Below are positions 1 through 64,000 of a stretch of 64,000 nucleotides of DNA, piece after piece. The DNA is from Streptomyces sp. NBC_01304 (GTDB lineage Bacteria > Actinomycetota > Actinomycetes > Streptomycetales > Streptomycetaceae). The stretch is taken from assembly GCF_035975855.1 (NCBI RefSeq), contig NZ_CP109055.1, positions 6,696,001 to 6,760,000 of the forward strand, given 5' to 3'. The number at the start of each line of letters is the position of its first letter. Position 1 is the stretch's first letter. The translations under genes were made by a program, and so were the position numbers. The notes under the pieces were generated by a model. The model saw only the letters and a list, made by a program, of their open reading frames with translations, searched no databases and was not told the DNA's origin.

Positions 1-411
1 CTTGACCCAGCCCTTGTCGACGAACTGGTGCAGGACGCCGACCTGCGGGAGGAACGCCACATTGGGCGGCTGGCCGCCCTGGATCTTCGTGCCCAGGAAG
101 GTGGAGGTGTTGTTGCCGGTCGGTACGTAGCTGACCTCGGCGCCGGTGCGCTTCTCGAACTCGTCGAGGACCGCCTGGAAGTTCTCCTGCTCGGGCCCGG
201 TCCAGACGGCCGCCACCTCGAGCTTCTGGCCGTCCAGCTTGGGCAGTTGGACGCTTGCCCCGCTGGACTTGCTGGGCTTTTCGCCGCCCCCGTCGCCCTT
301 CTTGTCGTCGCTGCATCCGGCGAGCGCGAGGGCGCCTGCCACTGCGATGGCTATGGCGGCCTTGGCGCTGCTTACGCTGCCTGCCCTGCCCGTGCGAAGA
401 GTTGTGCGCAT
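1..411 (-). CDS. ABC transporter sugar-type substrate-binding lipoprotein (partial)
   Basis: The 5' part of a minus-strand gene that runs off the left edge of the window. The ATG at 411 (or the GTG just before it) opens a lipoprotein signal peptide with an Ala-rich core and lipobox LAGC, followed by a charged Lys/Gly/Ser linker. The mature part has the look of an extracellular solute-binding protein of the carbohydrate family: EVAAVWTGPEQENFQAVL, then EFEKRTGAEVSYV and a Gly/Asn-rich ligand loop. The protein would be anchored outside the membrane and deliver a solute, probably a sugar, to a permease encoded further left. The ligand cannot be read. Upstream DNA (about 450-490) carries two near-copies of GGAGCTTGTCCCGTGCGG, possibly part of the promoter region. 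Confidence 0.8.
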   Translation of the reverse strand, partial: MRTTLRTGRAGSVSSAKAAIAIAVAGALALAGCSDDKKGDGGGEKPSKSSGASVQLPKLDGQKLEVAAVWTGPEQENFQAVLDEFEKRTGAEVSYVPTGNNTSTFLGTKIQGGQPPNVAFLPQVGVLHQFVDKGWVK

Positions 412-613
412 CACTGCCCCGTCTCTTCTTCCTGTGCGCGGTCCCCTGCGGGGAGCTTGTCCCGTGCGGAGAGCTTGTCCCGTGCGGTCAGGTGTACGCC
501 CGGTGCCTTGAGCCCGGCAATAGCGTCTGCGGCGTCAAGTAGGCGATCGTGATGGGAGCGTGACTTGCCGTCAGGGCTGGGCGGGATTTCCGGCCGAGGT
601 CGCGGGGGCTTCG

Positions 614-851
614 CTCCCGGGCCCCCTTCCTTTGCCCCTCCCCGCCCCTTCCCGTAATCCTGCGGAGCTTTCCGCCCTCCGGGCGGTGTCCTCAAGCGCC
701 GGACGGGCTGATTCATCGAGCTCGGCCTCGATGAATCAGCCCGTCCGGCATGTCTCTTCAGCCCGTCAGGCGTGTCTCTTCAGCCCGTCCGGCGTTTGAG
801 GACAGTCTTTTGAAGCCGGCGGCAGCCTTACGGGAAGGGGCGGGGAGGGGA
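614..851. repeat. Composite Streptomyces-type palindromic intergenic repeat (copy 1)
   Basis: The 456-bp gap between the first two genes (412-867) contains no credible gene. It holds outer arms CCCCTCCCCGCCCCTTCCCG (about 629-655) and their inverse (about 832-851). Inside is a hairpin made of arm 688-720 and arm 727-747, based on CTCAAGCGCCGGACGGGCTGA. The right side is expanded by two extra near-copies of CAGCCCGTC that end at 803. A cleaner copy of the same composite lies at 35105-35262. The position is downstream of the minus-strand FtsK-like gene, so it may double as its terminator. Confidence 0.7.
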
Positions 852-867
852 AGAAAAAAGGGGGGCG

Positions 868-3800
868 TCACAACAGCGACGGAACCTCCTGAGCCGCAAC
901 GGACCGAGCGGCCCGCTCCAGCGCACTGGCCAGCAGGGCCAAGTCGGTGGGCCCATTGCCCAGTTCACGCACGGGCCGCCGCGTGGGCGGATCCCCCATC
1001 CGCTCCCACTCCAGCGGCACCGCGGTAGGCCGCAAAGTCGACGTACGGGGAATGCGCCCCGTGACCCGCCCGGCCTGGAAGGGCGTCGCACGACCGTCCG
1101 CCGTGTGCAACTGCCCGCGCCCCGGGGCAGGATCCTCCGGGTTCGACGCCGGTGCGGCCAGCACGACGCGCAGGGTCGCCGACCGGGCCAGCTCCGTCTC
1201 GGCGGTCCGGTCCGGACGCCCCGTGGTCGCCACGAGGTGGACGCCGAGCCGCTCGCCGTCACGGGCGATGGCCTCCAGGGCGCGCACCACGGACCCGGCC
1301 GAGGGCCGCCCGGGTGCGCCGAGCGCGGGCGCCACCAGCGCGTCGATGTCGTCGACCAGGACGACAAGGCGGGGGAGCGGCGGGCCCGGCTCGGGGGCCG
1401 AACTCGCCTGTGTCGTACGCAACTTGAGGGTCGAGCTGGGCGGCGCGTCCAGATCCGCCGCGCCCCGCTGCTCCGGGCGCCCCGGCGCACCGGCGCCCGA
1501 GCGCTGCGCCACCATCCGCCCCGACACCTCCCGCTGGGTGTGCCACGCCGTGAAGTCGAGGCGGCCCAGGAGCTCGGCGCGACGCTTCAGCTCGGCGGTC
1601 AGGGCCTGCGCGAACTCCCGCATGCGCACCGGGTCGTTGGCCGTGAGGTGGGTGGTGACGTGGGGCAGCTCCGTGCCCGCGCGCAGGCCTTCGCCGCGCT
1701 CGCCGCCCGCCCCGTCGATCAGGATCATGCCGAGGCGGTCCGGCCGCTCGGCGGAGGCCAGGGACGCGGCGGCCGAGCGGAGCAGCTCGGTGCGGCCGCT
1801 GCCTGCCGGGCCCTCGATCAGCAGATGGGGGCCTGCGGCCACCAGGTCGGCGCAGACCGGCCCGCGCGGGCCCGCCCCGAGCACCGCCCAGGCGCGCCCG
1901 CCGAGCGCTTCCTTGTCGTCGGCGGCCGCCGCCCAGCGTGCGAGCAGGGAGGCGGGGGTGGCCCTGGCAAGCCCCAACTCGTCCAGGAGCCGGGCCGCTT
2001 GGGGCAACGGCGCCGCCACGCGTGCGTGCCGCTCGCCCGGCGTCAGGGAGTCCGCCGTGCGCAGCGGGGCGAGCGCCCGCGCGAACCGCTCGGCCCAGGC
2101 GGCCGACACGGCGTCCACCGAGGCGACCTGGCCGTGGCCGACGGGGCGGCCCTGCGAGATGCGCAGGAGGCGCAGGGCCGTCGCCACGTCGCCGCTCAGC
2201 AGGGTGACCGCCCCGCAGGCACGGAAGGCGGGGGATGCGGCGCAGGCCGTCTCGTACGTCGTCGCGACCGGGGAGGCGGGGGACGCCGCCGGGGTCTCGG
2301 CCAGGCAGATCACATGGATTCCGGCGGCCGGGCCCTCGGCCGCGAGCCGGGTGGTCGCCTCGCGCAGACCCGCGTGGCCGGGGTCGCCGTCGACGACGAG
2401 GACGGTGAAGGGGCCGCGGGCGGGCGGAGTTTCGACGTCCTCCAGGTGGTCGTCCAGGCGACGCAGCAGCTCACCCGTGCGGGCGGCCGCCTGCTCACGG
2501 TCGTACGCGAGGAGCAGCCGGCAGTCCTGGCCGTGCGCCGGACGCACATGCGGCAGCCAGCCGAGCCAGCCCCACTGGGCGGTCCGCTCCTCCACCGGCC
2601 GGACCCGGTCGGTGCTGATCAGCACGAGCTCCAGGTCCGAGGGCGAGTGCAGCGCCGCGAGCTGGGCGAGGACCGCGCGGGCCAGGCCCGCGAGGCGGTC
2701 CCGGGGCCCGGCGAGCCCCAGCGCGCCCGCCTCCCGCAGGCCGACCGTCACGGGCACGGCCGGCAGCAGCCCCGCCCCGTCAGGCGTGGCCCGGTCCGCG
2801 GTGCCGAGCCGCACTGCGAGGGCCTCGGGGTGCGCGGGCCCGCGCTCCCAGAGCCGGGGGCCCGGGCCGAGCGCGGTGAGCAGCAGCGCGGACGGGTCGG
2901 GCCAGACCTCCGGCGCCGCCGGGGGCTCAGTGACGGTCACGCGCGCGGTGACGGCCGGTGCGAGGGGCAGCTCCTGCTCGCCCCGCCCACCGGTCAACCG
3001 CCTGGCCCAGGCGCCGATCCCGCCGCGCCTGCGGATCTGCCGGGGCACGGTGGTGCCCCGCGCGGGGGTGCCGGTGCGGCCGCGCTCGGGGGTGCGGCCG
3101 TCGTCCTCCGCACCCTCGTACGGTCCGGCGGACGGGGTTCCCTCGTAAGAGGGCCCTGCTGAGGCGTAAGAAGCTCCCGCAGAAGGCTCTGTATAAGAAG
3201 GCTCCGTATAAGAAGGGTCCGTATAAGAGGAGGCCGTTCCCTCCTGGGCGGCCGCGCGCGGGTCCGACTCGGCGACGGGCCCCGCGTGCGGGGCGACGCC
3301 GGGCCCCGCGTCGCCGAGGCCGCTCACCGTCGCGCCCGCCGGGGCGCCGGGGGCGGTCGCGGACAGGCCGACGGCGGCGATCGCCGGGACGCCCACCCGG
3401 ATGTGTCCTTCGCCGTCCGCCTGTGTGTCCAGCGCGGTCTCCGCGCGCGGGGGCGCGAGCCGCAGCGCCGATTCGCCGATGCGCAACAGTGCGCCGGGGG
3501 CCAGCCGCACGGGGCGGTCGGCGACCGGCTCGCCGTCGACCGCCGTGCCGTTCGTGGAGTTCAGGTCCGTCACCGTGACCCGGCCGTCCGGGGCCACCGT
3601 GACCGCGCAGTGCAGCCGGGACACATCGGGGTCGTCGAGCGGGACGTCCGCGTCGGCGGAGCGGCCGATGCTGACCTGCCCGCCGTGCAGCAGATGGACG
3701 CCGCCCGCATCGGGCCCGGCGATCACATGGAGGCGCGCGGCGGCACCTTCGGCGGACGGGGCGGGCTCGGCCGGACCGCCCAGGGCGAGCACGGATCCGT

Positions 3801-4062
3801 CCAGCAGGGGCGGTTCGCCCAGCGTGCGTTCCTTCGCGTCGAGGCGCTCGGAGCCCGCGTACACCACCACGGGACCCTCGGGTCCGCCGACGGCGGTGGC
3901 CAGGCCGGAGACCACCGACGCGAGAGCGGTGCCGGTGGGCGCGGTGACGAGCACGTCGCAGGACGACCGGGAGGGGGGCAGGGGCGGCTCGCCCTGCGCG
4001 GACTGTGCGGTCTGCGGGGTCCGGCCGCTGAGCGGCCCGAGGACGGTCAGCCGGATCTGCAT
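868..4062 (-). CDS. FHA domain-containing FtsK/SpoIIIE (EccC-like) ATPase
   Basis: About 1064 aa from the ATG at 4062 (MQIRLTVLGP); a longer reading frame upstream enters the inserted element at 4086-4305 and is not preferred. Order: an N-terminal beta-rich region (about 1-100); an FHA domain (about 125-200) with SIGRSADADV, SRLHC and NSTNGT, the phospho-threonine-binding signature; a Ser/Tyr/Pro-rich linker with SYTEP repeats; then FtsK-type modules. The clearest ATPase module has Walker A GPAGSGRTE and a Walker B-like LPRLVVLVDDIDAL. EccC/FtsK ATPases drive type VII secretion or DNA movement; the FHA domain suggests control by a Thr kinase. No EsxA/EsxB gene is visible here, so the substrate is unknown. 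It is divergent from two Ser/Thr kinase genes. Confidence 0.85.
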   Translation of the reverse strand: MQIRLTVLGPLSGRTPQTAQSAQGEPPLPPSRSSCDVLVTAPTGTALASVVSGLATAVGGPEGPVVVYAGSERLDAKERTLGEPPLLDGSVLALGGPAEPAPSAEGAAARLHVIAGPDAGGVHLLHGGQVSIGRSADADVPLDDPDVSRLHCAVTVAPDGRVTVTDLNSTNGTAVDGEPVADRPVRLAPGALLRIGESALRLAPPRAETALDTQADGEGHIRVGVPAIAAVGLSATAPGAPAGATVSGLGDAGPGVAPHAGPVAESDPRAAAQEGTASSYTDPSYTEPSYTEPSAGASYASAGPSYEGTPSAGPYEGAEDDGRTPERGRTGTPARGTTVPRQIRRRGGIGAWARRLTGGRGEQELPLAPAVTARVTVTEPPAAPEVWPDPSALLLTALGPGPRLWERGPAHPEALAVRLGTADRATPDGAGLLPAVPVTVGLREAGALGLAGPRDRLAGLARAVLAQLAALHSPSDLELVLISTDRVRPVEERTAQWGWLGWLPHVRPAHGQDCRLLLAYDREQAAARTGELLRRLDDHLEDVETPPARGPFTVLVVDGDPGHAGLREATTRLAAEGPAAGIHVICLAETPAASPASPVATTYETACAASPAFRACGAVTLLSGDVATALRLLRISQGRPVGHGQVASVDAVSAAWAERFARALAPLRTADSLTPGERHARVAAPLPQAARLLDELGLARATPASLLARWAAAADDKEALGGRAWAVLGAGPRGPVCADLVAAGPHLLIEGPAGSGRTELLRSAAASLASAERPDRLGMILIDGAGGERGEGLRAGTELPHVTTHLTANDPVRMREFAQALTAELKRRAELLGRLDFTAWHTQREVSGRMVAQRSGAGAPGRPEQRGAADLDAPPSSTLKLRTTQASSAPEPGPPLPRLVVLVDDIDALVAPALGAPGRPSAGSVVRALEAIARDGERLGVHLVATTGRPDRTAETELARSATLRVVLAAPASNPEDPAPGRGQLHTADGRATPFQAGRVTGRIPRTSTLRPTAVPLEWERMGDPPTRRPVRELGNGPTDLALLASALERAARSVAAQEVPSLL

Positions 4063-4085
4063 CGCCGTCAGCGGTCCCTTCTGCG

Positions 4086-4305
4086 CTAGGGCCTGTTCTG
4101 AGTTGCCCGTCTGCGCCCCGACGCCCGGCACGCACCCTCACCGCACGGCGCCACAGGACAGGTGGCTCCTTCCCCAAGCTCTCGACTTCGCTCGAGCAGG
4201 GGAGACCCCATTCATGACCTGCGACGCCGCACGCCGAGGGCACGCACCGACCGCCGCTGCGTCCGCGCTTCGCGCGGACGACGGGCAACTCAGAACAGGC
4301 CCTAG
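4086..4305. mobile_element. MITE-like element with 25-bp perfect terminal inverted repeats
   Basis: Bases 4086-4110 and 4281-4305 are perfect reverse complements (CTAGGGCCTGTTCTGAGTTG and five more bases). They bound a 220-bp segment with no transposase. Both ends carry CTAG, which would fit the 4-bp target duplication of IS5-type elements; that assignment is inference. The interior contains the palindromic repeat at 4168-4210 and a CGCGCTTCGCGCG hairpin near the right end. The element sits between the divergent FHA-FtsK and kinase genes and overlaps the upstream in-frame extension of the FtsK gene, which is why I start that gene at 4062. Confidence 0.65.
4168..4210 (-). repeat. Palindromic intergenic repeat (copy A)
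   Basis: A 43-bp sequence of the form CCTTCCCCAAGCTCTCGACT ... GGGGAGACCCCA. It can fold through CCCC/GGGG and GCTC/GAG arms. Its reverse complement, with one base changed, recurs at 23125-23167 inside a coding region. This copy is embedded in the MITE-like element. Confidence 0.75.
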
Positions 4306-4715
4306 TGCCCGGCAGGGAGATGGCCCATGTGACTCCCCCCACCGCACACGGCATGGCTCCGTGCTGCTGTGCATCCTCGCACCTGCCACTGACAACACGC
4401 CCGGGGGCCACCCGTAAGTGATCTTGATTGGCTGGGTCTGACTGTTTTTTGACGCCTTGAGCCTGTCGCTGAGCCCGCCGCCACGGCGCGGACGACCCGG
4501 TGTGACCTCCTGCGACCCCGACGGTGGCAACCAACGGCCACGGAGGAACGTCTTCCCACCGAACACTGATCCGACTGATCCGATACATCCGGGGAAGGCC
4601 CTCAGACACCCGCACTACAGTGGGTCGGAACACCTGGACGCGGTACAGAGGGCCCCCTGGGACCAAGCAGACCAGGAAACACCAGGCAGACCAGCAGATC
4701 GACAGGGAGCGCGAC

Positions 4716-6362
4716 GTGCGGCCGGTAGGCAGCAAGTATCTGCTCGAGGAGCCGCTCGGACGCGGCGCCACGGGCACCGTCTGGCGAGCCCGCCAGCGCG
4801 AGACCGCGGGCGCCGAGGCCGCCGTGGCCGGGCAGCCCGGCGAGACCGTCGCCATCAAGGTCCTCAAGGAGGAGCTGGCGAACGACCCGGACGTCGTGAT
4901 GCGCTTCCTGCGCGAACGCTCGGTCCTGCTGCGCCTGACCCACCAGAACATCGTGCGCACCCGCGACCTGGTCGTCGAGGGCGACCTCCTGGCGCTCGTC
5001 ATGGACCTGGTCGACGGCCCGGACCTGCACCACTACATCCGGGACAACGGGCCGATGACGCCCGTCGCCGCCTCCCTGATGACCGCCCAGATCGCCGACG
5101 CCCTCGCCGCGAGCCACGCGGACGGCGTCGTACACCGCGACCTGAAGCCCGCGAACGTCCTCCTGAAGGACGAGGGCGGTCAGCTCCACCCGCTGCTCAC
5201 CGACTTCGGCATCGCGCGCCTCGCCGACTCCCCGGGCCTGACCCGGACCCATGAATTCGTCGGTACGCCCGCGTACGTCGCACCCGAGTCCGCCGAGGGC
5301 CGGCCGCAGACCTCCGCCGTCGACATCTACGGCGCGGGCATCCTGCTGTACGAACTGGTCACCGGGCGCCCGCCGTTCGCGGGCGGCACCGCCCTCGAGG
5401 TGCTGCACCGGCACCTCAGCGAGGAGCCGCAGCGCCCGTCCACCGTGCCCCAGCCGCTGTGGACGGTCATCGAGCGCTGCCTGCGCAAGAACCCGGACGA
5501 ACGCCCCAGCGCGGAGAACCTCGCGCGCGGGCTGCGCACCGTCGCCGACGGCGTCGGGGTGCACGCGAACTCCGCCCAGATCGCCGCGGCCGAGGGCGTC
5601 GGCGCCCTGCTCGCCCCCGACCCGGCCCCGGCCACCGTCCCGGGCACCCCGGGCGCGGCCGACCCCACCCAGGTACTGCCGAGCAACGCTGGCTCGTACG
5701 ACCCGGGCGCCGCGACGAACGTCATGCCGCACACCGGTCACGCCGATCCCACCGCGGTCATGCCGCCCGTCCCGCCGAACCAGCCGGGCCAGGGCCCCCA
5801 GGACGAGCACCCGTGGCAGAACCAGATGCGCGCGGCTCGCGACCGCAACGAGCAGACCCAGGTCCAGTACCTGGACCCCAACCAGGACCCGCTGCGCCGC
5901 CGCCCCCAGCGTCAGGTCAACCGCCCGCAGCAGGCCCCGCGCCAGCCGCAGCAGCAGGGCGGCTACGGCTATCCCCAGCAGCAGGCGGGCTACGGCTACC
6001 CCCAGCAGCAGCAACCCCAGCAGCACCAGCCGCAGCGCTACGCCCCGGCCCCGCAGCCCCAGCAGCAGCCACAGCACTACGCGCCCCCGCAGGCCCCGCC
6101 GCCCCAGCAGCCTAGGCCGCCGCGCGAGCCGCGGCGCAGCAACCCGAACCGGATGCGGATCCCGGGCCTCGGCTGCCTCAAGGGCTGCCTGTTCACGGTC
6201 GTCATCCTGATCGTGGCCAGCTGGCTGATCTGGGAGCTGAGCCCGCTGCAGGACTGGATCGGGCAGGGCAAGGGCTACTGGGAGCAGATCTCGGACTGGG
6301 TCGGCACGGTGTCCGGCTGGGTCGGGGACCTCGGCGGAGACTCGGGCGGCGGCTCGCAGTAG
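4716..6362 (+). CDS. pkaA: Membrane-anchored Ser/Thr protein kinase (PkaA-type)
   Basis: 548 aa from the GTG at 4716, chosen because GGGAG lies 8-12 bases upstream and the protein then begins directly with the kinase domain (KYLLEEPLGRGATGTVW). All catalytic motifs are present: the Gly-rich loop, VAIKVL, HRDLKPANVLL, DFGIARL and a P+1 segment ending APESAEGRP. After about residue 290 comes a long low-complexity linker rich in Gln, Pro, Gly and Tyr, with repeats such as GYGYPQQQ. A single transmembrane helix follows (about 489-507) with a short outside tail. Size and position match S. coelicolor PkaA next to PkaB. A TACAGT -10-like box lies at 4616-4621. Substrates are unknown; the FHA-FtsK protein encoded divergently is a plausible reader. 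Confidence 0.9.
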   Translation: MRPVGSKYLLEEPLGRGATGTVWRARQRETAGAEAAVAGQPGETVAIKVLKEELANDPDVVMRFLRERSVLLRLTHQNIVRTRDLVVEGDLLALVMDLVDGPDLHHYIRDNGPMTPVAASLMTAQIADALAASHADGVVHRDLKPANVLLKDEGGQLHPLLTDFGIARLADSPGLTRTHEFVGTPAYVAPESAEGRPQTSAVDIYGAGILLYELVTGRPPFAGGTALEVLHRHLSEEPQRPSTVPQPLWTVIERCLRKNPDERPSAENLARGLRTVADGVGVHANSAQIAAAEGVGALLAPDPAPATVPGTPGAADPTQVLPSNAGSYDPGAATNVMPHTGHADPTAVMPPVPPNQPGQGPQDEHPWQNQMRAARDRNEQTQVQYLDPNQDPLRRRPQRQVNRPQQAPRQPQQQGGYGYPQQQAGYGYPQQQQPQQHQPQRYAPAPQPQQQPQHYAPPQAPPPQQPRPPREPRRSNPNRMRIPGLGCLKGCLFTVVILIVASWLIWELSPLQDWIGQGKGYWEQISDWVGTVSGWVGDLGGDSGGGSQ

Positions 6363-6366
6363 TCCA

Positions 6367-6391
6367 CGGGCGGCCGACCGCTGGCCGCCCG
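6367..6391 (+). terminator. GC-rich hairpin after pkaA
   Basis: CGGGCGGCC and GGCCGCCCG form a perfect 9-bp stem around a 7-base loop, four bases after the pkaA stop codon. There is no T-run, which is usual for Streptomyces hairpin terminators. Confidence 0.55.
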
Positions 6392-6409
6392 CACCCAACT
6401 GCGCACGCG

Positions 6410-6439
6410 ACCCTGCAGATTTGTCGACATCTGCAGGGT
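6410..6439 (+). promoter_or_regulatory. 11-bp inverted repeat between pkaA and pkaB
   Basis: ACCCTGCAGAT (6410-6420) and ATCTGCAGGGT (6429-6439) are perfect inverse copies with an 8-base spacer that itself contains GTCGAC. It could be a protein operator or a second hairpin terminator. Confidence 0.5.
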
Positions 6440-6461
6440 GATTTCTCCCGCGGAAGTGAAG

Positions 6462-6495
6462 GTTGGCGACGAAGCCGCGTAGCTTTGTCGCCAAC
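6462..6495 (+). promoter_or_regulatory. 13-bp leader hairpin before pkaB
   Basis: GTTGGCGACGAAG (6462-6474) can pair with CTTTGTCGCCAAC (6483-6495), with one G-T wobble and an 8-base loop. It ends 8 bases before the GTAGGAG ribosome-binding site of the next kinase, so it could act on translation initiation if transcribed, or serve as an operator. Confidence 0.45.
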
Positions 6496-6515
6496 AGCGC
6501 CCCGTAGGAGCAGTC

Positions 6516-7784
6516 TTGGCACGGAAAATCGGCAGCCGGTACACCGCCCACCAGATCCTGGGCCGCGGATCCGCCGGCACAGTGTGGCTCGGTGAGGGAC
6601 CCGAGGGGCCCGTCGCCATCAAGCTGCTGCGCGAGGACCTCGCCTCCGACCAGGACCTCGTCGGGCGCTTCGTGCAGGAGCGCACCGCGCTGCTCAGCCT
6701 CGACCACCCGAACGTGGTGGGCGTCCGCGACCTGGTGGTCGACGGCAACGACCTCGCCCTCGTGATGGACCTCGTCCGCGGCACGGACGTACGCACCCGC
6801 CTGGAGCGCGAGCGCAGGCTCGCCCCCGAGGCCGCGGTCGCCATCGCGGCCGACGTCGCCGACGGACTCGCGGCCGCGCACGCGGCGGGCATCGTCCACC
6901 GCGACGTGAAGCCGGAGAACGTCCTGCTCGACATGCAGGGCCCGCTCGGCCCCGGCGGCTCGCACCCGGCGCTGCTCACCGACTTCGGCGTCGCCAAGCT
7001 CGTCGACTCACCGCGCCGCACGCGCGCGACGAAGGTGATCGGCACCCCCGACTACCTCGCCCCCGAGATCATCGAGGGACTGCCGCCCCGCGCGGCCGTC
7101 GACATCTACGCGCTCGCCACCGTCCTGTACGAACTCCTCGCCGGCTTCACGCCGTTCGGCGGCGGCCACCCCGGCGCCGTCCTGCGCCGCCACGTCACCG
7201 AGACCGTCGTGCCGCTGCCGGGCATCCCCGACGAGCTGTGGCAGCTGATCGTCCAGTGCCTGGCCAAGGCCCCGGCCTCCCGGCTGCGCGCCTCCGAGAT
7301 GGCCGCCCGGCTGCGCGAGCAGCTCCCGCTGCTCGCCGGGATGCCGCCACTGGACGTGGACGAGCCGTACGACCCGGACGCGGCGCCCGCCGGCGACACC
7401 TACGAGGACGAGCACAGCGACGCCTACGACCAGCCGAACCCCGGCGCCCCCCGCCGGGGCGCCGTCCCGCTGGTGCCCGGCGGCGCCACCGACTCCAACC
7501 GCGACACCCATACGTCGATGCGGGTGCCCGGACCGGACGAGCTGGCCGGCGGTGCGCGCGGCACGGCCCGTGCGCCCCGGGCGGCGGGCGCGCCCCGGCC
7601 CGGCTCGGCCCGGCACAAGGCGGCCGCGGACGCCCGTAGACGGCGGCTCACGCTGGGGGCGGCGGCCGTCGCCCTGGTCGCGGCGGTCGGCGTCGGCAGC
7701 TGGCTGGCGACGAGCGGGGACGACGCGGACGCGACCCCTCAGGACAACAACGGAGGCAACCCGACGGCCCCGGTCAGCCCCTGA
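6516..7784 (+). CDS. pkaB: Membrane-anchored Ser/Thr protein kinase (PkaB-type)
   Basis: 422 aa from a TTG start at 6516, fixed by GTAGGAG six bases upstream and by the kinase domain starting at once (IGSRYTAHQILGRGSAGTVW). Catalytic motifs are intact: VAIKLL, HRDVKPENVLL, DFGVAKL and APEIIEG. The domain ends near residue 275. A Pro/Asp-rich cytoplasmic linker follows, then one transmembrane helix (about 377-395) and a short acidic, Asn/Gly-rich extracellular tail, with no PASTA or other sensor domain. It lies 153 bp downstream of pkaA, with hairpins in between, so it may be expressed separately. The order and lengths match the S. coelicolor pkaA-pkaB pair. Targets are unknown. Confidence 0.9.
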   Translation: MARKIGSRYTAHQILGRGSAGTVWLGEGPEGPVAIKLLREDLASDQDLVGRFVQERTALLSLDHPNVVGVRDLVVDGNDLALVMDLVRGTDVRTRLERERRLAPEAAVAIAADVADGLAAAHAAGIVHRDVKPENVLLDMQGPLGPGGSHPALLTDFGVAKLVDSPRRTRATKVIGTPDYLAPEIIEGLPPRAAVDIYALATVLYELLAGFTPFGGGHPGAVLRRHVTETVVPLPGIPDELWQLIVQCLAKAPASRLRASEMAARLREQLPLLAGMPPLDVDEPYDPDAAPAGDTYEDEHSDAYDQPNPGAPRRGAVPLVPGGATDSNRDTHTSMRVPGPDELAGGARGTARAPRAAGAPRPGSARHKAAADARRRRLTLGAAAVALVAAVGVGSWLATSGDDADATPQDNNGGNPTAPVSP

Positions 7785-7830
7785 TCCGAGCGGTTACCGC
7801 AGCCGGGGAATCGGTACTTCCCCGAGCCGT

Positions 7831-7836
7831 TAGGCT
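7831..7836 (+). promoter_or_regulatory. -10 box placed for leaderless prfB transcript
   Basis: TAGGCT ends 7 bases before the prfB GTG, so the transcript would begin at the start codon. No ribosome-binding site is seen, which fits leaderless translation. Confidence 0.5.
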
Positions 7837-7842
7837 GGTGTC

Positions 7843-8946
7843 GTGGCAGTCGTCGATGTTTCCGAAGAGCTCAAGTCCCTCAGCGCGACCATGGGGTCGA
7901 TCGAGGCCGTCCTCGACCTGGACAAGCTGAAGGCCGATATCGCCGTGCTCGAGGAGCAGGCCGCGGCACCGTCCCTGTGGGACGACCCGGAGGCGGCGCA
8001 GAAGATCACCAGCAAGCTTTCGCACCTGCAGGCCGAGGTCCGCAAGGCCGAGGCCCTGAGGGGTCGCATCGACGACCTCGAGGTGCTCTTCGAGATGGCC
8101 GCGGAGGAGGACGACGCGGACACCCTCGCGGAGGCCGAGTCCGAGCTCGCCGCCGTCCAGAAGGCGCTGGACGAGATGGAAGTACGCACCCTCCTCTCCG
8201 GTGAGTACGACGCCCGCGAGGCCCTGGTCAACATCCGCGCCGAGGCCGGCGGCGTCGACGCCGCGGACTTCGCCGAGCAGCTGCAGCGCATGTATCTGCG
8301 CTGGGCCGAGCGGCACGGCTACTCGACCGAGGTCTACGAGACGTCGTACGCGGAAGAGGCCGGCATCAAGTCGACCACCTTCGTCGTCAAGGCGCCCTAC
8401 GCGTACGGCACGCTCTCCGTCGAGCAGGGCACCCACCGCCTGGTCCGCATCTCGCCGTTCGACAACCAGGGCCGCCGCCAGACGTCCTTCGCGGGCGTCG
8501 AGGTGCTCCCCGTCGTCGAGTCCAGCGACCACGTCGAGATCGAGGAGGCCGACCTGCGCGTGGACGTCTACCGCGCCTCCGGCCCCGGTGGTCAGGGCGT
8601 CAACACCACCGACTCCGCGGTCCGCATCACGCACATCCCGACCGGCATCGTGGTGTCCTGTCAGAACGAGCGCTCGCAGATCCAGAACAAGGCCAGCGCC
8701 ATGAACGTCCTGCAGGCCAAGCTCCTCGAGCGCCAGCGCCAGGAGGAGCGGGCCAAGATGGACGCCCTGAAGGACGGCGGCAGTTCGTGGGGCAACCAGA
8801 TGCGGTCGTACGTCCTGCACCCGTACCAGATGGTCAAGGACCTGCGCACCGAGTTCGAAGTCGGCAACCCGCAGGCCGTACTTGACGGCGAGATCGACGG
8901 CTTCATCGAGGCCGGGATTCGCTGGCGCAAGCAGCAGGAGAAGTAA
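7843..8946 (+). CDS. prfB: Peptide chain release factor 2
   Basis: 367 aa, GTG start. RF2 recognises UGA and UAA stop codons in the ribosomal A site and triggers release of the finished protein. The sequence shows the N-terminal coiled-coil region, the stop-codon-reading SPF tripeptide ([10 protein letters not shown]) and the GGQ loop ([17 protein letters not shown]), whose glutamine is methylated in many bacteria. The frame is continuous: the autoregulatory +1 frameshift known from E. coli prfB is absent, as in other actinomycetes. It precedes ftsEX, a neighbour arrangement conserved in many bacteria. Confidence 0.97.
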
Positions 8947-8985
8947 GCCACTCACGTCGGCTCTCTCCGCTGGTTTTATCGACAT

Positions 8986-9033
8986 GGCAACTGCCGCCCG
9001 GGGTACGTCCCTTGAGGCGGCAGTTGCCTTTTC
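8986..9033 (+). terminator. Rho-independent terminator after prfB
   Basis: GGCAACTGCCGCC (8986-8998) and GGCGGCAGTTGCC (9016-9028) form a perfect 13-bp stem, directly followed by TTTTCC. Confidence 0.85.
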
Positions 9034-9243
9034 CGTCACAGTCGCATCTCCGTAGGCCGGGCATCACATGGCAATTCGGACATCACTCGCGCAACGGCCT
9101 TGACGCAGTCTTTAATTCTGGGAAGGCTGGCGCGCGGCATGCGTATTACTGGGGCGCGTGTGACGGGGGCTTCCGGCCACTCGGTGCATCTCTGCCCTGG
9201 GCGCTGCTCCACTGACGAATTAGCTACTGGGGGTAGCAGCCAG

Positions 9244-9870
9244 ATGACGAAGAAGACGCGGATCCGCGTGGCGCGGATAGCCGCCGGCGCAGTGATCGCC
9301 GCCGGTGCCTCGCTGACCGCCGCCGGCGTTGCCTCGGCCGCCGGTATCGACGTGAACGTCGGCCCGCTCAACGTGAACGCCCACGCCGGCGAAGAGGACG
9401 GTGTCGGTGTCGGCATCGGCATCGGCGGCGAGGACGACCCGACGGACGACCCGACGGACCCGGAGGAGCCGACGGACATCCCGACGGACCCCGAGGAGCC
9501 GACCGACGTCCCGACGGACCCGGAGGAGCCGACCGACGAGCCCACCGAGCCGACTGACGAGCCCACGGACCCGTCCGAGCCGACCGACGAGCCGACCGAC
9601 CCGGGCAACGGGAACGGTGGCAACAACGGCGGCAACGGCAACACCGACCCCAACGGCGGCAACGAGCCCGTCGAGAACGGTGGCGGCCAGGAGGGCCTGA
9701 CCGACACCGGCGAGGCTCCCGCCGCGCAGGGCAAGGACAAGGGCGAGCTCGCCGAGACGGGCGCGGCCGAGACCACGTTCCTGATCATCGGTGCCGCCAC
9801 GATGATCGCGGGCGGCATCGGCTTCCGCCTGCTGCCTCGCCTGGCTGCCGGCCGTAACGCGGCTGTCTGA
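9244..9870 (+). CDS. Sortase-anchored surface protein (LAETG), Pro/Thr/Asp repeat stalk
   Basis: 208 aa from the ATG at 9244; the in-frame upstream extension lacks a signal peptide and is rejected. A Sec signal (TKKTRIRVARIAAGAVIAAG, cleaved near ASA-AG) is followed by a short DVNVGPLNVNAHAG segment. Next is a stalk of (D/E)PTD-type repeats such as DPEEPTDIP and EPTDEPTDP, then an Asn/Gly-rich spacer. The C-terminus has LAETG, a hydrophobic helix and an Arg-containing tail: a cell-wall sorting signal of the LAxTG form used by class E sortases of Streptomyces. No sortase gene is in the window. The function is unknown; the highly acidic stalk suggests a spacer holding a short N-terminal region off the wall. 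Confidence 0.8.
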   Translation: MTKKTRIRVARIAAGAVIAAGASLTAAGVASAAGIDVNVGPLNVNAHAGEEDGVGVGIGIGGEDDPTDDPTDPEEPTDIPTDPEEPTDVPTDPEEPTDEPTEPTDEPTDPSEPTDEPTDPGNGNGGNNGGNGNTDPNGGNEPVENGGGQEGLTDTGEAPAAQGKDKGELAETGAAETTFLIIGAATMIAGGIGFRLLPRLAAGRNAAV

Positions 9871-9893
9871 GCGAGTCTGCACGTAGCGTAACC

Positions 9894-9927
9894 AGAAGGG
9901 CCCGGAGCGTTCGCTCCGGGCCCTTCT
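9894..9927. terminator. Bidirectional terminator hairpin
   Basis: AGAAGGGCCCGGAGC and GCTCCGGGCCCTTCT form a perfect 15-bp stem with a GTTC loop, between two convergent genes. It is followed by short tandem copies of GCCTTCT (to about 9950). Confidence 0.85.
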
Positions 9928-9951
9928 GCCTGCCTTCTGCCTGCCTTCTGC

Positions 9952-10149
9952 CTATGCGGTTTGGTGCGCCAGCAGCGCCATCGCGCCGATCAGCATCACC
10001 AGGAGTGCTATCAGCGCCACCGGGTTCAGGCCCCCGAAGGGGCCCTCATCCTGCTGCTGCAGCCGCACGCGGTTCGCGCGGCACACGGGGCAGCGGCCCT
10101 CATTGACGGGGGCGGCGCAGTTCGCACACACCAATCGGTCATACGTCAT
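9952..10149 (-). CDS. Small membrane protein with N-terminal zinc ribbon
   Basis: 65 aa; the ATG at 10149 is fixed by a strong GGAGGAGGAG ribosome-binding site just upstream. The first 25 residues contain CANC and CPVC pairs, a four-cysteine zinc ribbon. Near the C-terminus is one transmembrane segment (NPVALIALLVMLIGAMALLA). I know of no function for this type; it could be a membrane-tethered rubredoxin-like or zinc-ribbon adaptor. It converges on the LAETG gene and diverges from ftsE. Confidence 0.7.
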   Translation of the reverse strand: MTYDRLVCANCAAPVNEGRCPVCRANRVRLQQQDEGPFGGLNPVALIALLVMLIGAMALLAHQTA

Positions 10150-10416
10150 GCGCACTCCTCCTCCCGCGCGGCGGAGCCGCAACCACAGTTCTCTCCGCCC
10201 AACGCTCACGGAAACGCATCCGTTCCCCTCCACTGTGCCAGCTTCCCCGGATTTCGGCGCGCCCCGCCGTAAGTCGCCGGATTCCGACCGATCCGTTCCA
10301 GGTGAGATCCGTGATAAAAGGGGCAACCCTCGCGCAACCCCGGACGCCGACTGCACTCCGCACCCCAGGTCGCGTATGGTCACGCAGACCTACCCCCGGC
10401 GACCCGTGGTGCATCC

Positions 10417-11106
10417 GTGATCCGATTCGACAACGTGTCCAAGACCTATCCCAAGCAGACGCGCCCCGCGCTGCGGGATGTCTCCCTCGACATCGAGCGA
10501 GGCGAGTTCGTCTTCCTGGTGGGGTCCTCCGGCTCCGGAAAGTCCACCTTCCTGCGCCTGGTCCTCCGTGAGGAGCGCGCCAGCCACGGCCAGGTGCACG
10601 TCCTCGGCAAGGACCTCGCGCGCCTGTCCAACTGGAAGGTGCCGCACATGCGGCGCCAGCTGGGCACCGTCTTCCAGGACTTCCGGCTGCTGCCCAACAA
10701 GACCGTCGGCGAGAACGTCGCCTTCGCGCTCGAGGTCATCGGCAAGCCGCGCGGCACGATCCGCAAGACCGTCCCCGAGGTCCTCGACCTCGTCGGTCTC
10801 GGCGGCAAGGAAGACCGCATGCCCGGCGAGCTCTCCGGTGGTGAGCAGCAGCGCGTGGCCATCGCCCGCGCCTTCGTGAACCGGCCGATGCTGCTGATCG
10901 CGGACGAGCCCACGGGCAACCTCGACCCGCAGACCTCCGTCGGCATCATGAAGCTGCTCGACCGCATCAACCGGACGGGTACCACCGTCATCATGGCCAC
11001 CCACGACCAGCAGATCGTGGACCAGATGCGCAAGCGCGTCATCGAGCTGGAGAAGGGCCGTCTCGTCCGCGACCAGTCGCGCGGCGTCTACGGCTACCAG
11101 CACTGA
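10417..11106 (+). CDS. ftsE: Cell division ATP-binding protein FtsE
   Basis: 229 aa from the GTG at 10417. ABC-type ATPase with Walker [10 protein letters not shown] (about residue 38), signature [14 protein letters not shown] (about 139) and Walker [10 protein letters not shown] followed by the H-loop ATHDQQ. FtsE pairs with FtsX in the membrane and regulates cell-wall hydrolases rather than transporting a solute. A likely -10 (TATGGT, 10374-10379) would give a leader of about 35 bases. ftsX follows after 38 bp, so the two are probably cotranscribed. Confidence 0.97.
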
Positions 11107-11144
11107 CACGAGCAGCAACGAGAGCACAAGCCTGAAAGGACGCC

Positions 11145-12062
11145 ATGCGCGCCCAATTCGTCCTGTCGGAGATCGGCGTAGGTCTCCGCCGCAATCTCAC
11201 GATGACCTTCGCCGTCATCGTCTCCGTCGCCCTCTCGCTCGCGCTCTTCGGCGGTTCGCTGCTCATGCGCGACCAGGTGAGCACGATGAAGGGCTACTGG
11301 TACGACAAGGTCAACGTCGCCATCTTCCTGTGCAACAAGGGTGATGCGGAGACCGACCCCAACTGCACCGAGGGGGCGGTCAACGACGAGCAGAAGAAGT
11401 CGATGCTCGCCGAGCTCGAGAAGCTGCCGATCGTCGAGAACGTCATCGAGGAGTCCAAGGACGAGGCGTACGACCACTACAAGGACCAGTTCGGTGACTC
11501 GCCGCTGATCAACTCGCTCACCCCGGACCAGATGCAGGAGTCGTACCGGGTCAAGCTGAAGGACCCGGAGAAGTACCAGGTCATCGCCAGCGCCTTCTCG
11601 GACCGGCCGGGTGTGCAGTCGGTGCAGGACCAGCGCAAGACCGTCGACAACCTCTTCGAGCTGCTCAACGGCATGAACTACGCGGCCCTGTTCGTGATGG
11701 CCCTGATGCTGGTCGTCGCCCTGATGCTGATCGTCAATACGGTGCGCGTCTCGGCGTTCAGCCGCAGACGCGAGACCGGCATCATGCGCCTGGTGGGCGC
11801 CTCCAGTTTCTACATCCAGATGCCGTTCATCATGGAGGCCGCCTTCGCGGGGCTCCTCGGCGCCGGTGTCGCCTGTGTGATGCTCCTCGTCGGCCGGTAC
11901 TTCCTGATCGACCACGGCCTCGCGCTTGCCGACAAGCTGCAGCTGATCAAGTTCGTCGGCTGGGACCAGGTCATCGCGGTCCTCCCGTACGTCCTCCTCA
12001 TCGGCCTGCTGATGCCCGCGCTCGCCGCTTTCTTCGCGCTGCGCAAGTACCTCAAGGTGTGA
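11145..12062 (+). CDS. ftsX: Cell division membrane protein FtsX
   Basis: 305 aa, ATG at 11145 with GAAAGGA upstream. Topology: a short cytoplasmic N-terminus, TM1 (about 22-44), a large extracellular domain (about 45-175, containing two cysteines near CNKGDAETDPNC), then TM2-TM4, with the FtsX-family segment VRVSAFSRRRETGIMRLVGAS between TM2 and TM3. It is the membrane partner of FtsE; in related bacteria the outer domain activates a peptidoglycan hydrolase. The next gene starts 67 bp downstream after a hairpin. Confidence 0.97.
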   Translation: MRAQFVLSEIGVGLRRNLTMTFAVIVSVALSLALFGGSLLMRDQVSTMKGYWYDKVNVAIFLCNKGDAETDPNCTEGAVNDEQKKSMLAELEKLPIVENVIEESKDEAYDHYKDQFGDSPLINSLTPDQMQESYRVKLKDPEKYQVIASAFSDRPGVQSVQDQRKTVDNLFELLNGMNYAALFVMALMLVVALMLIVNTVRVSAFSRRRETGIMRLVGASSFYIQMPFIMEAAFAGLLGAGVACVMLLVGRYFLIDHGLALADKLQLIKFVGWDQVIAVLPYVLLIGLLMPALAAFFALRKYLKV

Positions 12063-12070
12063 GACATGTC

Positions 12071-12108
12071 CAGGGCGTCGTACGGTCAACGGGCCGTACG
12101 GCGCCCTG
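12071..12108 (+). terminator. Hairpin after ftsX
   Basis: CAGGGCGTCGTACGG and CCGTACGGCGCCCTG pair with one wobble around an 8-base loop, 8 bases after the ftsX stop. Confidence 0.6.
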
Positions 12109-12116
12109 TGTTGTCC

Positions 12117-12122
12117 TAGACT
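12117..12122 (+). promoter_or_regulatory. -10 box for leaderless S41 protease transcript
   Basis: TAGACT ends 8 bases before the ATG at 12130; no ribosome-binding site is visible. The gene therefore seems to have its own promoter just after the ftsX hairpin. Confidence 0.5.
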
Positions 12123-12129
12123 CACCGTC

Positions 12130-13293
12130 ATGTCGGGCCCTGATTTGTTCCACCGGCCCCGCAGCATTCGCCGCGGGGCGGCCCTGACATTGGTCTTCGC
12201 GAGCGTCCTGTTCACCGGCGCCGCCGCCGGATCGTGGAGCGAGCAAGGCCGGAAAAACCCTCAGCCGCCCGCCCGTTCCGCCGCCCCCGCCGACAAGGTG
12301 GCCGACGCCGCGGCCGAGGCCATGGCCGACGGCAAGTCGCCCGCCGAAGCGGCCGAGGCCGCCGAGGAAGCCGTCAGCCGCAGTGGTGACCGCTGGGCCT
12401 CGGTCTACGACGCGACCGAGTACGAGGAGTTCGCCCAGGAGCTCGAGGGCGAGTACACCGGCGTCGGCCTCTGGGCCCGCCGCACCCGGGACGGCGCCAT
12501 CGAGGTCACCCGCGTCCAGCGCGGCGGCCCCGCCGAGCGCGCCGGGATCGTCCGCGGCGACCGGCTGCGCACCGTCGACGGCAAGCCCGTGGCCGACCGC
12601 CCCGTCAGCGAGGTGCTGGCCCGGCTGCGCGGCCGGGGCGCCGACGCCGGCACCCGGGTCGAGCTGGGCCTCACGCGCGGCACGCGCGCGTGGAGCAGGG
12701 TGCTGCGCCGCGAGACCCTGGAGACCGAGTCGGTGTCCAGCCGGACGCTCGCCGGCGGCCCCGTACTGATCAAGGTCACCGCCTTCACCAAGGGCACGGG
12801 CGAGCAGGTGCGCTCCGCGGTCCGGTCGGCCCCCGACCACGCGGGCATTCTGCTGGACCTGCGGGGGAACGCCGGCGGACTGGTCTCCGAGGCCGTGGTC
12901 GCCGCCTCCGCCTTCCTGGACGGCGGTCTGGTGGCGACGTACGACGAGAAGGGAGAGCAGCGCGCCCTGCACGCAGAAGCGGGCGGTGACACGCTCAGAC
13001 CCCTGGTCGTCCTGGTCGACGGCGGCACGATGAGCGCCGCCGAACTGCTCACCGGGGCCCTGCAGGACCGCGGCCGCGCGGTCGTCGTCGGCACCCGGAC
13101 CTTCGGCAAGGGCTCCGTGCAGATGCCGACCCGGCTCCCCGACGGCTCGGTCGCCGAGCTCACCGTCGGCCACTACCGCACCCCGTCGGGCCGTGGCGTC
13201 GACGGCCGGGGCATCACTCCGGACCTCGAGGCCGGCGAGGCGGCCGAGGAGCGGGCCCGCACAGTATTGAGTGGCCTCGGCACCCCCTCCTAG
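12130..13293 (+). CDS. S41 family carboxy-terminal processing protease
   Basis: 387 aa. An N-terminal transmembrane or uncleaved signal segment (about 18-38) is followed by an Ala/Glu-rich helix, a PDZ domain (about 105-195, YTGVGLWARR, GPAERAGIVRGDRL) and the tail-specific protease domain. The Ser-Lys dyad is visible: GTMSAAELL (Ser about 301) and FGKGSVQ (Lys about 327). Such enzymes cut exported proteins from the C-terminus outside the membrane. It lies between ftsX and smpB, the order known in Streptomyces. Substrates are unknown, though proximity to ftsEX hints at cell-wall enzyme processing. Confidence 0.92.
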   Translation: MSGPDLFHRPRSIRRGAALTLVFASVLFTGAAAGSWSEQGRKNPQPPARSAAPADKVADAAAEAMADGKSPAEAAEAAEEAVSRSGDRWASVYDATEYEEFAQELEGEYTGVGLWARRTRDGAIEVTRVQRGGPAERAGIVRGDRLRTVDGKPVADRPVSEVLARLRGRGADAGTRVELGLTRGTRAWSRVLRRETLETESVSSRTLAGGPVLIKVTAFTKGTGEQVRSAVRSAPDHAGILLDLRGNAGGLVSEAVVAASAFLDGGLVATYDEKGEQRALHAEAGGDTLRPLVVLVDGGTMSAAELLTGALQDRGRAVVVGTRTFGKGSVQMPTRLPDGSVAELTVGHYRTPSGRGVDGRGITPDLEAGEAAEERARTVLSGLGTPS

Positions 13294-13311
13294 TGCGAAA
13301 ATGGCCGCACT

Positions 13312-13800
13312 ATGGCTAAGGAAAAAGGGCGCAAGCTGATCGCGCAGAACAAGAAGGCGCGGCACGACTACACCATCATCGACACCTACGAGTGCGGCCT
13401 CGTGCTGACCGGTACCGAGGTCAAGTCGATGCGTCAGGGGCGGGCCTCGCTGACGGACGGCTTCGTCCAGATCGACGGCAACGAGGCGTGGCTGCACAAC
13501 GTGCACGTGCCGGAGTACAGCCAGGGCACGTGGACGAACCACAGCGCCCGGCGCAAGCGGAAGCTCCTGATGCACCGCCACGAGATCGACAAGCTCGAGT
13601 CGAAGTCGCAGGAGTCGGGTCACACGATCGTGCCCCTCGCGCTGTACTTCAAGGACGGCCGGGCCAAGGTCGAGATCGCCCTCGCGAAGGGCAAGAAGGA
13701 GTACGACAAGCGGCAGACGCTGCGCGAGAAGCAGGACACCCGCGAGACGAACCGGGCGATCGCCGCGGTGCGCAGGCAGCAGCGGAGCCAGCACGGCTAA
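13312..13800 (+). CDS. smpB: SsrA-binding protein SmpB
   Basis: 162 aa, ATG at 13312, 18 bp after the protease stop. SmpB binds the tRNA-like end of tmRNA and brings it to stalled ribosomes. Characteristic segments are present: [31 protein letters not shown] and [20 protein letters not shown], plus a basic C-terminal helix (RRQQRSQHG) that occupies the empty mRNA channel. Its RNA partner follows immediately at 13882. Confidence 0.98.
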
Positions 13801-13830
13801 AAGATCTGGCATGGGGCGGCCCGGGTCGCG

Positions 13831-13836
13831 TACCAT
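13831..13836 (+). promoter_or_regulatory. -10 box of the tmRNA gene
   Basis: TACCAT lies 45 bases before the mature tmRNA 5' end, giving a precursor with a short leader for removal by RNase P. Confidence 0.4.
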
Positions 13837-13881
13837 GGCAGCAGAGCACCCCGCGAGGGGCGCACTTTGAAAAATCAACAT

Positions 13882-14266
13882 GGGGATGATCGGTTTCGAC
13901 AGCGGATGTCGAAGCAGGGGAAGCGAGCCGAGGAAGCGGCAATGATCTCGTAAACCATATGTCGCAACCAATAATCGCCAATTCCAAGAGCGATTCCCAG
14001 TCCTTCGCCCTCGCTGCCTAATAACAGCGACTGAAGGACCCTAAAAGGGTGTCAGCCCGGGGGTGTTCCCGACCCGGACCCTGGCATAATCTAGGGAACT
14101 AAACCTTCCAGCCCGGTCACGGGGTTGGAAGGGAAATCAAACAGTGACTGGGCCCGTCGGCGACTTGTTCGCGTGATTGCCGGGGCCGAGAAAATCACAG
14201 CGAACTGCGCTCGGAGAAGCCCTGATTCCGCACCGTTGGACGCGGGTTCGATTCCCGCCATCTCCA
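13882..14266 (+). ncRNA. ssrA: Transfer-messenger RNA
   Basis: The 5' end GGGGATGATCGGTTTCGACA and the 3' T-arm GCGGGTTCGATTCCCGC, closed by ATCTCC pairing with GGGGAT, form the tRNA-like domain. The CCA end is not encoded (CAA follows the discriminator A at 14266). The tag reading frame is at 13977-14021. Stem-rich stretches between the tag and the T-arm (14030-14220) would form the pseudoknots. tmRNA rescues ribosomes stalled on broken messages and marks the product for degradation. Confidence 0.96.
13977..14021 (+). other. tmRNA proteolysis tag ORF
   Basis: The resume codon GCC opens ANSKSDSQSFALAA and the frame stops at TAA (14019-14021). The C-terminal ALAA is the usual ClpXP degron; the middle differs from the S. 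coelicolor tag as I remember it. Confidence 0.85.
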
Positions 14267-14282
14267 CAATTCCCATGTGAGG

Positions 14283-14316
14283 CAAAGGCCCCGCTGCTGA
14301 GGCAGCGGGGCCTTTG
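14283..14316 (+). terminator. tmRNA terminator
   Basis: CAAAGGCCCCGCTGC and GCAGCGGGGCCTTTG form a perfect 15-bp stem with a TGAG loop, followed by TCGTTTTC. Confidence 0.88.
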
Positions 14317-14343
14317 TCGTTTTCCGGGTCGGGTCCGTGCGTT

Positions 14344-14790
14344 TCACCGGACCATTGGGAAGGCCAGGTATACCGGGTACTGGAACGGCTCCAGACGCGT
14401 CGCCCTCATCATCCCGATGATGCTGTACGCGACCCCGAAGGCGAGATACGCGAGAAAGCCGAGGCATAGAGGGATCAGGCCCAAAAGGAACAGCGTTTCG
14501 TGGCCGTCGTCGAAAGTGCCGACTGTCATCAGGCCCACGAGGGCCAGGAAGCCCGCCCCCCAGGCGATCAGCTGTGTCAGGACGAAGTTCAGGGCCGTGG
14601 TCGCATGACTCCGGGTGTGCTCGTCCCTGGCGCTCGCCCTGATGGCCAGTGCCGGAATCCAGGCCAGATACGGAAAGCCCGTGATCAGGCACAGGACGTG
14701 CGAGAGATGGCTGAAGAGTGCGCCGGTGGTGGAGGGGGCGGCAGGGGTCTGCGGGTCGTCCTTGGGCCCCCACGTCTGGTAGGTCGTCAT
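14344..14790 (-). CDS. DUF4870 family membrane protein
   Basis: 148 aa on the minus strand. After a Pro-rich start come about three hydrophobic segments (GALFSHLSHVLCLITGFPYL, FVLTQLIAWGAGFLALVGLM and FLLGLIPLCLGFLAYLAFG). The loop WIPALAIRASARDEHTRSHATTALNF is the hallmark of DUF4870 (Tic20-like) proteins. Function unknown; members are small integral membrane proteins sometimes linked to envelope stress. It converges with the tmRNA gene, whose terminator separates them. Confidence 0.8.
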   Translation of the reverse strand: MTTYQTWGPKDDPQTPAAPSTTGALFSHLSHVLCLITGFPYLAWIPALAIRASARDEHTRSHATTALNFVLTQLIAWGAGFLALVGLMTVGTFDDGHETLFLLGLIPLCLGFLAYLAFGVAYSIIGMMRATRLEPFQYPVYLAFPMVR

Positions 14791-14905
14791 GGAATCAACG
14801 CTAAGTAGCGTCTATTTCGATAATCCGGGCAATATGTAACAAAACCCTTGCGGTGTGGGCATGCGTTCTGTTGCGCAGCCCCCGTTTCCGGGATGCTCCC
14901 GTGCC

Positions 14906-16480
14906 ATGAGTAGACCCGTGAGACGCAGAAATGCCTGGATCTGGACCGCAGTCCTCGGCCTCGCGGCCACCCTCACCTGGAGCTCACCGGCCGGCGCGGG
15001 CCCCGAGGACGCAGGGCTGCCGGAGGCCATCGACAAGATCCTCGCCGATCCCCGCCTCGACGGGGGTGCGGCGAGCGTCGTCGTCGCCGATGCCGCCACC
15101 GGCCAGACCCTCTACCAGCACCAGCCCGCCGGGCGCCTGATGCCCGCCTCCAACACCAAGCTGCCCACCTCGGCCGCCGCGATCGCCCTGCTCGGCCCCG
15201 ACTACCGCTTCCGCACCGATGCCCTGTCCGACGGGCGCAAGCAGGGCTCCGTACTCGTGGGCGACCTGTATCTGCGCGGGACCGGTGATCCCACCGCGCT
15301 CGCCAAGGACTACGACGCCCTGGCCGCCGATCTCGCGGGGTCCGGGATCAAGACCGTGAGCGGGCGGCTGATCGCCGACGACACCCGGTTCGACAGCCAG
15401 CGGCTCGGCCGGTCCTGGGCCGCCGACGACGAGTCCTCGTACTACTCGGCGCAGATCTCGGCGCTCACCGTCGCGCCCGACACGGACTACGACGCGGGCA
15501 CCGTCATCGTCGAGGTGTTCCCGGGTGCCGCGGCCGGGGACAAGCCACGCACCGCCCTCACTCCGAAGACGGGGTACGTCGATATCGACGTACAGGCGAA
15601 GACCGTGCCCGCGGGGCAGGAGAACACCCTGACCGTGGAGCGGGTGCACGGCTCCAACACCATCACCGTCAGCGGCAACATCCCCGTCGGTGACGACCCC
15701 GCCAAGGAGTGGGTCACCGTCTGGGCGCCCACCGGGTACGCGGCCGCCGTCTTCCGGGACGCCCTCGCCGCGCACGGTGTACGCGTCGTCGGGAAGACCC
15801 AGCTCGGCAGGGCCACTCCCAAGGACGCCAAGCAGCTCGCCGGGCACAGCTCCATGCCGCTCAAGGAGCTGCTCGTCCCCTTCATGAAGCTCAGCAACAA
15901 CATGCACGCCGAAGCGCTCACCAAGGCCATGGGCTACCAGGCGACGGGGAGCGGGAGTTGGAGCGCCGGGCTCGCCGCAATCGACGGCTTCCTTAAGAAG
16001 GAGGGCGTCGACAGGGGGAAGCTGCGGCAGGTGGACGGGTCCGGGCTCTCCCGGATGAACAACTTCCCCGCCGACCAGCTCGCCAAGCTGCTCCTCGCCG
16101 TGCGGGACGCCCCCTGGTACGCGGACTGGTACCGCTCGCTGCCGGTGGCCTGCGATCCGGACCGGTTCGTCGGCGGGACGCTCAGGTCGCGGATGTGCGG
16201 GACGCCGGCCGCTCTCAACGCCCATGCGAAGACGGGGTCGTTGACCGGTGCCTCGGCGCTCTCCGGATATGTGAAGGACGCGGGCGGCAGGGAGCTGGTC
16301 TTCAGCATCGTCCTCAATAACTACCTGGCCCCGTCCGTGAAGAGCATCGAGGACGCCATCGTCGTCACGCTCGCCAAGTCGAGTGCCGACAAGACCGTGC
16401 TCGTACGTCCCCGCACCGAGCGCGCCGCCGAGCGGAGCGCCGACCTCGAATGCTCCTGGCAGAAGCCGAGTCAATGCTGA
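14906..16480 (+). CDS. dacB: D-alanyl-D-alanine carboxypeptidase/endopeptidase (PBP4, DacB family)
   Basis: 524 aa from the ATG at 14906, chosen because it puts the Arg-rich signal peptide (SRPVRRRNAWIWTAVLGLAA, cleaved near AGA) at the N-terminus; an in-frame ATG 17 codons upstream would bury it. Serine penicillin-binding motifs are in order: SxxK as SNTK (Ser about 82), SxN as LSNNMHAEAL, and KTG in AKTGSLTGAS. S13 enzymes remove the last D-Ala from peptidoglycan or cut D-Ala-mDAP cross-links outside the membrane. The 3' end overlaps the convergent MFS gene by 10 bp. Confidence 0.92.
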   Translation: MSRPVRRRNAWIWTAVLGLAATLTWSSPAGAGPEDAGLPEAIDKILADPRLDGGAASVVVADAATGQTLYQHQPAGRLMPASNTKLPTSAAAIALLGPDYRFRTDALSDGRKQGSVLVGDLYLRGTGDPTALAKDYDALAADLAGSGIKTVSGRLIADDTRFDSQRLGRSWAADDESSYYSAQISALTVAPDTDYDAGTVIVEVFPGAAAGDKPRTALTPKTGYVDIDVQAKTVPAGQENTLTVERVHGSNTITVSGNIPVGDDPAKEWVTVWAPTGYAAAVFRDALAAHGVRVVGKTQLGRATPKDAKQLAGHSSMPLKELLVPFMKLSNNMHAEALTKAMGYQATGSGSWSAGLAAIDGFLKKEGVDRGKLRQVDGSGLSRMNNFPADQLAKLLLAVRDAPWYADWYRSLPVACDPDRFVGGTLRSRMCGTPAALNAHAKTGSLTGASALSGYVKDAGGRELVFSIVLNNYLAPSVKSIEDAIVVTLAKSSADKTVLVRPRTERAAERSADLECSWQKPSQC

Positions 16481-17742
16481 GACCGGCGGCGTAGGAAGGC
16501 CAGGGCCAGGGCGAGCGCGGCCGCCGCGACCGGCACCGCGTAGGCCGTGCTCGCGCCCAGGTGCTCCACCGCCCAGCCGCCGCTCGCGGAGCCGCAGGCG
16601 ATGCCCCCGAGCAGGCCGGTCACCGCGAGGGTCATGCCCTCGTTGAGCCGGCCCTCGGGGGTGCGGGCCTGCACCAGCGTCATGCCGGTGACCATGGTCG
16701 GCGCGGTCGCCATCCCGGCGACGAGCAGCGCGGGCGCGAGCGCGAGCAGCGAGCCGGTGGCGGTCGTGGTGAGCAGAGGCAGGGACATCAGTACGGCCAT
16801 GGCGGCGAGACAGCCGCGAAAGCGCCGGTCCACCGGTCCGCGGAGCCGGAGCGTGCCGTACACGAGTCCGGCGACGCACGATCCCGCCGCCTGCAGCGCG
16901 AGGACCGGGCCCGCGGCTGCGGGATGCCCCAGCTCATCGGCGTACGCGACCGTGATGACCTCCATCGCGCCGAAGATCGCGCCCGTGGCGAGAAAGACGG
17001 TGAGCAGCGGCGCCAACGTGCGTACGGGGGAAGGGCCTTGGGGTGTACGTCCCTGCGCGGGCGGCTCGGTCGAGCGCTGGGCCGCGAAGAGCAGTACGCC
17101 CGTGAGCAGGAACGCGGCGCCGGTCAAGGTGCCCGCCTCGGGGGCGATCGCCGTGCACAGGAAGGCGGCCAGGACGGGGCCGAGCATGAAGCAGAGCTCG
17201 TCCGCGGCCTGCTCGAAGGCGTTGGCGGTGTGCAGGGCCTTGGGGTCGTCCTTGAGGAGGTGCTGCCAGCGGGCGCGGGACATACCGCCGGTGTTGGGCG
17301 TGGTGGCGGTGGCCGCGTAGGCGGCGAACAGGGTCCAGGTGGGGGCGTCCAGGCGGACGCAGAGGACCAGGGCGAGCGAGCCGAGGGCCGCAAGTGCCGT
17401 GGCGGGTACGGCAATTCGGGCCTGCCCGTGCCGGTCGACCAGGCGGGCCGTCCAGGGGGCGACCAGGGCGGTCGTGGCCAGACCGGTCGCCGTCACGGCA
17501 CCGGCGAGCGCGTACGAGCCGCGCTGCCCCGCGATCATGATGACGGCGCTGACGCCGAACATGCCCATGGGCAGGCGGGCCAGGAGATTGCCGAGGGTGA
17601 AGGCGCGGGTGCCGGGGATGCGGAAGAGGCGCAAGTAGGGGTTGCGGGAGGGGCGCTTGGGTGCGCGTGGGGAGGCGGCTATCAGGCGGTCGCCGGTGAG
17701 CGTGAGGATGGGGGAGGCGGTGCGGAGCGGGGCGTCGGGCAT
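16471..17742 (-). CDS. MFS transporter
   Basis: 423 aa from the ATG at 17742. About 12 transmembrane helices with a basic cytoplasmic N-terminus (APRAPKRPSRNPYLRLFRI-like) and the MFS loop motif WTARLVDRHGQARI between TM2 and TM3. It resembles small-molecule efflux carriers of actinomycetes, but no substrate can be read. The divergent LysR-type gene shares an 83-bp promoter region and is the likely regulator. The last codons overlap the 3' end of the carboxypeptidase gene. Confidence 0.85.
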   Translation of the reverse strand: MPDAPLRTASPILTLTGDRLIAASPRAPKRPSRNPYLRLFRIPGTRAFTLGNLLARLPMGMFGVSAVIMIAGQRGSYALAGAVTATGLATTALVAPWTARLVDRHGQARIAVPATALAALGSLALVLCVRLDAPTWTLFAAYAATATTPNTGGMSRARWQHLLKDDPKALHTANAFEQAADELCFMLGPVLAAFLCTAIAPEAGTLTGAAFLLTGVLLFAAQRSTEPPAQGRTPQGPSPVRTLAPLLTVFLATGAIFGAMEVITVAYADELGHPAAAGPVLALQAAGSCVAGLVYGTLRLRGPVDRRFRGCLAAMAVLMSLPLLTTTATGSLLALAPALLVAGMATAPTMVTGMTLVQARTPEGRLNEGMTLAVTGLLGGIACGSASGGWAVEHLGASTAYAVPVAAAALALALAFLRRRSQH

Positions 17743-17825
17743 GGACCAAGGCTCGGGGTGCGGGTGGGGCGGGGTCCAACACCTTCTGGGCGCCGATTCA
17801 CGCACCTGGGTTGTAAGTTCGGCGC
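17743..17825. promoter_or_regulatory. Divergent MFS / LysR promoter region
   Basis: 83 bp between two divergent start codons. TAAGTT at 17814-17819 ends 7 bases before the LysR GTG, placing a leaderless start there. LysR-type proteins commonly bind such shared regions; a TTCACGCACCTGGGTTGTAA stretch has the loose T-N11-A form but no strong dyad. Confidence 0.45.
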
Positions 17826-18821
17826 GTGAATCCGATATCGGGCCCGGGCCCCGGCCTCCCCAGGGACATCGAGCCGCGCCTCCTCCGTGCCTTCGCCGCC
17901 GTCGCCGACGAGCTGCACTTCACCCGGGCGGCCGCCCGGCTGTACGTCGCCCAGCAGGCCCTTAGCCGTGATGTGCGGCGCCTGGAGCGGGAGTTGGGTG
18001 CCGAGCTGTTCGTGCGCAGCACGCGCGCGGTGGCGCTCACCGCAGAGGGGGAGCGGCTGCTGCCGTACGCGCGGCGGGTGCTCCAGGCACAGGACGAGCT
18101 GCACGCCGCCGCCGACGGGGGCAGCCGGGCCCTCCTGGTCGATGTGAACAGCCCGGGCCTCGCCTTCGAGCGGGTCCTCGCCCGCGCCCGCGAACTCGCC
18201 CCCGAGTGCGAGCTGATGGCCCGCTACGAGAGCGGTCTGACCGGGGCGGCCACCGAGATCATGGCCGGGCGGCTGGACGCCTCCTTCGGCCGGTACGCGG
18301 GCCTGGCCCCGCAGTTGCGGGCGGGCCTCGCGCAGCAGCCCGTGCGGTACGAGCGCATGGCGGTCGTGCTGCCCGACGATCACCCGCTGGCGGCACAGGC
18401 AGCGGTGCGCCTGGACGAGCTGCGCGGGGAGAGCGTGTACGCGGGGGCCGGCAATCCTCGGACGCCGGAGTGGACGGACCTCGCGCGGCAGCTCTTCGCA
18501 GGGCGGGGGATCGAGGTCGCCGCGCCCGCGCCGCTCGCCGTGGGCGTCGAGGAGTTCCGGCGGATCATGGCCAAGCACCGGAACCCGGTCCTCGCCGTGG
18601 TGGACTTTCCGGCCATGCCGGGCAGCGTGGTCCGGCCGCTCGTGGACCCCGTTCCCCTGTCGCCCGTGTCACTGGTGTGGAACAAAACGCTGAAGCATCC
18701 CGGGCTCGCCGCACTGCGGGCGGCTGCGACCGAAGTCGCCAGGTCGGAGGGGTGGTTGGAGCATGGTCCGAACCATTGGATTCCGGAAACAGATGCACTC
18801 ATCATGATGAGTCAGAACTGA
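17826..18821 (+). CDS. LysR family transcriptional regulator
   Basis: 331 aa, GTG start with no ribosome-binding site (probably leaderless). The N-terminal helix-turn-helix is classical: LLRAFAAVADELHFTRAAARL, then QQALSRDVRRLERELGAELF and TRAVALTAEGERLLPYAR. The rest is the periplasmic-binding-protein-like effector domain (about 95-305). It most likely controls the divergent MFS transporter in response to a small ligand. Confidence 0.92.
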   Translation: MNPISGPGPGLPRDIEPRLLRAFAAVADELHFTRAAARLYVAQQALSRDVRRLERELGAELFVRSTRAVALTAEGERLLPYARRVLQAQDELHAAADGGSRALLVDVNSPGLAFERVLARARELAPECELMARYESGLTGAATEIMAGRLDASFGRYAGLAPQLRAGLAQQPVRYERMAVVLPDDHPLAAQAAVRLDELRGESVYAGAGNPRTPEWTDLARQLFAGRGIEVAAPAPLAVGVEEFRRIMAKHRNPVLAVVDFPAMPGSVVRPLVDPVPLSPVSLVWNKTLKHPGLAALRAAATEVARSEGWLEHGPNHWIPETDALIMMSQN

Positions 18822-18979
18822 CTGGAAAGTACGACTGTCACTCGCTTGCGCTACATTCGTGGTCCGGGCGCAGTGGGACAAGGGGGGCGTTCGGACCGGG
18901 TGGGGACTCGGTCCGGCGGCGAGTGCCCGGTCTCGCGCGTGCGCCCAAATCAGTCTGTCGGGGGCGTACTTCAGTGGAA

Positions 18980-19678
18980 ATGTGGCGAGAAGACCCATCT
19001 TCGGGACACACCCATGACCCGAACGAGGTGACGGTCCAGATCGACGGCATAGGCCGTCAGCTGCCGGGGCTCTCCCCGGCACCGGACGAGCCGGAGGCCG
19101 CCGAGGGCCCGGTGTTCGTCGACGAGTCCGGCAGCCGCAGCCGCAGAGTGCGCCGCATCGGCTGGGTGCTCGGCATCTGCTGCGCGGTGTACGCCGTGGT
19201 GCTCGGCGTCACGCTCCTGTCCGGCAATTCGGACGCGCCCTGGATGCCCGGCCTCGGCAAGGACGACGACCGGCCCGCGGGCCGCGTCGACACCTCGCCC
19301 GGCCCCAGCGAACTGCCGGGCGCCGGCGCGCAACCTGTCGGCCCCTCCACGACTCCGGTCCCCTCGGGCAGCGCGAGCCCCGGCGCCGACCCGTCCGGCA
19401 GCGCCTCGCCCGGCGATTCGGCGAGCCCCGGCGCCACCGAGCCGGGCGAGCCAAGCGGCAACCCGTCCGACGGCGGCCCCGGTCCGACGGATCCCGGCGA
19501 CCCGGACCCCACGGACCCGCCCGTCACCCAGGAGCCCACCGACCCGCCGCCCACGACCGACCCGCCGGTCGACCCGAGCGAGACGCCGGTCAGCGACGGG
19601 GCCGGCGCAGGGCAGCCGATCTCCTTCCAGAGCCCGCAGAACCCGCAGAGCCCCGCCCCGGAGGGCGCACAGCGATGA
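18980..19678 (+). CDS. Single-pass membrane protein with Pro/Ser/Thr-rich outside tail (exopolysaccharide operon)
   Basis: 232 aa if the ATG at 18980 is used; a GTG at 19028 after GAACGAG is an alternative. A cytoplasmic segment of about 50 residues is followed by one transmembrane helix (VRRIGWVLGICCAVYAVVLG). Then come about 140 residues of Pro/Ser/Thr/Gly/Asp-rich sequence with DPTDPP-like repeats and a QNPQSP tail, typical of a wall-spanning stalk. The stop codon overlaps the ATG of the glycosyltransferase gene by 4 bp (ATGA), so translation is coupled. I do not recognise a domain; context suggests an accessory protein of polysaccharide export or assembly. TACATT at 18852-18857 is a possible -10. 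Confidence 0.7.
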   Translation: MWREDPSSGHTHDPNEVTVQIDGIGRQLPGLSPAPDEPEAAEGPVFVDESGSRSRRVRRIGWVLGICCAVYAVVLGVTLLSGNSDAPWMPGLGKDDDRPAGRVDTSPGPSELPGAGAQPVGPSTTPVPSGSASPGADPSGSASPGDSASPGATEPGEPSGNPSDGGPGPTDPGDPDPTDPPVTQEPTDPPPTTDPPVDPSETPVSDGAGAGQPISFQSPQNPQSPAPEGAQR

Positions 19679-21921
19679 CCGCACCTTCCCGTCGAGCCGC
19701 ACCCACGGGCTCCCGCCGAGCCGCGCCCGCGGGTGCCCGCCGGGGCGCCCCCGCCCCCGCGCGCTCCCGCAGAGCGGCCAAGGCCAAGCGGCGCCGGCTG
19801 CCCATGCGCTATCTGCTGCCGCTGCTGTTCCTCGTCGCCCTGCTGGCGATGCTGATGCTGCGCGGCTACGTACACAGCGAGATCCTCGCCGACCACCGCG
19901 TGCGCCCGCCCGCCGCCACCGACCAGGTGCCCGAGAAGATCCTCAAGGGCGGCCCGGTCATCGATGTGCGCGACGGCGAGATGAAGGCACTCAGCGTCCC
20001 CGAGCACCGCCTGGTGCTCACCTTCGACGACGGGCCCGACCCGGAGTGGACCCCGAAGGTCCTCGACAAGCTCAAGGAACACCACGCGCACGGCGTCTTC
20101 TTCGTCACCGGCACCATGGCCGCCCGCCACCCGGACCTGGTGGAGCGGATGGTGAAGGAGGGGCACGAGGTCGGGCTGCACACCTTCAACCACCCCGATC
20201 TCTCCTACCAGTCCAAGAGCCGCATCGACTGGGAGCTCTCGCAGAACCAGCTGTCGATCGCGGGCGCGGCGGGCATCCGTACGTCCCTGTTCCGGCCGCC
20301 GTACTCCTCCTTCTCGGACGCCTTCGACAACAAGTCGTGGCCCGTGACGTCCTACATCGGCGGCCGCGGCTACATCACGGTCGTCAACAACACCGACAGT
20401 GAGGACTGGAAGCGCCCCGGCGTCGACGAGATCATCAAGCGGGCCACCCCGAAGGGCGGCAAGGGCGCGATCGTGCTCATGCACGACTCCGGCGGCGACC
20501 GCTCGCAGACCGTCGCGGCCCTCGACCGCTTCCTGCCCGAACTCCAGGCCAAGGGCTATGAGTTCACCAACCTCACCGAGGCCATGGGCGCCCCCAGCGC
20601 CCACATCCCGGTGACCGGGTTCGATCTGTGGAAGGCGCGGGCGTTCGTCTTCGCCGTCCAGGTCTCCGAGAAGGCCACCGTCGGACTCGTCGTGGGCCTC
20701 GCCGTGATCGGGGCCCTTGTCCTGGCCCGGTTCGGCCTGATGCTGCTGCTCTCCGCCATCCACGCGCGCCGCACCCGCAAGCGCGACTTCTCGTGGGGGC
20801 CGCCGGTCCGGGAGCCGGTGAGCGTCCTCGTACCGGCGTACAACGAGGCGAAGTGCATCGAGAACACCGTGCGTTCGCTGATGGGCAGTGACCATCCCAT
20901 CGAGGTCATCGTCATCGACGACGGCTCCACCGACGGCACCGCGCGCATCGTCGAAGGCCTGCGGCTGCCCAACGTCCGGGTGGTCCGCCAGCACAACGCC
21001 GGCAAGCCCGCCGCCCTCAACCGCGGTCTCGCCAACGCCCGTTACGACATCATCGTGATGATGGACGGCGACACGGTCTTCGAGCCGTCCACCGTCCGTG
21101 AGCTGGTCCAGCCCTTCGGCGACCGCCGGGTCGGCGCCGTCGCGGGCAACGCCAAGGTGGGCAACAAGGACTCGCTGATCGGCGCCTGGCAGCACATCGA
21201 GTACGTGATGGGCTTCAACCTCGACCGCCGCATGTACGACGTGCTGCGCTGCATGCCCACCATCCCGGGCGCGGTCGGGGCCTTCAGGCGCAGCGCCCTG
21301 GAGCGGGTCGGCGGCATGAGCGACGACACGCTCGCCGAGGACACCGACATCACCATGGCCATGCACCGCGACGGCTGGCGCGTCGTGTACGCCGAGCGGG
21401 CGCGGGCCTGGACCGAAGCCCCGGAAACGGTCCAGCAGTTGTGGTCGCAGCGCTACCGCTGGTCGTACGGCACCATGCAGGCCATCTGGAAGCACCGGCG
21501 CGCGATCATCGAGCGCGGTCCCTCCGGACGGTTCGGGCGGGTCGGCCTTCCGCTGGTCTCGCTGTTCATGGTCCTCGCGCCGCTGCTCGCGCCGCTCATC
21601 GACGTCTTCCTGTTGTACGGACTCGTCTTCGGCCCCACCCAGAAGACGGTCCTCGCCTGGCTCGGCGTGCTCGCCGTGCAGGCCGTCTGTGCCGCGTACG
21701 CCTTCCGGCTCGACCGCGAGCGCATGACCCATCTGATCTCGCTGCCCCTCCAGCAGATTCTCTACCGGCAGCTGATGTACGTCGTGCTGCTCCAGTCCTG
21801 GATCACCGCCCTGACCGGAGGCCGGCTCCGCTGGCAGAAGCTCCGGCGCACCGGAGTGGTGGGTGCGGCGCCCGGCTCGATGCCGGGGCAGCGCCGCAAT
21901 GAGCGGAGGCCCGTCGCGTGA
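19675..21921 (+). CDS. matB: Bifunctional polysaccharide deacetylase / GT2 glycosyltransferase (MatB-like)
   Basis: 748 aa. Basic cytoplasmic N-terminus, TM1 (about 45-62), an outside NodB-type deacetylase domain with metal-site motif LTFDDGPDPEWT (about 113-124) and EGHEVGLHTFNHPD, a second TM (about 335-360), then a cytoplasmic processive GT2 domain. The GT2 domain has VSVLVPAYNEAKCIE, DDGSTDGTARI, MMDGDT, EDTDIT and QRYRW, and three or more C-terminal helices. Such fusions make and partly deacetylate a beta-linked N-acetylglucosamine polymer. In S. coelicolor/S. lividans the MatAB locus makes a PNAG-like polymer that sticks hyphae together; order and architecture match, so I infer this is MatB. 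Coupled to both neighbours by 4-bp overlaps. Confidence 0.85.
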   Translation: MTAPSRRAAPTGSRRAAPAGARRGAPAPARSRRAAKAKRRRLPMRYLLPLLFLVALLAMLMLRGYVHSEILADHRVRPPAATDQVPEKILKGGPVIDVRDGEMKALSVPEHRLVLTFDDGPDPEWTPKVLDKLKEHHAHGVFFVTGTMAARHPDLVERMVKEGHEVGLHTFNHPDLSYQSKSRIDWELSQNQLSIAGAAGIRTSLFRPPYSSFSDAFDNKSWPVTSYIGGRGYITVVNNTDSEDWKRPGVDEIIKRATPKGGKGAIVLMHDSGGDRSQTVAALDRFLPELQAKGYEFTNLTEAMGAPSAHIPVTGFDLWKARAFVFAVQVSEKATVGLVVGLAVIGALVLARFGLMLLLSAIHARRTRKRDFSWGPPVREPVSVLVPAYNEAKCIENTVRSLMGSDHPIEVIVIDDGSTDGTARIVEGLRLPNVRVVRQHNAGKPAALNRGLANARYDIIVMMDGDTVFEPSTVRELVQPFGDRRVGAVAGNAKVGNKDSLIGAWQHIEYVMGFNLDRRMYDVLRCMPTIPGAVGAFRRSALERVGGMSDDTLAEDTDITMAMHRDGWRVVYAERARAWTEAPETVQQLWSQRYRWSYGTMQAIWKHRRAIIERGPSGRFGRVGLPLVSLFMVLAPLLAPLIDVFLLYGLVFGPTQKTVLAWLGVLAVQAVCAAYAFRLDRERMTHLISLPLQQILYRQLMYVVLLQSWITALTGGRLRWQKLRRTGVVGAAPGSMPGQRRNERRPVA

Positions 21922-23225
21922 CGACCCACAGAGCCCCATCGGGCGACACCCGGCCCCTGCACGTGGTGCCGGACCTCGGCCCCGGCCGGCCGGCCCCCGG
22001 CGGACCGGCCACGACTCCGGCCTGGGCCGCGCCCAAGAAGCCCGGCCGCGACCGGTACCTGGACCTGCTGCGGTCCCTCGCCCTGGTCCGCGTGGTGATC
22101 TACCACATCTTCGGCTGGGCCTGGCTGACCATCCTGTTCCCGTCCATGGGCGTGATGTTCGCGCTCGCCGGGTCGCTGATGGCGCGCTCGCTCAACCGGC
22201 CCGCGTGGAGCGTGATCCGGGGACGTATCCGCCGACTCCTGCCGCCCGTCTGGCTGTTCGGGGCCGCGATGCTCCCGCTGATGTTCTACGCGGGCTGGCA
22301 GCCGACCAGGACCGGGACCTGGCTGATCGAGTTCGGCAACTACCTCTTCCCGGTGGGCGCCCCGCCGCTGCCCTGGCACCTCGGGGACAAGGCGGGCCTC
22401 CTGGAGGACACCTGGGCGGTGAACGCCGTCGGGCCGCTCTGGTACATCCGGGCCTATCTGTGGTTCGTGATCGCCTCGCCGCTGCTCCTGTGGGCGTTCC
22501 GCAAGGTGCCGTGGGCGACGCTGTGCGCGCCGCTCGCGCTCACCGCGGTCATCGGCACCGGACTGGTCAAGATCCCCGGCGAGACGGGGAACGCGGTCCA
22601 GGACTTCGCGATCTACGGCTCCTGCTGGGTGCTGGGCTTCGCCCACCAGGAAGGCGTGCTCCAGCGGGTACCCCGCTACCTGGCGATATCCGCGTCCTCG
22701 CTGCTCATGGCCTTCGGCCTGTGGTGGGCATCGGGGCACCTCGGCCCGGACGGCTGGGACCTCAACGACATTCCGCTCGCCCAGGCCACCTGGTCGCTCG
22801 GGTTCGTGGTGATCCTGCTGCAGTACTCGCCGTCCTGGCAGGAACTGCCCGGAAGACTCGCCAAGTTCGACAAGCTGGTCACCCTCTCCAACAACCGCGC
22901 GGTGACCATCTACCTCTGGCACAACATGCTGATCACGGCGACCGTGCCGATCCTGGACCAGCTGTGGAAGATCCCGTACGTCGACCAGCATTTGAGCGAC
23001 GCGCTCGAGACGACGTACATGGTGTGGATGTTCCTCCTGGTCTGGCCGCTGATCGGCCTGGTCATCCTGACGACGGGCTGGGTGGAGGACCTGGCGGCCA
23101 AGCGCAGTCCCAGGCTGTGGCCAGTGGGGTCTCCCCTGCTCGAGCGAAGCCGAGAGCTTGGGGAAGGGGCCGGAAAGGCTCCGGCCAAGCGGGCGCGGGC
23201 GAACACCGGCTCACACCGACGCTGA
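21918..23225 (+). CDS. Acyltransferase 3 family membrane protein
   Basis: 435 aa, GTG start overlapping the previous stop (GTGA). About ten transmembrane helices with the acyltransferase-3 signature near the N-terminus (RDRYLDLLRSLALVRVVIYH) and WYIRAYLWFVIA. These integral membrane enzymes O-acylate extracellular sugars, so the protein probably decorates the polymer made by the upstream enzyme. The last about 40 residues are unusual: PVGSPLLERSRELGEG is encoded by a copy of a palindromic intergenic repeat (23125-23167), so the original C-terminus has probably been extended by repeat insertion. Confidence 0.85.
   Translation: MTTHRAPSGDTRPLHVVPDLGPGRPAPGGPATTPAWAAPKKPGRDRYLDLLRSLALVRVVIYHIFGWAWLTILFPSMGVMFALAGSLMARSLNRPAWSVIRGRIRRLLPPVWLFGAAMLPLMFYAGWQPTRTGTWLIEFGNYLFPVGAPPLPWHLGDKAGLLEDTWAVNAVGPLWYIRAYLWFVIASPLLLWAFRKVPWATLCAPLALTAVIGTGLVKIPGETGNAVQDFAIYGSCWVLGFAHQEGVLQRVPRYLAISASSLLMAFGLWWASGHLGPDGWDLNDIPLAQATWSLGFVVILLQYSPSWQELPGRLAKFDKLVTLSNNRAVTIYLWHNMLITATVPILDQLWKIPYVDQHLSDALETTYMVWMFLLVWPLIGLVILTTGWVEDLAAKRSPRLWPVGSPLLERSRELGEGAGKAPAKRARANTGSHRR
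23125..23167 (+). repeat. Palindromic intergenic repeat (copy B) inside a CDS
   Basis: Reverse complement, with one mismatch, of 4168-4210. Here it is read through in frame as part of the C-terminal tail of the acyltransferase. Confidence 0.8.
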
Positions 23226-23332
23226 GTTGCGGGTGAGAGTAAGGTTTCAACGCGGTCACCTGGCGGCACGGGGCTGAAATGCGCCCTCCATAGCGTCGGC
23301 ATCACGACCCGACGCATCAGTGGAGGCGCGCG

Positions 23333-24712
23333 ATGACAGCCCCAACCACCACCGCACCGCGCAAGGGGGGCCGCTGGATCGAGCAGTGGGACCCGGAGGA
23401 CGAAGGATTCTGGAAGGAGACGGGGGAGCGGACCGCCCGGCGCAATCTCGTCTTCTCCGTCCTGTCCGAGCACATCGGGTTCTCGATCTGGACCCTGTGG
23501 TCGGTGATGGTCCTGTTCATGGGACCGGAGTACGGCATCGACCCGGCCGGCAAGTTCTTCCTCGTGGCCATGGCCACCCTGGTGGGCGCCGTGATCCGGG
23601 TCCCGTACACCTTCGCCGTGGCCCGCTTCGGCGGCCGCAACTGGACGATCTTCGCGGCCTCCATGCTGCTCCTGCCGACCATCGCCGCCTTCGCGGTCAT
23701 GGAGCCCGGCACCTCGTACACCACCTTCATGCTGTGCGCCCTGCTCACCGGCGTGGGCGGCGGCAACTTCGCCTCCTCCATGACCAACATCAACTCCTTC
23801 TTCCCGCTGCGGAAGAAGGGCTGGGCGCTCGGCCTGAACGCGGGCGGCGGCAACATCGGCGTACCCGTGGTGCAGCTGGTCGCGCTCGGCGTGATCGGGG
23901 CGAGCGGCGGCCCGCGGGTGCTGCTCGGCATCTACATCCCGCTGATCGCGGCCTCCGCGGTCTGCGCCGCGCTCTTCATGGACAACCTCGCGCCGGTCAA
24001 GAACGACACCGGGGCCGCCAAGGAGGCCGTGCGGGACCCGCACACCTGGATCATGGCGTTCCTGTACATCGGCACCTTCGGCTCGTTCATCGGCTACAGC
24101 TTCGCCTTCGGCCTGGTGTTGCAGACCCAGTTCGGGCGGACCCCGCTGCAGGCCGCGTCCATCACCTTCATCGGGCCGCTGCTCGGCTCGCTGATCCGGC
24201 CCGTCGGCGGCTGGCTCGCCGACCGGTACGGCGGGGCGCGCATCACGCTGTGGAACTTCGTCGGCATGGCCCTGGCGACCGCCGTCGTCGTCCTGGCCTC
24301 CACCCAGAAGTCGCTGCCGCTGTTCACCGCGGCCTTCATCGTGCTGTTCGTCCTGTCGGGCCTCGGCAACGGGTCGACGTACAAGATGATCCCCGGGATC
24401 TTCCAGGCCAAGGCCGTGGCCAAGGGCCTCACCGGCGAGGCCGCGGCCGCGTACGGCAGGCGCCTTTCCGGTGCCTCCATGGGCCTGATCGGCGCGGTCG
24501 GCGCGCTCGGCGGGCTCGGCATCAACCTGGCCTTCAGGCAGTCCTTCCAGACGGTGGGCTCCGGCACCGGCGCCTTCGTCGGATTCCTCGCCTTCTACGC
24601 GGCCTGCTTCGTGATGACGTGGGCCGTATACCTTCGCCGCACGGCCCCGGCGCCCACCCCGTCGGCGGTGGCCCCCGAGGCGAAGCCGCAGCTCAGCTAC
24701 GCGGAGGTGTGA
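23333..24712 (+). CDS. narK: Nitrate/nitrite transporter NarK
   Basis: 459 aa, ATG at 23333. MFS protein with about 12 helices and the conserved Gly-rich nitrate signatures GVGGGNFASSMTNINSFFP and NAGGGNIGVPVVQL, plus the loop GGWLADRYGGARIT and FVLSGLGNGSTYKMIP. NarK proteins move nitrate in or exchange it for nitrite. The next gene encodes the nitrate-assimilation regulator NnaR, so the pair probably acts in nitrate supply. I looked for a GlnR-type site in the 107-bp upstream gap and found only a weak match. Confidence 0.95.
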   Translation: MTAPTTTAPRKGGRWIEQWDPEDEGFWKETGERTARRNLVFSVLSEHIGFSIWTLWSVMVLFMGPEYGIDPAGKFFLVAMATLVGAVIRVPYTFAVARFGGRNWTIFAASMLLLPTIAAFAVMEPGTSYTTFMLCALLTGVGGGNFASSMTNINSFFPLRKKGWALGLNAGGGNIGVPVVQLVALGVIGASGGPRVLLGIYIPLIAASAVCAALFMDNLAPVKNDTGAAKEAVRDPHTWIMAFLYIGTFGSFIGYSFAFGLVLQTQFGRTPLQAASITFIGPLLGSLIRPVGGWLADRYGGARITLWNFVGMALATAVVVLASTQKSLPLFTAAFIVLFVLSGLGNGSTYKMIPGIFQAKAVAKGLTGEAAAAYGRRLSGASMGLIGAVGALGGLGINLAFRQSFQTVGSGTGAFVGFLAFYAACFVMTWAVYLRRTAPAPTPSAVAPEAKPQLSYAEV

Positions 24713-24758
24713 TCGTCGGGAACGTACACCCGAAGATCGTCGGGTACGTGCGCCCGAG
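24711..24758 (+). repeat. Two tandem 24-bp repeats after narK
   Basis: Units 24711-24734 and 24735-24758 both read GATCGTCGGG(A/T)ACGT(A/G)C followed by (A/G)CCCGA. The first begins inside the narK stop codon. They lie in the narK-nnaR gap and could be a duplicated binding site. Confidence 0.7.
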
Positions 24759-24791
24759 GAGGGTGACGTAACACCGAGGCAATCGGAGCGA

Positions 24792-24825
24792 ACCGAGCCT
24801 GTCACGCACTGTTGGCAGGCTCGGT
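24792..24825 (+). terminator. Hairpin between narK and nnaR
   Basis: ACCGAGCCTG and CAGGCTCGGT form a perfect 10-bp stem with a 14-base loop, 33 bases before the nnaR start. Terminator of narK or leader structure of nnaR. Confidence 0.5.
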
Positions 24826-24857
24826 CGCCACGCATCACCGTCAGGCGGGACGACACC

Positions 24858-26021
24858 ATGCAAGCGCACACAGCCGCAGCCCCGGCGCCGACCGGTCAGG
24901 GGCCCCTCGCGGGCTTCACCATCGGGGTCACCGCCGCCCGCCGGGCCGATGAACTCGGCGCGCTCCTCACCCGGCGCGGCGGCACCGTCCTGCACGCGCC
25001 CGCGCTGCGGATCGTGCCGCTCGCCGACGACAGCGAACTGCTCGCCGCCACCAAGCAGTTGCTCGACCACGCCCCCGACGTGGTGGTCGCCACCACCGCG
25101 ATCGGCTTCCGCGGCTGGGTCGAAGCGGCCGACGGCTGGGGCCTCGGCGAGGCCCTGCTCGCCTGCCTCGGCGGGAGCGAACTCCTCGCCCGTGGGCCCA
25201 AGGTGAAGGGCGCCATCCGCGCCCAGGGCCTGACCGAGCACTGGTCCCCGTCGTCCGAGTCCATGGCCGAGGTCCTGGACCGGCTGCTCGCCGAAGGCGT
25301 CGACGGCCGGCGCATCGCCCTCCAGCTGCACGGCGAGCCGCTGCCCGGCTTCGTCGAGGCGCTGCGGGCGGGCGGCGCGGACGTGGTCGGCGTCCCCGTC
25401 TACCGCTGGCTGCCGCCCGAGGACCTGGCCCCCCTCGACCGCCTCATCGACGCGACGCTCTCGCGCGGCGTGGACGCGCTCACCTTCACCAGCGCGCCCG
25501 CCGCGGCCTCGCTGCTCTCGCGGGCCGAGGAGCGCGGTCAGCTCGACCAGTTGATCGCCGCCCTGCACCACGACGTGCTGCCGGCGTGCGTCGGGCCGGT
25601 CACCGCGCTGCCGCTGCAGGCGCACGGGCTCGACACCGTGCAGCCGGAGCGGTTCCGGCTCGGGCCGCTGGTGCAGCTGCTCTGCCTCGAACTCCCTTCT
25701 CGTACGCGTACGTTGCCGATCGCCGGGCGGCGCGTGGAGATCCGCGGCCATGCGGTGCTCGTGGACGACGAGCTGCAGGCCGTGCCGCCGGCCGGGATGG
25801 CGCTGCTCCGGGCGCTTGCGCGGCGGCCGGGGTGGGTGGTGGCGCGGGCGGAGTTGCTGCGTACGTTGCCGGGGGCGGGGCGGGACGAGCACGCGGTGGA
25901 GACCGCCATGGCGCGGCTGCGGTCCGCCCTGGGGGCGCCCAAGCTGATTCAGACCGTGGTCAAGCGGGGGTACCGGCTGGCGCTGGATCCGGCGGCGGAC
26001 GCGAAGTACGCGGACTCGTAG
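24858..26021 (+). CDS. nnaR: Uroporphyrinogen-III synthase-like / OmpR-type DNA-binding regulator NnaR
   Basis: 387 aa. Residues about 10-260 form a HemD-like domain (GFTIGVTAARRADELGALLT, then VVATTAIGFRGWVEAADG and LTFTSAPAAASLL). The C-terminal about 100 residues are a winged helix of the OmpR/PhoB type (MALLRALARRPGWVVARAEL, then VETAMARLRSAL and VVKRGYRLAL). This fusion next to narK is the described S. coelicolor regulator NnaR (SCO2958), which works with GlnR on nitrate/nitrite genes. Whether the HemD part keeps synthase activity or senses a tetrapyrrole is not visible. It may bind the 24-bp repeats just upstream (inference). Confidence 0.88.
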   Translation: MQAHTAAAPAPTGQGPLAGFTIGVTAARRADELGALLTRRGGTVLHAPALRIVPLADDSELLAATKQLLDHAPDVVVATTAIGFRGWVEAADGWGLGEALLACLGGSELLARGPKVKGAIRAQGLTEHWSPSSESMAEVLDRLLAEGVDGRRIALQLHGEPLPGFVEALRAGGADVVGVPVYRWLPPEDLAPLDRLIDATLSRGVDALTFTSAPAAASLLSRAEERGQLDQLIAALHHDVLPACVGPVTALPLQAHGLDTVQPERFRLGPLVQLLCLELPSRTRTLPIAGRRVEIRGHAVLVDDELQAVPPAGMALLRALARRPGWVVARAELLRTLPGAGRDEHAVETAMARLRSALGAPKLIQTVVKRGYRLALDPAADAKYADS

Positions 26022-26097
26022 GGGTGTTGGACGCTCGCGTATGCGGGCGCGCTTCTAGCCCATGGGAAAGCTCAGCCGTTGCGGCTTGACTTGAGCC

Positions 26098-26640
26098 ATG
26101 ACACAGAACACGCAGGTGCGGCGGGGAGCCGCAGGGGTGGTCCTGATCGCGGCGACCGTGGTGAGCGGGCTGATGGCCGGGGTCTGGTACGCGTACGCGA
26201 CTTCGGTCATGGGGGCGCTCGGGCGCACCGACGACCGGACCTTCATCGAGGTCATGCAGAACATCAACGAAATGATCCAGAACCCGGTGTTCTTCGCGGG
26301 CCTCTTCGGCGCGCTGATCCTGCCGGCCGTCGCGGCGTGGCAAGCACGGCGGGCCGGGCAGCGGGACGTCCTGCTGTGGACGCTGGCCGGACTCGCGCTG
26401 TACTTCGCCGTGTTCGTGGTGACCTCGGGCGCCAGCGTCCCGCTGAACGACCAGCTGGCGGCCGCGGGCAATCCGGCGAAGATCGCCGATCCGGCAGGGG
26501 TGCGGGGGGACTTCGAGGATCCCTGGGTCGCCTGGAACATCGTGCGAGCGCTGCTCAACACGGCAGCGGTGGCGTGCCTGGCGCGGGCGCTGGCGGTACG
26601 GGGGAGGGTCCGGCAGGGGCGGTACGCCGTGCAGGGGTAG
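26098..26640 (+). CDS. DUF1772 (anthrone-oxygenase-like) membrane protein
   Basis: 180 aa, ATG at 26098. Four hydrophobic segments: VVLIAATVVSGLMAGVWYAY, VFFAGLFGALILPAVAAW, LLWTLAGLALYFAVFVV and the C-terminal VRALLNTAAVACLARALA. The conserved VPLNDQLA between TM3 and TM4 and FxxxMQxIN early on are typical of DUF1772. Fungal relatives act on anthrones; bacterial members have no assigned reaction. No pathway partner is adjacent. A long tandem repeat array starts about 10 bp after the stop. Confidence 0.8.
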   Translation: MTQNTQVRRGAAGVVLIAATVVSGLMAGVWYAYATSVMGALGRTDDRTFIEVMQNINEMIQNPVFFAGLFGALILPAVAAWQARRAGQRDVLLWTLAGLALYFAVFVVTSGASVPLNDQLAAAGNPAKIADPAGVRGDFEDPWVAWNIVRALLNTAAVACLARALAVRGRVRQGRYAVQG

Positions 26641-26649
26641 GGCTCGGCC

Positions 26650-27140
26650 GGATCCTGGGTCGTGGTTGCCGGTGGGCCTGGGGGCAAGCCTGGATCCTGG
26701 TTGCGCGCGGGCCTGGGACACACCTGGATCCGGCCCGCCGACCGGCCAGGGATGCGGTTGGATCCTGGCCGCCGACGGGCCCGGGTGCACCTGGGTCCTG
26801 GCCGTCCGTGGGTCTGGGACACACCTGGATCCGGCCCGCCGACCGGCCAGGGATGCGGTTGGATCCTGGCCGTCGACGGGCCCGGGTGCACCTGGGTCCT
26901 GGCCGTCCGTGGGTCTGGGACACACCTGGATCCGGCCCGCCGACCGGCCAGGGATGCGGTTGGATCCTGGCCGCCGACGGCCCGGGTACACCTGGGTCCT
27001 GGCCGCCCGTAGGCCTGGGGGCGCCTGGGCCCTGCCCGCCGGTCGGCCTGGGACGTGGCGGGGCCCTGGCCGCAACAGGCCTGGGGCAAGCCGGGATTCC
27101 GGCTGACGGTCGGCCTGGGGCGTCCCGGATCCCGACCGGC
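26650..27140 (+). repeat. Higher-order tandem repeat (101-bp unit of three about 34-bp subunits)
   Basis: The marker GGGACACACCTGGATCC starts at 26715, 26816 and 26917, an exact 101-bp period. Within each period three related subunits of 34, 34 and 33 bp start GCCTGGGAC, GCCAGGGAT and GCCCGGGTG, and each contains an (C/T)TGG(A/G)TCC core. More diverged subunits extend on both sides (about 26650-26714 and 27018-27140). The period is not a multiple of 3, so long open frames read through all three phases and are not genes. It fills the 590-bp gap between the DUF1772 and CGNR genes. Confidence 0.9.
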
Positions 27141-27230
27141 AGGGCGGCAGGAGCCCTTCCGGTCGCGGCACCGGGAGGGCACTCTGGGGAGTAGCTCCCC
27201 GGTAACCCCCCACAAGGCGGTGACAGGCGC

Positions 27231-27842
27231 ATGGCAGCGGGCACGTCTTTCGGCGATGCGGGCTCGGGCGCGTACGAGCTGCGGTTCGACTCCGGGCGGG
27301 TCTGCCTGGACCTCCTCGCCACCGCACACCCCGACGAACACCTCAGCGGCACCGAGCCGTTGCGGGCCTGGCTCAAGGGTGCGGGGCTCGTCCCCGCCAG
27401 CACCCCGCTCGGCCTGATCGACGCCGGCTGCGCGACCGCCTTCCGGGAACTGCGGGACCACATAGCCGAGTTGGTCACCGATGCGCCGAACCTCGACGGC
27501 CGGCCCTTCGACGCGGCCCTCGCCCACCTCAACGCGCTGGCCGCAGGCTCACCCCCGGCGCCGCGTGCGGTGCGTACCGCGGACGGCGGTCTGGTCCGCG
27601 CACTGCACCAGGACCCCGGCGCCCCGGCACTGCTCGCGGCGGTCGCGCGGGACGCGGTGGAGCTGCTCACCGACCCGGCCGCGCGCTCCCGGATCCGGCA
27701 GTGCGAGGGCGACAACTGCCCGATCATCTACCTCGACACGTCCCGGGGCCGCCGGCGCCGCTGGTGCTCCAGCGAGATCTGCGGCAACCGCGAACGCGTG
27801 GCCCGGCACCGGCGCAGGGCGGCGGCCCTGGCCCGCGTCTGA
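27231..27842 (+). CDS. CGNR zinc finger / ABATE domain protein
   Basis: 203 aa, ATG at 27231. N-terminal ABATE-type domain (LRFDSGRVCLDLLATAHP) and a C-terminal CGNR zinc finger: RIRQCEGDNCPIIYLDTSRG, RRWCSSEICGNRERVARHRR. The four cysteines bind zinc; the arrangement is thought to bind nucleic acid and the family is treated as stress-linked transcription factors. Targets are unknown. It stands alone between the repeat array and sigU. Confidence 0.85.
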   Translation: MAAGTSFGDAGSGAYELRFDSGRVCLDLLATAHPDEHLSGTEPLRAWLKGAGLVPASTPLGLIDAGCATAFRELRDHIAELVTDAPNLDGRPFDAALAHLNALAAGSPPAPRAVRTADGGLVRALHQDPGAPALLAAVARDAVELLTDPAARSRIRQCEGDNCPIIYLDTSRGRRRRWCSSEICGNRERVARHRRRAAALARV

Positions 27843-27939
27843 AGCCCACGCCGGTGGCGTAGCGCCTACTCAGCCGCGTACCGCTACTGAATGGACGTAC
27901 AGGAAGACGCTTTGAACGGAGCGCGGCCCGCGTACGTAA

Positions 27940-27971
27940 CTCACCCATGAGCAAGGTGGGTGAGCCCACCT
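27940..27971 (+). promoter_or_regulatory. Overlapping alternative hairpins in the sigU leader
   Basis: CTCACCC (27940-27946) can pair with GGGTGAG (27958-27964), or AGGTGGG (27954-27960) with CCCACCT (27965-27971). The two stems share bases and exclude each other. They end 14 bases before the GGAGG of sigU. TTTGAAC at 27911-27917 followed by CGTACGTAA is a possible ECF-type promoter. Confidence 0.45.
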
Positions 27972-27995
27972 GTATGGGGGACACCGGAGGTAGGC

Positions 27996-28568
27996 GTGCG
28001 CAAGGATTCCGCTGTGGCCGACGACCGCCCGCCGCGAGCCCGACATCGGGGTCAACCGGCGGAGCCCGACGAGGAGTTGATGCGCGCGCTCTACCGGGAG
28101 CACGCGGGTCCACTGCTCGCCTATGTGCTGCGCCTGGTGGCGGGCGACCGGCAGCGGGCCGAGGACGTCGTACAGGAAACGCTGATCAGGGCGTGGAAGA
28201 ACGCGGGGCAGCTGAATCGCGCCACTGGCTCGGTCCGGCCCTGGTTGGTGACAGTGGCGCGGCGTATCGTCATCGACGGCCACCGCAGCCGGCAGGCCCG
28301 GCCGCAGGAGGTCGACCCGTCACCACTGGAGGTCATCCCCGCGGAGGACGAGATCGACAAGGCGCTGTGGCTGATGACTCTTTCCGACGCTCTCGAGGAC
28401 CTGACTCCCGCGCACCGGGAGGTACTTGTCGAGACGTACTTCAAAGGGCGTACCGTCAATGAGGCGGCCGAAGCCCTCGGCATACCCAGCGGGACGGTCC
28501 GCTCCCGGGTGTTCTACGCCCTGCGCTCCATGAAACTGGCCCTGGAAGAGCGGGGGGTGACGGCATGA
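27996..28568 (+). CDS. sigU: ECF RNA polymerase sigma factor (SigU)
   Basis: 190 aa from the GTG at 27996, fixed by GGAGG 5 bases upstream; in-frame GTG 27960 would skip this site. Region 2 is seen as LMRALYREHAGPLLAYVLRL and RAEDVVQETLIRAWKN, followed by WLVTVARRIVIDGHR. Region 4 is the helix-turn-helix TVNEAAEALGIPSGTVRSRV. ECF factors recruit RNA polymerase to a small stress regulon, often outside the membrane barrier. The next gene, overlapping by 4 bp (ATGA), encodes its zinc-type anti-sigma factor. Position before helD and malic enzyme matches S. coelicolor sigU (SCO2954) as remembered. Confidence 0.88.
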   Translation: MRKDSAVADDRPPRARHRGQPAEPDEELMRALYREHAGPLLAYVLRLVAGDRQRAEDVVQETLIRAWKNAGQLNRATGSVRPWLVTVARRIVIDGHRSRQARPQEVDPSPLEVIPAEDEIDKALWLMTLSDALEDLTPAHREVLVETYFKGRTVNEAAEALGIPSGTVRSRVFYALRSMKLALEERGVTA

Positions 28569-29353
28569 CCGCGTACGACACGAACAGTGGCGCACCCGAC
28601 ATGGAAGCCATGCACGAGACGGTCGGCGCCTACGCCCTGGGCATCCTGGACGACGCGGAGGCCACCGCCTTCGAGGCGCACCTGGCCGAGTGCGACTTCT
28701 GCCAGGTCCAGCTGGAGGAGCTGGCCGGCATGGAGCCGATGCTGGCCGCCCTCGCGGACATGCCCGAGCAGCGCGGGCCTGAGGTGGGGAACCAGCTCTC
28801 GGCCAAGCCCAGCGACAAGCTGCTCGGCAATCTCGTGGACGAGGTCGCCGAGAAGCGCGCCCAAAAGCGCCGGCGGTCCTTCTACCTGGTGGCGGCAGCG
28901 GCGGCCCTGATCATCGGCGGCCCGCTCACGGTCATGGCGGTGACCGGCGGGAGCGACAGCACGGGAACCCCGTCGGCGCACTCCACCAGCCCCGCCCAGG
29001 ACGCGTTCTTCCACCACATGGAGGAGAAGGTCGAGGCGACCGACGCGAAGACCGACGTCACCGCGACCGTCGGCCTGGAGAAGAAGGCCTGGGGCACCCA
29101 CACGGTCCTGGAACTCAAGAACGTCAAGGGCCCGCTCAAGTGCTCCCTCATCGCCGTGGGCAAGAACGGCAAGGAGGAGACGGTCACCTCCTGGTCAGTC
29201 CCGAAGTGGGGCTACGGCATCGAGGACAGCCCGAACAAATGGGCCCGCACCCCGCTCTACGTGCACGGCGGCGCCGCGATGGACCGCGCCGACATCGACC
29301 ACTTCGAGGTCCGCACCTTCGACGGCAAGCGGCTGGTGGAGGTGAAGGCGTGA
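28565..29353 (+). CDS. rsuA: Anti-sigma factor RsuA (ZAS family)
   Basis: 262 aa. The N-terminal cytoplasmic anti-sigma domain carries the zinc motif H-x3-C-x2-C (HLAECDFCQ, about residues 38-46) after HETVGAYALGILDDAEA. One transmembrane helix (about 104-124, SFYLVAAAAALIIGGPLTVM) leads to an outside domain of about 130 residues, with WGTHTVLELKNVKGPLKCSL and WGYGIEDSPNKW, resembling anti-sigma-K C-terminal-like domains. It would hold SigU inactive at the membrane until an envelope signal removes it. Translationally coupled to sigU. Confidence 0.9.
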   Translation: MTAYDTNSGAPDMEAMHETVGAYALGILDDAEATAFEAHLAECDFCQVQLEELAGMEPMLAALADMPEQRGPEVGNQLSAKPSDKLLGNLVDEVAEKRAQKRRRSFYLVAAAAALIIGGPLTVMAVTGGSDSTGTPSAHSTSPAQDAFFHHMEEKVEATDAKTDVTATVGLEKKAWGTHTVLELKNVKGPLKCSLIAVGKNGKEETVTSWSVPKWGYGIEDSPNKWARTPLYVHGGAAMDRADIDHFEVRTFDGKRLVEVKA

Positions 29354-29457
29354 GATTTTGTGCCCGTCCGGTGAAGGTGAACAGGTAAGAAGCGTGCACC
29401 CACCGGCCCCCTTCGCGTACCGTGGACGGCTGCTCAGCACGTCAGAAGGGGGCCTCG

Positions 29458-31845
29458 GTGGCCGCGCAGGAAGCCGCTGTCGAATCCGTCGGATCCGCGG
29501 TCGAGTCCCAGGTGGATTCGGTACGCGACCAGGAGATCGGCATCGAGCAGGACCACCTTGACCGGGTGTACCGGCGGCTCGAGGAGAAGATCCACGAGGC
29601 CGAGTTCCTGATGCACGACGCCGCCCAGCGCGGCCAGGTCGGCACCCCCGGCGCGCTCGCCGAGCGGGACGCGCAGGTCTTCCGCGCCGGGATCCACCTC
29701 AACCGCCTCAACAGCGAGTTCGAGGACTTCCTGTTCGGCCGCATCGACCTGCTCCTCGGCAAGGACGGCAAGAAGGGCCCGGACGGCGCGTACACGTCGA
29801 TCGACCCGGCCGACGACGCGATCCGCACCGAAGGCACCCACAGCGAAGCCGACATCGCGGAGACCCTGCACATCGGCCGCATCGGAGTCCTGGACGAGGA
29901 CTACGCGCCGCTGGTCATCGACTGGCGCGCCCCGGCCGCCGCGCCGTTCTACCGGTCGACGCCGGTCGATCCCGGCCGGGTGGTACGCCGCCGGGTGATC
30001 CGCTCCAAGGGCCGCAAGGTCCTCGGTGTCGAGGACGACCTGATGCGCCCCGAGCTGCGCGCCTTCCTCGGCGGGGCCGAGCTCCCGGTGATCGGCGACG
30101 GCGCCCTGATGGCCGCGCTCGGCCAGGCCCGCAGCCACACCATGCGGGACATCGTGGCGTCCATCCAGGCCGAGCAGGACCTGGTCATCCGGGCCCCCGC
30201 CGCCTCCGTCACGTACGTCGAGGGCGGGCCCGGCACCGGCAAGACGGCGGTCGCGCTGCACCGGGCCGCGTATCTGCTCTACCAGGACCGCCGCAGGTAC
30301 GCGGGCGGCATCCTCATCGTCTCTCCCACGCCCCTGCTGGTGGCGTACACCGAAGGCGTGCTGCCCTCCCTCGGCGAGGAGGGACAGGTCGCGATCCGCG
30401 CGGTCGGCTCGCTGGTGGACGGGGCCGAGGCGACGCTGTACGACGAGCCCTCGGTGGCCCGCGTCAAGGGCTCCTCGCGCATGCTCAAGGTGCTGCGCAA
30501 GGCGGCCCGGGGCGTGCTCGAAGGCACCCGCCCGGGCGGTCCGCCGCGCCAGGAGGGCCAGTTGGCCTTCGGCGAGGAACCGCAGGCCGCCGCCGGCCCG
30601 CCGACCCGCCTCCGCGTGGTCGCCTTCGGGCGCCGCCTGGAGCTGGAGTACGACGCCCTTCAGCGCATCCGGAACAACGCCCTCGGCGGCACCTCACCGG
30701 TCAACCACCTGCGCCCGCGCGCCCGTCGGCTGCTCCTGGACGCCCTGTGGTCCCAGTCCGGCGCGGCCGGCCGGCACACCGACCCGGAGCTGGCCGCCGA
30801 GCTGCGCTCGTCCTTCGACGAGGACATCACCTCCGAGGACCCGTTCATCGAGTTCCTCGACGCCTGGTGGCCCGAGCTGACCCCGCGCCGGGTCCTCGAA
30901 GCCATGGCCGACGAGAAGCGCCTGGGCCGCTGGGCCCGCCGCGTCCTCAACCCCGGCGAGGTCCGCCGGGTCGCGCGCTCGCTCAAGCGCGCGGGCCTGT
31001 CCGTGCACGACGTGGCCATGCTCGACGAGCTGCAGATGATCCTCGGCACCCCGGCCCGCCCCAAGAAGAAGCGCGAGCTCGACCCGCTGGACCAGCTCAC
31101 CGGCCTCGAAGAGCTGATGCCGACCCGCGAGGAGACCCAGCGCGAGCGCGCCGAACGCCTCGCCCAGGAGCGCGTCGAGTACGCGCACGTCATCGTCGAC
31201 GAGGCGCAGGACCTGACCCCCATGCAGTGGCGCATGGTCGGCCGCCGTGGCCGGACCGCCACCTGGACCGTCGTCGGCGACCCGGCCCAGTCCTCCTGGT
31301 CCGACCCGGACGAGGCGGCCGCGGCCCGCGACGAGGCGCTCGGCACCCGCCCGCGCCGCCGCTTCGAGCTGACGGTCAACTACCGCAATCCGTCCGAGAT
31401 CGCGGAGCTCGCGGCGAAGGTCCTGGCCCTCGCCATGCCCGGCTCCCCGTCCCCGAAGGCGGTCCGCTCGACGGGCATCGAGCCCCGGTTCGCCGTCGTA
31501 CGGGGCAGGGATCTGGCGGGGACGGTCCGCGCGGAGGCGCAGCGCCTGCTCGACCAGGTCGACGGCACGGTCGGCGTGGTCGTGGCGATGCGCCGCCGGG
31601 GCGAGGCGGCCCGCTGGCTCGCGGAGCTGGGCGAGCGCGTGGTGGCGCTCGGCAGCCTGGAGGCCAAGGGCCTGGAGTACGACGCGACGGTGGTGGTCTC
31701 CCCGGCGGAGATCGCCGACGAGTCCCCGGCGGGGCTGCGCGTCCTGTACGTCGCCCTCACCCGGGCCACCCAGCAGCTCACGGTGATCTCGACGGACCGT
31801 GACGACCCGGACGGGGCCGGAGTGCCGGACCTGCTGCGGGACTGA
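29458..31845 (+). CDS. helD: RNA polymerase recycling motor HelD (UvrD/Rep-like ATPase)
   Basis: 795 aa from the GTG at 29458, with AGAAGGGGG upstream; an ATG at 29422 before this site is rejected. The N-terminal Glu/Gln-rich helical arm (LDRVYRRLEEKIHEAEFLMH) fits the HelD insertion into the RNA polymerase secondary channel. Superfamily-1 motifs follow: Walker A EGGPGTGKTAVALH (about 256), DEAQDLTP (about 581), GDPAQSSW, LTVNYRNPSEI, AKGLEYDATVVV and LYVALTRATQQL. HelD frees stalled RNA polymerase from DNA; some actinobacterial relatives give rifamycin protection. Its placement beside sigU-rsuA may link polymerase recycling to sigma switching. Confidence 0.9.
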   Translation: MAAQEAAVESVGSAVESQVDSVRDQEIGIEQDHLDRVYRRLEEKIHEAEFLMHDAAQRGQVGTPGALAERDAQVFRAGIHLNRLNSEFEDFLFGRIDLLLGKDGKKGPDGAYTSIDPADDAIRTEGTHSEADIAETLHIGRIGVLDEDYAPLVIDWRAPAAAPFYRSTPVDPGRVVRRRVIRSKGRKVLGVEDDLMRPELRAFLGGAELPVIGDGALMAALGQARSHTMRDIVASIQAEQDLVIRAPAASVTYVEGGPGTGKTAVALHRAAYLLYQDRRRYAGGILIVSPTPLLVAYTEGVLPSLGEEGQVAIRAVGSLVDGAEATLYDEPSVARVKGSSRMLKVLRKAARGVLEGTRPGGPPRQEGQLAFGEEPQAAAGPPTRLRVVAFGRRLELEYDALQRIRNNALGGTSPVNHLRPRARRLLLDALWSQSGAAGRHTDPELAAELRSSFDEDITSEDPFIEFLDAWWPELTPRRVLEAMADEKRLGRWARRVLNPGEVRRVARSLKRAGLSVHDVAMLDELQMILGTPARPKKKRELDPLDQLTGLEELMPTREETQRERAERLAQERVEYAHVIVDEAQDLTPMQWRMVGRRGRTATWTVVGDPAQSSWSDPDEAAAARDEALGTRPRRRFELTVNYRNPSEIAELAAKVLALAMPGSPSPKAVRSTGIEPRFAVVRGRDLAGTVRAEAQRLLDQVDGTVGVVVAMRRRGEAARWLAELGERVVALGSLEAKGLEYDATVVVSPAEIADESPAGLRVLYVALTRATQQLTVISTDRDDPDGAGVPDLLRD

Positions 31846-31929
31846 CACCGGGGCGCAGGCCGGCCGGCACCGGGGGCCCTGATCGGCTGATACCGGGCCT
31901 GACGGCGGCTGACACGGGGCTGACGTCAC

Positions 31930-31945
31930 AGGGCCTGTTGGCCCT
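31930..31945 (+). terminator. Short hairpin after helD
   Basis: AGGGCC-TGTT-GGCCCT, a perfect 6-bp stem, followed by a T/C-rich stretch; likely the end of the helD message. Confidence 0.5.
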
Positions 31946-31972
31946 ACTTCGAAGAGTCCTGCGGGACGGGAA

Positions 31973-32000
31973 TTGCCTTACGGGGATCGTTTGTTACCTT
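31973..32000 (+). promoter_or_regulatory. Promoter of the structured RNA
   Basis: TTGCCT (31973-31978) and TACCTT (31995-32000) are 16 bp apart. The expected start, about 32007, coincides with the first base of the closing stem of the RNA that follows. Confidence 0.5.
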
Positions 32001-32006
32001 GGATGT

Positions 32007-32143
32007 GACACCGGCTCGATCCAAGCCCCCGGGCCCAACCTTCGTCGCTTAGAGCGACCACTTGCCGCGAGGCGAGCATGGCGGGTCGGTGTCGCTTAAC
32101 TTCCGTAAGAGGCCCACGTCACATGGTGACGTGGGCCTCTTAC
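32007..32143 (+). ncRNA. Candidate structured RNA (sRNA or riboswitch) upstream of malic enzyme
   Basis: The 468-bp gap between helD and the malic enzyme holds a compact fold. Stem P1 pairs GACACCGGCTCG (32007-32018) with CGGGTCGGTGTC (32082-32093), 12 bp with two wobbles. It encloses hairpin P2 GTCGCT-TAG-AGCGAC (32044-32058) and hairpin P3 CTTGCC-GCGA-GGCGAG (32061-32076, a GNRA loop). A C-rich strand lies at 32021-32040. An 18-bp terminator hairpin follows at 32105-32143. Promoter, fold and terminator together suggest an independent RNA of about 140 nt, or a leader that ends transcription before the malic-enzyme gene. I do not match it to a family I know. Confidence 0.55.
32105..32143 (+). 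terminator. 18-bp perfect hairpin terminator
   Basis: GTAAGAGGCCCACGTCAC pairs perfectly with GTGACGTGGGCCTCTTAC around an ATG loop. Followed by GTGTCCCC rather than a T-run. Confidence 0.8.
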
Positions 32144-32210
32144 GTGTCCCCTGCAAGGGGTTCCGCTGTGCGAGCACTTCTCGTATGGTGGAAGTCGTTT
32201 TCCGAAAAGC

Positions 32211-32231
32211 TTGAGAACAAAACGTTCTCAA
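32211..32231 (+). promoter_or_regulatory. Operator-like dyad before the malic enzyme gene
   Basis: TTGAGAAC-AAAAC-GTTCTCAA, a perfect 8-bp inverted repeat in an AT-rich patch, about 20 bases after a TATGGT (32184-32189) that could be a -10. A repressor or activator site for the downstream gene is plausible. Confidence 0.5.
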
Positions 32232-32313
32232 TCTGGGGCGGCTACCACGTACCCACAGGTAGGTGCGACGATCGGAAGACGTACGTGACTTACAGGTGAA
32301 AGAGGAAGTCGGC

Positions 32314-33744
32314 ATGGCTACGGCGCCCAGCGTCTCCTACTCGATGACGGTCCGCCTTGAGGTGCCCGCCAGCGGAACAGCGGTCTCGCAGCTCACCACG
32401 GCGGTCGAGTCCTCCGGCGGCTCGGTCACCGGCCTCGACGTCACCGCGTCCGGCCACGAGAAGCTCCGGATCGACGTCACCATCGCCGCGACCTCCACCG
32501 CGCACGCCGACGAGATCGTCGAGGAGCTGCGCACCATCGAGGGCGTCACGCTCGGCAAGGTCTCCGACCGTACGTTCCTGATGCACCTCGGCGGCAAGAT
32601 CGAGATGCAGGCGAAGCACCCGATCCGCAACCGTGACGACCTCTCGATGATCTACACCCCGGGCGTCGCCCGCGTGTGCATGGCGATCGCCGAGAACCCC
32701 GAGGACGCCCGCCGCCTCACCATCAAGCGCAACACCGTCGCGGTCGTCACGGACGGCTCCGCGGTGCTCGGCCTCGGCAACATCGGCCCGATGGCCGCCA
32801 TGCCGGTCATGGAGGGCAAGGCGGCCCTCTTCAAGCGCTTCGCCGACATCGACGCCTGGCCGATCTGCCTGGACACCCAGGACACCGACGAGATCGTGTC
32901 GATCGTCAAGGCCATCGCCCCCGGCTTCGCGGGCATCAACCTCGAGGACATCTCGGCGCCCCGCTGCTTCGAGATCGAGGCGCGCCTGCGCGAGGCCCTG
33001 GACATCCCGGTCTTCCACGACGACCAGCACGGCACGGCCATCGTGGTGCTCGCCGCGCTGACCAACGCCCTGCGCGTGGTCGGCAAGTCCATCGGTGACG
33101 TCCGCGTCGTCATGTCGGGCGCCGGCGCCGCCGGTACGGCCATCCTGAAGCTGCTGCTCGCGGCCGGCGTCAAGAACGCCGTGGTGGCCGACATCCACGG
33201 CGTCGTGCAGTGCGACCGCGCGGATCTCGTGGACGCCGCCGCGGACTCCCCGCTGCGCTGGATCGCCGACAACACCAACCCCGAGGGCCTCACCGGCACC
33301 CTCAAGGAGGCCGTGGTCGGCGCCGACGTCTTCATCGGCGTCTCTGCTCCGAACGTGCTGAACGGCGACGACGTCGCGGCCATGGCGGACGACGCGATCG
33401 TGTTCGCGCTCGCGAACCCGGACCCCGAGGTCGACCCGTCGATCGCCCGCCAGACGGCCGGAGTTGTGGCCACTGGCCGCTCGGACTTCCCCAACCAGAT
33501 CAACAACGTCCTGGTCTTCCCGGGCGTCTTCCGCGGTCTGCTCGACGCCCAGTCGCGCACCGTCAACACGGAGATGATGCTGGCCGCGGCGAGCGCTCTC
33601 GCGGACGTCGTGTCCGAGGACGAGCTGAACCCGAACTACATCATCCCCAGCGTCTTCAACGACAAGGTCGCGGGCGCGGTGGCGGGCGCGGTGCGCAATG
33701 CCGCGAAGGCCGCCGCCGCCACTGTGACCGGAACCACGGCCTGA
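32314..33744 (+). CDS. NAD(P)-dependent malic enzyme with N-terminal ACT domain
   Basis: 476 aa from the ATG at 32314, preceded by AGAGGAAG. Residues about 8-80 form an ACT domain ([19 protein letters not shown]), a small-molecule sensing fold. The catalytic part has [43 protein letters not shown] with the metal-binding aspartates, and the Rossmann motif [11 protein letters not shown]. It decarboxylates malate to pyruvate, giving NADH or NADPH; cofactor choice cannot be read with certainty. It connects the TCA cycle with pyruvate-derived lipid and polyketide building blocks. The long leader with a dyad and an upstream structured RNA suggests layered control. Confidence 0.93.
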
Positions 33745-33881
33745 TCCCGCCGATTTAGCGGCGCGTCGCGGAACGCAGGGCCCTGTGCGGCCCTCTAGGG
33801 TTGCGGAAACCACGCCCTGAAAATGCCCTGCGGTCCGCTGCCGGGAGTGGACGGAGCGTCACCATTTCGAGGCACCTTGCC

Positions 33882-33887
33882 TAAGAT
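33882..33887 (+). promoter_or_regulatory. -10 box of the HU gene
   Basis: TAAGAT in the 324-bp gap after the malic enzyme gives a predicted start near 33894 and a HU leader of about 175 bases, which includes a GCGGCGGA...TCCCGCCGC hairpin. Apart from this and a weak AGGGCC/GGCCCT hairpin at 33779-33796, I see nothing else in the gap. Confidence 0.4.
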
Positions 33888-34068
33888 GGGCGCTTTTCGT
33901 GTGACTCTCAAGGGCGGCGGATTGGCTTTCCCGCCGCAGGTGGGGGCAGGATGCGTCTCTGGGCGCGAGGGTCTGACGACGGACCCGGGTCCAGGGACCT
34001 CCAAGGACCCTGGCAGCATCGGCTTCGATCTGACGCCTCAACGGCAAGAAGAACACGGGAGTACAAAA

Positions 34069-34350
34069 ATGAACCGCAGTGAGCTGGTGGCCGCGCTGGC
34101 CGACCGTGCCGAGGTGACCCGCAAGGACGCCGACGCCGTACTGGCCGCGTTCGCCGAGACCGTCGGCGAGATCGTTGCCAAGGGCGACGAGAAGGTCACC
34201 ATCCCCGGCTTCCTGACCTTCGAGCGCACCCACCGTGCCGCTCGCACCGCCCGCAACCCGCAGACCGGCGAGCCGATCAACATCCCCGCCGGCTACAGCG
34301 TGAAGGTTTCCGCGGGCTCGAAGCTCAAGGAAGCGGCCAAGGGCAAGTAA
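34069..34350 (+). CDS. hupA: Nucleoid-associated protein HU
   Basis: 93 aa, ATG at 34069 after ACGGGAG. Typical short HU fold: NRSELVAALADRAEVTRKDA, GFLTFERTHRAARTARNPQT with the DNA-clamping beta-arm, and KVSAGSKLKEAAKGK at the end. It lacks the long Lys/Ala tail of the second Streptomyces HU (HupS), so it is the HupA/HU1 type, constitutive in growing mycelium. It bends and compacts DNA as a dimer. The in-frame upstream extension is rejected because the family starts here. Confidence 0.96.
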   Translation: MNRSELVAALADRAEVTRKDADAVLAAFAETVGEIVAKGDEKVTIPGFLTFERTHRAARTARNPQTGEPINIPAGYSVKVSAGSKLKEAAKGK

Positions 34351-34371
34351 GCCTTCGGCTTGACCAACGTC

Positions 34372-34405
34372 GGGCGGCCATCCGGATTTCCGGGTGGCCG
34401 CCCTT
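34372..34405 (+). terminator. HU gene terminator
   Basis: GGGCGGCCATCCGG and CCGGGTGGCCGCCC form a 14-bp stem (one wobble) with an ATTT loop, then TTCTG. Confidence 0.85.
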
Positions 34406-34453
34406 CTGCGTGCGCGGGCTCCGGGGCCTTCTGCGTGTGCGGGCGGGGCTTGG

Positions 34454-35089
34454 CTAGAAGTCGACCTCGGTCAAGGACTGTACGACGGTCGTACGCGGCC
34501 CCGGCTCGATCCCCGGCAGCGAAGGCACGGCCAACAGGCTGCAGCCCGCCGCAAGGGCCGCCTGCGCGCCCGTAGGAGTGTCCTCGACCGCCAGACAGGC
34601 CACCGGGTCCACGCCCAGGGCGGCCGCGGCCGTCAGATAGGGGTCCGGATGGGGCTTGCCCCGCCGAGATTCCCCCTGCGTCACGGACGTGTCGAAGCGG
34701 TGCTTGCCCAGCGTCTCGAGCACCAGGTCCGCCACGTGCCGCTCGGAGGCCGTCACCAGGGCCGTGGGGATCCCCAACTCGCGTGCCCGGTCAAGCAGCC
34801 GCAGCGCACCCGGCTGTACGGTCACACCTTCGGCCACACGGGCCGTGAAGGCGGCGTCCAGGATTTCCCCCGCCTCGGCCTCCGTACGGGCCGTCAGACC
34901 GCCGCGTACGACCATCTCGGCGGCAGCGGCGATCGTCGCGCCCGCGAAGGGGGCGAGCGTGGCGGCATCCGCCAACCGGCCCTCTCCCCGGACGAATTCG
35001 GCGACCACGTCCAGCCAGGCGTGCTCGGTGTCGACGAGGGTGCCGTCCATGTCGCAGAGGAGGGCGGCGGGTTGGGGCAGGAGTATCAA
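34454..35089 (-). CDS. HAD family phosphatase
   Basis: 211 aa on the minus strand. HAD motif I is ALLCDMDGTLVDTEHAW with the nucleophile and acid aspartates; motif II is near TALVTASERH; motif III and IV in RRGKPHPDPYLTAAAALGV and CLAVEDTPTGAQAALAAG. The cap region is alpha-helical, as in phosphoglycolate phosphatase and beta-phosphoglucomutase relatives. Substrate not assignable; sugar phosphates are usual. It converges on the HU terminator. Confidence 0.88.
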   Translation of the reverse strand: MILLPQPAALLCDMDGTLVDTEHAWLDVVAEFVRGEGRLADAATLAPFAGATIAAAAEMVVRGGLTARTEAEAGEILDAAFTARVAEGVTVQPGALRLLDRARELGIPTALVTASERHVADLVLETLGKHRFDTSVTQGESRRGKPHPDPYLTAAAALGVDPVACLAVEDTPTGAQAALAAGCSLLAVPSLPGIEPGPRTTVVQSLTEVDF

Positions 35090-35104
35090 GGGGGCCTCCG
35101 GGGC

Positions 35105-35262
35105 GATATTTTCCCCACCCCGCCCCTTCCCGTAAGGCTGCCGCCGGCTTCCATGACGGTGCGGGTGTTCTCAGCGACGGTCACTGATGTCCTCAAGCGC
35201 CGGACAGGCTGATTTATCAGCCTGTCCGGCGCTTGAGGACTTTCGGGAAGGGGCGGGGAGGG
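35105..35262. repeat. Composite Streptomyces-type palindromic repeat (copy 2)
   Basis: Core hairpin: 35189-35213 and 35216-35240 are perfect 25-bp inverse arms (GTCCTCAAGCGCCGGACAGG...) with a 2-base loop. Outer arms CCCCGCCCCTTCCCGTAA (about 35114-35132) and GGGAAGGGGCGGGGAGGGGA (about 35243-35262) are also inverse. Same composite as 614-851. It lies between murA and the HAD gene, both minus strand, and may terminate murA. Confidence 0.8.
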
Positions 35263-35329
35263 GAAGAAAGAAACCGGGGCGGCCACCCGACAACGGACGG
35301 CCACCCCGGCAACGTACAACCAAGAACAT

Positions 35330-36676
35330 CTATACGAGCGCGCCGCCCGGCAGTTCGACCTTGGCGCCCAGCTCTACGAGCTTCTCCATGAAGTTCTCGT
35401 AGCCACGGTTGATCAGATCGATGCCGTGCACACGCGACGTGCCCTGCGCGGCGAGCGCGGCGATCAGGTACGAGAAGCCACCCCGGAGGTCGGGGATGAC
35501 CAGGTCCGCACCCTGCAGCTTCGTCGGGCCCGAAACGACCGCCGAGTGCAGGAAGTTGCGCTGCCCGAAGCGGCAGTCGGACCCGCCGAGGCACTCGCGG
35601 TAGAGCTGGATGTGCGCACCCATCTGGTTGAGCGCGGAGGTGAAGCCGAGCCGGGACTCGTACACCGTCTCGTGGACGATGGAGAGACCCGCCGCCTGCG
35701 TGAGGGCGACGACGAGCGGCTGCTGCCAGTCGGTCTGGAAGCCCGGGTGGACGTCCGTCTCCAGCGCTATGGCGTTGAGCGAGCCGCCCGGGTGCCAGAA
35801 GCGGATGCCCTCGTCGTCGATCTCGAAGGCGCCGCCGACCTTCCGGTACGTGTTGAGGAAGGTCATCATCGAGCGCTGCTGCGCGCCGCGCACGTAGATG
35901 TTGCCCTCGGTCGCGAGCGCGGCGGACGCCCAGGAGGCGGCCTCCAGACGGTCCGAGAGGGCGCGGTGGTTGTAGCCGCCGAGCGTGTCGACACCGGTGA
36001 CCCGGATGGTCCGGTCGGTGTCCATCGCGATGATCGCGCCCATCTTCTGCAGTACGCAGATGAGGTCTTCGATCTCGGGCTCGACCGCCGCGTTGGAGAG
36101 TTCGGTGACCCCTTCGGCCAGGACGGCCGTGAGGAGGACCTGCTCGGTCGCGCCCACCGACGGGTACGGCAGCTGGATCTTGCAGCCGCGCAGTCGCTGC
36201 GGTGCCTCCAGGTACTGGCCGCCCTCGCGCTTCTCGATGGTCGCGCCGAACTGGCGGAGCACCTCGAAGTGGAAGTCGATCGGCCGGCCGCCGATGTCGC
36301 AGCCGCCGAGGCCCGGGATGAACGCGTGGCCGAGGCGGTGCAGGAGCGGGCCGCACAGGAGGATCGGGATGCGGGAGGACCCGGCGTGCGCGTCGATGTC
36401 GGCCACGTTGGCGCTCTCGACGTGCGAGGGGTCCATCACCAGTTCGCCCGGCTCGTCACCGGGGCGGACGGTCACACCATGCAGCTGCAGGAGTCCGCGT
36501 ACGACACGCACATCACGAATGTCCGGGACATTGCGCAGCCGGCTCGGGCCACTGCCGAGCAGCGCGGCGACCATGGCCTTGGGGACCAGGTTCTTGGCAC
36601 CGCGGACACGGATCTCGCCCTCGAGCGGGGTGCCGCCGTGGACAAGCAGTACGTCGTCATTGCCGTTGACGGTCAT
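35330..36676 (-). CDS. murA: UDP-N-acetylglucosamine 1-carboxyvinyltransferase MurA
   Basis: 448 aa from the ATG at 36676 (MTVNGNDDVLLVHGG). It transfers enolpyruvate from PEP to UDP-GlcNAc, the first committed step of peptidoglycan synthesis, in the cytoplasm. Family segments: GEIRVRGAKNLVPKAMVAAL with the catalytic Lys-Asn pair, LGGCDIGGRPIDFH with the active-site cysteine (about residue 126), and PYPSVGATEQVLLTAVLAEG. Retention of Cys rather than the Asp of mycobacteria predicts fosfomycin-reactive enzyme (established family knowledge). It is divergent from yqgE; the 272-bp gap shows no gene. Confidence 0.95.
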   Translation of the reverse strand: MTVNGNDDVLLVHGGTPLEGEIRVRGAKNLVPKAMVAALLGSGPSRLRNVPDIRDVRVVRGLLQLHGVTVRPGDEPGELVMDPSHVESANVADIDAHAGSSRIPILLCGPLLHRLGHAFIPGLGGCDIGGRPIDFHFEVLRQFGATIEKREGGQYLEAPQRLRGCKIQLPYPSVGATEQVLLTAVLAEGVTELSNAAVEPEIEDLICVLQKMGAIIAMDTDRTIRVTGVDTLGGYNHRALSDRLEAASWASAALATEGNIYVRGAQQRSMMTFLNTYRKVGGAFEIDDEGIRFWHPGGSLNAIALETDVHPGFQTDWQQPLVVALTQAAGLSIVHETVYESRLGFTSALNQMGAHIQLYRECLGGSDCRFGQRNFLHSAVVSGPTKLQGADLVIPDLRGGFSYLIAALAAQGTSRVHGIDLINRGYENFMEKLVELGAKVELPGGALV

Positions 36677-36948
36677 GTATCTCGCGTTCCGTGTGTCGGG
36701 CTGGGGGCGTCTGGCTGTGAGTGGGCCGAAGAGCAAGGGTAATGGGCGCCTACCCCCCTTCCGTAAGCCCAAGTACCGGTTCCGGACGTCATGACTTCGC
36801 CACAACACGAACCGTGCTTTATCCAGCGCATACGGTCACGGAATCGACCCCTCCGGCGACTGTGCGCGGTGGTTGCCTCCGTGAGCCCTGAGCTGCATTC
36901 CCTTACGTACGGGCTTTGCCTCCCCACGGAGGGCGAAGATGCGGGATC

Positions 36949-37518
36949 ATGTCTGGCATGACCGAGGTGTCCTCGCTCACAGGGCGGTTGCTGGTCGCCA
37001 CCCCGGCCCTGGCGGACCCGAACTTCGACCGTGCCGTGGTGCTGCTCCTCGACCACGACGAGGAGGGCTCGCTCGGCGTTGTCCTCAACCGCCCGACTCC
37101 GGTGGGCGTCGGCGACATCCTCGAGGACTGGGCCTCGTTGGCGGGGGAGCCGGGGGTGGTCTTCCAGGGCGGGCCTGTCTCATTGGACTCGGCGCTCGGG
37201 GTCGGAGTCATCCCGGGTGACGACGGGCCACTGGGCTGGCGTCGCGTACATGGCGCGATCGGCCTGGTCGACCTGGAGACGCCGCCCGAGTTGATCGGCG
37301 CCGCGCTCGGCTCGCTGCGGATCTTCGCGGGGTACGCGGGGTGGGGGCCGGGGCAGCTGGAGGACGAGCTGGTCGAAGGCGCCTGGTACGTGGTCGAGTC
37401 GGAGCCGGGGGATGTGTCGTCGCCGGTACCGGAGCGGCTGTGGCGGGAGGTGCTGCGCAGGCAGCGCAGCGAGCTGGCGATGGTGGCGACGTATCCGGAC
37501 GATCCCTCGCTGAATTGA
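36949..37518 (+). CDS. YqgE/AlgH family protein
   Basis: 189 aa from the ATG at 36949; an ATG three codons later (36958) is equally possible. Conserved features: TGRLLVATPALADPNFDRAV, LDHDEEGSLGVVLNRPT, FQGGPV and the Trp/Gly-rich IFAGYAGWGPGQLEDE. The family (DUF179) is widespread but has no settled function. Its place between murA and the DUF3039 gene matches the S. coelicolor order. Confidence 0.92.
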   Translation: MSGMTEVSSLTGRLLVATPALADPNFDRAVVLLLDHDEEGSLGVVLNRPTPVGVGDILEDWASLAGEPGVVFQGGPVSLDSALGVGVIPGDDGPLGWRRVHGAIGLVDLETPPELIGAALGSLRIFAGYAGWGPGQLEDELVEGAWYVVESEPGDVSSPVPERLWREVLRRQRSELAMVATYPDDPSLN

Positions 37519-37570
37519 CGCCCGGCGGTCGCTTCCTTGACGCTGTGCGGCCGGTTCGTTGCGCCTTCAG

Positions 37571-37576
37571 TACCCT
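37571..37576 (+). promoter_or_regulatory. -10 box for leaderless DUF3039 transcript
   Basis: TACCCT ends 8 bases before the ATG at 37584, with no ribosome-binding site. Confidence 0.4.
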
Positions 37577-37583
37577 GGAATCC

Positions 37584-37883
37584 ATGAGCACTCTTGAGCC
37601 CGAGCGCGGGACAGGTACGGGGACCCTCGTTGAGCCGACGCCGCAGACGTCGCACGGTGACGGCGATCACGAGCGCTATGCCCACTATGTCCAGAAGGAC
37701 AAGATCATGGCGAGCGCGCTCGAGGGCACGCCCGTCGTCGCGCTCTGCGGCAAGGTCTGGGTGCCGGGTCGCGACCCGAAGAAGTACCCGGTGTGCCCCA
37801 TGTGCAAGGAGATCTACGAGTCCATGGGCGCCGGTGGCGACAAGGACAAGGACAAGTCGGGCAAGGGCGGCGGCGCGAAGTAG
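37584..37883 (+). CDS. DUF3039 protein
   Basis: 99 aa. After an acidic start comes the conserved core HERYAHYVQKDKIMASALEG, VVALCGKVWVPGRDPKKYPVCPMC, with three cysteines that may bind zinc, then a Lys/Gly/Asp-rich tail. Restricted to actinobacteria; no function known. Probably leaderless. Confidence 0.88.
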   Translation: MSTLEPERGTGTGTLVEPTPQTSHGDGDHERYAHYVQKDKIMASALEGTPVVALCGKVWVPGRDPKKYPVCPMCKEIYESMGAGGDKDKDKSGKGGGAK

Positions 37884-38017
37884 CCCCTCCTCTTCACTGG
37901 CGGACCCTGCGGTCCCCTGGCTGACCCTGCGGCTCCGGTGCGCGCTTCGGCGTGCGCCGGGGCTGTGTGTTTTTGGAGGCTCGTTGCGTAACGGGGGGCC
38001 GTGGCAGGCTCGGAATC

Positions 38018-39670
38018 ATGACGCAAACGGATCTGATTCCGGTACCCCGGTACGTGCACGAGTACGGGGACACCTTCTATGAACTCGGGTCGGCCACAAA
38101 GCTCGCGGCCGGTGCGGGAACGGAACGTACGGAACGCTGGCTCAGGGGCACGCTGGGGGCCGCGACGGGCTTCGCGCTCGCCCCCGCGGGCGCCGACGAC
38201 GAGAACGTCATCCGGCTGTCCATCGACGACGTGGTGGCCAAGGACCTCGGGGACGAGGGCTACCGCCTCGTGGTGACGCCCCAGGGCGTCCACTTGGCCG
38301 GCGGCGGCCCGGCCGGGCTGTTCTGGGGAGCACAGACGCTGCGGCAGTTGCTCGGGCCTGCGGCCTTCCGGCGAGCGGAACTGCCCGGCACCACCTGGCG
38401 GTTGCCGGTCAGCCACCTCCAGGACAGCCCCCGCTTCGCCTGGCGCGGCATGATGCTCGACGTCTCCCGGCACTTCATGCCCAAGGACGGCGTCCTGCGC
38501 TACCTCGACCTGCTCGCCGCCCACAAACTCAACGTCTTCCACTTCCACTTGACGGACGACCAGGGCTGGCGCATCGAGATCAAGCGCTACCCGAAGCTGA
38601 CCGAAATCGGCTCCTGGCGCGCCCGCACCAAGTACGGCCACCGCGCCTCGCCCCTCTGGGAGGAGAAGCCGCACGGCGGGTACTACACCCAGGACGACAT
38701 CCGCGAGATCGTCGCGTACGCCGCCGAGCGGCATATCGCCGTCGTCCCGGAGATCGACATCCCCGGCCACTCGCAGGCCGCCATCGCCGCTTACCCGGAG
38801 CTCGGCAACACCGACGTCATCGACACCACCTCCCTCTCCGTCTGGGACACCTGGGGCGTGAATCCGAACGTACTCGCCCCCACTGACAACACTCTCCGCT
38901 TCTACGAGGGCGTCTTCGAGGAGGTCCTGGAGCTCTTCCCGTCGGCCTTCGTCCACGTGGGCGGCGACGAGTGCCCCAAGGACCAGTGGAAGCAGTCCCC
39001 GACCGCCCAGGCCCGCATCCGGGAACTGGGGTTGAAGGACGAGGACGAGCTGCAGTCGTGGTTCATCCGGCACTTCGACCGCTGGCTCGGCGAGCGCGGC
39101 CGGCGCCTCATCGGCTGGGACGAGATCCTGGAGGGCGGCCTCGCACCGGGCGCCGCCGTCTCCTCCTGGCGCGGCTACGCGGGCGGGATCGCCGCCGCCG
39201 AGGCGGGCCACGACGTCGTCATGTGCCCCGAGCAGCAGGTGTACTTGGACCACCGCCAGGACGGCGGCGAGGACGAGCCGATGCCCATCGGGTACGTCCG
39301 CACACCGGCCGACGTCTACCGCTTCGAGCCCGTCCCGCCACAGCTGAGCCCCGAAGCGGCCGGCCATGTCCTGGGCACCCAGGCCAATGTGTGGACCGAG
39401 GTGATGGAGAACCACGCGCGCGTGGACTACCAGGTGTTCCCGCGCCTCGCGGCCTTCGCCGAGGTCGCCTGGAGTTCCCTGCCGCCCGCCGCTGACCGGG
39501 ACTTTGCGGACTTCGAGCGCCGAATGTCAGTGCACTACGCGAGACTTGACGCACTGGGGGTCGAATACCGGCCGTCCTCGGGCCCCTTGCCGTGGCAGCA
39601 GCGCCCCGTCCCGGCAGGAATGGAGGGCAGCCTCGGACGCCCGATCGAGGGGGCGCCCCCGAACGTGTGA
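38018..39670 (+). CDS. Beta-N-acetylhexosaminidase (GH20)
   Basis: 550 aa from the ATG at 38018. N-terminal GH20b-type domain (IPVPRYVHEYGDTFYELGSA) and a TIM-barrel catalytic domain starting at FAWRGMMLDVSRHFMPKDGV. The catalytic Asp-Glu pair is Asp317-Glu318 in FVHVGGDECPKDQW, working by the substrate-assisted mechanism. Also HFHLTDDQGWRIEIKRYP and WDEILEGG. It removes terminal GlcNAc/GalNAc from chitin- or wall-derived oligosaccharides. No signal peptide is visible, so it probably acts inside on imported chitobiose-like sugars or recycled wall fragments, although a missed upstream start cannot be excluded. Confidence 0.93.
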   Translation: MTQTDLIPVPRYVHEYGDTFYELGSATKLAAGAGTERTERWLRGTLGAATGFALAPAGADDENVIRLSIDDVVAKDLGDEGYRLVVTPQGVHLAGGGPAGLFWGAQTLRQLLGPAAFRRAELPGTTWRLPVSHLQDSPRFAWRGMMLDVSRHFMPKDGVLRYLDLLAAHKLNVFHFHLTDDQGWRIEIKRYPKLTEIGSWRARTKYGHRASPLWEEKPHGGYYTQDDIREIVAYAAERHIAVVPEIDIPGHSQAAIAAYPELGNTDVIDTTSLSVWDTWGVNPNVLAPTDNTLRFYEGVFEEVLELFPSAFVHVGGDECPKDQWKQSPTAQARIRELGLKDEDELQSWFIRHFDRWLGERGRRLIGWDEILEGGLAPGAAVSSWRGYAGGIAAAEAGHDVVMCPEQQVYLDHRQDGGEDEPMPIGYVRTPADVYRFEPVPPQLSPEAAGHVLGTQANVWTEVMENHARVDYQVFPRLAAFAEVAWSSLPPAADRDFADFERRMSVHYARLDALGVEYRPSSGPLPWQQRPVPAGMEGSLGRPIEGAPPNV

Positions 39671-39960
39671 GGCATGCCGTAAGCCGCGCGTCCCGGGGGT
39701 GCGGCCCTGGGAGCGTGGAGGACCGCAAAGGGGAACTCGTACAAGAATCACCGAAGAGTGTCATTGTGCGTCGAACGGCGCGGGAGTGAGAAACCGGACC
39801 AATCCCCAGGTCCACGGACGAATTGCTCCTAGCGGACCCCCGCGTCGGTGGGCTCGGAAGATGTGCCAGAGTTGCCACGTCCGGCCTGTGAGCACGTACC
39901 GTACGGCGGAACAGGCACACCTTGGCTCGCACGGTCGGTCATTGGGAAGGGGCAGCCGGT

Positions 39961-40860
39961 TTGACCACGCACGCACCACAGGCACCGCAGGCTGCGCAGG
40001 CGGTGAATCTCCCCGCCACGCTCGACGAGGCAGTGGCAGCGCTCGCCGCCATGCCCGCCGCCGTGCCCGTGGCCGGCGGCACCGACCTCATGGCCTCGGT
40101 CAACTCCGGCCTCCTGCGCCCCGCAGCACTCGTCGGCCTCGGCCGCATCAGCGAGATCCGCGGCTGGCAGTACCAGGACGGCCACGCCCTGCTCGGCGCC
40201 GGACTGACCCACGCCCGCATGGGCCGCCCCGACTTCGCCGCCCTGATCCCCGCGCTCGCCGCCTCCGCGCGCGCTGCCGGACCGCCCACGATCCGGAACG
40301 CGGGCACCCTCGGCGGGAACATCGCGACGGCCGCCCCGACCGGCGACTCCCTGCCCGTCCTGGCAGCCCTGGAAGCCACGTTGATCATCGCGGGCCCGAA
40401 CGGCGCCCGTCGCGAGATCCCCGTCTCGCACCTCCTCGCCGGCATGGAGATGCTGCGCGCGGGCGAGCTCATCGGTTTTGTGCGCGTTCCGTTGCTGCAC
40501 GCCCCCCAGGTCTTCCTGAAGGCGACCGGCCGCACGGGCCCCGGCCGCGCCACCGCCTCCGTCGCGCTGGTCCTCGACCCGGCCCGGCGCGGAGTGCGCT
40601 GCGCCGTGGGCGCCATCGCGCCGATGCCGCTGCGCCCCCTCGAAGCCGAGAACTGGGTCGCCTCACTCATCGACTGGGACGCCGAGCGGGCGCTGGCCCC
40701 CGAGGCGCTGAACGCCTTCGGGGAGTACGTCGCCGCGGCCTGCATCCCCGACCAGGCGGGCCCGGACGGCACCCCCGAGCAACTGTCGCCGGCCGTACTG
40801 CACCTGCGGCGGACCGTCGCCGCACTGGCCCGACGAGCACTGGGGAGGGCGCTGTCGTGA
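39961..40860 (+). CDS. FAD-binding subunit of xanthine dehydrogenase-type enzyme
   Basis: 299 aa from the TTG at 39961, preceded by GGGAAGGGG; a TTG at 39922 lacks such a site. CoxM/XdhB-like: VAALAAMPAAVPVAGGTDLM is the FAD-binding PCMH core, TIRNAGTLGGNIATAAPTGD the second flavin motif, and a CODH-type C-terminal domain follows. It passes electrons from the Fe-S subunit to NAD or another acceptor. First gene of a three-gene operon with 4-bp overlaps. The 290-bp gap upstream shows no gene. Confidence 0.9.
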   Translation: MTTHAPQAPQAAQAVNLPATLDEAVAALAAMPAAVPVAGGTDLMASVNSGLLRPAALVGLGRISEIRGWQYQDGHALLGAGLTHARMGRPDFAALIPALAASARAAGPPTIRNAGTLGGNIATAAPTGDSLPVLAALEATLIIAGPNGARREIPVSHLLAGMEMLRAGELIGFVRVPLLHAPQVFLKATGRTGPGRATASVALVLDPARRGVRCAVGAIAPMPLRPLEAENWVASLIDWDAERALAPEALNAFGEYVAAACIPDQAGPDGTPEQLSPAVLHLRRTVAALARRALGRALS

Positions 40861-42338
40861 GCGGCACCAACGGCTACGGCAATGGCGCGGGCGACGGTCC
40901 TGGGTACGGCGGTTGGGAGCCCACCCCGCAGGGCGACTACGACGCCGAGGCCACGGCCTTCGTCCGCCTCCCGGAGGGGATGATGGACGGCCTCGCGGAC
41001 TTCGAGGAGGACACCTCGCGGGCCCCGGGGTCTTCGCCGCTCGCGGCCCCCGGCAGCGGCTTCGTACCGCCGCAGATCTCGCAGATCTCGGTGTCGCCGG
41101 GTGCGGCCACGGATCCCGCGGCGACCGGCACCTTCGTGATCCCCCACTTCGACGCGCCGCAGGCCGCCGCGGCCCCGGCCGTGCAGTGGCCCGAGCCCAA
41201 CGCACCGCAGCCGCCCGCGCCCGAGGTGCACGACCCGGGGGCCACGGGGCAGTGGTCGTTCTCGCAGACCCCCGCGGCCGCCGCGTCCGCCGGGTCCGGG
41301 CACTCGAACGTGACCGGGCAGTGGTCGATTCCGCTCGCCGATGGTGATCTCCCGGACGAATCGGGCGAGTTCACTCAATCCTCGCTGGTCGAGCAGTGGG
41401 GCGGGAACGCCCCGGCGACGCTCCCCGGGGGTGCTCCGGCACCTTGGGCGGAGGCGTTGGCGGCGGAGCAGCAGGTCGAGGAGGCCCTGGCTCCGGAGCC
41501 GGCCCCGGAGACGGAGCCGGAGCCGGAGCTGTCGACTGAGGCTGGCGCCACGGGCGAGGCTCCTGAAGTCGAGCAAGAGCCCGCGCCCGCGTCCGCAGCC
41601 GAAGAACCCAGCCTGGAGTCGGACTCGGACCTGGAGTCGCCGGCACCGGCCGAGCAGGCCGAGCCGGCCGAGGAGAGCGCCCCGGTCTTCCACGACGAGC
41701 ACCCCCTCGCCTCGTACGTCCTGCGTGTGAACGGCGCGGACCGGCCCGTCACCGACGCCTGGATCGGCGAATCGCTGCTCTACGTCCTGCGCGAGCGCCT
41801 CGGCCTCGCCGGCGCCAAGGACGGCTGCTCACAGGGCGAGTGCGGGGCCTGCGCGGTGCAGGTCGACGGCCGCCTCGTCGCCTCCTGCCTGGTCCCGGCG
41901 GCGACCGCCGCGGGCAGCGAAGTGCGTACGGTCGAGGGCCTGGCCACCGACGGACAGCCCTCCGACGTGCAGCGCGCCCTGTCCTGCAGCAGCGCCGTCC
42001 AGTGCGGTTTCTGCATCCCGGGGATGGCGATGACCGTGCACGACCTCCTTGAGGGCAATCCGGCCCCGACCGAGCGCGAGACCCGCCAGGCGCTCTGCGG
42101 CAACCTGTGCCGCTGCTCCGGCTACCAGGGGGTCCTGGACGCCGTACGCGACGTGGTGGCGGAACGCGAGGCGTCGGCGTCATCCGCCGACGAGGCCAAG
42201 CAGGCTTCGGACGACACGGCCCGCATCCCGCACCAGGCGCGCCCCGGCGCCGGCGGCATCAACCCCGAGCACTACCCGCAGAACCCGCAGAACCCGCAGA
42301 ACCCGCAGGACTATCCGCAGGACGGAGGCCTGGCGTGA
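40857..42338 (+). CDS. 2Fe-2S subunit of xanthine dehydrogenase-type enzyme with long disordered N-terminus
   Basis: 493 aa, GTG start overlapping the previous stop (GTGA). Only about residues 283-440 are the normal subunit: a plant-type ferredoxin cluster (CSQGECGACAVQVDGRLVAS, then C) and the second cluster (CGFCIPGM ... CGNLCRCSGYQG). The first about 280 residues are low-complexity Pro/Ala/Glu/Ser sequence with four related motifs: TGTF (90), TGQW (130), TGQW (153), SGEF (169). The C-terminus ends in a PQN repeat. The family is usually about 160-200 aa. The extension is in frame, has the same GC bias and no internal start with a good ribosome-binding site, so it is probably real; it may target or tether the enzyme. 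Confidence 0.88.
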   Translation: MSGTNGYGNGAGDGPGYGGWEPTPQGDYDAEATAFVRLPEGMMDGLADFEEDTSRAPGSSPLAAPGSGFVPPQISQISVSPGAATDPAATGTFVIPHFDAPQAAAAPAVQWPEPNAPQPPAPEVHDPGATGQWSFSQTPAAAASAGSGHSNVTGQWSIPLADGDLPDESGEFTQSSLVEQWGGNAPATLPGGAPAPWAEALAAEQQVEEALAPEPAPETEPEPELSTEAGATGEAPEVEQEPAPASAAEEPSLESDSDLESPAPAEQAEPAEESAPVFHDEHPLASYVLRVNGADRPVTDAWIGESLLYVLRERLGLAGAKDGCSQGECGACAVQVDGRLVASCLVPAATAAGSEVRTVEGLATDGQPSDVQRALSCSSAVQCGFCIPGMAMTVHDLLEGNPAPTERETRQALCGNLCRCSGYQGVLDAVRDVVAEREASASSADEAKQASDDTARIPHQARPGAGGINPEHYPQNPQNPQNPQDYPQDGGLA

Positions 42339-44653
42339 GCAACGAAGCCGCCACCGCGACCACCTCACCGACCGCCTCCCCGCCGGCCGCACCGGAACAG
42401 CCCGCGCACGGCATCGGCAGTTCGCTGCCGCCCCTGGACTCCCAGGCGAAGACGGAGGGCACCTTCCCGTACGCCTCCGACCTGTGGGCCGAGGGCCTGT
42501 TGTGGGCGGCCGTCCTGCGCTCCCCGCACGCGCACGCGCGCATCGTCGCGATCGACACCAAGGACGCGGCCGCGATGCCGGGCGTCCGCGCGGTGGTCAC
42601 GCACGAGGACGTCCCCGGCGACGCGGCCCACGGCCGCCGCATCGCGGACCGTCCGGTTTTCGCTTCTGTGCTGGTACGCCACCACGGGGAGCCCATCGCC
42701 GCGGTCGCCGCCGACCACCCCGACACGGCCCGCATGGCGGCCGCCGCGATCGTCGTCGAGTACGAGGTGCTTGACCCGGTCACGGACCCCGAACAGGCCT
42801 TCGCCGCCGAACCGTTGCACCCCGACGGCAACCTCATCCGCCACATCCCGCTCCGCTACGGCGACCCCGAGGCCGCCGGCGAGGTCGTGGTGGAGGGCCT
42901 CTACCGCATCGGCCGCCAGGACCCGGCCCCGATCGGCGCGGAGGCGGGCCTCGCCGTGCCCCGCCCGGACGGCGGCGTGGAGCTCTACGTCGCTTCGACG
43001 GACCCGCACGCGGACCGCGACATGGCCGCGGCCTGCTACGGCCTGGAGCAGGACCGCGTAAAGGTCGTGGTCACGGGCGTACCCGGCGCCACCGCCGACC
43101 GCGAGGACCCCAGCTTCCAACTCCCCCTGGGCTTGCTGGCGTTGAAGACCGGCTGCCCGGTCAAGCTGACGGCGACGCGCGAGGAGTCCTTCCTCGGGCA
43201 TGCGCACCGGCATCCCACTCTTCTTCGGTACCGCCACCATGCGGACGCCGAAGGGCGGTTGGTGAAGGTCGAGGCGCAGATCCTGCTGGACGCGGGCGCG
43301 TACGCGGATGCTTCGTCGGAGTCGCTGGCGGCCGCGGTCTCGTTCGCCTGTGGCCCGTACGTCGTCCCGCACGCCTTTGTCGAAGGCTGGGCGGTCCGCA
43401 CGAACAACCCGCCCTCGGGTCACGTACGGGGCGAGGGCGCTCTCCAGGTCTGCGCGGCCTACGAGGCCCAGATGGACAAGCTGGCGGCGAAGCTGGGGGT
43501 GGACCCGGCGGAGCTGCGGCTTCGTAATGTGCTGGCCACGGGCGACATCCTGCCGACCGGACAGACGGTGACTTGTCCCGCCCCGGTCGCCGAACTGCTG
43601 CGTTCTGTACGGGACTTCCCGCTCCCCGAGCTGCCGAAGGACACTCCCGAGGAGGAGTGGCTGCTGCCGGGCGGCCCGGAGGGCGCGGGCGAACCGGGAG
43701 CGATCCGCAGGGGCGTCGGCTACGCACTCGGCATGGTGCACATGCTGGGCGCGGAGGGCGCCGACGAGGTCTCGACGGCCACGGTGAAGGTCCAGGACGG
43801 CGTGGCGACGGTGATCTGCGCGGCGGTGGACGCGGGGCAGGGCTTCTCCACCTTGGCCCGGCAGATCGTGCAGGAGACGCTGGGCCTGGAAGAAGTCCAC
43901 GTCGCGTCCGTGGACACGGACCAGCCGCCGGCCGGGCCTTCGTGCCGTGGCCGCCACACGTGGGTTTCGGGAGGCGCTGTCGAGCGGGCGGCAAAGATGG
44001 TCCGCACTCAGCTGCTCCAGCCGCTGGCGGCCAAGTTCGGAATGTCGACGGAGCTTCTCCAGATCGTCGACGGCAAGATCACGTCGTACGACGGTGTCCT
44101 GTCGACGACTGTCACTGAGGCGATGGACGGCAAGGAGCTCTGGGCCACGGCTCAGTGCAGGCCGCATCCGACGGAGCCGCTGGACGACACCGGGCAGGGC
44201 GACGCTTTCGTCGGGCTCGCCTTCTGCGCGATTCGGGCTGTCGTCGACGTGGACGTCGAGCTCGGCTCAATTCGCGTGGTGGAGCTGGCTGTTGCGCAGG
44301 ATGTGGGCCGCGTGCTCAATCCGGTGCAGCTGGCCGCTCGGATCGAGGCCGGCGTCACGCAGGGCGTGGGGGCGGCGCTGATGGAGAACCTCCGGACGCC
44401 GCAGGGGTTGGTGCGGCACCCCGACCTGACGGGCTACGCCCTGCCGACGTCGCTGGACGCCCCGGAAATTCGCATCGTGAAGCTCGTCGAGGAGCGGGAC
44501 GTGGTGGCGCCCTTCGGCGCGAAGCCGGCTTCGGCCGCACCCGTGGTGACTTCGCCTGCGGCGGTGGCGGGGGCGGTGCGGGCGGCTACTGGGCGGCCGG
44601 TCAATCGGTTGCCTATTCGGCCGCAGGCTGCGGTGGCTGTCGCGGGCTCGTGA
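42335..44653 (+). CDS. Molybdopterin-binding subunit of xanthine dehydrogenase-type enzyme
   Basis: 772 aa, GTG start overlapping the Fe-S gene stop. Aldehyde oxidase/xanthine dehydrogenase a/b hammerhead domain (AKTEGTFPYASDLWAEGLLW and AVLRSPHAHARIVAIDT), then the molybdopterin domain with RGEGALQVCAAYEAQMDKLA, VDAGQGFSTLARQIVQETLG and GVTQGVGAALMENL, where the catalytic glutamate region lies. The three subunits form a hydroxylase acting on a purine or another N-heterocycle; the substrate is not readable. Gene order FAD - FeS - Mo follows the CoxM-CoxS-CoxL pattern. The stop codon starts a 37-bp tandem duplication. Confidence 0.92.
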   Translation: MSNEAATATTSPTASPPAAPEQPAHGIGSSLPPLDSQAKTEGTFPYASDLWAEGLLWAAVLRSPHAHARIVAIDTKDAAAMPGVRAVVTHEDVPGDAAHGRRIADRPVFASVLVRHHGEPIAAVAADHPDTARMAAAAIVVEYEVLDPVTDPEQAFAAEPLHPDGNLIRHIPLRYGDPEAAGEVVVEGLYRIGRQDPAPIGAEAGLAVPRPDGGVELYVASTDPHADRDMAAACYGLEQDRVKVVVTGVPGATADREDPSFQLPLGLLALKTGCPVKLTATREESFLGHAHRHPTLLRYRHHADAEGRLVKVEAQILLDAGAYADASSESLAAAVSFACGPYVVPHAFVEGWAVRTNNPPSGHVRGEGALQVCAAYEAQMDKLAAKLGVDPAELRLRNVLATGDILPTGQTVTCPAPVAELLRSVRDFPLPELPKDTPEEEWLLPGGPEGAGEPGAIRRGVGYALGMVHMLGAEGADEVSTATVKVQDGVATVICAAVDAGQGFSTLARQIVQETLGLEEVHVASVDTDQPPAGPSCRGRHTWVSGGAVERAAKMVRTQLLQPLAAKFGMSTELLQIVDGKITSYDGVLSTTVTEAMDGKELWATAQCRPHPTEPLDDTGQGDAFVGLAFCAIRAVVDVDVELGSIRVVELAVAQDVGRVLNPVQLAARIEAGVTQGVGAALMENLRTPQGLVRHPDLTGYALPTSLDAPEIRIVKLVEERDVVAPFGAKPASAAPVVTSPAAVAGAVRAATGRPVNRLPIRPQAAVAVAGS

Positions 44654-44724
44654 TGGCCTGTTGGGCTGCGGACAGGTGAGTACCTGGTGATGGTCTGTTG
44701 GGCCGCGGACAGTTGAGTACCTGG
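44651..44724 (+). repeat. 37-bp tandem duplication that includes the stop codon
   Basis: Units 44651-44687 and 44688-44724 differ at three positions. Unit 1 starts with the TGA stop of the molybdopterin-subunit gene, so the stop has been copied downstream. Confidence 0.9.
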
Positions 44725-44763
44725 ATGAGTACGCGGACCGATGTTCCGTTCGTTCTCATCGAG

Positions 44764-44769
44764 TTAACT
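44764..44769 (+). promoter_or_regulatory. -10 box for leaderless small membrane protein
   Basis: TTAACT ends 8 bases before the ATG at 44777; no ribosome-binding site. Confidence 0.35.
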
Positions 44770-44776
44770 GGCCCGT

Positions 44777-45154
44777 ATGCCTGAGAACGCGACCGAAGTG
44801 GCCGACCTGGAGAGCTCGCCCGACGACCCGATTCCGCGCGCCTGGCTCGCCCCGCTGCTCTCCACCGTGGTCACGCTCCCGCTGGCGTGCTTCGCCTACA
44901 TCGTCGTCGCCTTCTCGGCGATGGCTTGCGATTCCTGCTCCGACGCGGACAGTGAGCGCTTCGAGTCCAGTTGGGACATCGCCTTCCCGGTCTACGGGCT
45001 TGGCCACGTGGTGACGCTCGGGCTCCTGATCGCCGGCTGGACCGTTCCCGCGCAATTGCGTTACAGGGGGCGGCGCGTGGCCTTCGCCTGGTTGGCGCCG
45101 CTCTCCCTCGTTGCGCTGTATCTGGTCTTTTGGGGTCTGCTCGACTTGCCGTGA
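44777..45154 (+). CDS. Small hypothetical membrane protein (three TM segments)
   Basis: 125 aa. A polar acidic N-terminus is followed by three hydrophobic segments: LAPLLSTVVTLPLACFAYIV (about 24-47), a segment around FPVYGLGHVVTLGLLIAGW, and FAWLAPLSLVALYLVFWGLL. A cysteine-containing loop (ACDSCSDADSERF) lies between the first two. No family recognised. It converges with the next gene. Confidence 0.6.
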   Translation: MPENATEVADLESSPDDPIPRAWLAPLLSTVVTLPLACFAYIVVAFSAMACDSCSDADSERFESSWDIAFPVYGLGHVVTLGLLIAGWTVPAQLRYRGRRVAFAWLAPLSLVALYLVFWGLLDLP

Positions 45155-45197
45155 CGCTGTCTGAGCTGGCCGAGCGGTGCGATTGGCCCGACGATGC

Positions 45198-45500
45198 CTA
45201 CGGCACCATCCGCTCCACCGCGTCCTTGGCATCCTTCAAGCCGGCTCCCGTCAGCTCCCGGTACAGCTTGATCGCCGGGATCTTCTTGCCCGCCTGCGCG
45301 AGGGCGATCACTTCGGAGTAGGGCCCGTCAGGGGAGGCGTCGAAGCCATCGACAGGCATGTCGATGCCCAGGTGGCCGAGGATGTGGTCGACCTTCCCCT
45401 CGATCCTGGCCATGGTCCGATGGGTCTGCTTGATCTTGGTCTCGAGGAACCCGTACATCACAACAAGGGCCAAGAGCATCAGGTATACGGCGAATTCCAT
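45198..45500 (-). CDS. Membrane-tethered ribosomal L7/L12-like C-terminal domain protein
   Basis: 100 aa from the ATG at 45500; a GTG seven codons upstream is possible. One transmembrane helix at the N-terminus (FAVYLMLLALVVMYGFLETK), a helical linker (HRTMARIEGKVDHILGHL), then a domain resembling the C-terminal fold of ribosomal protein L7/L12: EVIALAQAGKKIPAIKLYRE and GAGLKDAKDAVERM. Such proteins are common in Streptomyces, of unknown function. It lies 31 bp downstream of a kinase gene on the same strand and may be in its operon. Confidence 0.7.
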   Translation of the reverse strand: MEFAVYLMLLALVVMYGFLETKIKQTHRTMARIEGKVDHILGHLGIDMPVDGFDASPDGPYSEVIALAQAGKKIPAIKLYRELTGAGLKDAKDAVERMVP

Positions 45501-45531
45501 GCGGGTGAGCCTAGAGGGCACGCTGATGCGA

Positions 45532-47616
45532 TCAGAACACCGGTAGTGCGAGGAGCTCAGTGCCGTTGCGCACGAAGAGGCGGTTGCCGTCGCCCACCAC
45601 CCAGTAGCGTCCTGCGTCCTTGACCAAGGGGTACGTCCAGACCTTCTTACCGCTGTCGTGGCTGAAGGCCCACAGCTGGAAGCCCGAGTCCCCCGAGCTC
45701 ATCGCGCACACGGTGTCGCCCTGGAACGCGAGCGGACTGTAGGTGAAGTTCGCCTGCGAGGACTCCCACTCCGCGTCCCCGCCCTTGAGACGGTAGGCGT
45801 CGATGTTGAGGCCTTCGGTGACGTAGATGGAGCGACCCCGGATGATCGGCGGGCCGGCCGCGCGCAGTTTGCCCTCGGTGATTTTGCCGGTTGCCCAGTG
45901 CTCGTTGCCGTCGGCCAGGTTGCGTGCGGTCAGGACCCTGCCGTTGATGTACACGACGTTGCCTTCGATCACCGGGACGAGGACCGTCTCGTCGATCGTC
46001 TCCTGGCCGCTGAACTTCCACTTCTGCTCGCCCGTTCCCGAATCGAAGGCGACCACGTCCCCGGCGTGCGTGGCGACCACCAGCCGATCCCGCGCCGCGG
46101 CGCCCACGGGCCGTTGCTTGCCGCCCTGGCTGTCGAGATCGATGGTGGTCTTGACCGTCCACACGATCTTCCCGGTGTAGCGGCTGATGCTGCGCAGGCG
46201 GCCGCTCCTGGTGGCGACGTACACCGCGTTGTCGTCGGCGGCCACCAGCGATCTGGCCTCCGCGGGGGCCGTCCATCTGGGCTCCCCGCTGGAGGCGACG
46301 TACGTCCGGAGCGTGCCCTTCGTGTCGATCGCCGCGATGAGGGCGTCCGACAGCGACAGGTATCCCGCCGTCATGTCGATGTCCTTCGCCTGCCACCGGC
46401 GCTTGCCGTCCACCACGTCGTACGCGGCGATGCCCCCGCCTTTCGGGCCGGCGATGACGACATCGCGTACGGCAAGGGGGCCCGGTGACTTCTCAGTGAA
46501 GGCTTCACGGGTCTGCCACAGAGGAGCGGGCGGTTTGCCGCCCGCAGCCGCAACCACCCGGGCCTGCGGGGTCTTTGCCGCAGGGGGAAGGGCGAAGGGA
46601 TCGTCCTCCTTGCGCCCGCGCAGCCACCAGGCAGCCGTTCCGCCGCCTGCCGCGAGCACCGTGCCGCCGACCGCGAAGGTGGTGATCAGACGGCGGCGCG
46701 ACAGAGGGCGGCCGGAGCCGGGCCCCGAGACGACCGTGGTCAGTTGCTGAACGGTACGTTCCCGCTTCTTGATGTCCTGGGCCAACGGGCCGTGCCGCCA
46801 GATGCGTTCGGCCCCGCGCGGCGGCGCGAAGGCGTGCGTGATTTGGTCGGGAGTGGGACGGAACGCCGGCTCCTTGCCGAGGCAGGGCGCGATGAGCGAC
46901 CGGAGCTCTTCCGGGACGTGGCCCAACTCAGGCTCACCATGCACGACTTCGTACTGCACCGCGGCGACATGGCCGCCGTCGAAGGCTCTGGCCCCGGTAG
47001 CCGCGTACACCAGGACCGCGCCGAGCGAGAACACATCGGCGGGGGCGCCGACCCGCTGGCCGAGGACCTGTTCGGGGGCGCCGTAACCGGGAGTGATGGG
47101 GATTTGGCCCGTGGTGGTGAGGGTGAGGCCGTGCTCAGGGCGGGCGATGCCGAAGTCGATGACGCGCGGCCCGGTCGAAGTCAGCACGATGTTGGCGGGC
47201 TTGAGGTCGCGGTGGACCAGGCCCAGGGCATGGATGTCCGTCAGGGTTCCGGCGATTCCGGCGGCCAGTGCGCGCACGGCGGGCTCGTCGAGTGCCCCGT
47301 ACGACTCCACGGCCTCGTCGAGCGTCGGGCCGGTCAGGAACTCGGTGGCGATCCAGGGACGCCCGCCCTCGGTCTGCGCACCCAGGACGCGGGCCACTCC
47401 GGGGCTGACGACGGCCTGGGCCATCTCGGCCTCGCGGACGAAGCGTTGGGCGAGGTGCTGGTCCTGGGTGAGCTCGGGCCGGAGCACCTTCACCGCGGCT
47501 TTGTTCCCCTCGGCGTCCTGCCCGAAGTACACCTTGCCCATGCCGCCTTCGCCCAGCACGCCGAGGAGGCGGTACGGGCCGAGGCGGAGCGGATCGCCGG
47601 TGCCGAGCGGGTTCAT
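45532..47616 (-). CDS. Ser/Thr protein kinase with extracellular PQQ-type beta-propeller (kinase B)
   Basis: 694 aa from the ATG at 47616. N-terminal kinase domain: LLGVLGEGGMGKVYFG, AAVKVLRPEL, HRDLKPANIVL (about 135), DFGIARPE and GYGAPEQV, all catalytic residues present. A juxtamembrane basic patch (RRRLITTFAV) and a TM helix (about 310-330) lead to about 350 residues of PQQ/BamB-like repeats, with alternating motifs such as YDVVDGKRRW, ASSGEPRW, RYTGKIVW, DSGTGEQKW, LADGNEHW. The propeller probably binds a ligand or wall component outside. Its start codon overlaps the stop of a 21-codon mini-ORF (ATGA). Last kinase of a minus-strand operon. Confidence 0.9.
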   Translation of the reverse strand: MNPLGTGDPLRLGPYRLLGVLGEGGMGKVYFGQDAEGNKAAVKVLRPELTQDQHLAQRFVREAEMAQAVVSPGVARVLGAQTEGGRPWIATEFLTGPTLDEAVESYGALDEPAVRALAAGIAGTLTDIHALGLVHRDLKPANIVLTSTGPRVIDFGIARPEHGLTLTTTGQIPITPGYGAPEQVLGQRVGAPADVFSLGAVLVYAATGARAFDGGHVAAVQYEVVHGEPELGHVPEELRSLIAPCLGKEPAFRPTPDQITHAFAPPRGAERIWRHGPLAQDIKKRERTVQQLTTVVSGPGSGRPLSRRRLITTFAVGGTVLAAGGGTAAWWLRGRKEDDPFALPPAAKTPQARVVAAAGGKPPAPLWQTREAFTEKSPGPLAVRDVVIAGPKGGGIAAYDVVDGKRRWQAKDIDMTAGYLSLSDALIAAIDTKGTLRTYVASSGEPRWTAPAEARSLVAADDNAVYVATRSGRLRSISRYTGKIVWTVKTTIDLDSQGGKQRPVGAAARDRLVVATHAGDVVAFDSGTGEQKWKFSGQETIDETVLVPVIEGNVVYINGRVLTARNLADGNEHWATGKITEGKLRAAGPPIIRGRSIYVTEGLNIDAYRLKGGDAEWESSQANFTYSPLAFQGDTVCAMSSGDSGFQLWAFSHDSGKKVWTYPLVKDAGRYWVVGDGNRLFVRNGTELLALPVF

Positions 47617-47678
47617 GCGAAGACTGCCTTCTGTCGGTTCACCTGGGTCACTTGGGTCAGCTGGTTCATCTGGGTCAT
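47613..47678 (-). CDS. 21-codon mini-ORF coupling two kinase genes
   Basis: ATG at 47678 overlaps the stop of the upstream kinase gene (AAATGA), and its own TGA (47615-47613) overlaps the ATG of the downstream kinase gene (CATGAA). The predicted peptide begins MTQMNQLTQVTQVN. The DNA is five imperfect 9-bp repeats of the type (A/C/G)TGA(A/C)CCA(A/G) followed by 18 unrelated bases. Ribosomes ending the first kinase could restart here and again at the second, giving coupling without a ribosome-binding site. The peptide itself may have no function. Confidence 0.5.
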   Translation of the reverse strand: MTQMNQLTQVTQVNRQKAVFA

Positions 47679-49912
47679 TTGAATTTGTGCTCGTACGCGT
47701 CGAGGAAGCCATCGCCCAGGGCAAGGACACGCTCGGGGATGCCGGACTGCGCGAACAGGCGGGTTCCGGCGGCTTGGTAGGGCCGGACGGCGTCGCCGGA
47801 GCGGTCCTTCAGGATGCGGATCTGCCCCAGGTCCTTGCTGTAGCTGTAGACGTAGCCGTATATGGTGAGGGGTGGAGCGGTGAGGTCGGCCTTGGCTCCC
47901 TGGTTGCCCTTCTCCCGCCAGACCTCCTTCCCGTTGTAGAGGTCGACGGCTATGACGCCGACTCCCTCCTCCACGGCGAACAGGTGCTCCCCGTTCGCCG
48001 GAGGGCCGGTGCGGGCCCGCCCTTTGCCGGCGTTCCACCCCTCGCGGCCGTCCTCCAGGTCGAGAGCGCGTAGCGGCCCGGTCGGGGGGAAGACCTGGCT
48101 GAGATCCACGGCCAGCAGCCCGCGCAACCGTTCCGGGTCGGGAGCCTCGATCACTTGCTCCCAGCGGAGCTTGCCCGAGCGGTTGTCGCGCACCGAGATT
48201 TTCACCTTGCCGTCCGACCTCTCCTGGAGCAGCACCAGGTACGCGGCGGTGATCCGGGCGTCGAGGAAATGCAGCCGGCGTGAGGAGGCCGGCCGCTTCG
48301 GGAGTGGATGGCGCCAGAGGATCTTGCGCTTCTTGGCGTGGACGGCCAGCAGTGACCAGGACTGGTCCGGGCCGAAGCCGATGCCCTCCGTGGACTGCTC
48401 GCCCCGGCCCGCCGCGAGGTAGAGGACGTCGTCCGCGGCGCACAGCAACTGGGTCCCGGGCAGGCCCCCGTTGAAGTCCGGGTACTCGGCCGCGGGCGAC
48501 GCGGCCTCACCGGAGACGGGATCCACCGACTGGATGCGCAGCGGGCCGTTCTCACCCGCCGGTGACTCATTGGTGTGCAGGAGCGTCTCGGCCTTGGACG
48601 ACTCACCTATGACCTCGGCGACACACTGGTGGGCCGGAGCCTTGCTGAGGCCGTCGAACTCCACGCCGCCCCGCTCGGAGTCGTACAGCCGCACTCCCTT
48701 GCTGTCGGAGATCCCGACGAATCCGGCGCTGAAGGCGAAAGGGAAGGACGGCACGAGCGCGTCCTTCGCTTCGGTGATCGGGACCTGCCACAAGCGGTCC
48801 GGATTGGCGACCGCGCTCGCCTTCGACTTAGGAGCCTTGCTCGGCTTCGCCTCGGGCCCCCCGTCCTTCTGCCGCCCGAACCAAGCCCAAGCCCCGCCCC
48901 CCACCGCGGCCACCCCGAGCGCCGAGGTGCCGCCCACTGTGAGCAGGGTGCGGCGGGTGACGCCGGTGGATACGGAAGTTGCTGCTTGTTGTTCCGCCGT
49001 CATGGGCGGGGCCGGGAGGCGGTGGGGCTGTACGCGCCAGACTTCCGTGGCGCGGTGGCCCATGTCGGTGAGCAAGGGCTCGGGGAGGTGGGCGGTGAAG
49101 TCCGGGTGGCCAGGCGACAGTTGGGCTGCCAGGTCAGAGGTGTTGGGGCGGTCTGCCGGGTCCTTGCTCAGGCAGCGCAGCAGGATCGGGATGAGACCTT
49201 CCGGGGTTCCGGTGAGGTCGGGTTCGGCGTAGCGGACCCGGTAGAGGAGGTCCGCGGGTGCGCCGCCGCCGAACGGGCCGTGGCCCGTGGCCGCGTAGAG
49301 CAGCACTCCTGCGAGAGCGAACACGTCGCCGGCCGGGGTGTGTTCCTGGCCTGTCGCCTGCTCCGGTGACATGAAGGCCGGGGTGCCGGCCGCGGCGCCC
49401 ACGCTGGTGAGGCGTTCGTCGCCGAAGGCGCGGGCGATGCCGAAGTCGATGACCTTGGGGCCGTCGGCGGTGAGCATGATGTTGGAGGGCTTGAGGTCGC
49501 GGTGGACCACGTCCGAGGCGTGCAGCTGGGCGAGGGCCGCGCAGAGCAGGGCGCCGAGGGAGCGTACGGCCGGTTCGGGGAGCGGGCCGGAGAGGTGGAC
49601 GGCGTCGTCGAGGGGCGGGCCGATCACGTACTCCGTGGCCAGCCAGGGGGTTTGGGCCATGGCGTCGGCGTCGAAGACGCGGGCACCGTGGTGGTCGCCG
49701 ATGACGCGGGCAGCGTCGGCCTCCAGGCGGAAGCGGGTACGGAATGTCGTGTCGGCGGCTATTCGCTCGTGCATCGTCTTGAGCGCCGCAGTGCGGCCGG
49801 TGGCCGAGCGGGCCAGGTAGACCGTGCCCATGCCGCCGCTGCCGAGGCGGGCGATGAGGCGGTAGCCGCCGAGCTGCTCGGGGTCGTCGTGCGCGAGCGG
49901 GGCGAACGTCAT
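47675..49912 (-). CDS. Ser/Thr protein kinase with extracellular PQQ-type beta-propeller (kinase A)
   Basis: 745 aa, ATG at 49912, two bases after the stop of the pseudokinase gene. Kinase motifs are intact: LIARLGSGGMGTVYLA, TAALKTMHER, HRDLKPSNIML (about 137), DFGIARAFG and AFMSPEQATG. A TM helix lies at about 320-340 (LLTVGGTSALGVAAVGGGAW). The outside part is a propeller-like repeat domain of about 380 residues. The paralogue downstream shares the architecture but is well diverged, so the duplication is not recent. With pseudokinase and kinase B it likely forms one signalling unit. Confidence 0.9.
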   Translation of the reverse strand: MTFAPLAHDDPEQLGGYRLIARLGSGGMGTVYLARSATGRTAALKTMHERIAADTTFRTRFRLEADAARVIGDHHGARVFDADAMAQTPWLATEYVIGPPLDDAVHLSGPLPEPAVRSLGALLCAALAQLHASDVVHRDLKPSNIMLTADGPKVIDFGIARAFGDERLTSVGAAAGTPAFMSPEQATGQEHTPAGDVFALAGVLLYAATGHGPFGGGAPADLLYRVRYAEPDLTGTPEGLIPILLRCLSKDPADRPNTSDLAAQLSPGHPDFTAHLPEPLLTDMGHRATEVWRVQPHRLPAPPMTAEQQAATSVSTGVTRRTLLTVGGTSALGVAAVGGGAWAWFGRQKDGGPEAKPSKAPKSKASAVANPDRLWQVPITEAKDALVPSFPFAFSAGFVGISDSKGVRLYDSERGGVEFDGLSKAPAHQCVAEVIGESSKAETLLHTNESPAGENGPLRIQSVDPVSGEAASPAAEYPDFNGGLPGTQLLCAADDVLYLAAGRGEQSTEGIGFGPDQSWSLLAVHAKKRKILWRHPLPKRPASSRRLHFLDARITAAYLVLLQERSDGKVKISVRDNRSGKLRWEQVIEAPDPERLRGLLAVDLSQVFPPTGPLRALDLEDGREGWNAGKGRARTGPPANGEHLFAVEEGVGVIAVDLYNGKEVWREKGNQGAKADLTAPPLTIYGYVYSYSKDLGQIRILKDRSGDAVRPYQAAGTRLFAQSGIPERVLALGDGFLDAYEHKFK

Positions 49913-49914
49913 GG

Positions 49915-50904
49915 TCAGCTCACCTCCGTGGGCTGCTGCGGGAGTTGGGTGGCCAGGAGGTCGGCGGACTGGCGGGCCAGGGCCACGACGAGCGACGGGG
50001 GGAGAGCGAGGAGAGGGGAGGGGGAGGGAGAGGGGGTGGGCGGGGTGTCGAGGACCGTCGCCGGCTGCCCCGGCGGTGTCGGGACGGCCATGGGCGGGGC
50101 AGAGCTGGCCATGGGCGGCGCAGGGACGGCCATGGGTGTCGGGACGGCCTGTTCCGCTGCCAGTTCGGCCGCGAGCTGGGCGGCCGGCGGTCGCTTCGCC
50201 GCGTCGCGGGACAGGCAGGCCGTGATCAAGGAGCGGAGGGAGGCGGGTAGTTCCTCCCGCTCGGGGACGGTGTGCCCGGTACTCGCGTACGAGAGCACCG
50301 CACCCAGTGCGTATACGTCGCCGAGTGGGCGTGGGCGGCCGCCCTGGGCCTGTTCCGGGGCGAGACAGCTCGGCTCCAGGCCGGGGAGGCCCGTGCGCTG
50401 TTCGCCGTCCGGGGCCGCCGCCCGCACGGCTCCGAAGGACGCCAGCAAGGGGCCTTCAGCCCCGAGCAGCACGGCGGTCGGGGACAGGCCCGCGTGGGTC
50501 ACGCCCTGCTCGTGGGCCGTGGCCAGGGTGGTGGCGAGGGCCGCGCCCAGGGAACGTACGACCGTCTCCGGAAGAGGGCCGGCGTGCAGGGCGAGGGCGG
50601 CGGGGAGGGGGAGCGTGGGGACGTACGGCATCGCATGCCAGGGGAACGCCGCGGAACCGCCGACTTCCGTGACCGGCGCGAGGCCGGGCAGTGAGCTGCG
50701 GCGGGCGCCCTCCGCCTCGACGGCCCAGCGCATCGGGTCCGCGTCGACGCGGGGGAGGCAGACCACGACCGTGCGTTCGCCGTCGGAGCTGCGGGCGATG
50801 TAGCGGCGGTCGGGAACGGGCTGCCGGTCGCCGTCGGCATCGACCCGGGCAAGGGTGACGTACGGCCCGATCTGCGGCGGGTCGTCCTGACGTAGGCGTT
50901 CCAT
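49915..50904 (-). CDS. Pseudokinase, first gene of the kinase operon
   Basis: 329 aa, ATG at 50904 with GGGGGAAA upstream. The overall kinase scaffold is visible (VVRSLGAALATTLATAHEQG; CLAPEQAQGG; GDVYALGAVLSYASTG), but the working parts are missing. There is no Gly-rich loop, the VAIK lysine position reads TVVVCL, HRD is HAG (137-139) and DFG is SFG (156-158). It therefore should not phosphorylate by the normal route. A Pro/Ala-rich tail with PPMA repeats (about 240-300) follows and no TM helix is seen. Two bases separate its stop from kinase A, so the two are made together; it probably acts as an allosteric partner or scaffold. Confidence 0.85.
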   Translation of the reverse strand: MERLRQDDPPQIGPYVTLARVDADGDRQPVPDRRYIARSSDGERTVVVCLPRVDADPMRWAVEAEGARRSSLPGLAPVTEVGGSAAFPWHAMPYVPTLPLPAALALHAGPLPETVVRSLGAALATTLATAHEQGVTHAGLSPTAVLLGAEGPLLASFGAVRAAAPDGEQRTGLPGLEPSCLAPEQAQGGRPRPLGDVYALGAVLSYASTGHTVPEREELPASLRSLITACLSRDAAKRPPAAQLAAELAAEQAVPTPMAVPAPPMASSAPPMAVPTPPGQPATVLDTPPTPSPSPSPLLALPPSLVVALARQSADLLATQLPQQPTEVS

Positions 50905-50939
50905 GCGCAAATTTCCCCCCGTGCGTGCTGAACGGGTCG

Positions 50940-50945
50940 AGCCTA
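50940..50945 (-). promoter_or_regulatory. -10 box of the kinase operon
   Basis: On the minus strand TAGGCT lies 36 bases before the pseudokinase ATG, predicting a leader of about 29 bases that includes the ribosome-binding site. Confidence 0.35.
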
Positions 50946-51046
50946 CCCAGACGGTGGTGCGGTGGGGGAGGGAGGGCGGTGGTGGGGCGGGGTGGGGCTT
51001 GTGTGCGGGCTGGCGAATGCAATGAGGGGTGTTGCTGCTCGGGGGC

Positions 51047-51151
51047 GTGCTCGAGGGGTGGTTGCGGATGTGCTCGAGGGAGTGCTCGAGGGGTGGTTGG
51101 GGATGTGGTCGAGGGAGTGCGCGGGGGGTGGTTGCGGATGTGGTTGTGCGT
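51047..51151 (+). repeat. Three tandem 35-bp repeats in a divergent promoter region
   Basis: Units at 51047, 51082 and 51117 share GTGCTCGAGGGGTGGTTG(C/G)GGATGTG. The first two are near-identical, the third diverged. The 301-bp gap 50905-51205 lies between the kinase operon and the broken P-loop kinase gene and holds nothing else I can assign except G-rich sequence near 50950-51000. Confidence 0.85.
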
Positions 51152-51205
51152 GCGTCGTGGCTCGGGTGTCGGGGTGTGGTCCGGCGGTCGGGATACCGTC
51201 CCGCC

Positions 51206-51749
51206 ATGACTGATCCGGGCCCTGCCGTCCTCCTCGTCACCGGCATCATGGCCGCCGGCAAGTCCACCGTTGCCCAGGCCCTCGCCGAGCGGTTGCCGCG
51301 GGCCGTGCATGTCCGGGGGGATGTGTTCCGGCGGGATGGTCGTCTCCGGGCGCGAGGAGATGGTGCAGGGGGCGGGGGAGGAGGCGCTGGGGCAACTGCG
51401 GTTGCGGTACCGGCTGTCGGCGATGGTGGCCGATGAGTATGCGGCGGCCGGGTTCACCGCCGTGGTGCAGGACGTCGTGCTCGGTGCGGAACTAGGGCGG
51501 TACGTCGCCGGGGTGCGGACCCGGCCGTTGTACGTGGTCGTGCTTGCGCCGCGGGCCGACGTGGTGGCCGAGCGGGAGGCGGGGCGGGGCAAGACCGGGT
51601 ACGGGGCGGCCTGGTCGGTGGCCGAGCTGGACCAGGGGCTGCGGGAGGAGACCTCGCGGGTCGGGCTGTGGCTCGACAGTTCCGAGCTGACCGTCGACGA
51701 GACGGTCGAGGCGATTCTGGCCGGGCTGGGAGAGGCCTCGGTGGCTTGA
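51206..51749 (+). pseudogene. P-loop kinase-like (AAA) protein gene with a frameshift
   Basis: ATG at 51206 opens VLLVTGIMAAGKSTVAQALA, a Walker A of the small-molecule kinase / zeta-toxin-like group, then VRGDVFRR. The frame then changes: the continuing protein (MVVSGREEMVQGAGEEALGQ, LSAMVADEYAAAGFTAVVQD, VVLAPRADVVAEREAGRGKT and a C-terminal helix to 51749) is in another frame. One extra G in the run at about 51333-51337 (CGGCGGGATGG) explains it. Either a real recent inactivation or a sequencing error. Intact it would be about 181 aa. Function unknown; possibly phosphorylates a small molecule. Confidence 0.75.
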
Positions 51750-51887
51750 ACTCCGGCCTCTGTCATGCCGGTTCGGGAGCGTTGTCAGTGGTGGCGCGTA
51801 TGGTCGTTGAGCAGTGGGGAACCGTGTGCGGCCGGGTCTTCGGCGGGCGCGGGTCCTGTGGGGATGTATGTGGACAGAGGCGGTGCC

Positions 51888-53276
51888 ATGAGCACGGTCA
51901 GGAAACCTGAGAGCAAGCCTGGGAACAGGGCTGAGAGCAAGTCCCAGGGCAAGGCCGAGGGCGGGATCGACCCGCGGATCGCGCATGCGGGGACGCGTGC
52001 GTGGCTGGCGGGGGAAGGGCTGCGGGAGACGGCCCGGATGCGGTTCGCCCTGGGGGATGAGGGTGCGGACGGAGGCAGGGGTGGGGACGGGGGTGGGTTG
52101 CGGACCCTGGGGGAGGTTGCGCCTCCTTCGGCTGAACCAGAGGAGTCCATACGGGACTTGCTGGTCGTCGGGCGGCTGATCCTTGACGGGAGCGAGGACG
52201 GGGACTGCACGCAGGGCGGGGACGGCGCGTGGGGCGGGGACGGCGCGCAGGACGGGGACGGCGCGTGGGGCCGGGACGGTGAGCGGACGATTCTGCTCGA
52301 CGGGGAGAGCGGGCGTGTCTACCTCACCGACCTCTACCCCGGAGTGAGCACGCCCGAGCGGGAGTTGCTCGCCCCCGACCTGGAGACCCTGCTCCGGTTC
52401 GAGGCGGCCGTGGCGGAGCTGGACGGGCTGCACGGTCGGTTCCAGGACCTGCGCGGGCGGTTCGGGATACGGGTGGTCGAGGAGGCGGCGAGGCGACTCA
52501 CCGCGGTCCTGGAGCAGGGCATGGGGGATGCCGACGTGCCGGCCTACTGGCTGGTCGCCGCGCAGATACGTCCCTTGGCGCTCGGCGCGGGCCCCGGAAA
52601 GGATCCCGTGCACGAGCTCGCGCTCGACCTTCCCGAGCGCCTGCTCGACGAGGAGTTCGGGGCGAGCGGGGTGGTGCGCTTCGAGGACGTCGACTTCCCG
52701 ACCGCGCTGAAGCACGAGCCGACCCGGCGCTTCCTGCGCGAAGTGGGGCTGCCCGAGGACGGGTTCATGTTCCTGCTCGACGCGGACGTCCCGCTGCCGA
52801 CCCTGGCCTCGTACTACGCGGAGTCCGACTCGGAGTCGGTCGAGGAATGCGGGTTCGCGCTGCCTACGAGCGCGGGGCGGCTGATCCGGCTCGGTTCGCT
52901 CATCGAGGAGATCGACGTCGTGGTCGAGGGGAGCACGGGGCGGGTTCTCGGCTGGTACGGCGTCGAGGGCGTGCTCCGGCCGGTCAACGCCGACGTGTCG
53001 ACGCTCGCGTTCACGCTCTGGCTGCTGCACCGCGAGAAGGAGCTGGACGAGCTGGAGGAGGTGACGTACGAGGCGTACGAGGCGGCGGCGAGCGCGATGG
53101 TGGCCGTCCTTGCCGGGAAGGATCCGGTGGCCTGCGCGCCTGCGGGGCCGGTGGGGGCGGCCGGGGGTGCTGGGGGTACCGGAAGCGCCGGGGGTACCGG
53201 AGAGGCGGAGGCCCAGGCGAGGGGCTGGCGGTACTGGCCGGAGGCGTTTCGGGACGAGGGGGGCGGGGTGCTCTGA
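51888..53276 (+). CDS. SUKH-4 family protein with two SUKH-like domains
   Basis: 462 aa from the ATG at 51888, after CAGAGG. The N-terminal half (RDLLVVGRLILDGS ... ILLDGESGRVYLT ... LLAPDLETLLRFEAAVAELD) and the C-terminal half (TRRFLREVGLPEDGFMFLLD ... IRLGSLIEEIDVVVEGSTGR ... VNADVSTLAFTLWLLHRE) both show the SUKH-4 pattern, so the protein looks like two tandem copies. SUKH proteins are commonly immunity proteins against secreted toxins, but no toxin gene is adjacent; solitary copies are common in Streptomyces. A Gly/Asp repeat (GDGAWGGDGAQDGDGAWG) interrupts the first domain and a Gly-rich repeat follows the second. Confidence 0.75.
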   Translation: MSTVRKPESKPGNRAESKSQGKAEGGIDPRIAHAGTRAWLAGEGLRETARMRFALGDEGADGGRGGDGGGLRTLGEVAPPSAEPEESIRDLLVVGRLILDGSEDGDCTQGGDGAWGGDGAQDGDGAWGRDGERTILLDGESGRVYLTDLYPGVSTPERELLAPDLETLLRFEAAVAELDGLHGRFQDLRGRFGIRVVEEAARRLTAVLEQGMGDADVPAYWLVAAQIRPLALGAGPGKDPVHELALDLPERLLDEEFGASGVVRFEDVDFPTALKHEPTRRFLREVGLPEDGFMFLLDADVPLPTLASYYAESDSESVEECGFALPTSAGRLIRLGSLIEEIDVVVEGSTGRVLGWYGVEGVLRPVNADVSTLAFTLWLLHREKELDELEEVTYEAYEAAASAMVAVLAGKDPVACAPAGPVGAAGGAGGTGSAGGTGEAEAQARGWRYWPEAFRDEGGGVL

Positions 53277-53460
53277 GGTCGGCGGGGGGCTGGGGCTGGG
53301 GCGGCCGGGGGAGGGGGAGCGGGGCGGAGGCGGGGGCGGCGAGGTCGGGGGAGGGGGGAGCCAGGGGCGGCGGAGCTGGGGCGGCGAGGCCAGGGGCGGA
53401 GGCTGGGGAGTGGTGGAGGTAGGTGCGGGAAGAGGTAGGTGAGGGAAAAGGGGCGCCGAA
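53277..53460 (+). other. G-rich, strand-asymmetric tract between convergent genes
   Basis: From just after the SUKH-4 stop to about 53460 the + strand is almost entirely G with A/C/T punctuation, with many runs of four to six G (for example GGGGGGCTGGGGCTGGGG at about 53284). It fits the G-quadruplex pattern in the RNA-like strand of the SUKH-4 message. No gene fits here. Confidence 0.7.
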
Positions 53461-53550
53461 ACCTGGGTAATTCGGGCGCTTAGGTGCCCCTTTCGCCCCA
53501 CGTAGCCCCTACGCCCGGCCCCGGGGCGCGCCCCCGGCTGCCGCCCCGCC

Positions 53551-55362
53551 TCAGTCGGCCGGTGGGGCCACGAACGTCTCGATGGCCTTGTCGAAGTACT
53601 GCTTGCCGCGCTCCTCCTGGGTGGTCGGTGCGGAGAGCCAGACGTCGTGCATCTTGCCGTTCTCGTCCCAGCTCAGGTCGTAGGTGTGGCGGGGGCCGCC
53701 GTCCGCCGACGTGCCGTCCCAGGTGAACTCCCAGAGGGCGGCGGGCTGTCCGTTGTGCGTGATCTCGCGGACCGAGCCGAGCCGGTAGCCGGGATAGCGC
53801 GACGGGCCGTCCTCGTGGGCCCGCTGCATCACCGCGAGGGGGCCGTCCGGGTCCTGGGGCTGGGGGTGGACGCCGAGGCGGTAGGTCTTGCCTGGGGAGT
53901 AGTAGAAGACGCGAGGGGGTTCGCTGGAGCGCGTGAAACCGTCGGGGACGGCGAGCTCGAAGCCGAGCTGGTCGTTGACCGTGTGGTAGCTGGGCGGGCC
54001 GGAGTCCTGTGGATCCTCGGTCGCGTCGCCGGTGCCCGACGTGGCCCCTTCGGAGTCGCCCGAGCCGGAGCCGTCCGGGTCGGTGGCGTCGGTGGACGGC
54101 GTGGGCTTCCCGGACTTGCCGCCGGCCGGGGGCGGGACCCGGCCGCCCTCCGGCTGGTCCGGCAGGTCCTCCTGGGACACCTGGTCGGACGTGCCGTTGC
54201 TCGTGGTCTTGTCGCTGCTCCCGTCGTCCCGGGTCAGCAGCCACACCCCGGCGCCGGCCCCGCCGGCGGCCAGTACCGCGACCAGGATGCCGCCGAGGAG
54301 CGCGGCGCGAACGCGCGGGCGGCGTGCGGGAGTTGCCGTGGTGGGCCCGACGTGGACCAGGGGATCGGCGGGTGGGTGCGGGGTGTCCGGCGTGGTTGTG
54401 GCGCCGGAGCGGGCGGCACCAGAGTGGGCGGCGCCGGAGTGGGCGGCGCCGGAGTGGGCGTCGGTGTGCCCGGGCCCGAACCCGTCAGGATGCTCGGCTT
54501 TGGTCTCGCCCAAGGGGCGGCGCACGGTGGACGCCGACCGGCTGTCCGTGAGGACGGTGCGCAGCAGGTGGGCCGCCTCGGGGGCGTCGAGGCGTACGTC
54601 GGGGTGGCGCTCCAGGAGGCCGCGTATGACGGGCAGCAAGGGGCCCGCCGCCGGGGGGAGTTGGATCTCGTCCATCACCACCGCGTGCAGGACCCCGGCC
54701 AGGGAGTCGCGGTGGAAGGGGGATTCGCCGGTGACGGCGGTGCAGAGCAGGACGCCGAGGGACCAGAGGTCGGACTCCGGACCGGTGCGCTTGCCCGACA
54801 TGCGCTCGGGGGCGGTGTACTCGGGCGAGCCGACGAAGGCGCCGGTCTCCGTGAGCGTCGGCTGGCCCACGACCTGGGCGATGCCGAAGTCGGAGAGGAC
54901 GACGCGGCCCGTGCCGGCTTCGAGCATGACGTTGGCGGGCTTGAGGTCGCGGTGCTGGACCCCGCTGTCGTGCGCGGCGCCCAGGGCGGCGAGCAGGTCG
55001 AGGCCGATGCGACCGGCCTCGGCGGGCGTCAACGGGCCCTCGGCGGCGATGAGGTCGGCGAGGGAGCGGCCGTCGATCAGCTCCATCACGATCCAGGGCT
55101 GTGCGTCATGGGACACGATGTCGTGCAGCACCATGATGTTGGGGTGTCGCACCTGGGCGACGGTGCGCGCTTCGCGTAGCGTGCGTTCGCGCTGCAACTC
55201 GGCGTCGACGAGCGCGAGTTCGTCGTCCACGTGCAGTTCCTTGACCGCGACGTCCCGGCCGAGCAGTTCGTCCTTGGCCCGCCACACCGTGCCCATGCCG
55301 CCGCGGCCGAGCCGCGTCGTGATGCGGTAGCGGCCCGCTATCAGATCCCCCGTGCTTGCCAT
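53551..55362 (-). CDS. Membrane Ser/Thr protein kinase with extracellular domain
   Basis: 603 aa from the ATG at 55362 (MASTGDLIAGRYRI). Kinase motifs intact: TRLGRGGMGTVWRA, VAVKELHV, HRDLKPANVML (about 136), DFGIAQVV and APERMSGK. A Ser/Gly/Ala linker carries HSGAA repeats (15-bp DNA repeats near 54421). A TM helix at about 351-373 precedes a Ser/Thr/Asp-rich stretch and a compact outside domain of about 130 residues (LGFELAVPDGFTRSSEPPRV ... WEFTWDGTSADGGPRHTYDL) that resembles the Ser/Thr-kinase-associated domain of some Streptomyces kinases. Substrate unknown. Divergent from the GNAT gene. Confidence 0.92.
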   Translation of the reverse strand: MASTGDLIAGRYRITTRLGRGGMGTVWRAKDELLGRDVAVKELHVDDELALVDAELQRERTLREARTVAQVRHPNIMVLHDIVSHDAQPWIVMELIDGRSLADLIAAEGPLTPAEAGRIGLDLLAALGAAHDSGVQHRDLKPANVMLEAGTGRVVLSDFGIAQVVGQPTLTETGAFVGSPEYTAPERMSGKRTGPESDLWSLGVLLCTAVTGESPFHRDSLAGVLHAVVMDEIQLPPAAGPLLPVIRGLLERHPDVRLDAPEAAHLLRTVLTDSRSASTVRRPLGETKAEHPDGFGPGHTDAHSGAAHSGAAHSGAARSGATTTPDTPHPPADPLVHVGPTTATPARRPRVRAALLGGILVAVLAAGGAGAGVWLLTRDDGSSDKTTSNGTSDQVSQEDLPDQPEGGRVPPPAGGKSGKPTPSTDATDPDGSGSGDSEGATSGTGDATEDPQDSGPPSYHTVNDQLGFELAVPDGFTRSSEPPRVFYYSPGKTYRLGVHPQPQDPDGPLAVMQRAHEDGPSRYPGYRLGSVREITHNGQPAALWEFTWDGTSADGGPRHTYDLSWDENGKMHDVWLSAPTTQEERGKQYFDKAIETFVAPPAD

Positions 55363-55463
55363 GGCCACATCATGCCGCACGGTGCCGGAGAGGCTGGGAT
55401 CCGGGCCTCGGGGGCCATGTATCAGCACTGAATCGTGACGTGGGGGCGTACCCGCGAGACAAC

Positions 55464-55489
55464 AACAGGCAACAGGCAACAGGCAACAG
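55464..55489 (+). repeat. Short 7-bp tandem repeat
   Basis: AACAGGC repeated 3.7 times in the leader of the GNAT gene, 31 bases before its start. It could vary by slippage. Confidence 0.8.
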
Positions 55490-55520
55490 TAGTGACGAAC
55501 GAGAGAGGGGAGCTGCGGCC

Positions 55521-56048
55521 GTGGGCAACAGCGAGCAGGCGGTGCTGATCGAGGGCGACGGTCTCGTCCTGCGTGAATGGTCCGAGGACGATCTGCCCGC
55601 CATGGTGGACCTGTTCGACGAGGCGCAGGTCGCGTACTGGACCCCGCTCGTCACCCCCTTCGATCTGGCCGAGGCGCGCGCCTACCTGGACAAGGTCCGC
55701 GGCGCCCGCGCCGAGGGCACCCGGCTGCACCTGGCGATCACCACCGACGGCCGGGCCCCGCTCGGCGAGGTCCTGGTCACCTCCACCGGCACCCTCGGCT
55801 ATGCCGTCGGCTCCGCCCACCGGGGGCAGCGCCTGGCCCTGCGCGCCACCCGGCTGCTCACCGCGTACGCCCACGACACCCTCGGCCTGCCCCGGCTGCG
55901 GCTGCAGATCGAGGACGAGAACGGGGCGAGCGTGGCGGTGGCCAAGGGTGCCGGATACCGGCGCATCGACGAGGAGGAGCGGCTGGAGGAGAAGGGGCGG
56001 CCGCTCGTGCTCCACTCCTGGGTTCATGCACGGCAGCCGGAGCGATGA
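55521..56048 (+). CDS. GNAT family N-acetyltransferase
   Basis: 175 aa, GTG at 55521 fixed by GAGAGGGGAG upstream. Acetyl-CoA fold: LVLREWSEDDLPAMVDLFDE at the start, LGYAVGSAHRGQRLALRATR as motif A with the acyl-CoA loop, and LRLQIEDENGASVAVAKGAG as motif B. It looks like the RimJ/RimL branch, which acetylates protein N-termini or small molecules. The last codons and stop are repeated downstream in a 23-bp tandem array. Confidence 0.88.
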   Translation: MGNSEQAVLIEGDGLVLREWSEDDLPAMVDLFDEAQVAYWTPLVTPFDLAEARAYLDKVRGARAEGTRLHLAITTDGRAPLGEVLVTSTGTLGYAVGSAHRGQRLALRATRLLTAYAHDTLGLPRLRLQIEDENGASVAVAKGAGYRRIDEEERLEEKGRPLVLHSWVHARQPER

Positions 56049-56108
56049 GTGCGCGGCAGCCGGAGCAATGAGCGCGTGGCGACGGAGCGATGAGTGCGTG
56101 GCGATGAG
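56031..56108 (+). repeat. 23-bp tandem array spanning the GNAT stop codon
   Basis: Units at 56031-56053, 56054-56076, 56077-56098 and a partial 56099-56108, based on CGGCAGCCGGAGCGATGAGT plus GCG. Unit 1 encodes the last five residues and the TGA stop. Confidence 0.85.
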
Positions 56109-56145
56109 TTTCCGAGGCCCGGCCGGTCTACCCCTTGGTTACACG

Positions 56146-56175
56146 ACAGGACGAGACAGGACGAGACAGGACGAG
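56146..56175 (+). repeat. 10-bp tandem repeat
   Basis: ACAGGACGAG three times perfectly, upstream of the VOC protein gene. Confidence 0.85.
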
Positions 56176-56212
56176 GCGAACGCCTCGGACGGCCGGCGAA
56201 GGAGAAGACGTC

Positions 56213-56686
56213 ATGCAGAAGATCACCACGTTCCTCTGGTTCGACCAGCAGGCGGAAGAGGCGGCGGAGTACTACACGTCCCTGTTCCCCGACTCGCGCG
56301 TCACGGAGGTCCAGCGGTACCCCGAGGGCAGTCCCGGTGACATGGCGGGCAAGGTCATGGTCGTCACCTTCGAGCTCGCCGGGCAGAGCTTCATGGCGCT
56401 GAACGGCGGACCGCAGTTCAAGTTCACCGAGGCCATCTCGCTGTCCGTCGACTGCGCGGACCAGGCGGAAGTGGACGACCTCTGGGCCAAGCTCGGCGAG
56501 GGCGGCGAGGACGGGCCCTGCGGCTGGGTCAAGGACAGGTACGGCCTGTCCTGGCAGATCGTCCCGCGCACCCTGACCGAGCTGATGCGCGACCCGGACC
56601 CGGCCAAGGCGGGGCGGGTCATGGAGGCGATGCTCAAGATGGGGAAGATCGACGTCCAGGCCCTGAAGGACGCCTACGCCGGATGA
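56213..56686 (+). CDS. VOC family (PhnB-like) protein
   Basis: 157 aa, ATG at 56213 after GAAGGAG. PhnB/3-demethylubiquinone methyltransferase-like glyoxalase fold: TTFLWFDQQAEEAAEYYTSL, FELAGQSFMALNGGPQFKFT, SVDCADQAEVDDLWAKL and CGWVKDRYGLSWQIVPRTL. Despite the old methyltransferase label, these are small dimeric VOC proteins without a SAM site, of unknown substrate. Followed by a terminator hairpin. Confidence 0.92.
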   Translation: MQKITTFLWFDQQAEEAAEYYTSLFPDSRVTEVQRYPEGSPGDMAGKVMVVTFELAGQSFMALNGGPQFKFTEAISLSVDCADQAEVDDLWAKLGEGGEDGPCGWVKDRYGLSWQIVPRTLTELMRDPDPAKAGRVMEAMLKMGKIDVQALKDAYAG

Positions 56687-56728
56687 GTCCCGGGCTGCGT
56701 CCCGGGCACGTGAGGACGGACCACGACC

Positions 56729-56761
56729 GAGGGGCGGCCCCTGAACGGGGAACCGCCCCTC
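56729..56761 (+). terminator. Terminator after the VOC gene
   Basis: GAGGGGCGG and CCGCCCCTC form an outer 9-bp stem, with an inner CCCC/GGGG, followed by GATCCTTG. Confidence 0.75.
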
Positions 56762-56793
56762 GATCCTTGCAGCTCGTGCGCCGGAGCTGCCGG

Positions 56794-56865
56794 AGGCCGT
56801 GATCGGAATCGAACCGACGTAACTCGCTTTGCAGGCGAGTCCCTCAACCACTCGGGCACACGGCC
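56794..56865 (-). tRNA. tRNA-Cys (GCA)
   Basis: On the minus strand: acceptor GGCCGTG/CACGGCC, D-arm with AGTGGTTGAGG, anticodon stem ACTCGC/GCGAGT around CTGCAAA (anticodon GCA), short variable loop, T-arm with GGTTCGATTCC, and discriminator T, typical of tRNA-Cys. CCA is not encoded. Confidence 0.93.
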
Positions 56866-57058
56866 GTGTCGTACCTCGTGCTTCGACGGTAGGCGGGCCC
56901 GGGGCCGGAGCTCAAGGAAAGGGCGGGGCCTGCAATGCGACTGCCATACGCCGTTCATGGAGCGGGCTCACCGCTGTACGGACGTACGTAGAGGACGTAC
57001 GACCAAGGGACCAGGCCGAGCCCGTCCCGCGACAGGGGTCAACGGGCGTCACGCCACT

Positions 57059-57064
57059 TACTCT
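57059..57064 (+). promoter_or_regulatory. -10 box for leaderless MFS transcript
   Basis: TACTCT ends 8 bases before the ATG at 57072; no ribosome-binding site. Confidence 0.4.
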
Positions 57065-57071
57065 GGCCTGC

Positions 57072-58574
57072 ATGACCGCCACCGCACCACGTGAGACCGA
57101 ACCGGGTGAACCCGGCATACCGGACGCCGCTCCCGCCCTGGCCGACGACCACGGCGGCCGCAACGACCGCAACGACCACGACGGTGGCAACGACCACGGC
57201 GGCGGAGTGCTCGGCCGGGCCCACCGAGCCCTGAGCATCGGCATCGTCTCGGTCACGTTCCTGATCGCCTTCGAGGCGACGGCGGTCGGCACCGCGATGC
57301 CGGTGGCGGCACGCGAGCTGGACGGGATATCGCTGTACGCGTTCGCCTTCTCCGGGTACTTCACCACGAGCCTCTTCGGCATGGTGCTCGCCGGGCAGTG
57401 GGCCGACCGGCAGGGGCCGCTGCGGCCCCTCGCGATCGGGATGAGCGCCTTCGTGGCGGGGCTGCTGCTCTCCGGGACGGCGGGCGGGATGTGGCTGTTC
57501 ATCCTGGGACGGGCGGTGCAGGGGCTCGGTGGCGGCCTGGTGATCGTCTCGTTGTACGTCGTCGTCAGCCGGGCCTATCCACAGCGGCTGCAGCCCGCGA
57601 TCATGGCGGCGTTCGCGGCGAGTTGGGTGGTGCCGTCGATCGTCGGGCCGCTCGCGGCGGGCACGGTGACCGAACAGCTGGGCTGGCGCTGGGTGTTCAT
57701 CGGGGTTCCGGTCCTGGTCGTGATCCCCCTCGCGCTCGCGCTGCCCGCGATACGCCGCAAGGCGTCGGGCCCGGTGTCCGACGAGGCCCGCTTCGACCCG
57801 CGCCGGATCCGCCTCGCGCTCGGCATCTCCGCGGGGGCGGGGCTGCTGCAGTACGCGGGGCAGGAGCTGTCCCTCTGGTCGGTGCTGCCCGCCCTCGCGG
57901 GGGCGGCCCTGCTCGCGCCCTGCGCGCTGGGGCTGCTGCCGCGGGGGACGTTCCGGGCCGGGCGGGGGCTGCCTTCGGTCGTTCTGCTGCGGGGGATCGC
58001 GGCCGGATCGTTCATTGCGGCGGAGTCGTTCGTGCCGCTGATGCTCGTGACGCAGCGCGGGCTCTCGCCCACCCTCGCCGGGTTCTCGCTCGCCGTCGGT
58101 GGGGCGACCTGGGCGCTCGGCTCGTACGTTCAGTCGCGGCCCCGGCTCGAGGGCCGGCGGGAGTCGCTGGTCCGGCTCGGCATGCTCCTGGTCGCGACGG
58201 CGATCGCGGCGGCGCCGACCGTGCTGATCTCCTCGGTGCCGGTGTGGATCATCGGGGTCGCGTGGGCCTGGGGCTGCTTCGGGATGGGGCTGGTGATCTC
58301 GTCCACGAGCGTGCTGCTGCTCAAGCTGTCGGCGCCGGCGGACGTGGGGTCGAACTCGGCCTCCCTGCAGATCTCGGACGGGCTGTCGAACGTCTTGCTG
58401 CTCGCGGGTGGGGGCGCGTTGTTCGCGGGGCTCGGCGGGGGATCGGTGGGGCACGCCGGGGGTTCTTCGGGCTCGCACCCGGGGGCCTTCGTGGCGGTGT
58501 TCGCGCTGTCGGTGGGGGTGGCGCTGCTGGGGGTGTTCGTGGCGGGCCGGCTGGGCGCCGGGCGGCGGGATTGA
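57072..58574 (+). CDS. MFS drug-type exporter
   Basis: 500 aa. An unusual polar N-terminus rich in His, Asp, Asn and Gly (RNDRNDHDGGNDHGGG) precedes about 12-14 transmembrane helices. MFS motifs: LDGISLYAFAFSGYFTTSLF, GQWADRQGPLRP between TM2 and TM3, and LGGGLVIVSLYVVVSRAYP with the antiporter-type Gly-rich segment. The C-terminus runs into a Gly-rich stretch. Looks like an actinobacterial multidrug exporter; no neighbouring regulator is evident. The His/Asp-rich start might bind metal, but that is speculative. Confidence 0.88.
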   Translation: MTATAPRETEPGEPGIPDAAPALADDHGGRNDRNDHDGGNDHGGGVLGRAHRALSIGIVSVTFLIAFEATAVGTAMPVAARELDGISLYAFAFSGYFTTSLFGMVLAGQWADRQGPLRPLAIGMSAFVAGLLLSGTAGGMWLFILGRAVQGLGGGLVIVSLYVVVSRAYPQRLQPAIMAAFAASWVVPSIVGPLAAGTVTEQLGWRWVFIGVPVLVVIPLALALPAIRRKASGPVSDEARFDPRRIRLALGISAGAGLLQYAGQELSLWSVLPALAGAALLAPCALGLLPRGTFRAGRGLPSVVLLRGIAAGSFIAAESFVPLMLVTQRGLSPTLAGFSLAVGGATWALGSYVQSRPRLEGRRESLVRLGMLLVATAIAAAPTVLISSVPVWIIGVAWAWGCFGMGLVISSTSVLLLKLSAPADVGSNSASLQISDGLSNVLLLAGGGALFAGLGGGSVGHAGGSSGSHPGAFVAVFALSVGVALLGVFVAGRLGAGRRD

Positions 58575-58776
58575 GCTTGTCTTCGGGCCGGGCTGCGCCG
58601 GGCTCGGGCTTCGGTCCAAGTCGCGGTGACAGATGTGACGCACATCGCACTCCCCGCCACCCCGGCACCGTCCACCCGGCACCGCCCCACCCCCACCGGT
58701 AAGGTGGCCCGGTTGTCGTACGTACCTGACGCCACCGCGTCCTGCCCTTGACGCCGACCCGTCGAACCCGGAGCCC

Positions 58777-60567
58777 GTGACTACCACCGCCACCTCCTCC
58801 CACCACCTCTCCCCGGCCTTCCCCGGCAGGGCCCCTTGGGGTACCGCCAACAAGCTGCGTGCCTGGCAGCAAGGGGCCATGGAGCGGTACATCCAGGAGC
58901 AGCCGCGAGACTTCCTCGCCGTCGCCACGCCCGGCGCCGGCAAGACGACCTTCGCGCTGACCCTCGCCTCGTGGCTGCTGCACCACCATGTGGTGCAGCA
59001 GGTGACGGTGGTCGCGCCGACCGAGCATCTGAAGAAGCAGTGGGCCGAGGCGGCCGCCCGGATAGGGATCAAGCTGGACCCGGAGTACAGCGCGGGCCCG
59101 CTGAGCAAGGAGTACCACGGCGTCGCGATCACGTACGCCGGTGTCGGTGTGCGGCCGATGCTGCACCGCAACCGCGTCGAGCAGCGCAAGACCCTGGTCA
59201 TCCTCGACGAGATCCACCACGCCGGTGACTCCAAGTCCTGGGGCGAGGCCTGCCTGGAGGCCTTCGAGCCGGCCACCCGCCGCCTCGCGCTCACCGGTAC
59301 GCCGTTCCGGTCCGACACGAACCCCATCCCCTTCGTGACGTACGAGGAAGGCAACGACGGGATCCGGAAGTCGTCCGCCGACTACACCTACGGGTATGGG
59401 AACGCCCTGGGTGACGGCGTCGTGCGACCCGTGATCTTCCTTTCCTACAGCGGCAACATGCGCTGGCGCACCAAGGCCGGCGACGAGATCGCCGCCCGCC
59501 TCGGCGAGCCCATGACCAAGGACGCGATCAGCCAGGCCTGGCGCACCGCCCTGGACCCGCGCGGCGAGTGGATGCCGAGCGTCCTCAAGGCCGCCGACCA
59601 GCGGCTGACCGAGGTCAGGAAGGGCATCCCGGACGCGGGCGGCCTGGTCATCGCCGCCGACCAGGACTCGGCACGCGCGTACGCGAAACTGATCCGCGAG
59701 ATCACCGGCACCAAGGCGACCACCGTCCTGTCCGACGACACGGGCGCGTCGAACCGGATCGACAAGTTCAGCGAGGGCAACGACCGCTGGATGGTCGCCG
59801 TCCGCATGGTGTCCGAGGGCGTCGACGTGCCCCGCCTCGCGGTCGGGGTGTACGCCACCACCATCTCGACCCCGCTCTTCTTCGCGCAGGCCGTGGGGCG
59901 TTTCGTACGTTCCCGCAGGCGCGGCGAGACCGCTTCCGTCTTCCTGCCGACCATCCCCGATCTCCTCGGCTTCGCCAACGAGATGGAGGTCGAGCGCGAC
60001 CACGTGCTCGACAAGCCCAAGAAGGACGGGGAGGAAGACCCCTACGCCGAGTCCGAGAAGGAGATGGACGAGGCGAACAAGCAGGAGGACGAGGACACCG
60101 GCGAGCAGGAGCAGTTCTCCTTCGAGGCGCTGGAGTCCGAGGCCGTCTTCGACCGGGTGCTGTACGACGGTGCCGAATTCGGCATGCAGGCCCATCCGGG
60201 GAGCGAAGAGGAGCAGGACTACCTCGGCATCCCGGGCCTCCTGGAACCCGACCAGGTCCAGATGCTCCTGCAGAAGCGCCAGGCCCGGCAGATCGCGCAC
60301 AGCCGCAAGAAGCCGGACGACGAGGCCGACCTCCTTGAACTGCCGGCCGAGCGGCGTCCCGTCGTCTCCCACAAGGAGCTGCTTGAACTGCGGAAGTCGC
60401 TGAACACGATGGTGTCGGCGTACACCCACCAGTCCGGCAAGCCGCACGGCGTGATCCACACCGAGCTGCGCCGCGTCTGCGGCGGCCCGCCGAGCGCGGA
60501 GGCCACGGCGGGGCAGATCCGGCAGCGGATCGCCAAGGTCCAGGAGTGGGCGACCCGGATGAAGTGA
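58777..60567 (+). CDS. DEAD/DEAH-type SF2 helicase
   Basis: 596 aa, GTG at 58777. Motifs: Q-like LRAWQQGAMERYIQ, Walker A ATPGAGKTTFAL (about 50), VVAPTEHLKKQW (Ia), DEIHHAG (II, about 144), TGTPFRSD (III), then VRMVSEGVDVPRLAVGVYAT and QAVGRFVRSRRRG (V/VI). A long Glu/Lys-rich helical region (about 410-450) and a C-terminal helical domain follow. It resembles the UvsW/RadD-like branch, probably unwinding or remodelling branched DNA. It stands alone; no restriction or CRISPR gene is near, so a housekeeping repair role is likelier than defence. Confidence 0.9.
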   Translation: MTTTATSSHHLSPAFPGRAPWGTANKLRAWQQGAMERYIQEQPRDFLAVATPGAGKTTFALTLASWLLHHHVVQQVTVVAPTEHLKKQWAEAAARIGIKLDPEYSAGPLSKEYHGVAITYAGVGVRPMLHRNRVEQRKTLVILDEIHHAGDSKSWGEACLEAFEPATRRLALTGTPFRSDTNPIPFVTYEEGNDGIRKSSADYTYGYGNALGDGVVRPVIFLSYSGNMRWRTKAGDEIAARLGEPMTKDAISQAWRTALDPRGEWMPSVLKAADQRLTEVRKGIPDAGGLVIAADQDSARAYAKLIREITGTKATTVLSDDTGASNRIDKFSEGNDRWMVAVRMVSEGVDVPRLAVGVYATTISTPLFFAQAVGRFVRSRRRGETASVFLPTIPDLLGFANEMEVERDHVLDKPKKDGEEDPYAESEKEMDEANKQEDEDTGEQEQFSFEALESEAVFDRVLYDGAEFGMQAHPGSEEEQDYLGIPGLLEPDQVQMLLQKRQARQIAHSRKKPDDEADLLELPAERRPVVSHKELLELRKSLNTMVSAYTHQSGKPHGVIHTELRRVCGGPPSAEATAGQIRQRIAKVQEWATRMK

Positions 60568-60644
60568 GGAAGAGGGAGTGCGGAAGTGGGGCGTGTGGAG
60601 GGGGAGTTGGCCTCCACCGCCGAACCTCCACATCCGCAGGGACC

Positions 60645-60687
60645 GAATGCCGCATTCCGTACGTACGCGAATGCGGCATTCCGCATT
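60645..60687 (+). promoter_or_regulatory. Operator-like cluster of GAATGC/GCATTC half-sites
   Basis: GAATGCCGCATTC (60645-60657) and GAATGCGGCATTC (60669-60681) are perfect inverse copies separated by CGTACGTACGC. The second overlaps another dyad, AATGCGG-CATT-CCGCATT. The 402-bp gap between the helicase and the IclR gene holds this and no gene. It may be the binding region of the IclR-type regulator. Confidence 0.55.
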
Positions 60688-60969
60688 TACAGGACGTACC
60701 GGAGTCGTCTCTTCACCCCTGAGTGCCCGGATTCTGGACGTAGTCTTCCGCTCAGCGGACCCGCTCGCTACTGTCCCGGCAACGCACACGCCCCGTGGCA
60801 GCGCCGCCGCGGAGCGCAGCCGGTGCCAGGTGGCGCCGGGGCAGGTACGCAAGGTTGCCCCGGGCCCCGCTTTACGACCGGCGGCCCTCTGACGCGCGTC
60901 GCCGACGGGACTCGGTGACGTAACGAAGCGTAAGAGGCCGTCGCAACTCACCTCTAAGGAGAGGGCGTC

Positions 60970-61611
60970 GTGACCGCGGAGACCTCCCAGACGCTCGACC
61001 GGGGACTGCGAGTCCTCAAGCTGCTCGCCGATACCGACCACGGCCTCACCGTCACCGAGCTGTCCAACAAGCTCGGGGTGAACCGGACCGTCGTGTACCG
61101 GCTGCTCGCCACGTTGGAACAGCATGCGCTCGTACGTCGTGACCTGGGCGGTCGCGCACGGGTGGGGCTCGGCGTGCTGCGGCTCGGCCGCCAGGTGCAC
61201 CCGCTGGTGCGCGAGGCCGCGCTGCCCGCGCTGCGCTCCCTGGCCGAGGACATAGGGGCCACGGCCCACCTGACCATGGTCGACGGCACCGAGGCCCTGG
61301 CCGTGGCGGTGGTCGAGCCCACCTGGACCGACTACCACGTGGCCTACCGGACGGGCTTCAGGCACCCCCTCGACCGGGGCGCGGCCGGCAAGGCGATCCT
61401 CGCGGCGCGCCAGGGCCTGGTGAACGAGCCCGGCTACACGCTCACGCACGGCGAGCTGGAGGCGGGCGCGAGCGGGGCGGCGGCGCCGCTGCTCGGGGTG
61501 ACCGGGATAGAGGGCTCCGTGGGGGTCGTCATGCTGGCGGATTCCGTGCCGGAGCGGGTGGGGCCTCGGGTCGTGGACGCGGCGCGCGAAGTCGCGGACG
61601 CGCTGCGCTAG
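60970..61611 (+). CDS. IclR family transcriptional regulator
   Basis: 213 aa, GTG at 60970 after AAGGAGAGGG. N-terminal winged helix: QTLDRGLRVLKLLADTDHGL, TVTELSNKLGVNRTVVYRLL and LVRRDLGGRARVGLGVLRLG. The effector domain (about 85-213) includes AAGKAILAA and SVGVVMLADSV but is short for the family (usually about 250 aa). It likely binds the GAATGC dyads upstream. Target genes are unknown. Confidence 0.9.
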   Translation: MTAETSQTLDRGLRVLKLLADTDHGLTVTELSNKLGVNRTVVYRLLATLEQHALVRRDLGGRARVGLGVLRLGRQVHPLVREAALPALRSLAEDIGATAHLTMVDGTEALAVAVVEPTWTDYHVAYRTGFRHPLDRGAAGKAILAARQGLVNEPGYTLTHGELEAGASGAAAPLLGVTGIEGSVGVVMLADSVPERVGPRVVDAAREVADALR

Positions 61612-61631
61612 CGCTGGCTGGGCCGGTCTTT

Positions 61632-61740
61632 CGCGCAGTTCCCCGCGCCCTGATGGGGGCGACCCCTTGTTTGTCGGGTGCGGGTTCGTGGGGGCTGGTC
61701 GCGCAGTTCCCCGCGCCCCTTACGGGGCGCAGTTCCCCGG
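61632..61740 (+). repeat. Copies of the GCGCAGTTCCCCGCGCCCC repeat
   Basis: TCGCGCAGTTCCCCGCGCCC-like copies at 61631, 61699 and (truncated) 61727, with GGGG-CCCC pairing partners between. A repeat I recognise as common in Streptomyces intergenic DNA. It fills the gap before the Lon-like protease. Confidence 0.8.
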
Positions 61741-61765
61741 GCCCGCTGCGGGGGGCGTTGCCGGT

Positions 61766-61771
61766 TACATT
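61766..61771 (+). promoter_or_regulatory. -10 box for leaderless Lon-like protease transcript
   Basis: TACATT ends 7 bases before the GTG at 61778; no ribosome-binding site. Confidence 0.5.
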
Positions 61772-61777
61772 GGGCCC

Positions 61778-62575
61778 GTGCTCTCACGCCTCGCCAAGCT
61801 CACCCGCCCCAAGGCCATCGCCCTAAGCGCGATCCCCACCGTGGCCCTCCTCGCCACCGTAGGGCTCGCCCCGCTGCCGTTCACCGTGGCCCAGCCCGGC
61901 ACCACGGCCGATGTGCTCGGCGAGAACAAGGGCGACCCGGTCATCACGATCACCGGAGCGCCCACCCGCTCCACCAAGGGCGAGCTGCGCATGACGACGA
62001 TCATCGCGACCGGCCCGGCCATGGACGTCGACCTGGGCGACGTGATCGACGGCTGGTTCCGCACGGACCGGGCGGTGATGCCCAAGGACGCCGTGTACCC
62101 GAGCGGCGACTCCACCGAGGAGATCGAGAAGCACAACCTCGACGAGATGAAGAAGTCCCAGAACTCCGCCGTCGACGCCGCCCTGAAGTACCTGGGCAAG
62201 ACCGACGACGGCATCAAGGTCTCCCTCAAGCTCGCCGACATCGGCGGCCCCAGCGCGGGCCTGCTCTTCTCCCTCGGCGTCGTCGACAAGCTGGACGGCG
62301 ACGGCAGCGGCGGCGACCTCACCGGCGGCCGCACCATCGCGGGCACCGGCACGATCACGCCGGACGGCAAGGTGGGCCCGGTCGGCGGGGTGTCCCTCAA
62401 GACGCAGGCCGCCAAGCGCGACGGCGCGACCGTCTTCCTCGTCCCGCAGGCGGAGTGCTCGGACGCCAAGGCCGAACTCCCCAAGGGCCTCCAGCTGATC
62501 CCCGTCAGCACCCTCAAGGGCACCGTGGAATCGCTGCGCGCCCTGGAGGAGGGCGAGAAGGTACCGAGCTGCTAG
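61778..62575 (+). CDS. Membrane-anchored Lon-like (S16) protease
   Basis: 265 aa, GTG at 61778. One N-terminal TM helix (ALSAIPTVALLATVGLAPLP) and an outside Lon proteolytic domain. The serine sits in DIGGPSAGLLFSLGVV (about 157) and the lysine in the KTQAAKRDG region about 50 residues later, with TGTITPDGKVGPVGGV between, as in YlbL-type proteases. The usual PDZ domain between helix and protease is absent, so the protein is shorter than YlbL (about 340 aa). Probably an extracytoplasmic regulatory protease; substrate unknown. Confidence 0.88.
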   Translation: MLSRLAKLTRPKAIALSAIPTVALLATVGLAPLPFTVAQPGTTADVLGENKGDPVITITGAPTRSTKGELRMTTIIATGPAMDVDLGDVIDGWFRTDRAVMPKDAVYPSGDSTEEIEKHNLDEMKKSQNSAVDAALKYLGKTDDGIKVSLKLADIGGPSAGLLFSLGVVDKLDGDGSGGDLTGGRTIAGTGTITPDGKVGPVGGVSLKTQAAKRDGATVFLVPQAECSDAKAELPKGLQLIPVSTLKGTVESLRALEEGEKVPSC

Positions 62576-62593
62576 GGCTCAACTCCCGTACGC

Positions 62594-62620
62594 CCAGCCC
62601 TTCTAGCCCTTCTAGCCCTT
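62594..62620 (-). repeat. 9-bp tandem repeat containing the stop codon of the binding-protein gene
   Basis: On the minus strand AAGGGCTAG is repeated in frame, so a second TAG follows the first three codons later; a third AAGGGCT ends in TGG instead. Confidence 0.85.
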
Positions 62621-63586
62621 CTTGACGAACCCTTCCTGCACCAGCCAGTCCAGCGCCACCTCGTGCGGGTCCTGCCCGTCCACGTCGACCTTCGAGTTCA
62701 GCTCCTGCGCCGTCGCGTTGTCGAGCTTGGCCGTGATGGGGTCCAGGACGTCCGCGATGGCCGGGTACTTCTTGAAGGTGTCGCTGTTGAGCATGGGCGC
62801 GGCGTTGTAGTTGGGGAAGAAGTGCTTGTCGTCCTCCGTCAGCACCAGATCCATCGCCTTGATCCGGCCGTCGGTCGTGAACACCATGCCGTAGGTGCAG
62901 GAGTTGCCCTCCGACACCTGGGTGTAGACGATCCCGGAGTCCATGGCCTTGATGTGGGACGGCGGGATGTTCATGCCGTAGGCCTTCTGCATCCCGGGCA
63001 GTCCGTCGTTGCGCGAGGCGAACTCCTGGTTGACGCAGAGCGTGACGGCCTTCGGATCCGACTTCGACAGGGCCGCCACTTCGGAGAGCGTCTTCGTCTT
63101 GTACTTCGCCGCGTTGGCCTGGTTCATGGCCAGCGAGTAGGTGTTGTTGAGCTTGGCGGGCGGCAGCCAGGTGATGCCGTTCTTCAGGTCCGCGTCGTGC
63201 AGCGCCTGCCATTGCTTCTGCGGGTTGTCGATGGGTTCGGTGTTGCCGAGGAAGGTGATCCAGGCGGTGCCCGTGTACTCGTACATGCCGTCCGCGTCCC
63301 CGCTCTTGACGGCCTCGCGCGCGCCGATCGAGCCCTGGATGCCGGTCCGGTCGAGGACGTCCGCGCCGGCCGCCTTGAACGCGATGCCCATGATCTGGCC
63401 GAGGATCAGCTGCTCCGTGAACTCCTTGGAGGTCACGGTGAGATCGGCCCCCTTCAGGGGCTCGCCCCTGCCGATCGAGCCGGGTGTGACATCGGCGACC
63501 AGGGTGGACCCGCTGTGCAGTCCGCAAGCGCTCAGCAGGGCCAGCGCACCGGTGGTCGCCGCGATCAATCGGAACGTATGCCTCAT
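62612..63586 (-). CDS. Glycine betaine/choline-type ABC transporter substrate-binding lipoprotein
   Basis: 324 aa. Lipoprotein signal with LLSAC box; OpuAC/ProX-type domain: LTVTSKEFTEQLILGQIMGI, VKSGDADGMYEYTGTAWITF, VTLCVNQEFASRNDGLPGMQ and a C-terminal PITAKLDNATAQELNSKVDV. The aromatic cage for quaternary amines is suggested by YEYTGTAW, but the exact ligand cannot be named. It feeds an osmoprotectant importer whose permease gene, upstream on the same strand, overlaps by 4 bp (ATGA). Confidence 0.92.
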   Translation of the reverse strand: MRHTFRLIAATTGALALLSACGLHSGSTLVADVTPGSIGRGEPLKGADLTVTSKEFTEQLILGQIMGIAFKAAGADVLDRTGIQGSIGAREAVKSGDADGMYEYTGTAWITFLGNTEPIDNPQKQWQALHDADLKNGITWLPPAKLNNTYSLAMNQANAAKYKTKTLSEVAALSKSDPKAVTLCVNQEFASRNDGLPGMQKAYGMNIPPSHIKAMDSGIVYTQVSEGNSCTYGMVFTTDGRIKAMDLVLTEDDKHFFPNYNAAPMLNSDTFKKYPAIADVLDPITAKLDNATAQELNSKVDVDGQDPHEVALDWLVQEGFVKKG

Positions 63587-64000
63587 GACCGCACCTCGAG
63601 ACCTCGTGGCCGCAGCAACAGCTCGGCCAGCGTGGCGAGCCAGTCCACCAGGAGCGCGAGCGCCACGGTCAGGATCGAGCCGAGGACCAGGACGGGCATG
63701 CGCTGGGTGGTGATCCCGGTGGTGATCAGATCGCCGAGCCCGCCGCCACCGCCGAAGGTGGCGAGGGTCGCCGTGCCGACGTTCAGGACGAGTGCGGTAC
63801 GCACCCCCGCGAGGATCAGCGGTACGGCGAGCGGCAGTTCGACCTTGCTCAGCACTCCGAGCGGCGACATCCCGATGCCGCGTGCCGCCTCCAGGAGGGT
63901 CGGGTCGTTGGCCTTGAGCCCCGCGATGGTGTTGGAGAGGACCGGCAGCACCGCGTAGATCACCATGCCGAACAGCGCGGCCCGCTTGCCGATGCCCAGC
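63583..64000 (-). CDS. Glycine betaine/choline-type ABC transporter permease (partial)
   Basis: The C-terminal about 138 residues of a minus-strand gene cut by the right edge; the frame is open to base 64000 (LGIGKRAALFG before MVIYAVLPVL). The EAA loop that contacts the ATPase is EAARGIGMSPLGVLSKVELP, flanked by TM helices, followed by GTATLATFGGGGGLGDLITT, typical of OpuBB/ProW permeases. The stop overlaps the ATG of the binding-protein gene. Confidence 0.92.
   Translation of the reverse strand, partial: LGIGKRAALFGMVIYAVLPVLSNTIAGLKANDPTLLEAARGIGMSPLGVLSKVELPLAVPLILAGVRTALVLNVGTATLATFGGGGGLGDLITTGITTQRMPVLVLGSILTVALALLVDWLATLAELLLRPRGLEVRS

Follow-up and report, generated by a model that had tools for sequence, protein, structure and literature searches.

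A structured RNA upstream of the malic enzyme gene in Streptomyces belongs to a class-wide RNA family of Actinomycetes, with a SigR/SigH-type promoter in many lineages

The window, i.e., the whole stretch of DNA analysed in this study, comprises 64,000 nucleotides of Streptomyces sp. NBC_01304. The locus of interest lies between a gene for a HelD/HelR-like RNA polymerase recycling ATPase and a gene for a malic enzyme, and it contains a promoter region, the conserved core of a structured RNA, and a terminator-like hairpin (Table 1). An anti-sigma-factor-like gene (28565-29353; 52.6 bits, below the cut-off of 100) precedes the HelD/HelR-like gene, and an HU-like gene comes next after the malic enzyme gene. 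An inverted repeat sits between the RNA terminator and the malic enzyme gene. Since a similar GAAC...CGTTC is present in two other loci (L010 and L013), this repeat is probably an operator, putatively that of the malic enzyme promoter.

Table 1. Features of the RNA locus, in positions of the window
Feature	Position	Strand	Basis or remark
HelD/HelR-like RNA polymerase recycling ATPase gene	29422-31845	+	motor_HelR_2 (NCBIfam), 349.7 bits, below the curated 1100
GGAAT, SigR/SigH-type -35	31969-31973	+	11/14 aligned Streptomyces loci; register test, 229 copies
GTT, SigR/SigH-type -10	31993-31995	+	19 nt after GGAAT, 11 nt before the RNA
TACCTT, housekeeping-type -10, overlapping	31995-32000	+	TANNNT in 58/58 Streptomyces copies
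Conserved RNA core, 87 nt	32007-32093	+	Fold; two models (R1, R2); 65/65 Streptomyces genomes
P1 closing stem, 5' arm	32007-32018	+	12 pairs with 32082-32093
C-rich segment GCCCCCGGGCCCAACCTTC	32025-32043	+	Possible 3-bp mini-hairpin inside
P2 hairpin GYCGCU-NNG-AGCGRC	32044-32058	+	Inner pairs invariant
P3 hairpin, GNGA (GNRA-type) loop	32061-32076	+	Inner pairs invariant
P1 closing stem, 3' arm	32082-32093	+	Fold and covariation
Terminator-like hairpin, 19 bp, weak T-run	32104-32144	+	Fold: 32104-32122 with 32126-32144
Inverted repeat TTGAGAAC-N5-GTTCTCAA	32211-32231		Perfect 8-bp arms; outside the RNA
Malic enzyme gene	32314-33744	+	NCBIfam NADP-dependent malic enzyme, 373.8 bits, below the curated 1178

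The predicted fold of the 144-nt stretch had an energy of -81.5 kcal/mol, against a mean of -50.9 kcal/mol for shuffled sequences (z = -7.45), and none of 200 shuffles equalled it. The reverse strand likewise folds beyond its shuffles (z = -4.93). An initial annotation of the window, made from the sequence alone, had described a 12-bp closing stem around two hairpins, one with a GCGA tetraloop. Both elements were recovered in the fold, as the 12 pairs of P1 and as P2 and P3, the loop of P3 being GCGA (32067-32070). A small third hairpin is predicted at 32025-32034 within the C-rich segment, the 3' portion of which is largely unpaired in the predicted fold of the window RNA. The annotated 18-bp hairpin at 32105-32143 is also present, but in the fold it is the 19-bp hairpin of Table 1. 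It is followed by three T among the next nine bases. A hairpin below -15 kcal/mol lies behind the core in 29 of 30 Streptomyces loci, and at least four T within nine bases after the hairpin were counted in 7 of the 30. Among 43 copies, mostly from outside the genus, a clear terminator (hairpin below -10 kcal/mol and at least three T of eight) was found in 12. By such simple rules, a terminator is not general across copies.

The core was found by blastn in all 37 Streptomyces genomes searched and in none of 24 others. Model R1 was built from 30 Streptomyces sequences and model R2 from 101 sequences, and a model match was obtained in 65/65 Streptomyces genomes. Of 394 genomes sampled evenly across the class, R1 matched 197 (60 of 137 genera) and R2 matched 230 (74 of 137 genera; 40 of the 230 genomes were Streptomyces), leaving 164 without a match; most of the 230 have one match each. 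The matches to R2 in a sample of the phylum numbered 22 in 296 genomes, all 22 within the class; hence, the model is clade-specific. Matches were weak in the same order outside the genus (6 of 15 genomes). A scan of named genomes with a short pattern limited to P2 and P3 returned at least 119 stretches, an uneven sample because the pattern fixes the linker and excludes the Streptomyces loop. The whole model was matched in 118 of these; in the remaining one (L138), where the end of the stretch cuts the copy, model positions 29-87 were matched. Judged by name, all 119 titles among the matches listed are actinobacterial, and the genera include Cellulomonas, Brevibacterium, Arthrobacter, Nocardia, Mycobacterium, Microbacterium, Nocardioides, Geodermatophilus, Kribbella, and others. 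Neither the window nor 14 other loci contained a match to an Rfam 15 family at the gathering score, so a known Rfam family was rejected, in agreement with the initial annotation, which had matched the RNA to no named family. When the Rfam thresholds were relaxed for the window and L088, no match came close to a cut-off; the two weak ones in the window lay far under theirs. With this fold, the RNA forms a family that spans the class Actinomycetes. This class-wide status is new here, and no Rfam 15 model matches the fold in the loci scanned.

A relative of about 108-112 nt with an extended P2 region, termed type II, was recognised in four loci (L244, L245, L246, and L247). In 22 of the 65 Streptomyces genomes, type II comes up as the second match, some of these matches being marginal (E up to 0.009), and for some relatives of the order it is the sole match. 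Copies in tandem were seen at 3901-4069 of L229 (Nocardia abscessus) and at 4890-5157 of L081. With one copy as the query, blastn found 63 places in 52 plasmid records of Rhodococcus and Gordonia (20 rows among the matches listed), and at least 80% of the query was covered in 21 of the 52 records. One plasmid record holds five matching places. The copy at 3984-4052 of L003, on the Rhodococcus plasmid pRB98, apparently misses part of its 5' half and adjoins an IS30 transposase gene. Some Rhodococcus plasmid copies (L103, L105, and L106, near 5001-5104) lie near genes for nucleoid proteins and DNA ligase, with mihF beside L103 and L106 and Lsr2 beside all three. A contig of a viral collection carries a full copy close to its end (L230, 12458-12540). 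A phage origin was rejected, the evidence bearing on it being this contig, of phage or host DNA, and two 22-base matches to phage records (E 0.08).

Pairing was evaluated on 99 distinct sequences. Paired bases filled 92.8% of cells, and 415 cells showed double changes, against a mean of 122 after shuffling. The covariation score was 0.407, against 0.142 for shuffled alignments and at most 0.071 for slid controls. The pairs showing a double change numbered 21 against 18.2 after shuffling, a value attained by 4 of 500 shuffles; the remaining four of the five covariation measures were reached by none of the 500, and every slid version scored lower. Fitting to the model, as done for alignments A3 to A6, biases them towards its structure; the model had no part in alignment A2. 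P1 showed double changes at 12 of 12 pairs, with 96.5% of cells paired. P2 had 98.7% of cells paired, and its three inner pairs were identical in 99/99 sequences, as were the two inner pairs of P3. The two outer pairs of P3 failed in 52 and 27 of the 99 sequences, so that P3 amounts to about four pairs across the class. In the C-rich mini-hairpin, which is partly supported, 81.7% of cells were paired and one pair failed in 48/99; this pair and the outer pairs of P3 fail often and are therefore weakly supported. Within the genus, 30 copies with a mean column identity of 97% kept pairing in 690/690 cells, and two pairs of P2 were changed on both sides. Compensatory changes were thus present in the stems, and the structure drawn in the initial annotation stood.

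Conservation of sequence is distributed unevenly over the fold. In 96 sequences from outside the genus, five columns of the C-rich segment, forming the word C-C-C-n-G-G, were 92-98% conserved. In the G-N-G-A loop of P3, the second base alone varied (96 sequences). Among 43 copies obtained independently of the pattern, 42 shared one length of the linker between P2 and P3; the 43rd did not fit the expression used. On this pattern of conservation, P1 looks like a scaffold, and P2-linker-P3 looks like a recognised module.

The promoter region was then compared among copies. SigH of mycobacteria and corynebacteria recognises a motif almost identical to that of SigR in Streptomyces. The SigR consensus is given as GGAAT-N18-19-GTT in the accessible text of PMC9205884. 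The sequence TTTGTTA was found in all 14 aligned Streptomyces loci (16 on the other strand were left out). GGAA[CT]-N17-19-GTT, ending 6-13 nt upstream of the core, was found at 119 of 229 copies. In the intergenic sequence of these loci, it occurred at 60 of 202,384 positions, a rate about 1,700 times lower. The 229 include related, non-independent copies, the 43 loci in which the motif was first spotted, and L138, which is without upstream sequence and was counted as a miss. L048 and L060, whose genomes were already counted, and L001, which repeats the window, were left out of the set. With slightly wider rules, the motif was present in 33 of 11,450 random windows. The motif, with a spacing of 19 nt in the window and 17-19 nt in the 119 copies, matches the promoter consensus of the SigR/SigH regulon, and the commonest register, a 19-nt spacing with 11 nt to the core, was seen in 31 copies. 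By group, the motif preceded 53 of 58 Streptomyces copies, 18 of 41 diverse copies, 42 of 120 named copies among the matches listed, and 6 of 10 plasmid or viral copies. The initial annotation had proposed TTGCCT-16-TACCTT as the promoter. Its -10 box is conserved, since 58/58 Streptomyces copies have a TANNNT whose end lies 4-9 nt upstream of the core. Its sigma-70 -35 box is not conserved, a TTG-type -35 at a spacing of 15-19 nt being found in 11 of the 58.

The remaining 110 of the 229 copies are without a SigR-type motif. By the wider rules, 47 of the 120 named copies among the matches listed have the motif, 54 have a TANNNT box only, and 19 have neither. The motif was present in Microbacterium (15/15), Mycobacterium and Mycolicibacterium (6/6), Nocardia (11/13), and Rhodococcus (2/2). 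It was absent from Arthrobacter (0/4), Rothia (0/3), Brevibacterium (0/3), and Leifsonia (0/2), and from 8 of 12 Nocardioides copies. To judge from the upstream sequences, other clades presumably make the RNA from other promoter boxes. Seven genomes with two type I copies were fetched. The strict motif lay on one copy and TANNNT on the other in three of them (G384, G423, and G252; the motif of G252 was read by eye). Two further genomes (G337 and G078) have an imperfect motif on one copy and a TANNNT box on the other; G261 has the motif at both tandem copies, and G129 has one copy with the motif and one with neither box. Four type II promoters were read, of which two are GGAAC-N18-GTT and two are GGAAG-N16 or 18-GTT.

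In Streptomyces, the malic enzyme gene follows the RNA on the same strand in all 29 other loci, and HelD lies upstream in 28 of 29. Because the malic enzyme gene always follows, the genus alone cannot separate a leader from a neighbour. Outside the genus, malic enzyme or HelD was found in 0 of 159 loci. Around 171 copies outside the genus, the nearest downstream gene was on the same strand in 77, on the opposite strand in 79, and undecided or far in 15; genes were called by a home-made GC-frame heuristic, and close relatives weigh as separate loci in these counts (e.g., 15 Microbacterium). The neighbours outside the genus include genes for ApbE-like proteins, hydantoinase, a phosphate transporter, aldo-keto reductase, and WhiB-like proteins, and no constant functional neighbour emerged among 20 neighbours scanned by Pfam. 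A fixed site 5' of a same-strand target, as expected for a riboswitch, is therefore seen within the genus and not outside it. The initial annotation had offered two readings, an independent sRNA of about 140 nt or a riboswitch-like leader of the malic enzyme gene. The former is borne out by a promoter region of its own, the hairpin behind the core in nearly all Streptomyces loci, and neighbours that vary outside the genus; the latter loses ground to these neighbours and to the even orientation. The RNA is most likely an independent small RNA rather than a malic-enzyme leader.

The RNA was compared with the small RNAs known from actinobacteria. The 6C RNA of actinomycetes (Rfam family RF01066) is similarly an actinobacterial sRNA with conserved unpaired C-rich bases. 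It differs in having two stem-loops, each with at least six C, as described in the accessible text of PMC8388888, whereas one C-rich segment is present here; the 6C covariance model gave no match in the Rfam scans of the window and the other loci. Ms1 (scr3559), the 6S-type RNA that binds RNA polymerase (RNAP), is also a structured sRNA widespread in Actinobacteria, but in S. coelicolor it has a length of about 230 nt and a different locus (passages of PMC9130861), and the RNA studied here has no Rfam match. The accessible accounts of S. coelicolor RIP-seq name two RNAP-bound RNAs, the window RNA not being among them, and the reading as an RNAP-binding RNA found no support in these accounts. 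The RNA shares with the SigR regulon of Streptomyces the consensus cited above (PMC9205884). No class-wide RNA member of the SigR regulon or of the SigH regulons of mycobacteria and corynebacteria was found in the accessible regulon literature. The string 'SCO295' is absent from the main text of the RIViT-seq work on SigR. In the part of a C. glutamicum study that was available, SigH-type promoters are given at 44 start sites of an sRNA set.

The counterpart in S. coelicolor is very probably scr2952. In the available texts, the gap between sco3558 and sco3559 contains scr3559, and that between SCO0791 and SCO0792 contains scr0792; by this naming pattern, scr2952 should lie between SCO2951 and SCO2952. 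SCO2951 is a malic enzyme gene and SCO2952 a HelD gene, like the genes that flank the RNA in the window. The identity is derived from naming and gene order, not from coordinates. According to the accessible passage of PMC8388888, Vockenhuber et al. (2011) confirmed that 11 ncRNAs of S. coelicolor are expressed, scr2952 among them, and conservation of scr2952 extends to more than half of the Streptomyces tested. It is also said there to be in Rfam; the Rfam 15 scans performed here gave no match. The passage names homologues in S. ambofaciens, scr2952 not among them, and is silent on the fold, promoter type, and function of scr2952 and on its occurrence outside the genus. No function of scr2952 was found in the accessible literature, and the number 2952 is absent from the accessible main texts of the related literature beyond PMC8388888.

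Several explanations of the RNA have to be weighed. The main rival to the reading proposed below is a base-pairing sRNA in which the C-rich CCCCGG...CAA is a seed that blocks G-rich translation starts of several mRNAs and P2 and P3 serve for protection only. The C-rich segment is strongly conserved outside the genus and partly unpaired, as a seed would be, and another Streptomyces sRNA, scr5583, has a C-rich terminal loop in the accessible text of PMC3765725. However, in the cores of P2 and P3 the sequence itself does not vary (99/99 at five pairs) and the linker keeps one length (42/43), which is more than a pure seed RNA requires; we consider this explanation unlikely. Alternatively, the RNA may be a structured housekeeping RNA that is expressed constantly from the overlapping TANNNT box and has no more than an incidental link to SigR/SigH. 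Such a box accompanies all 58 Streptomyces copies, and of the 120 named copies among the matches listed, 54 have this box only and 19 have neither box. Against constant expression stand the register of GGAAY-N17-19-GTT, enriched about 1,700-fold over intergenic sequence and found in distant families too, the occurrence of GGAAC-N18-GTT in two of the four type II copies read (the other two having GGAAG), and the Nocardia (11/13) and mycobacterial (6/6) copies with a SigR-type motif and no TANNNT box. This second alternative appears rather improbable.

A riboswitch or attenuator acting in cis on the malic enzyme gene would account for the upstream site, kept in 29/29 Streptomyces loci, and for a terminator-like hairpin before the gene. 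It is disfavoured by the neighbours outside the genus, where malic enzyme is missing from all 159 loci, the orientation is even, and the downstream genes differ; in addition, the minimum-energy fold contains no competing structure, and the probability of this explanation is very small. The palindromic terminator and the plasmid copies would also fit a DNA repeat element, or the stretch might be a small coding ORF, instead of an RNA. Both are hardly credible in view of the pairing covariation, of the single match that most of the 230 genomes have, and of core lengths that fall within 78-90 nt, two of the 229 copies excepted, and do not change in multiples of three. The three frames are free of stops in 146, 175, and 178 of the 229 copies, and none is open in all of them; a small ORF was rejected on the core lengths and on these stops in every frame.

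The reading that we favour, with a probability of roughly two in three, is an independent, trans-acting structured sRNA of about 140 nt, with its core at 32007-32093 and its 3' end at about 32144, which is stress-induced through SigR/SigH in many lineages. The computations establish the fold, its covariation and spread, and the promoter of SigR/SigH type at a fixed register ahead of about half of the tested copies. SigR/SigH, an ECF sigma factor of disulfide and heat stress, would induce the RNA in Streptomyces, Nocardia, mycobacteria, Rhodococcus, Microbacterium, and others; we infer this induction from the promoter. In several of these lineages, the stress promoter would act on top of a housekeeping -10 box. 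Given that P1 drifts in sequence but stays paired, it probably does no more than hold the module together. More tentatively, and at somewhat less than even odds, the invariant P2-linker-P3 may be a structure bound by a conserved protein or ribosomal partner, with the C-rich segment contacting RNA or protein targets; for the partner, the conservation pattern alone was used.

The recurrence of the RNA with a stress-type promoter suggests a little-studied RNA arm of the oxidative and heat stress response. A broader and doubtful proposal is that the disulfide and heat stress response of Actinomycetes has a general non-coding arm. The compact RNA would work within a dedicated ribonucleoprotein whose protein binds at P2-P3; SigR/SigH would make it on stress, and in some two-copy genomes it would be paired with a housekeeping paralogue. 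Some bacteria carry two 6S RNAs, and a stress copy kept beside a housekeeping paralogue would resemble them. The accessible text of PMC4046766 states that Hfq is lacking in C. glutamicum and other Actinomycetales. If the proposal is true, these Hfq-less bacteria would contain an RNA-binding protein, so far unrecognised, as the partner of the RNA.

Actinobacteria include antibiotic producers and major pathogens, and a role is known for few Streptomyces sRNAs according to the passage available from PMC8388888. A strongly covarying RNA present in 74 of 137 sampled genera provides one defined RNA with which to ask how actinobacterial sRNAs work. Its model can be used by annotators, and the RNA may extend the SigR/SigH response.
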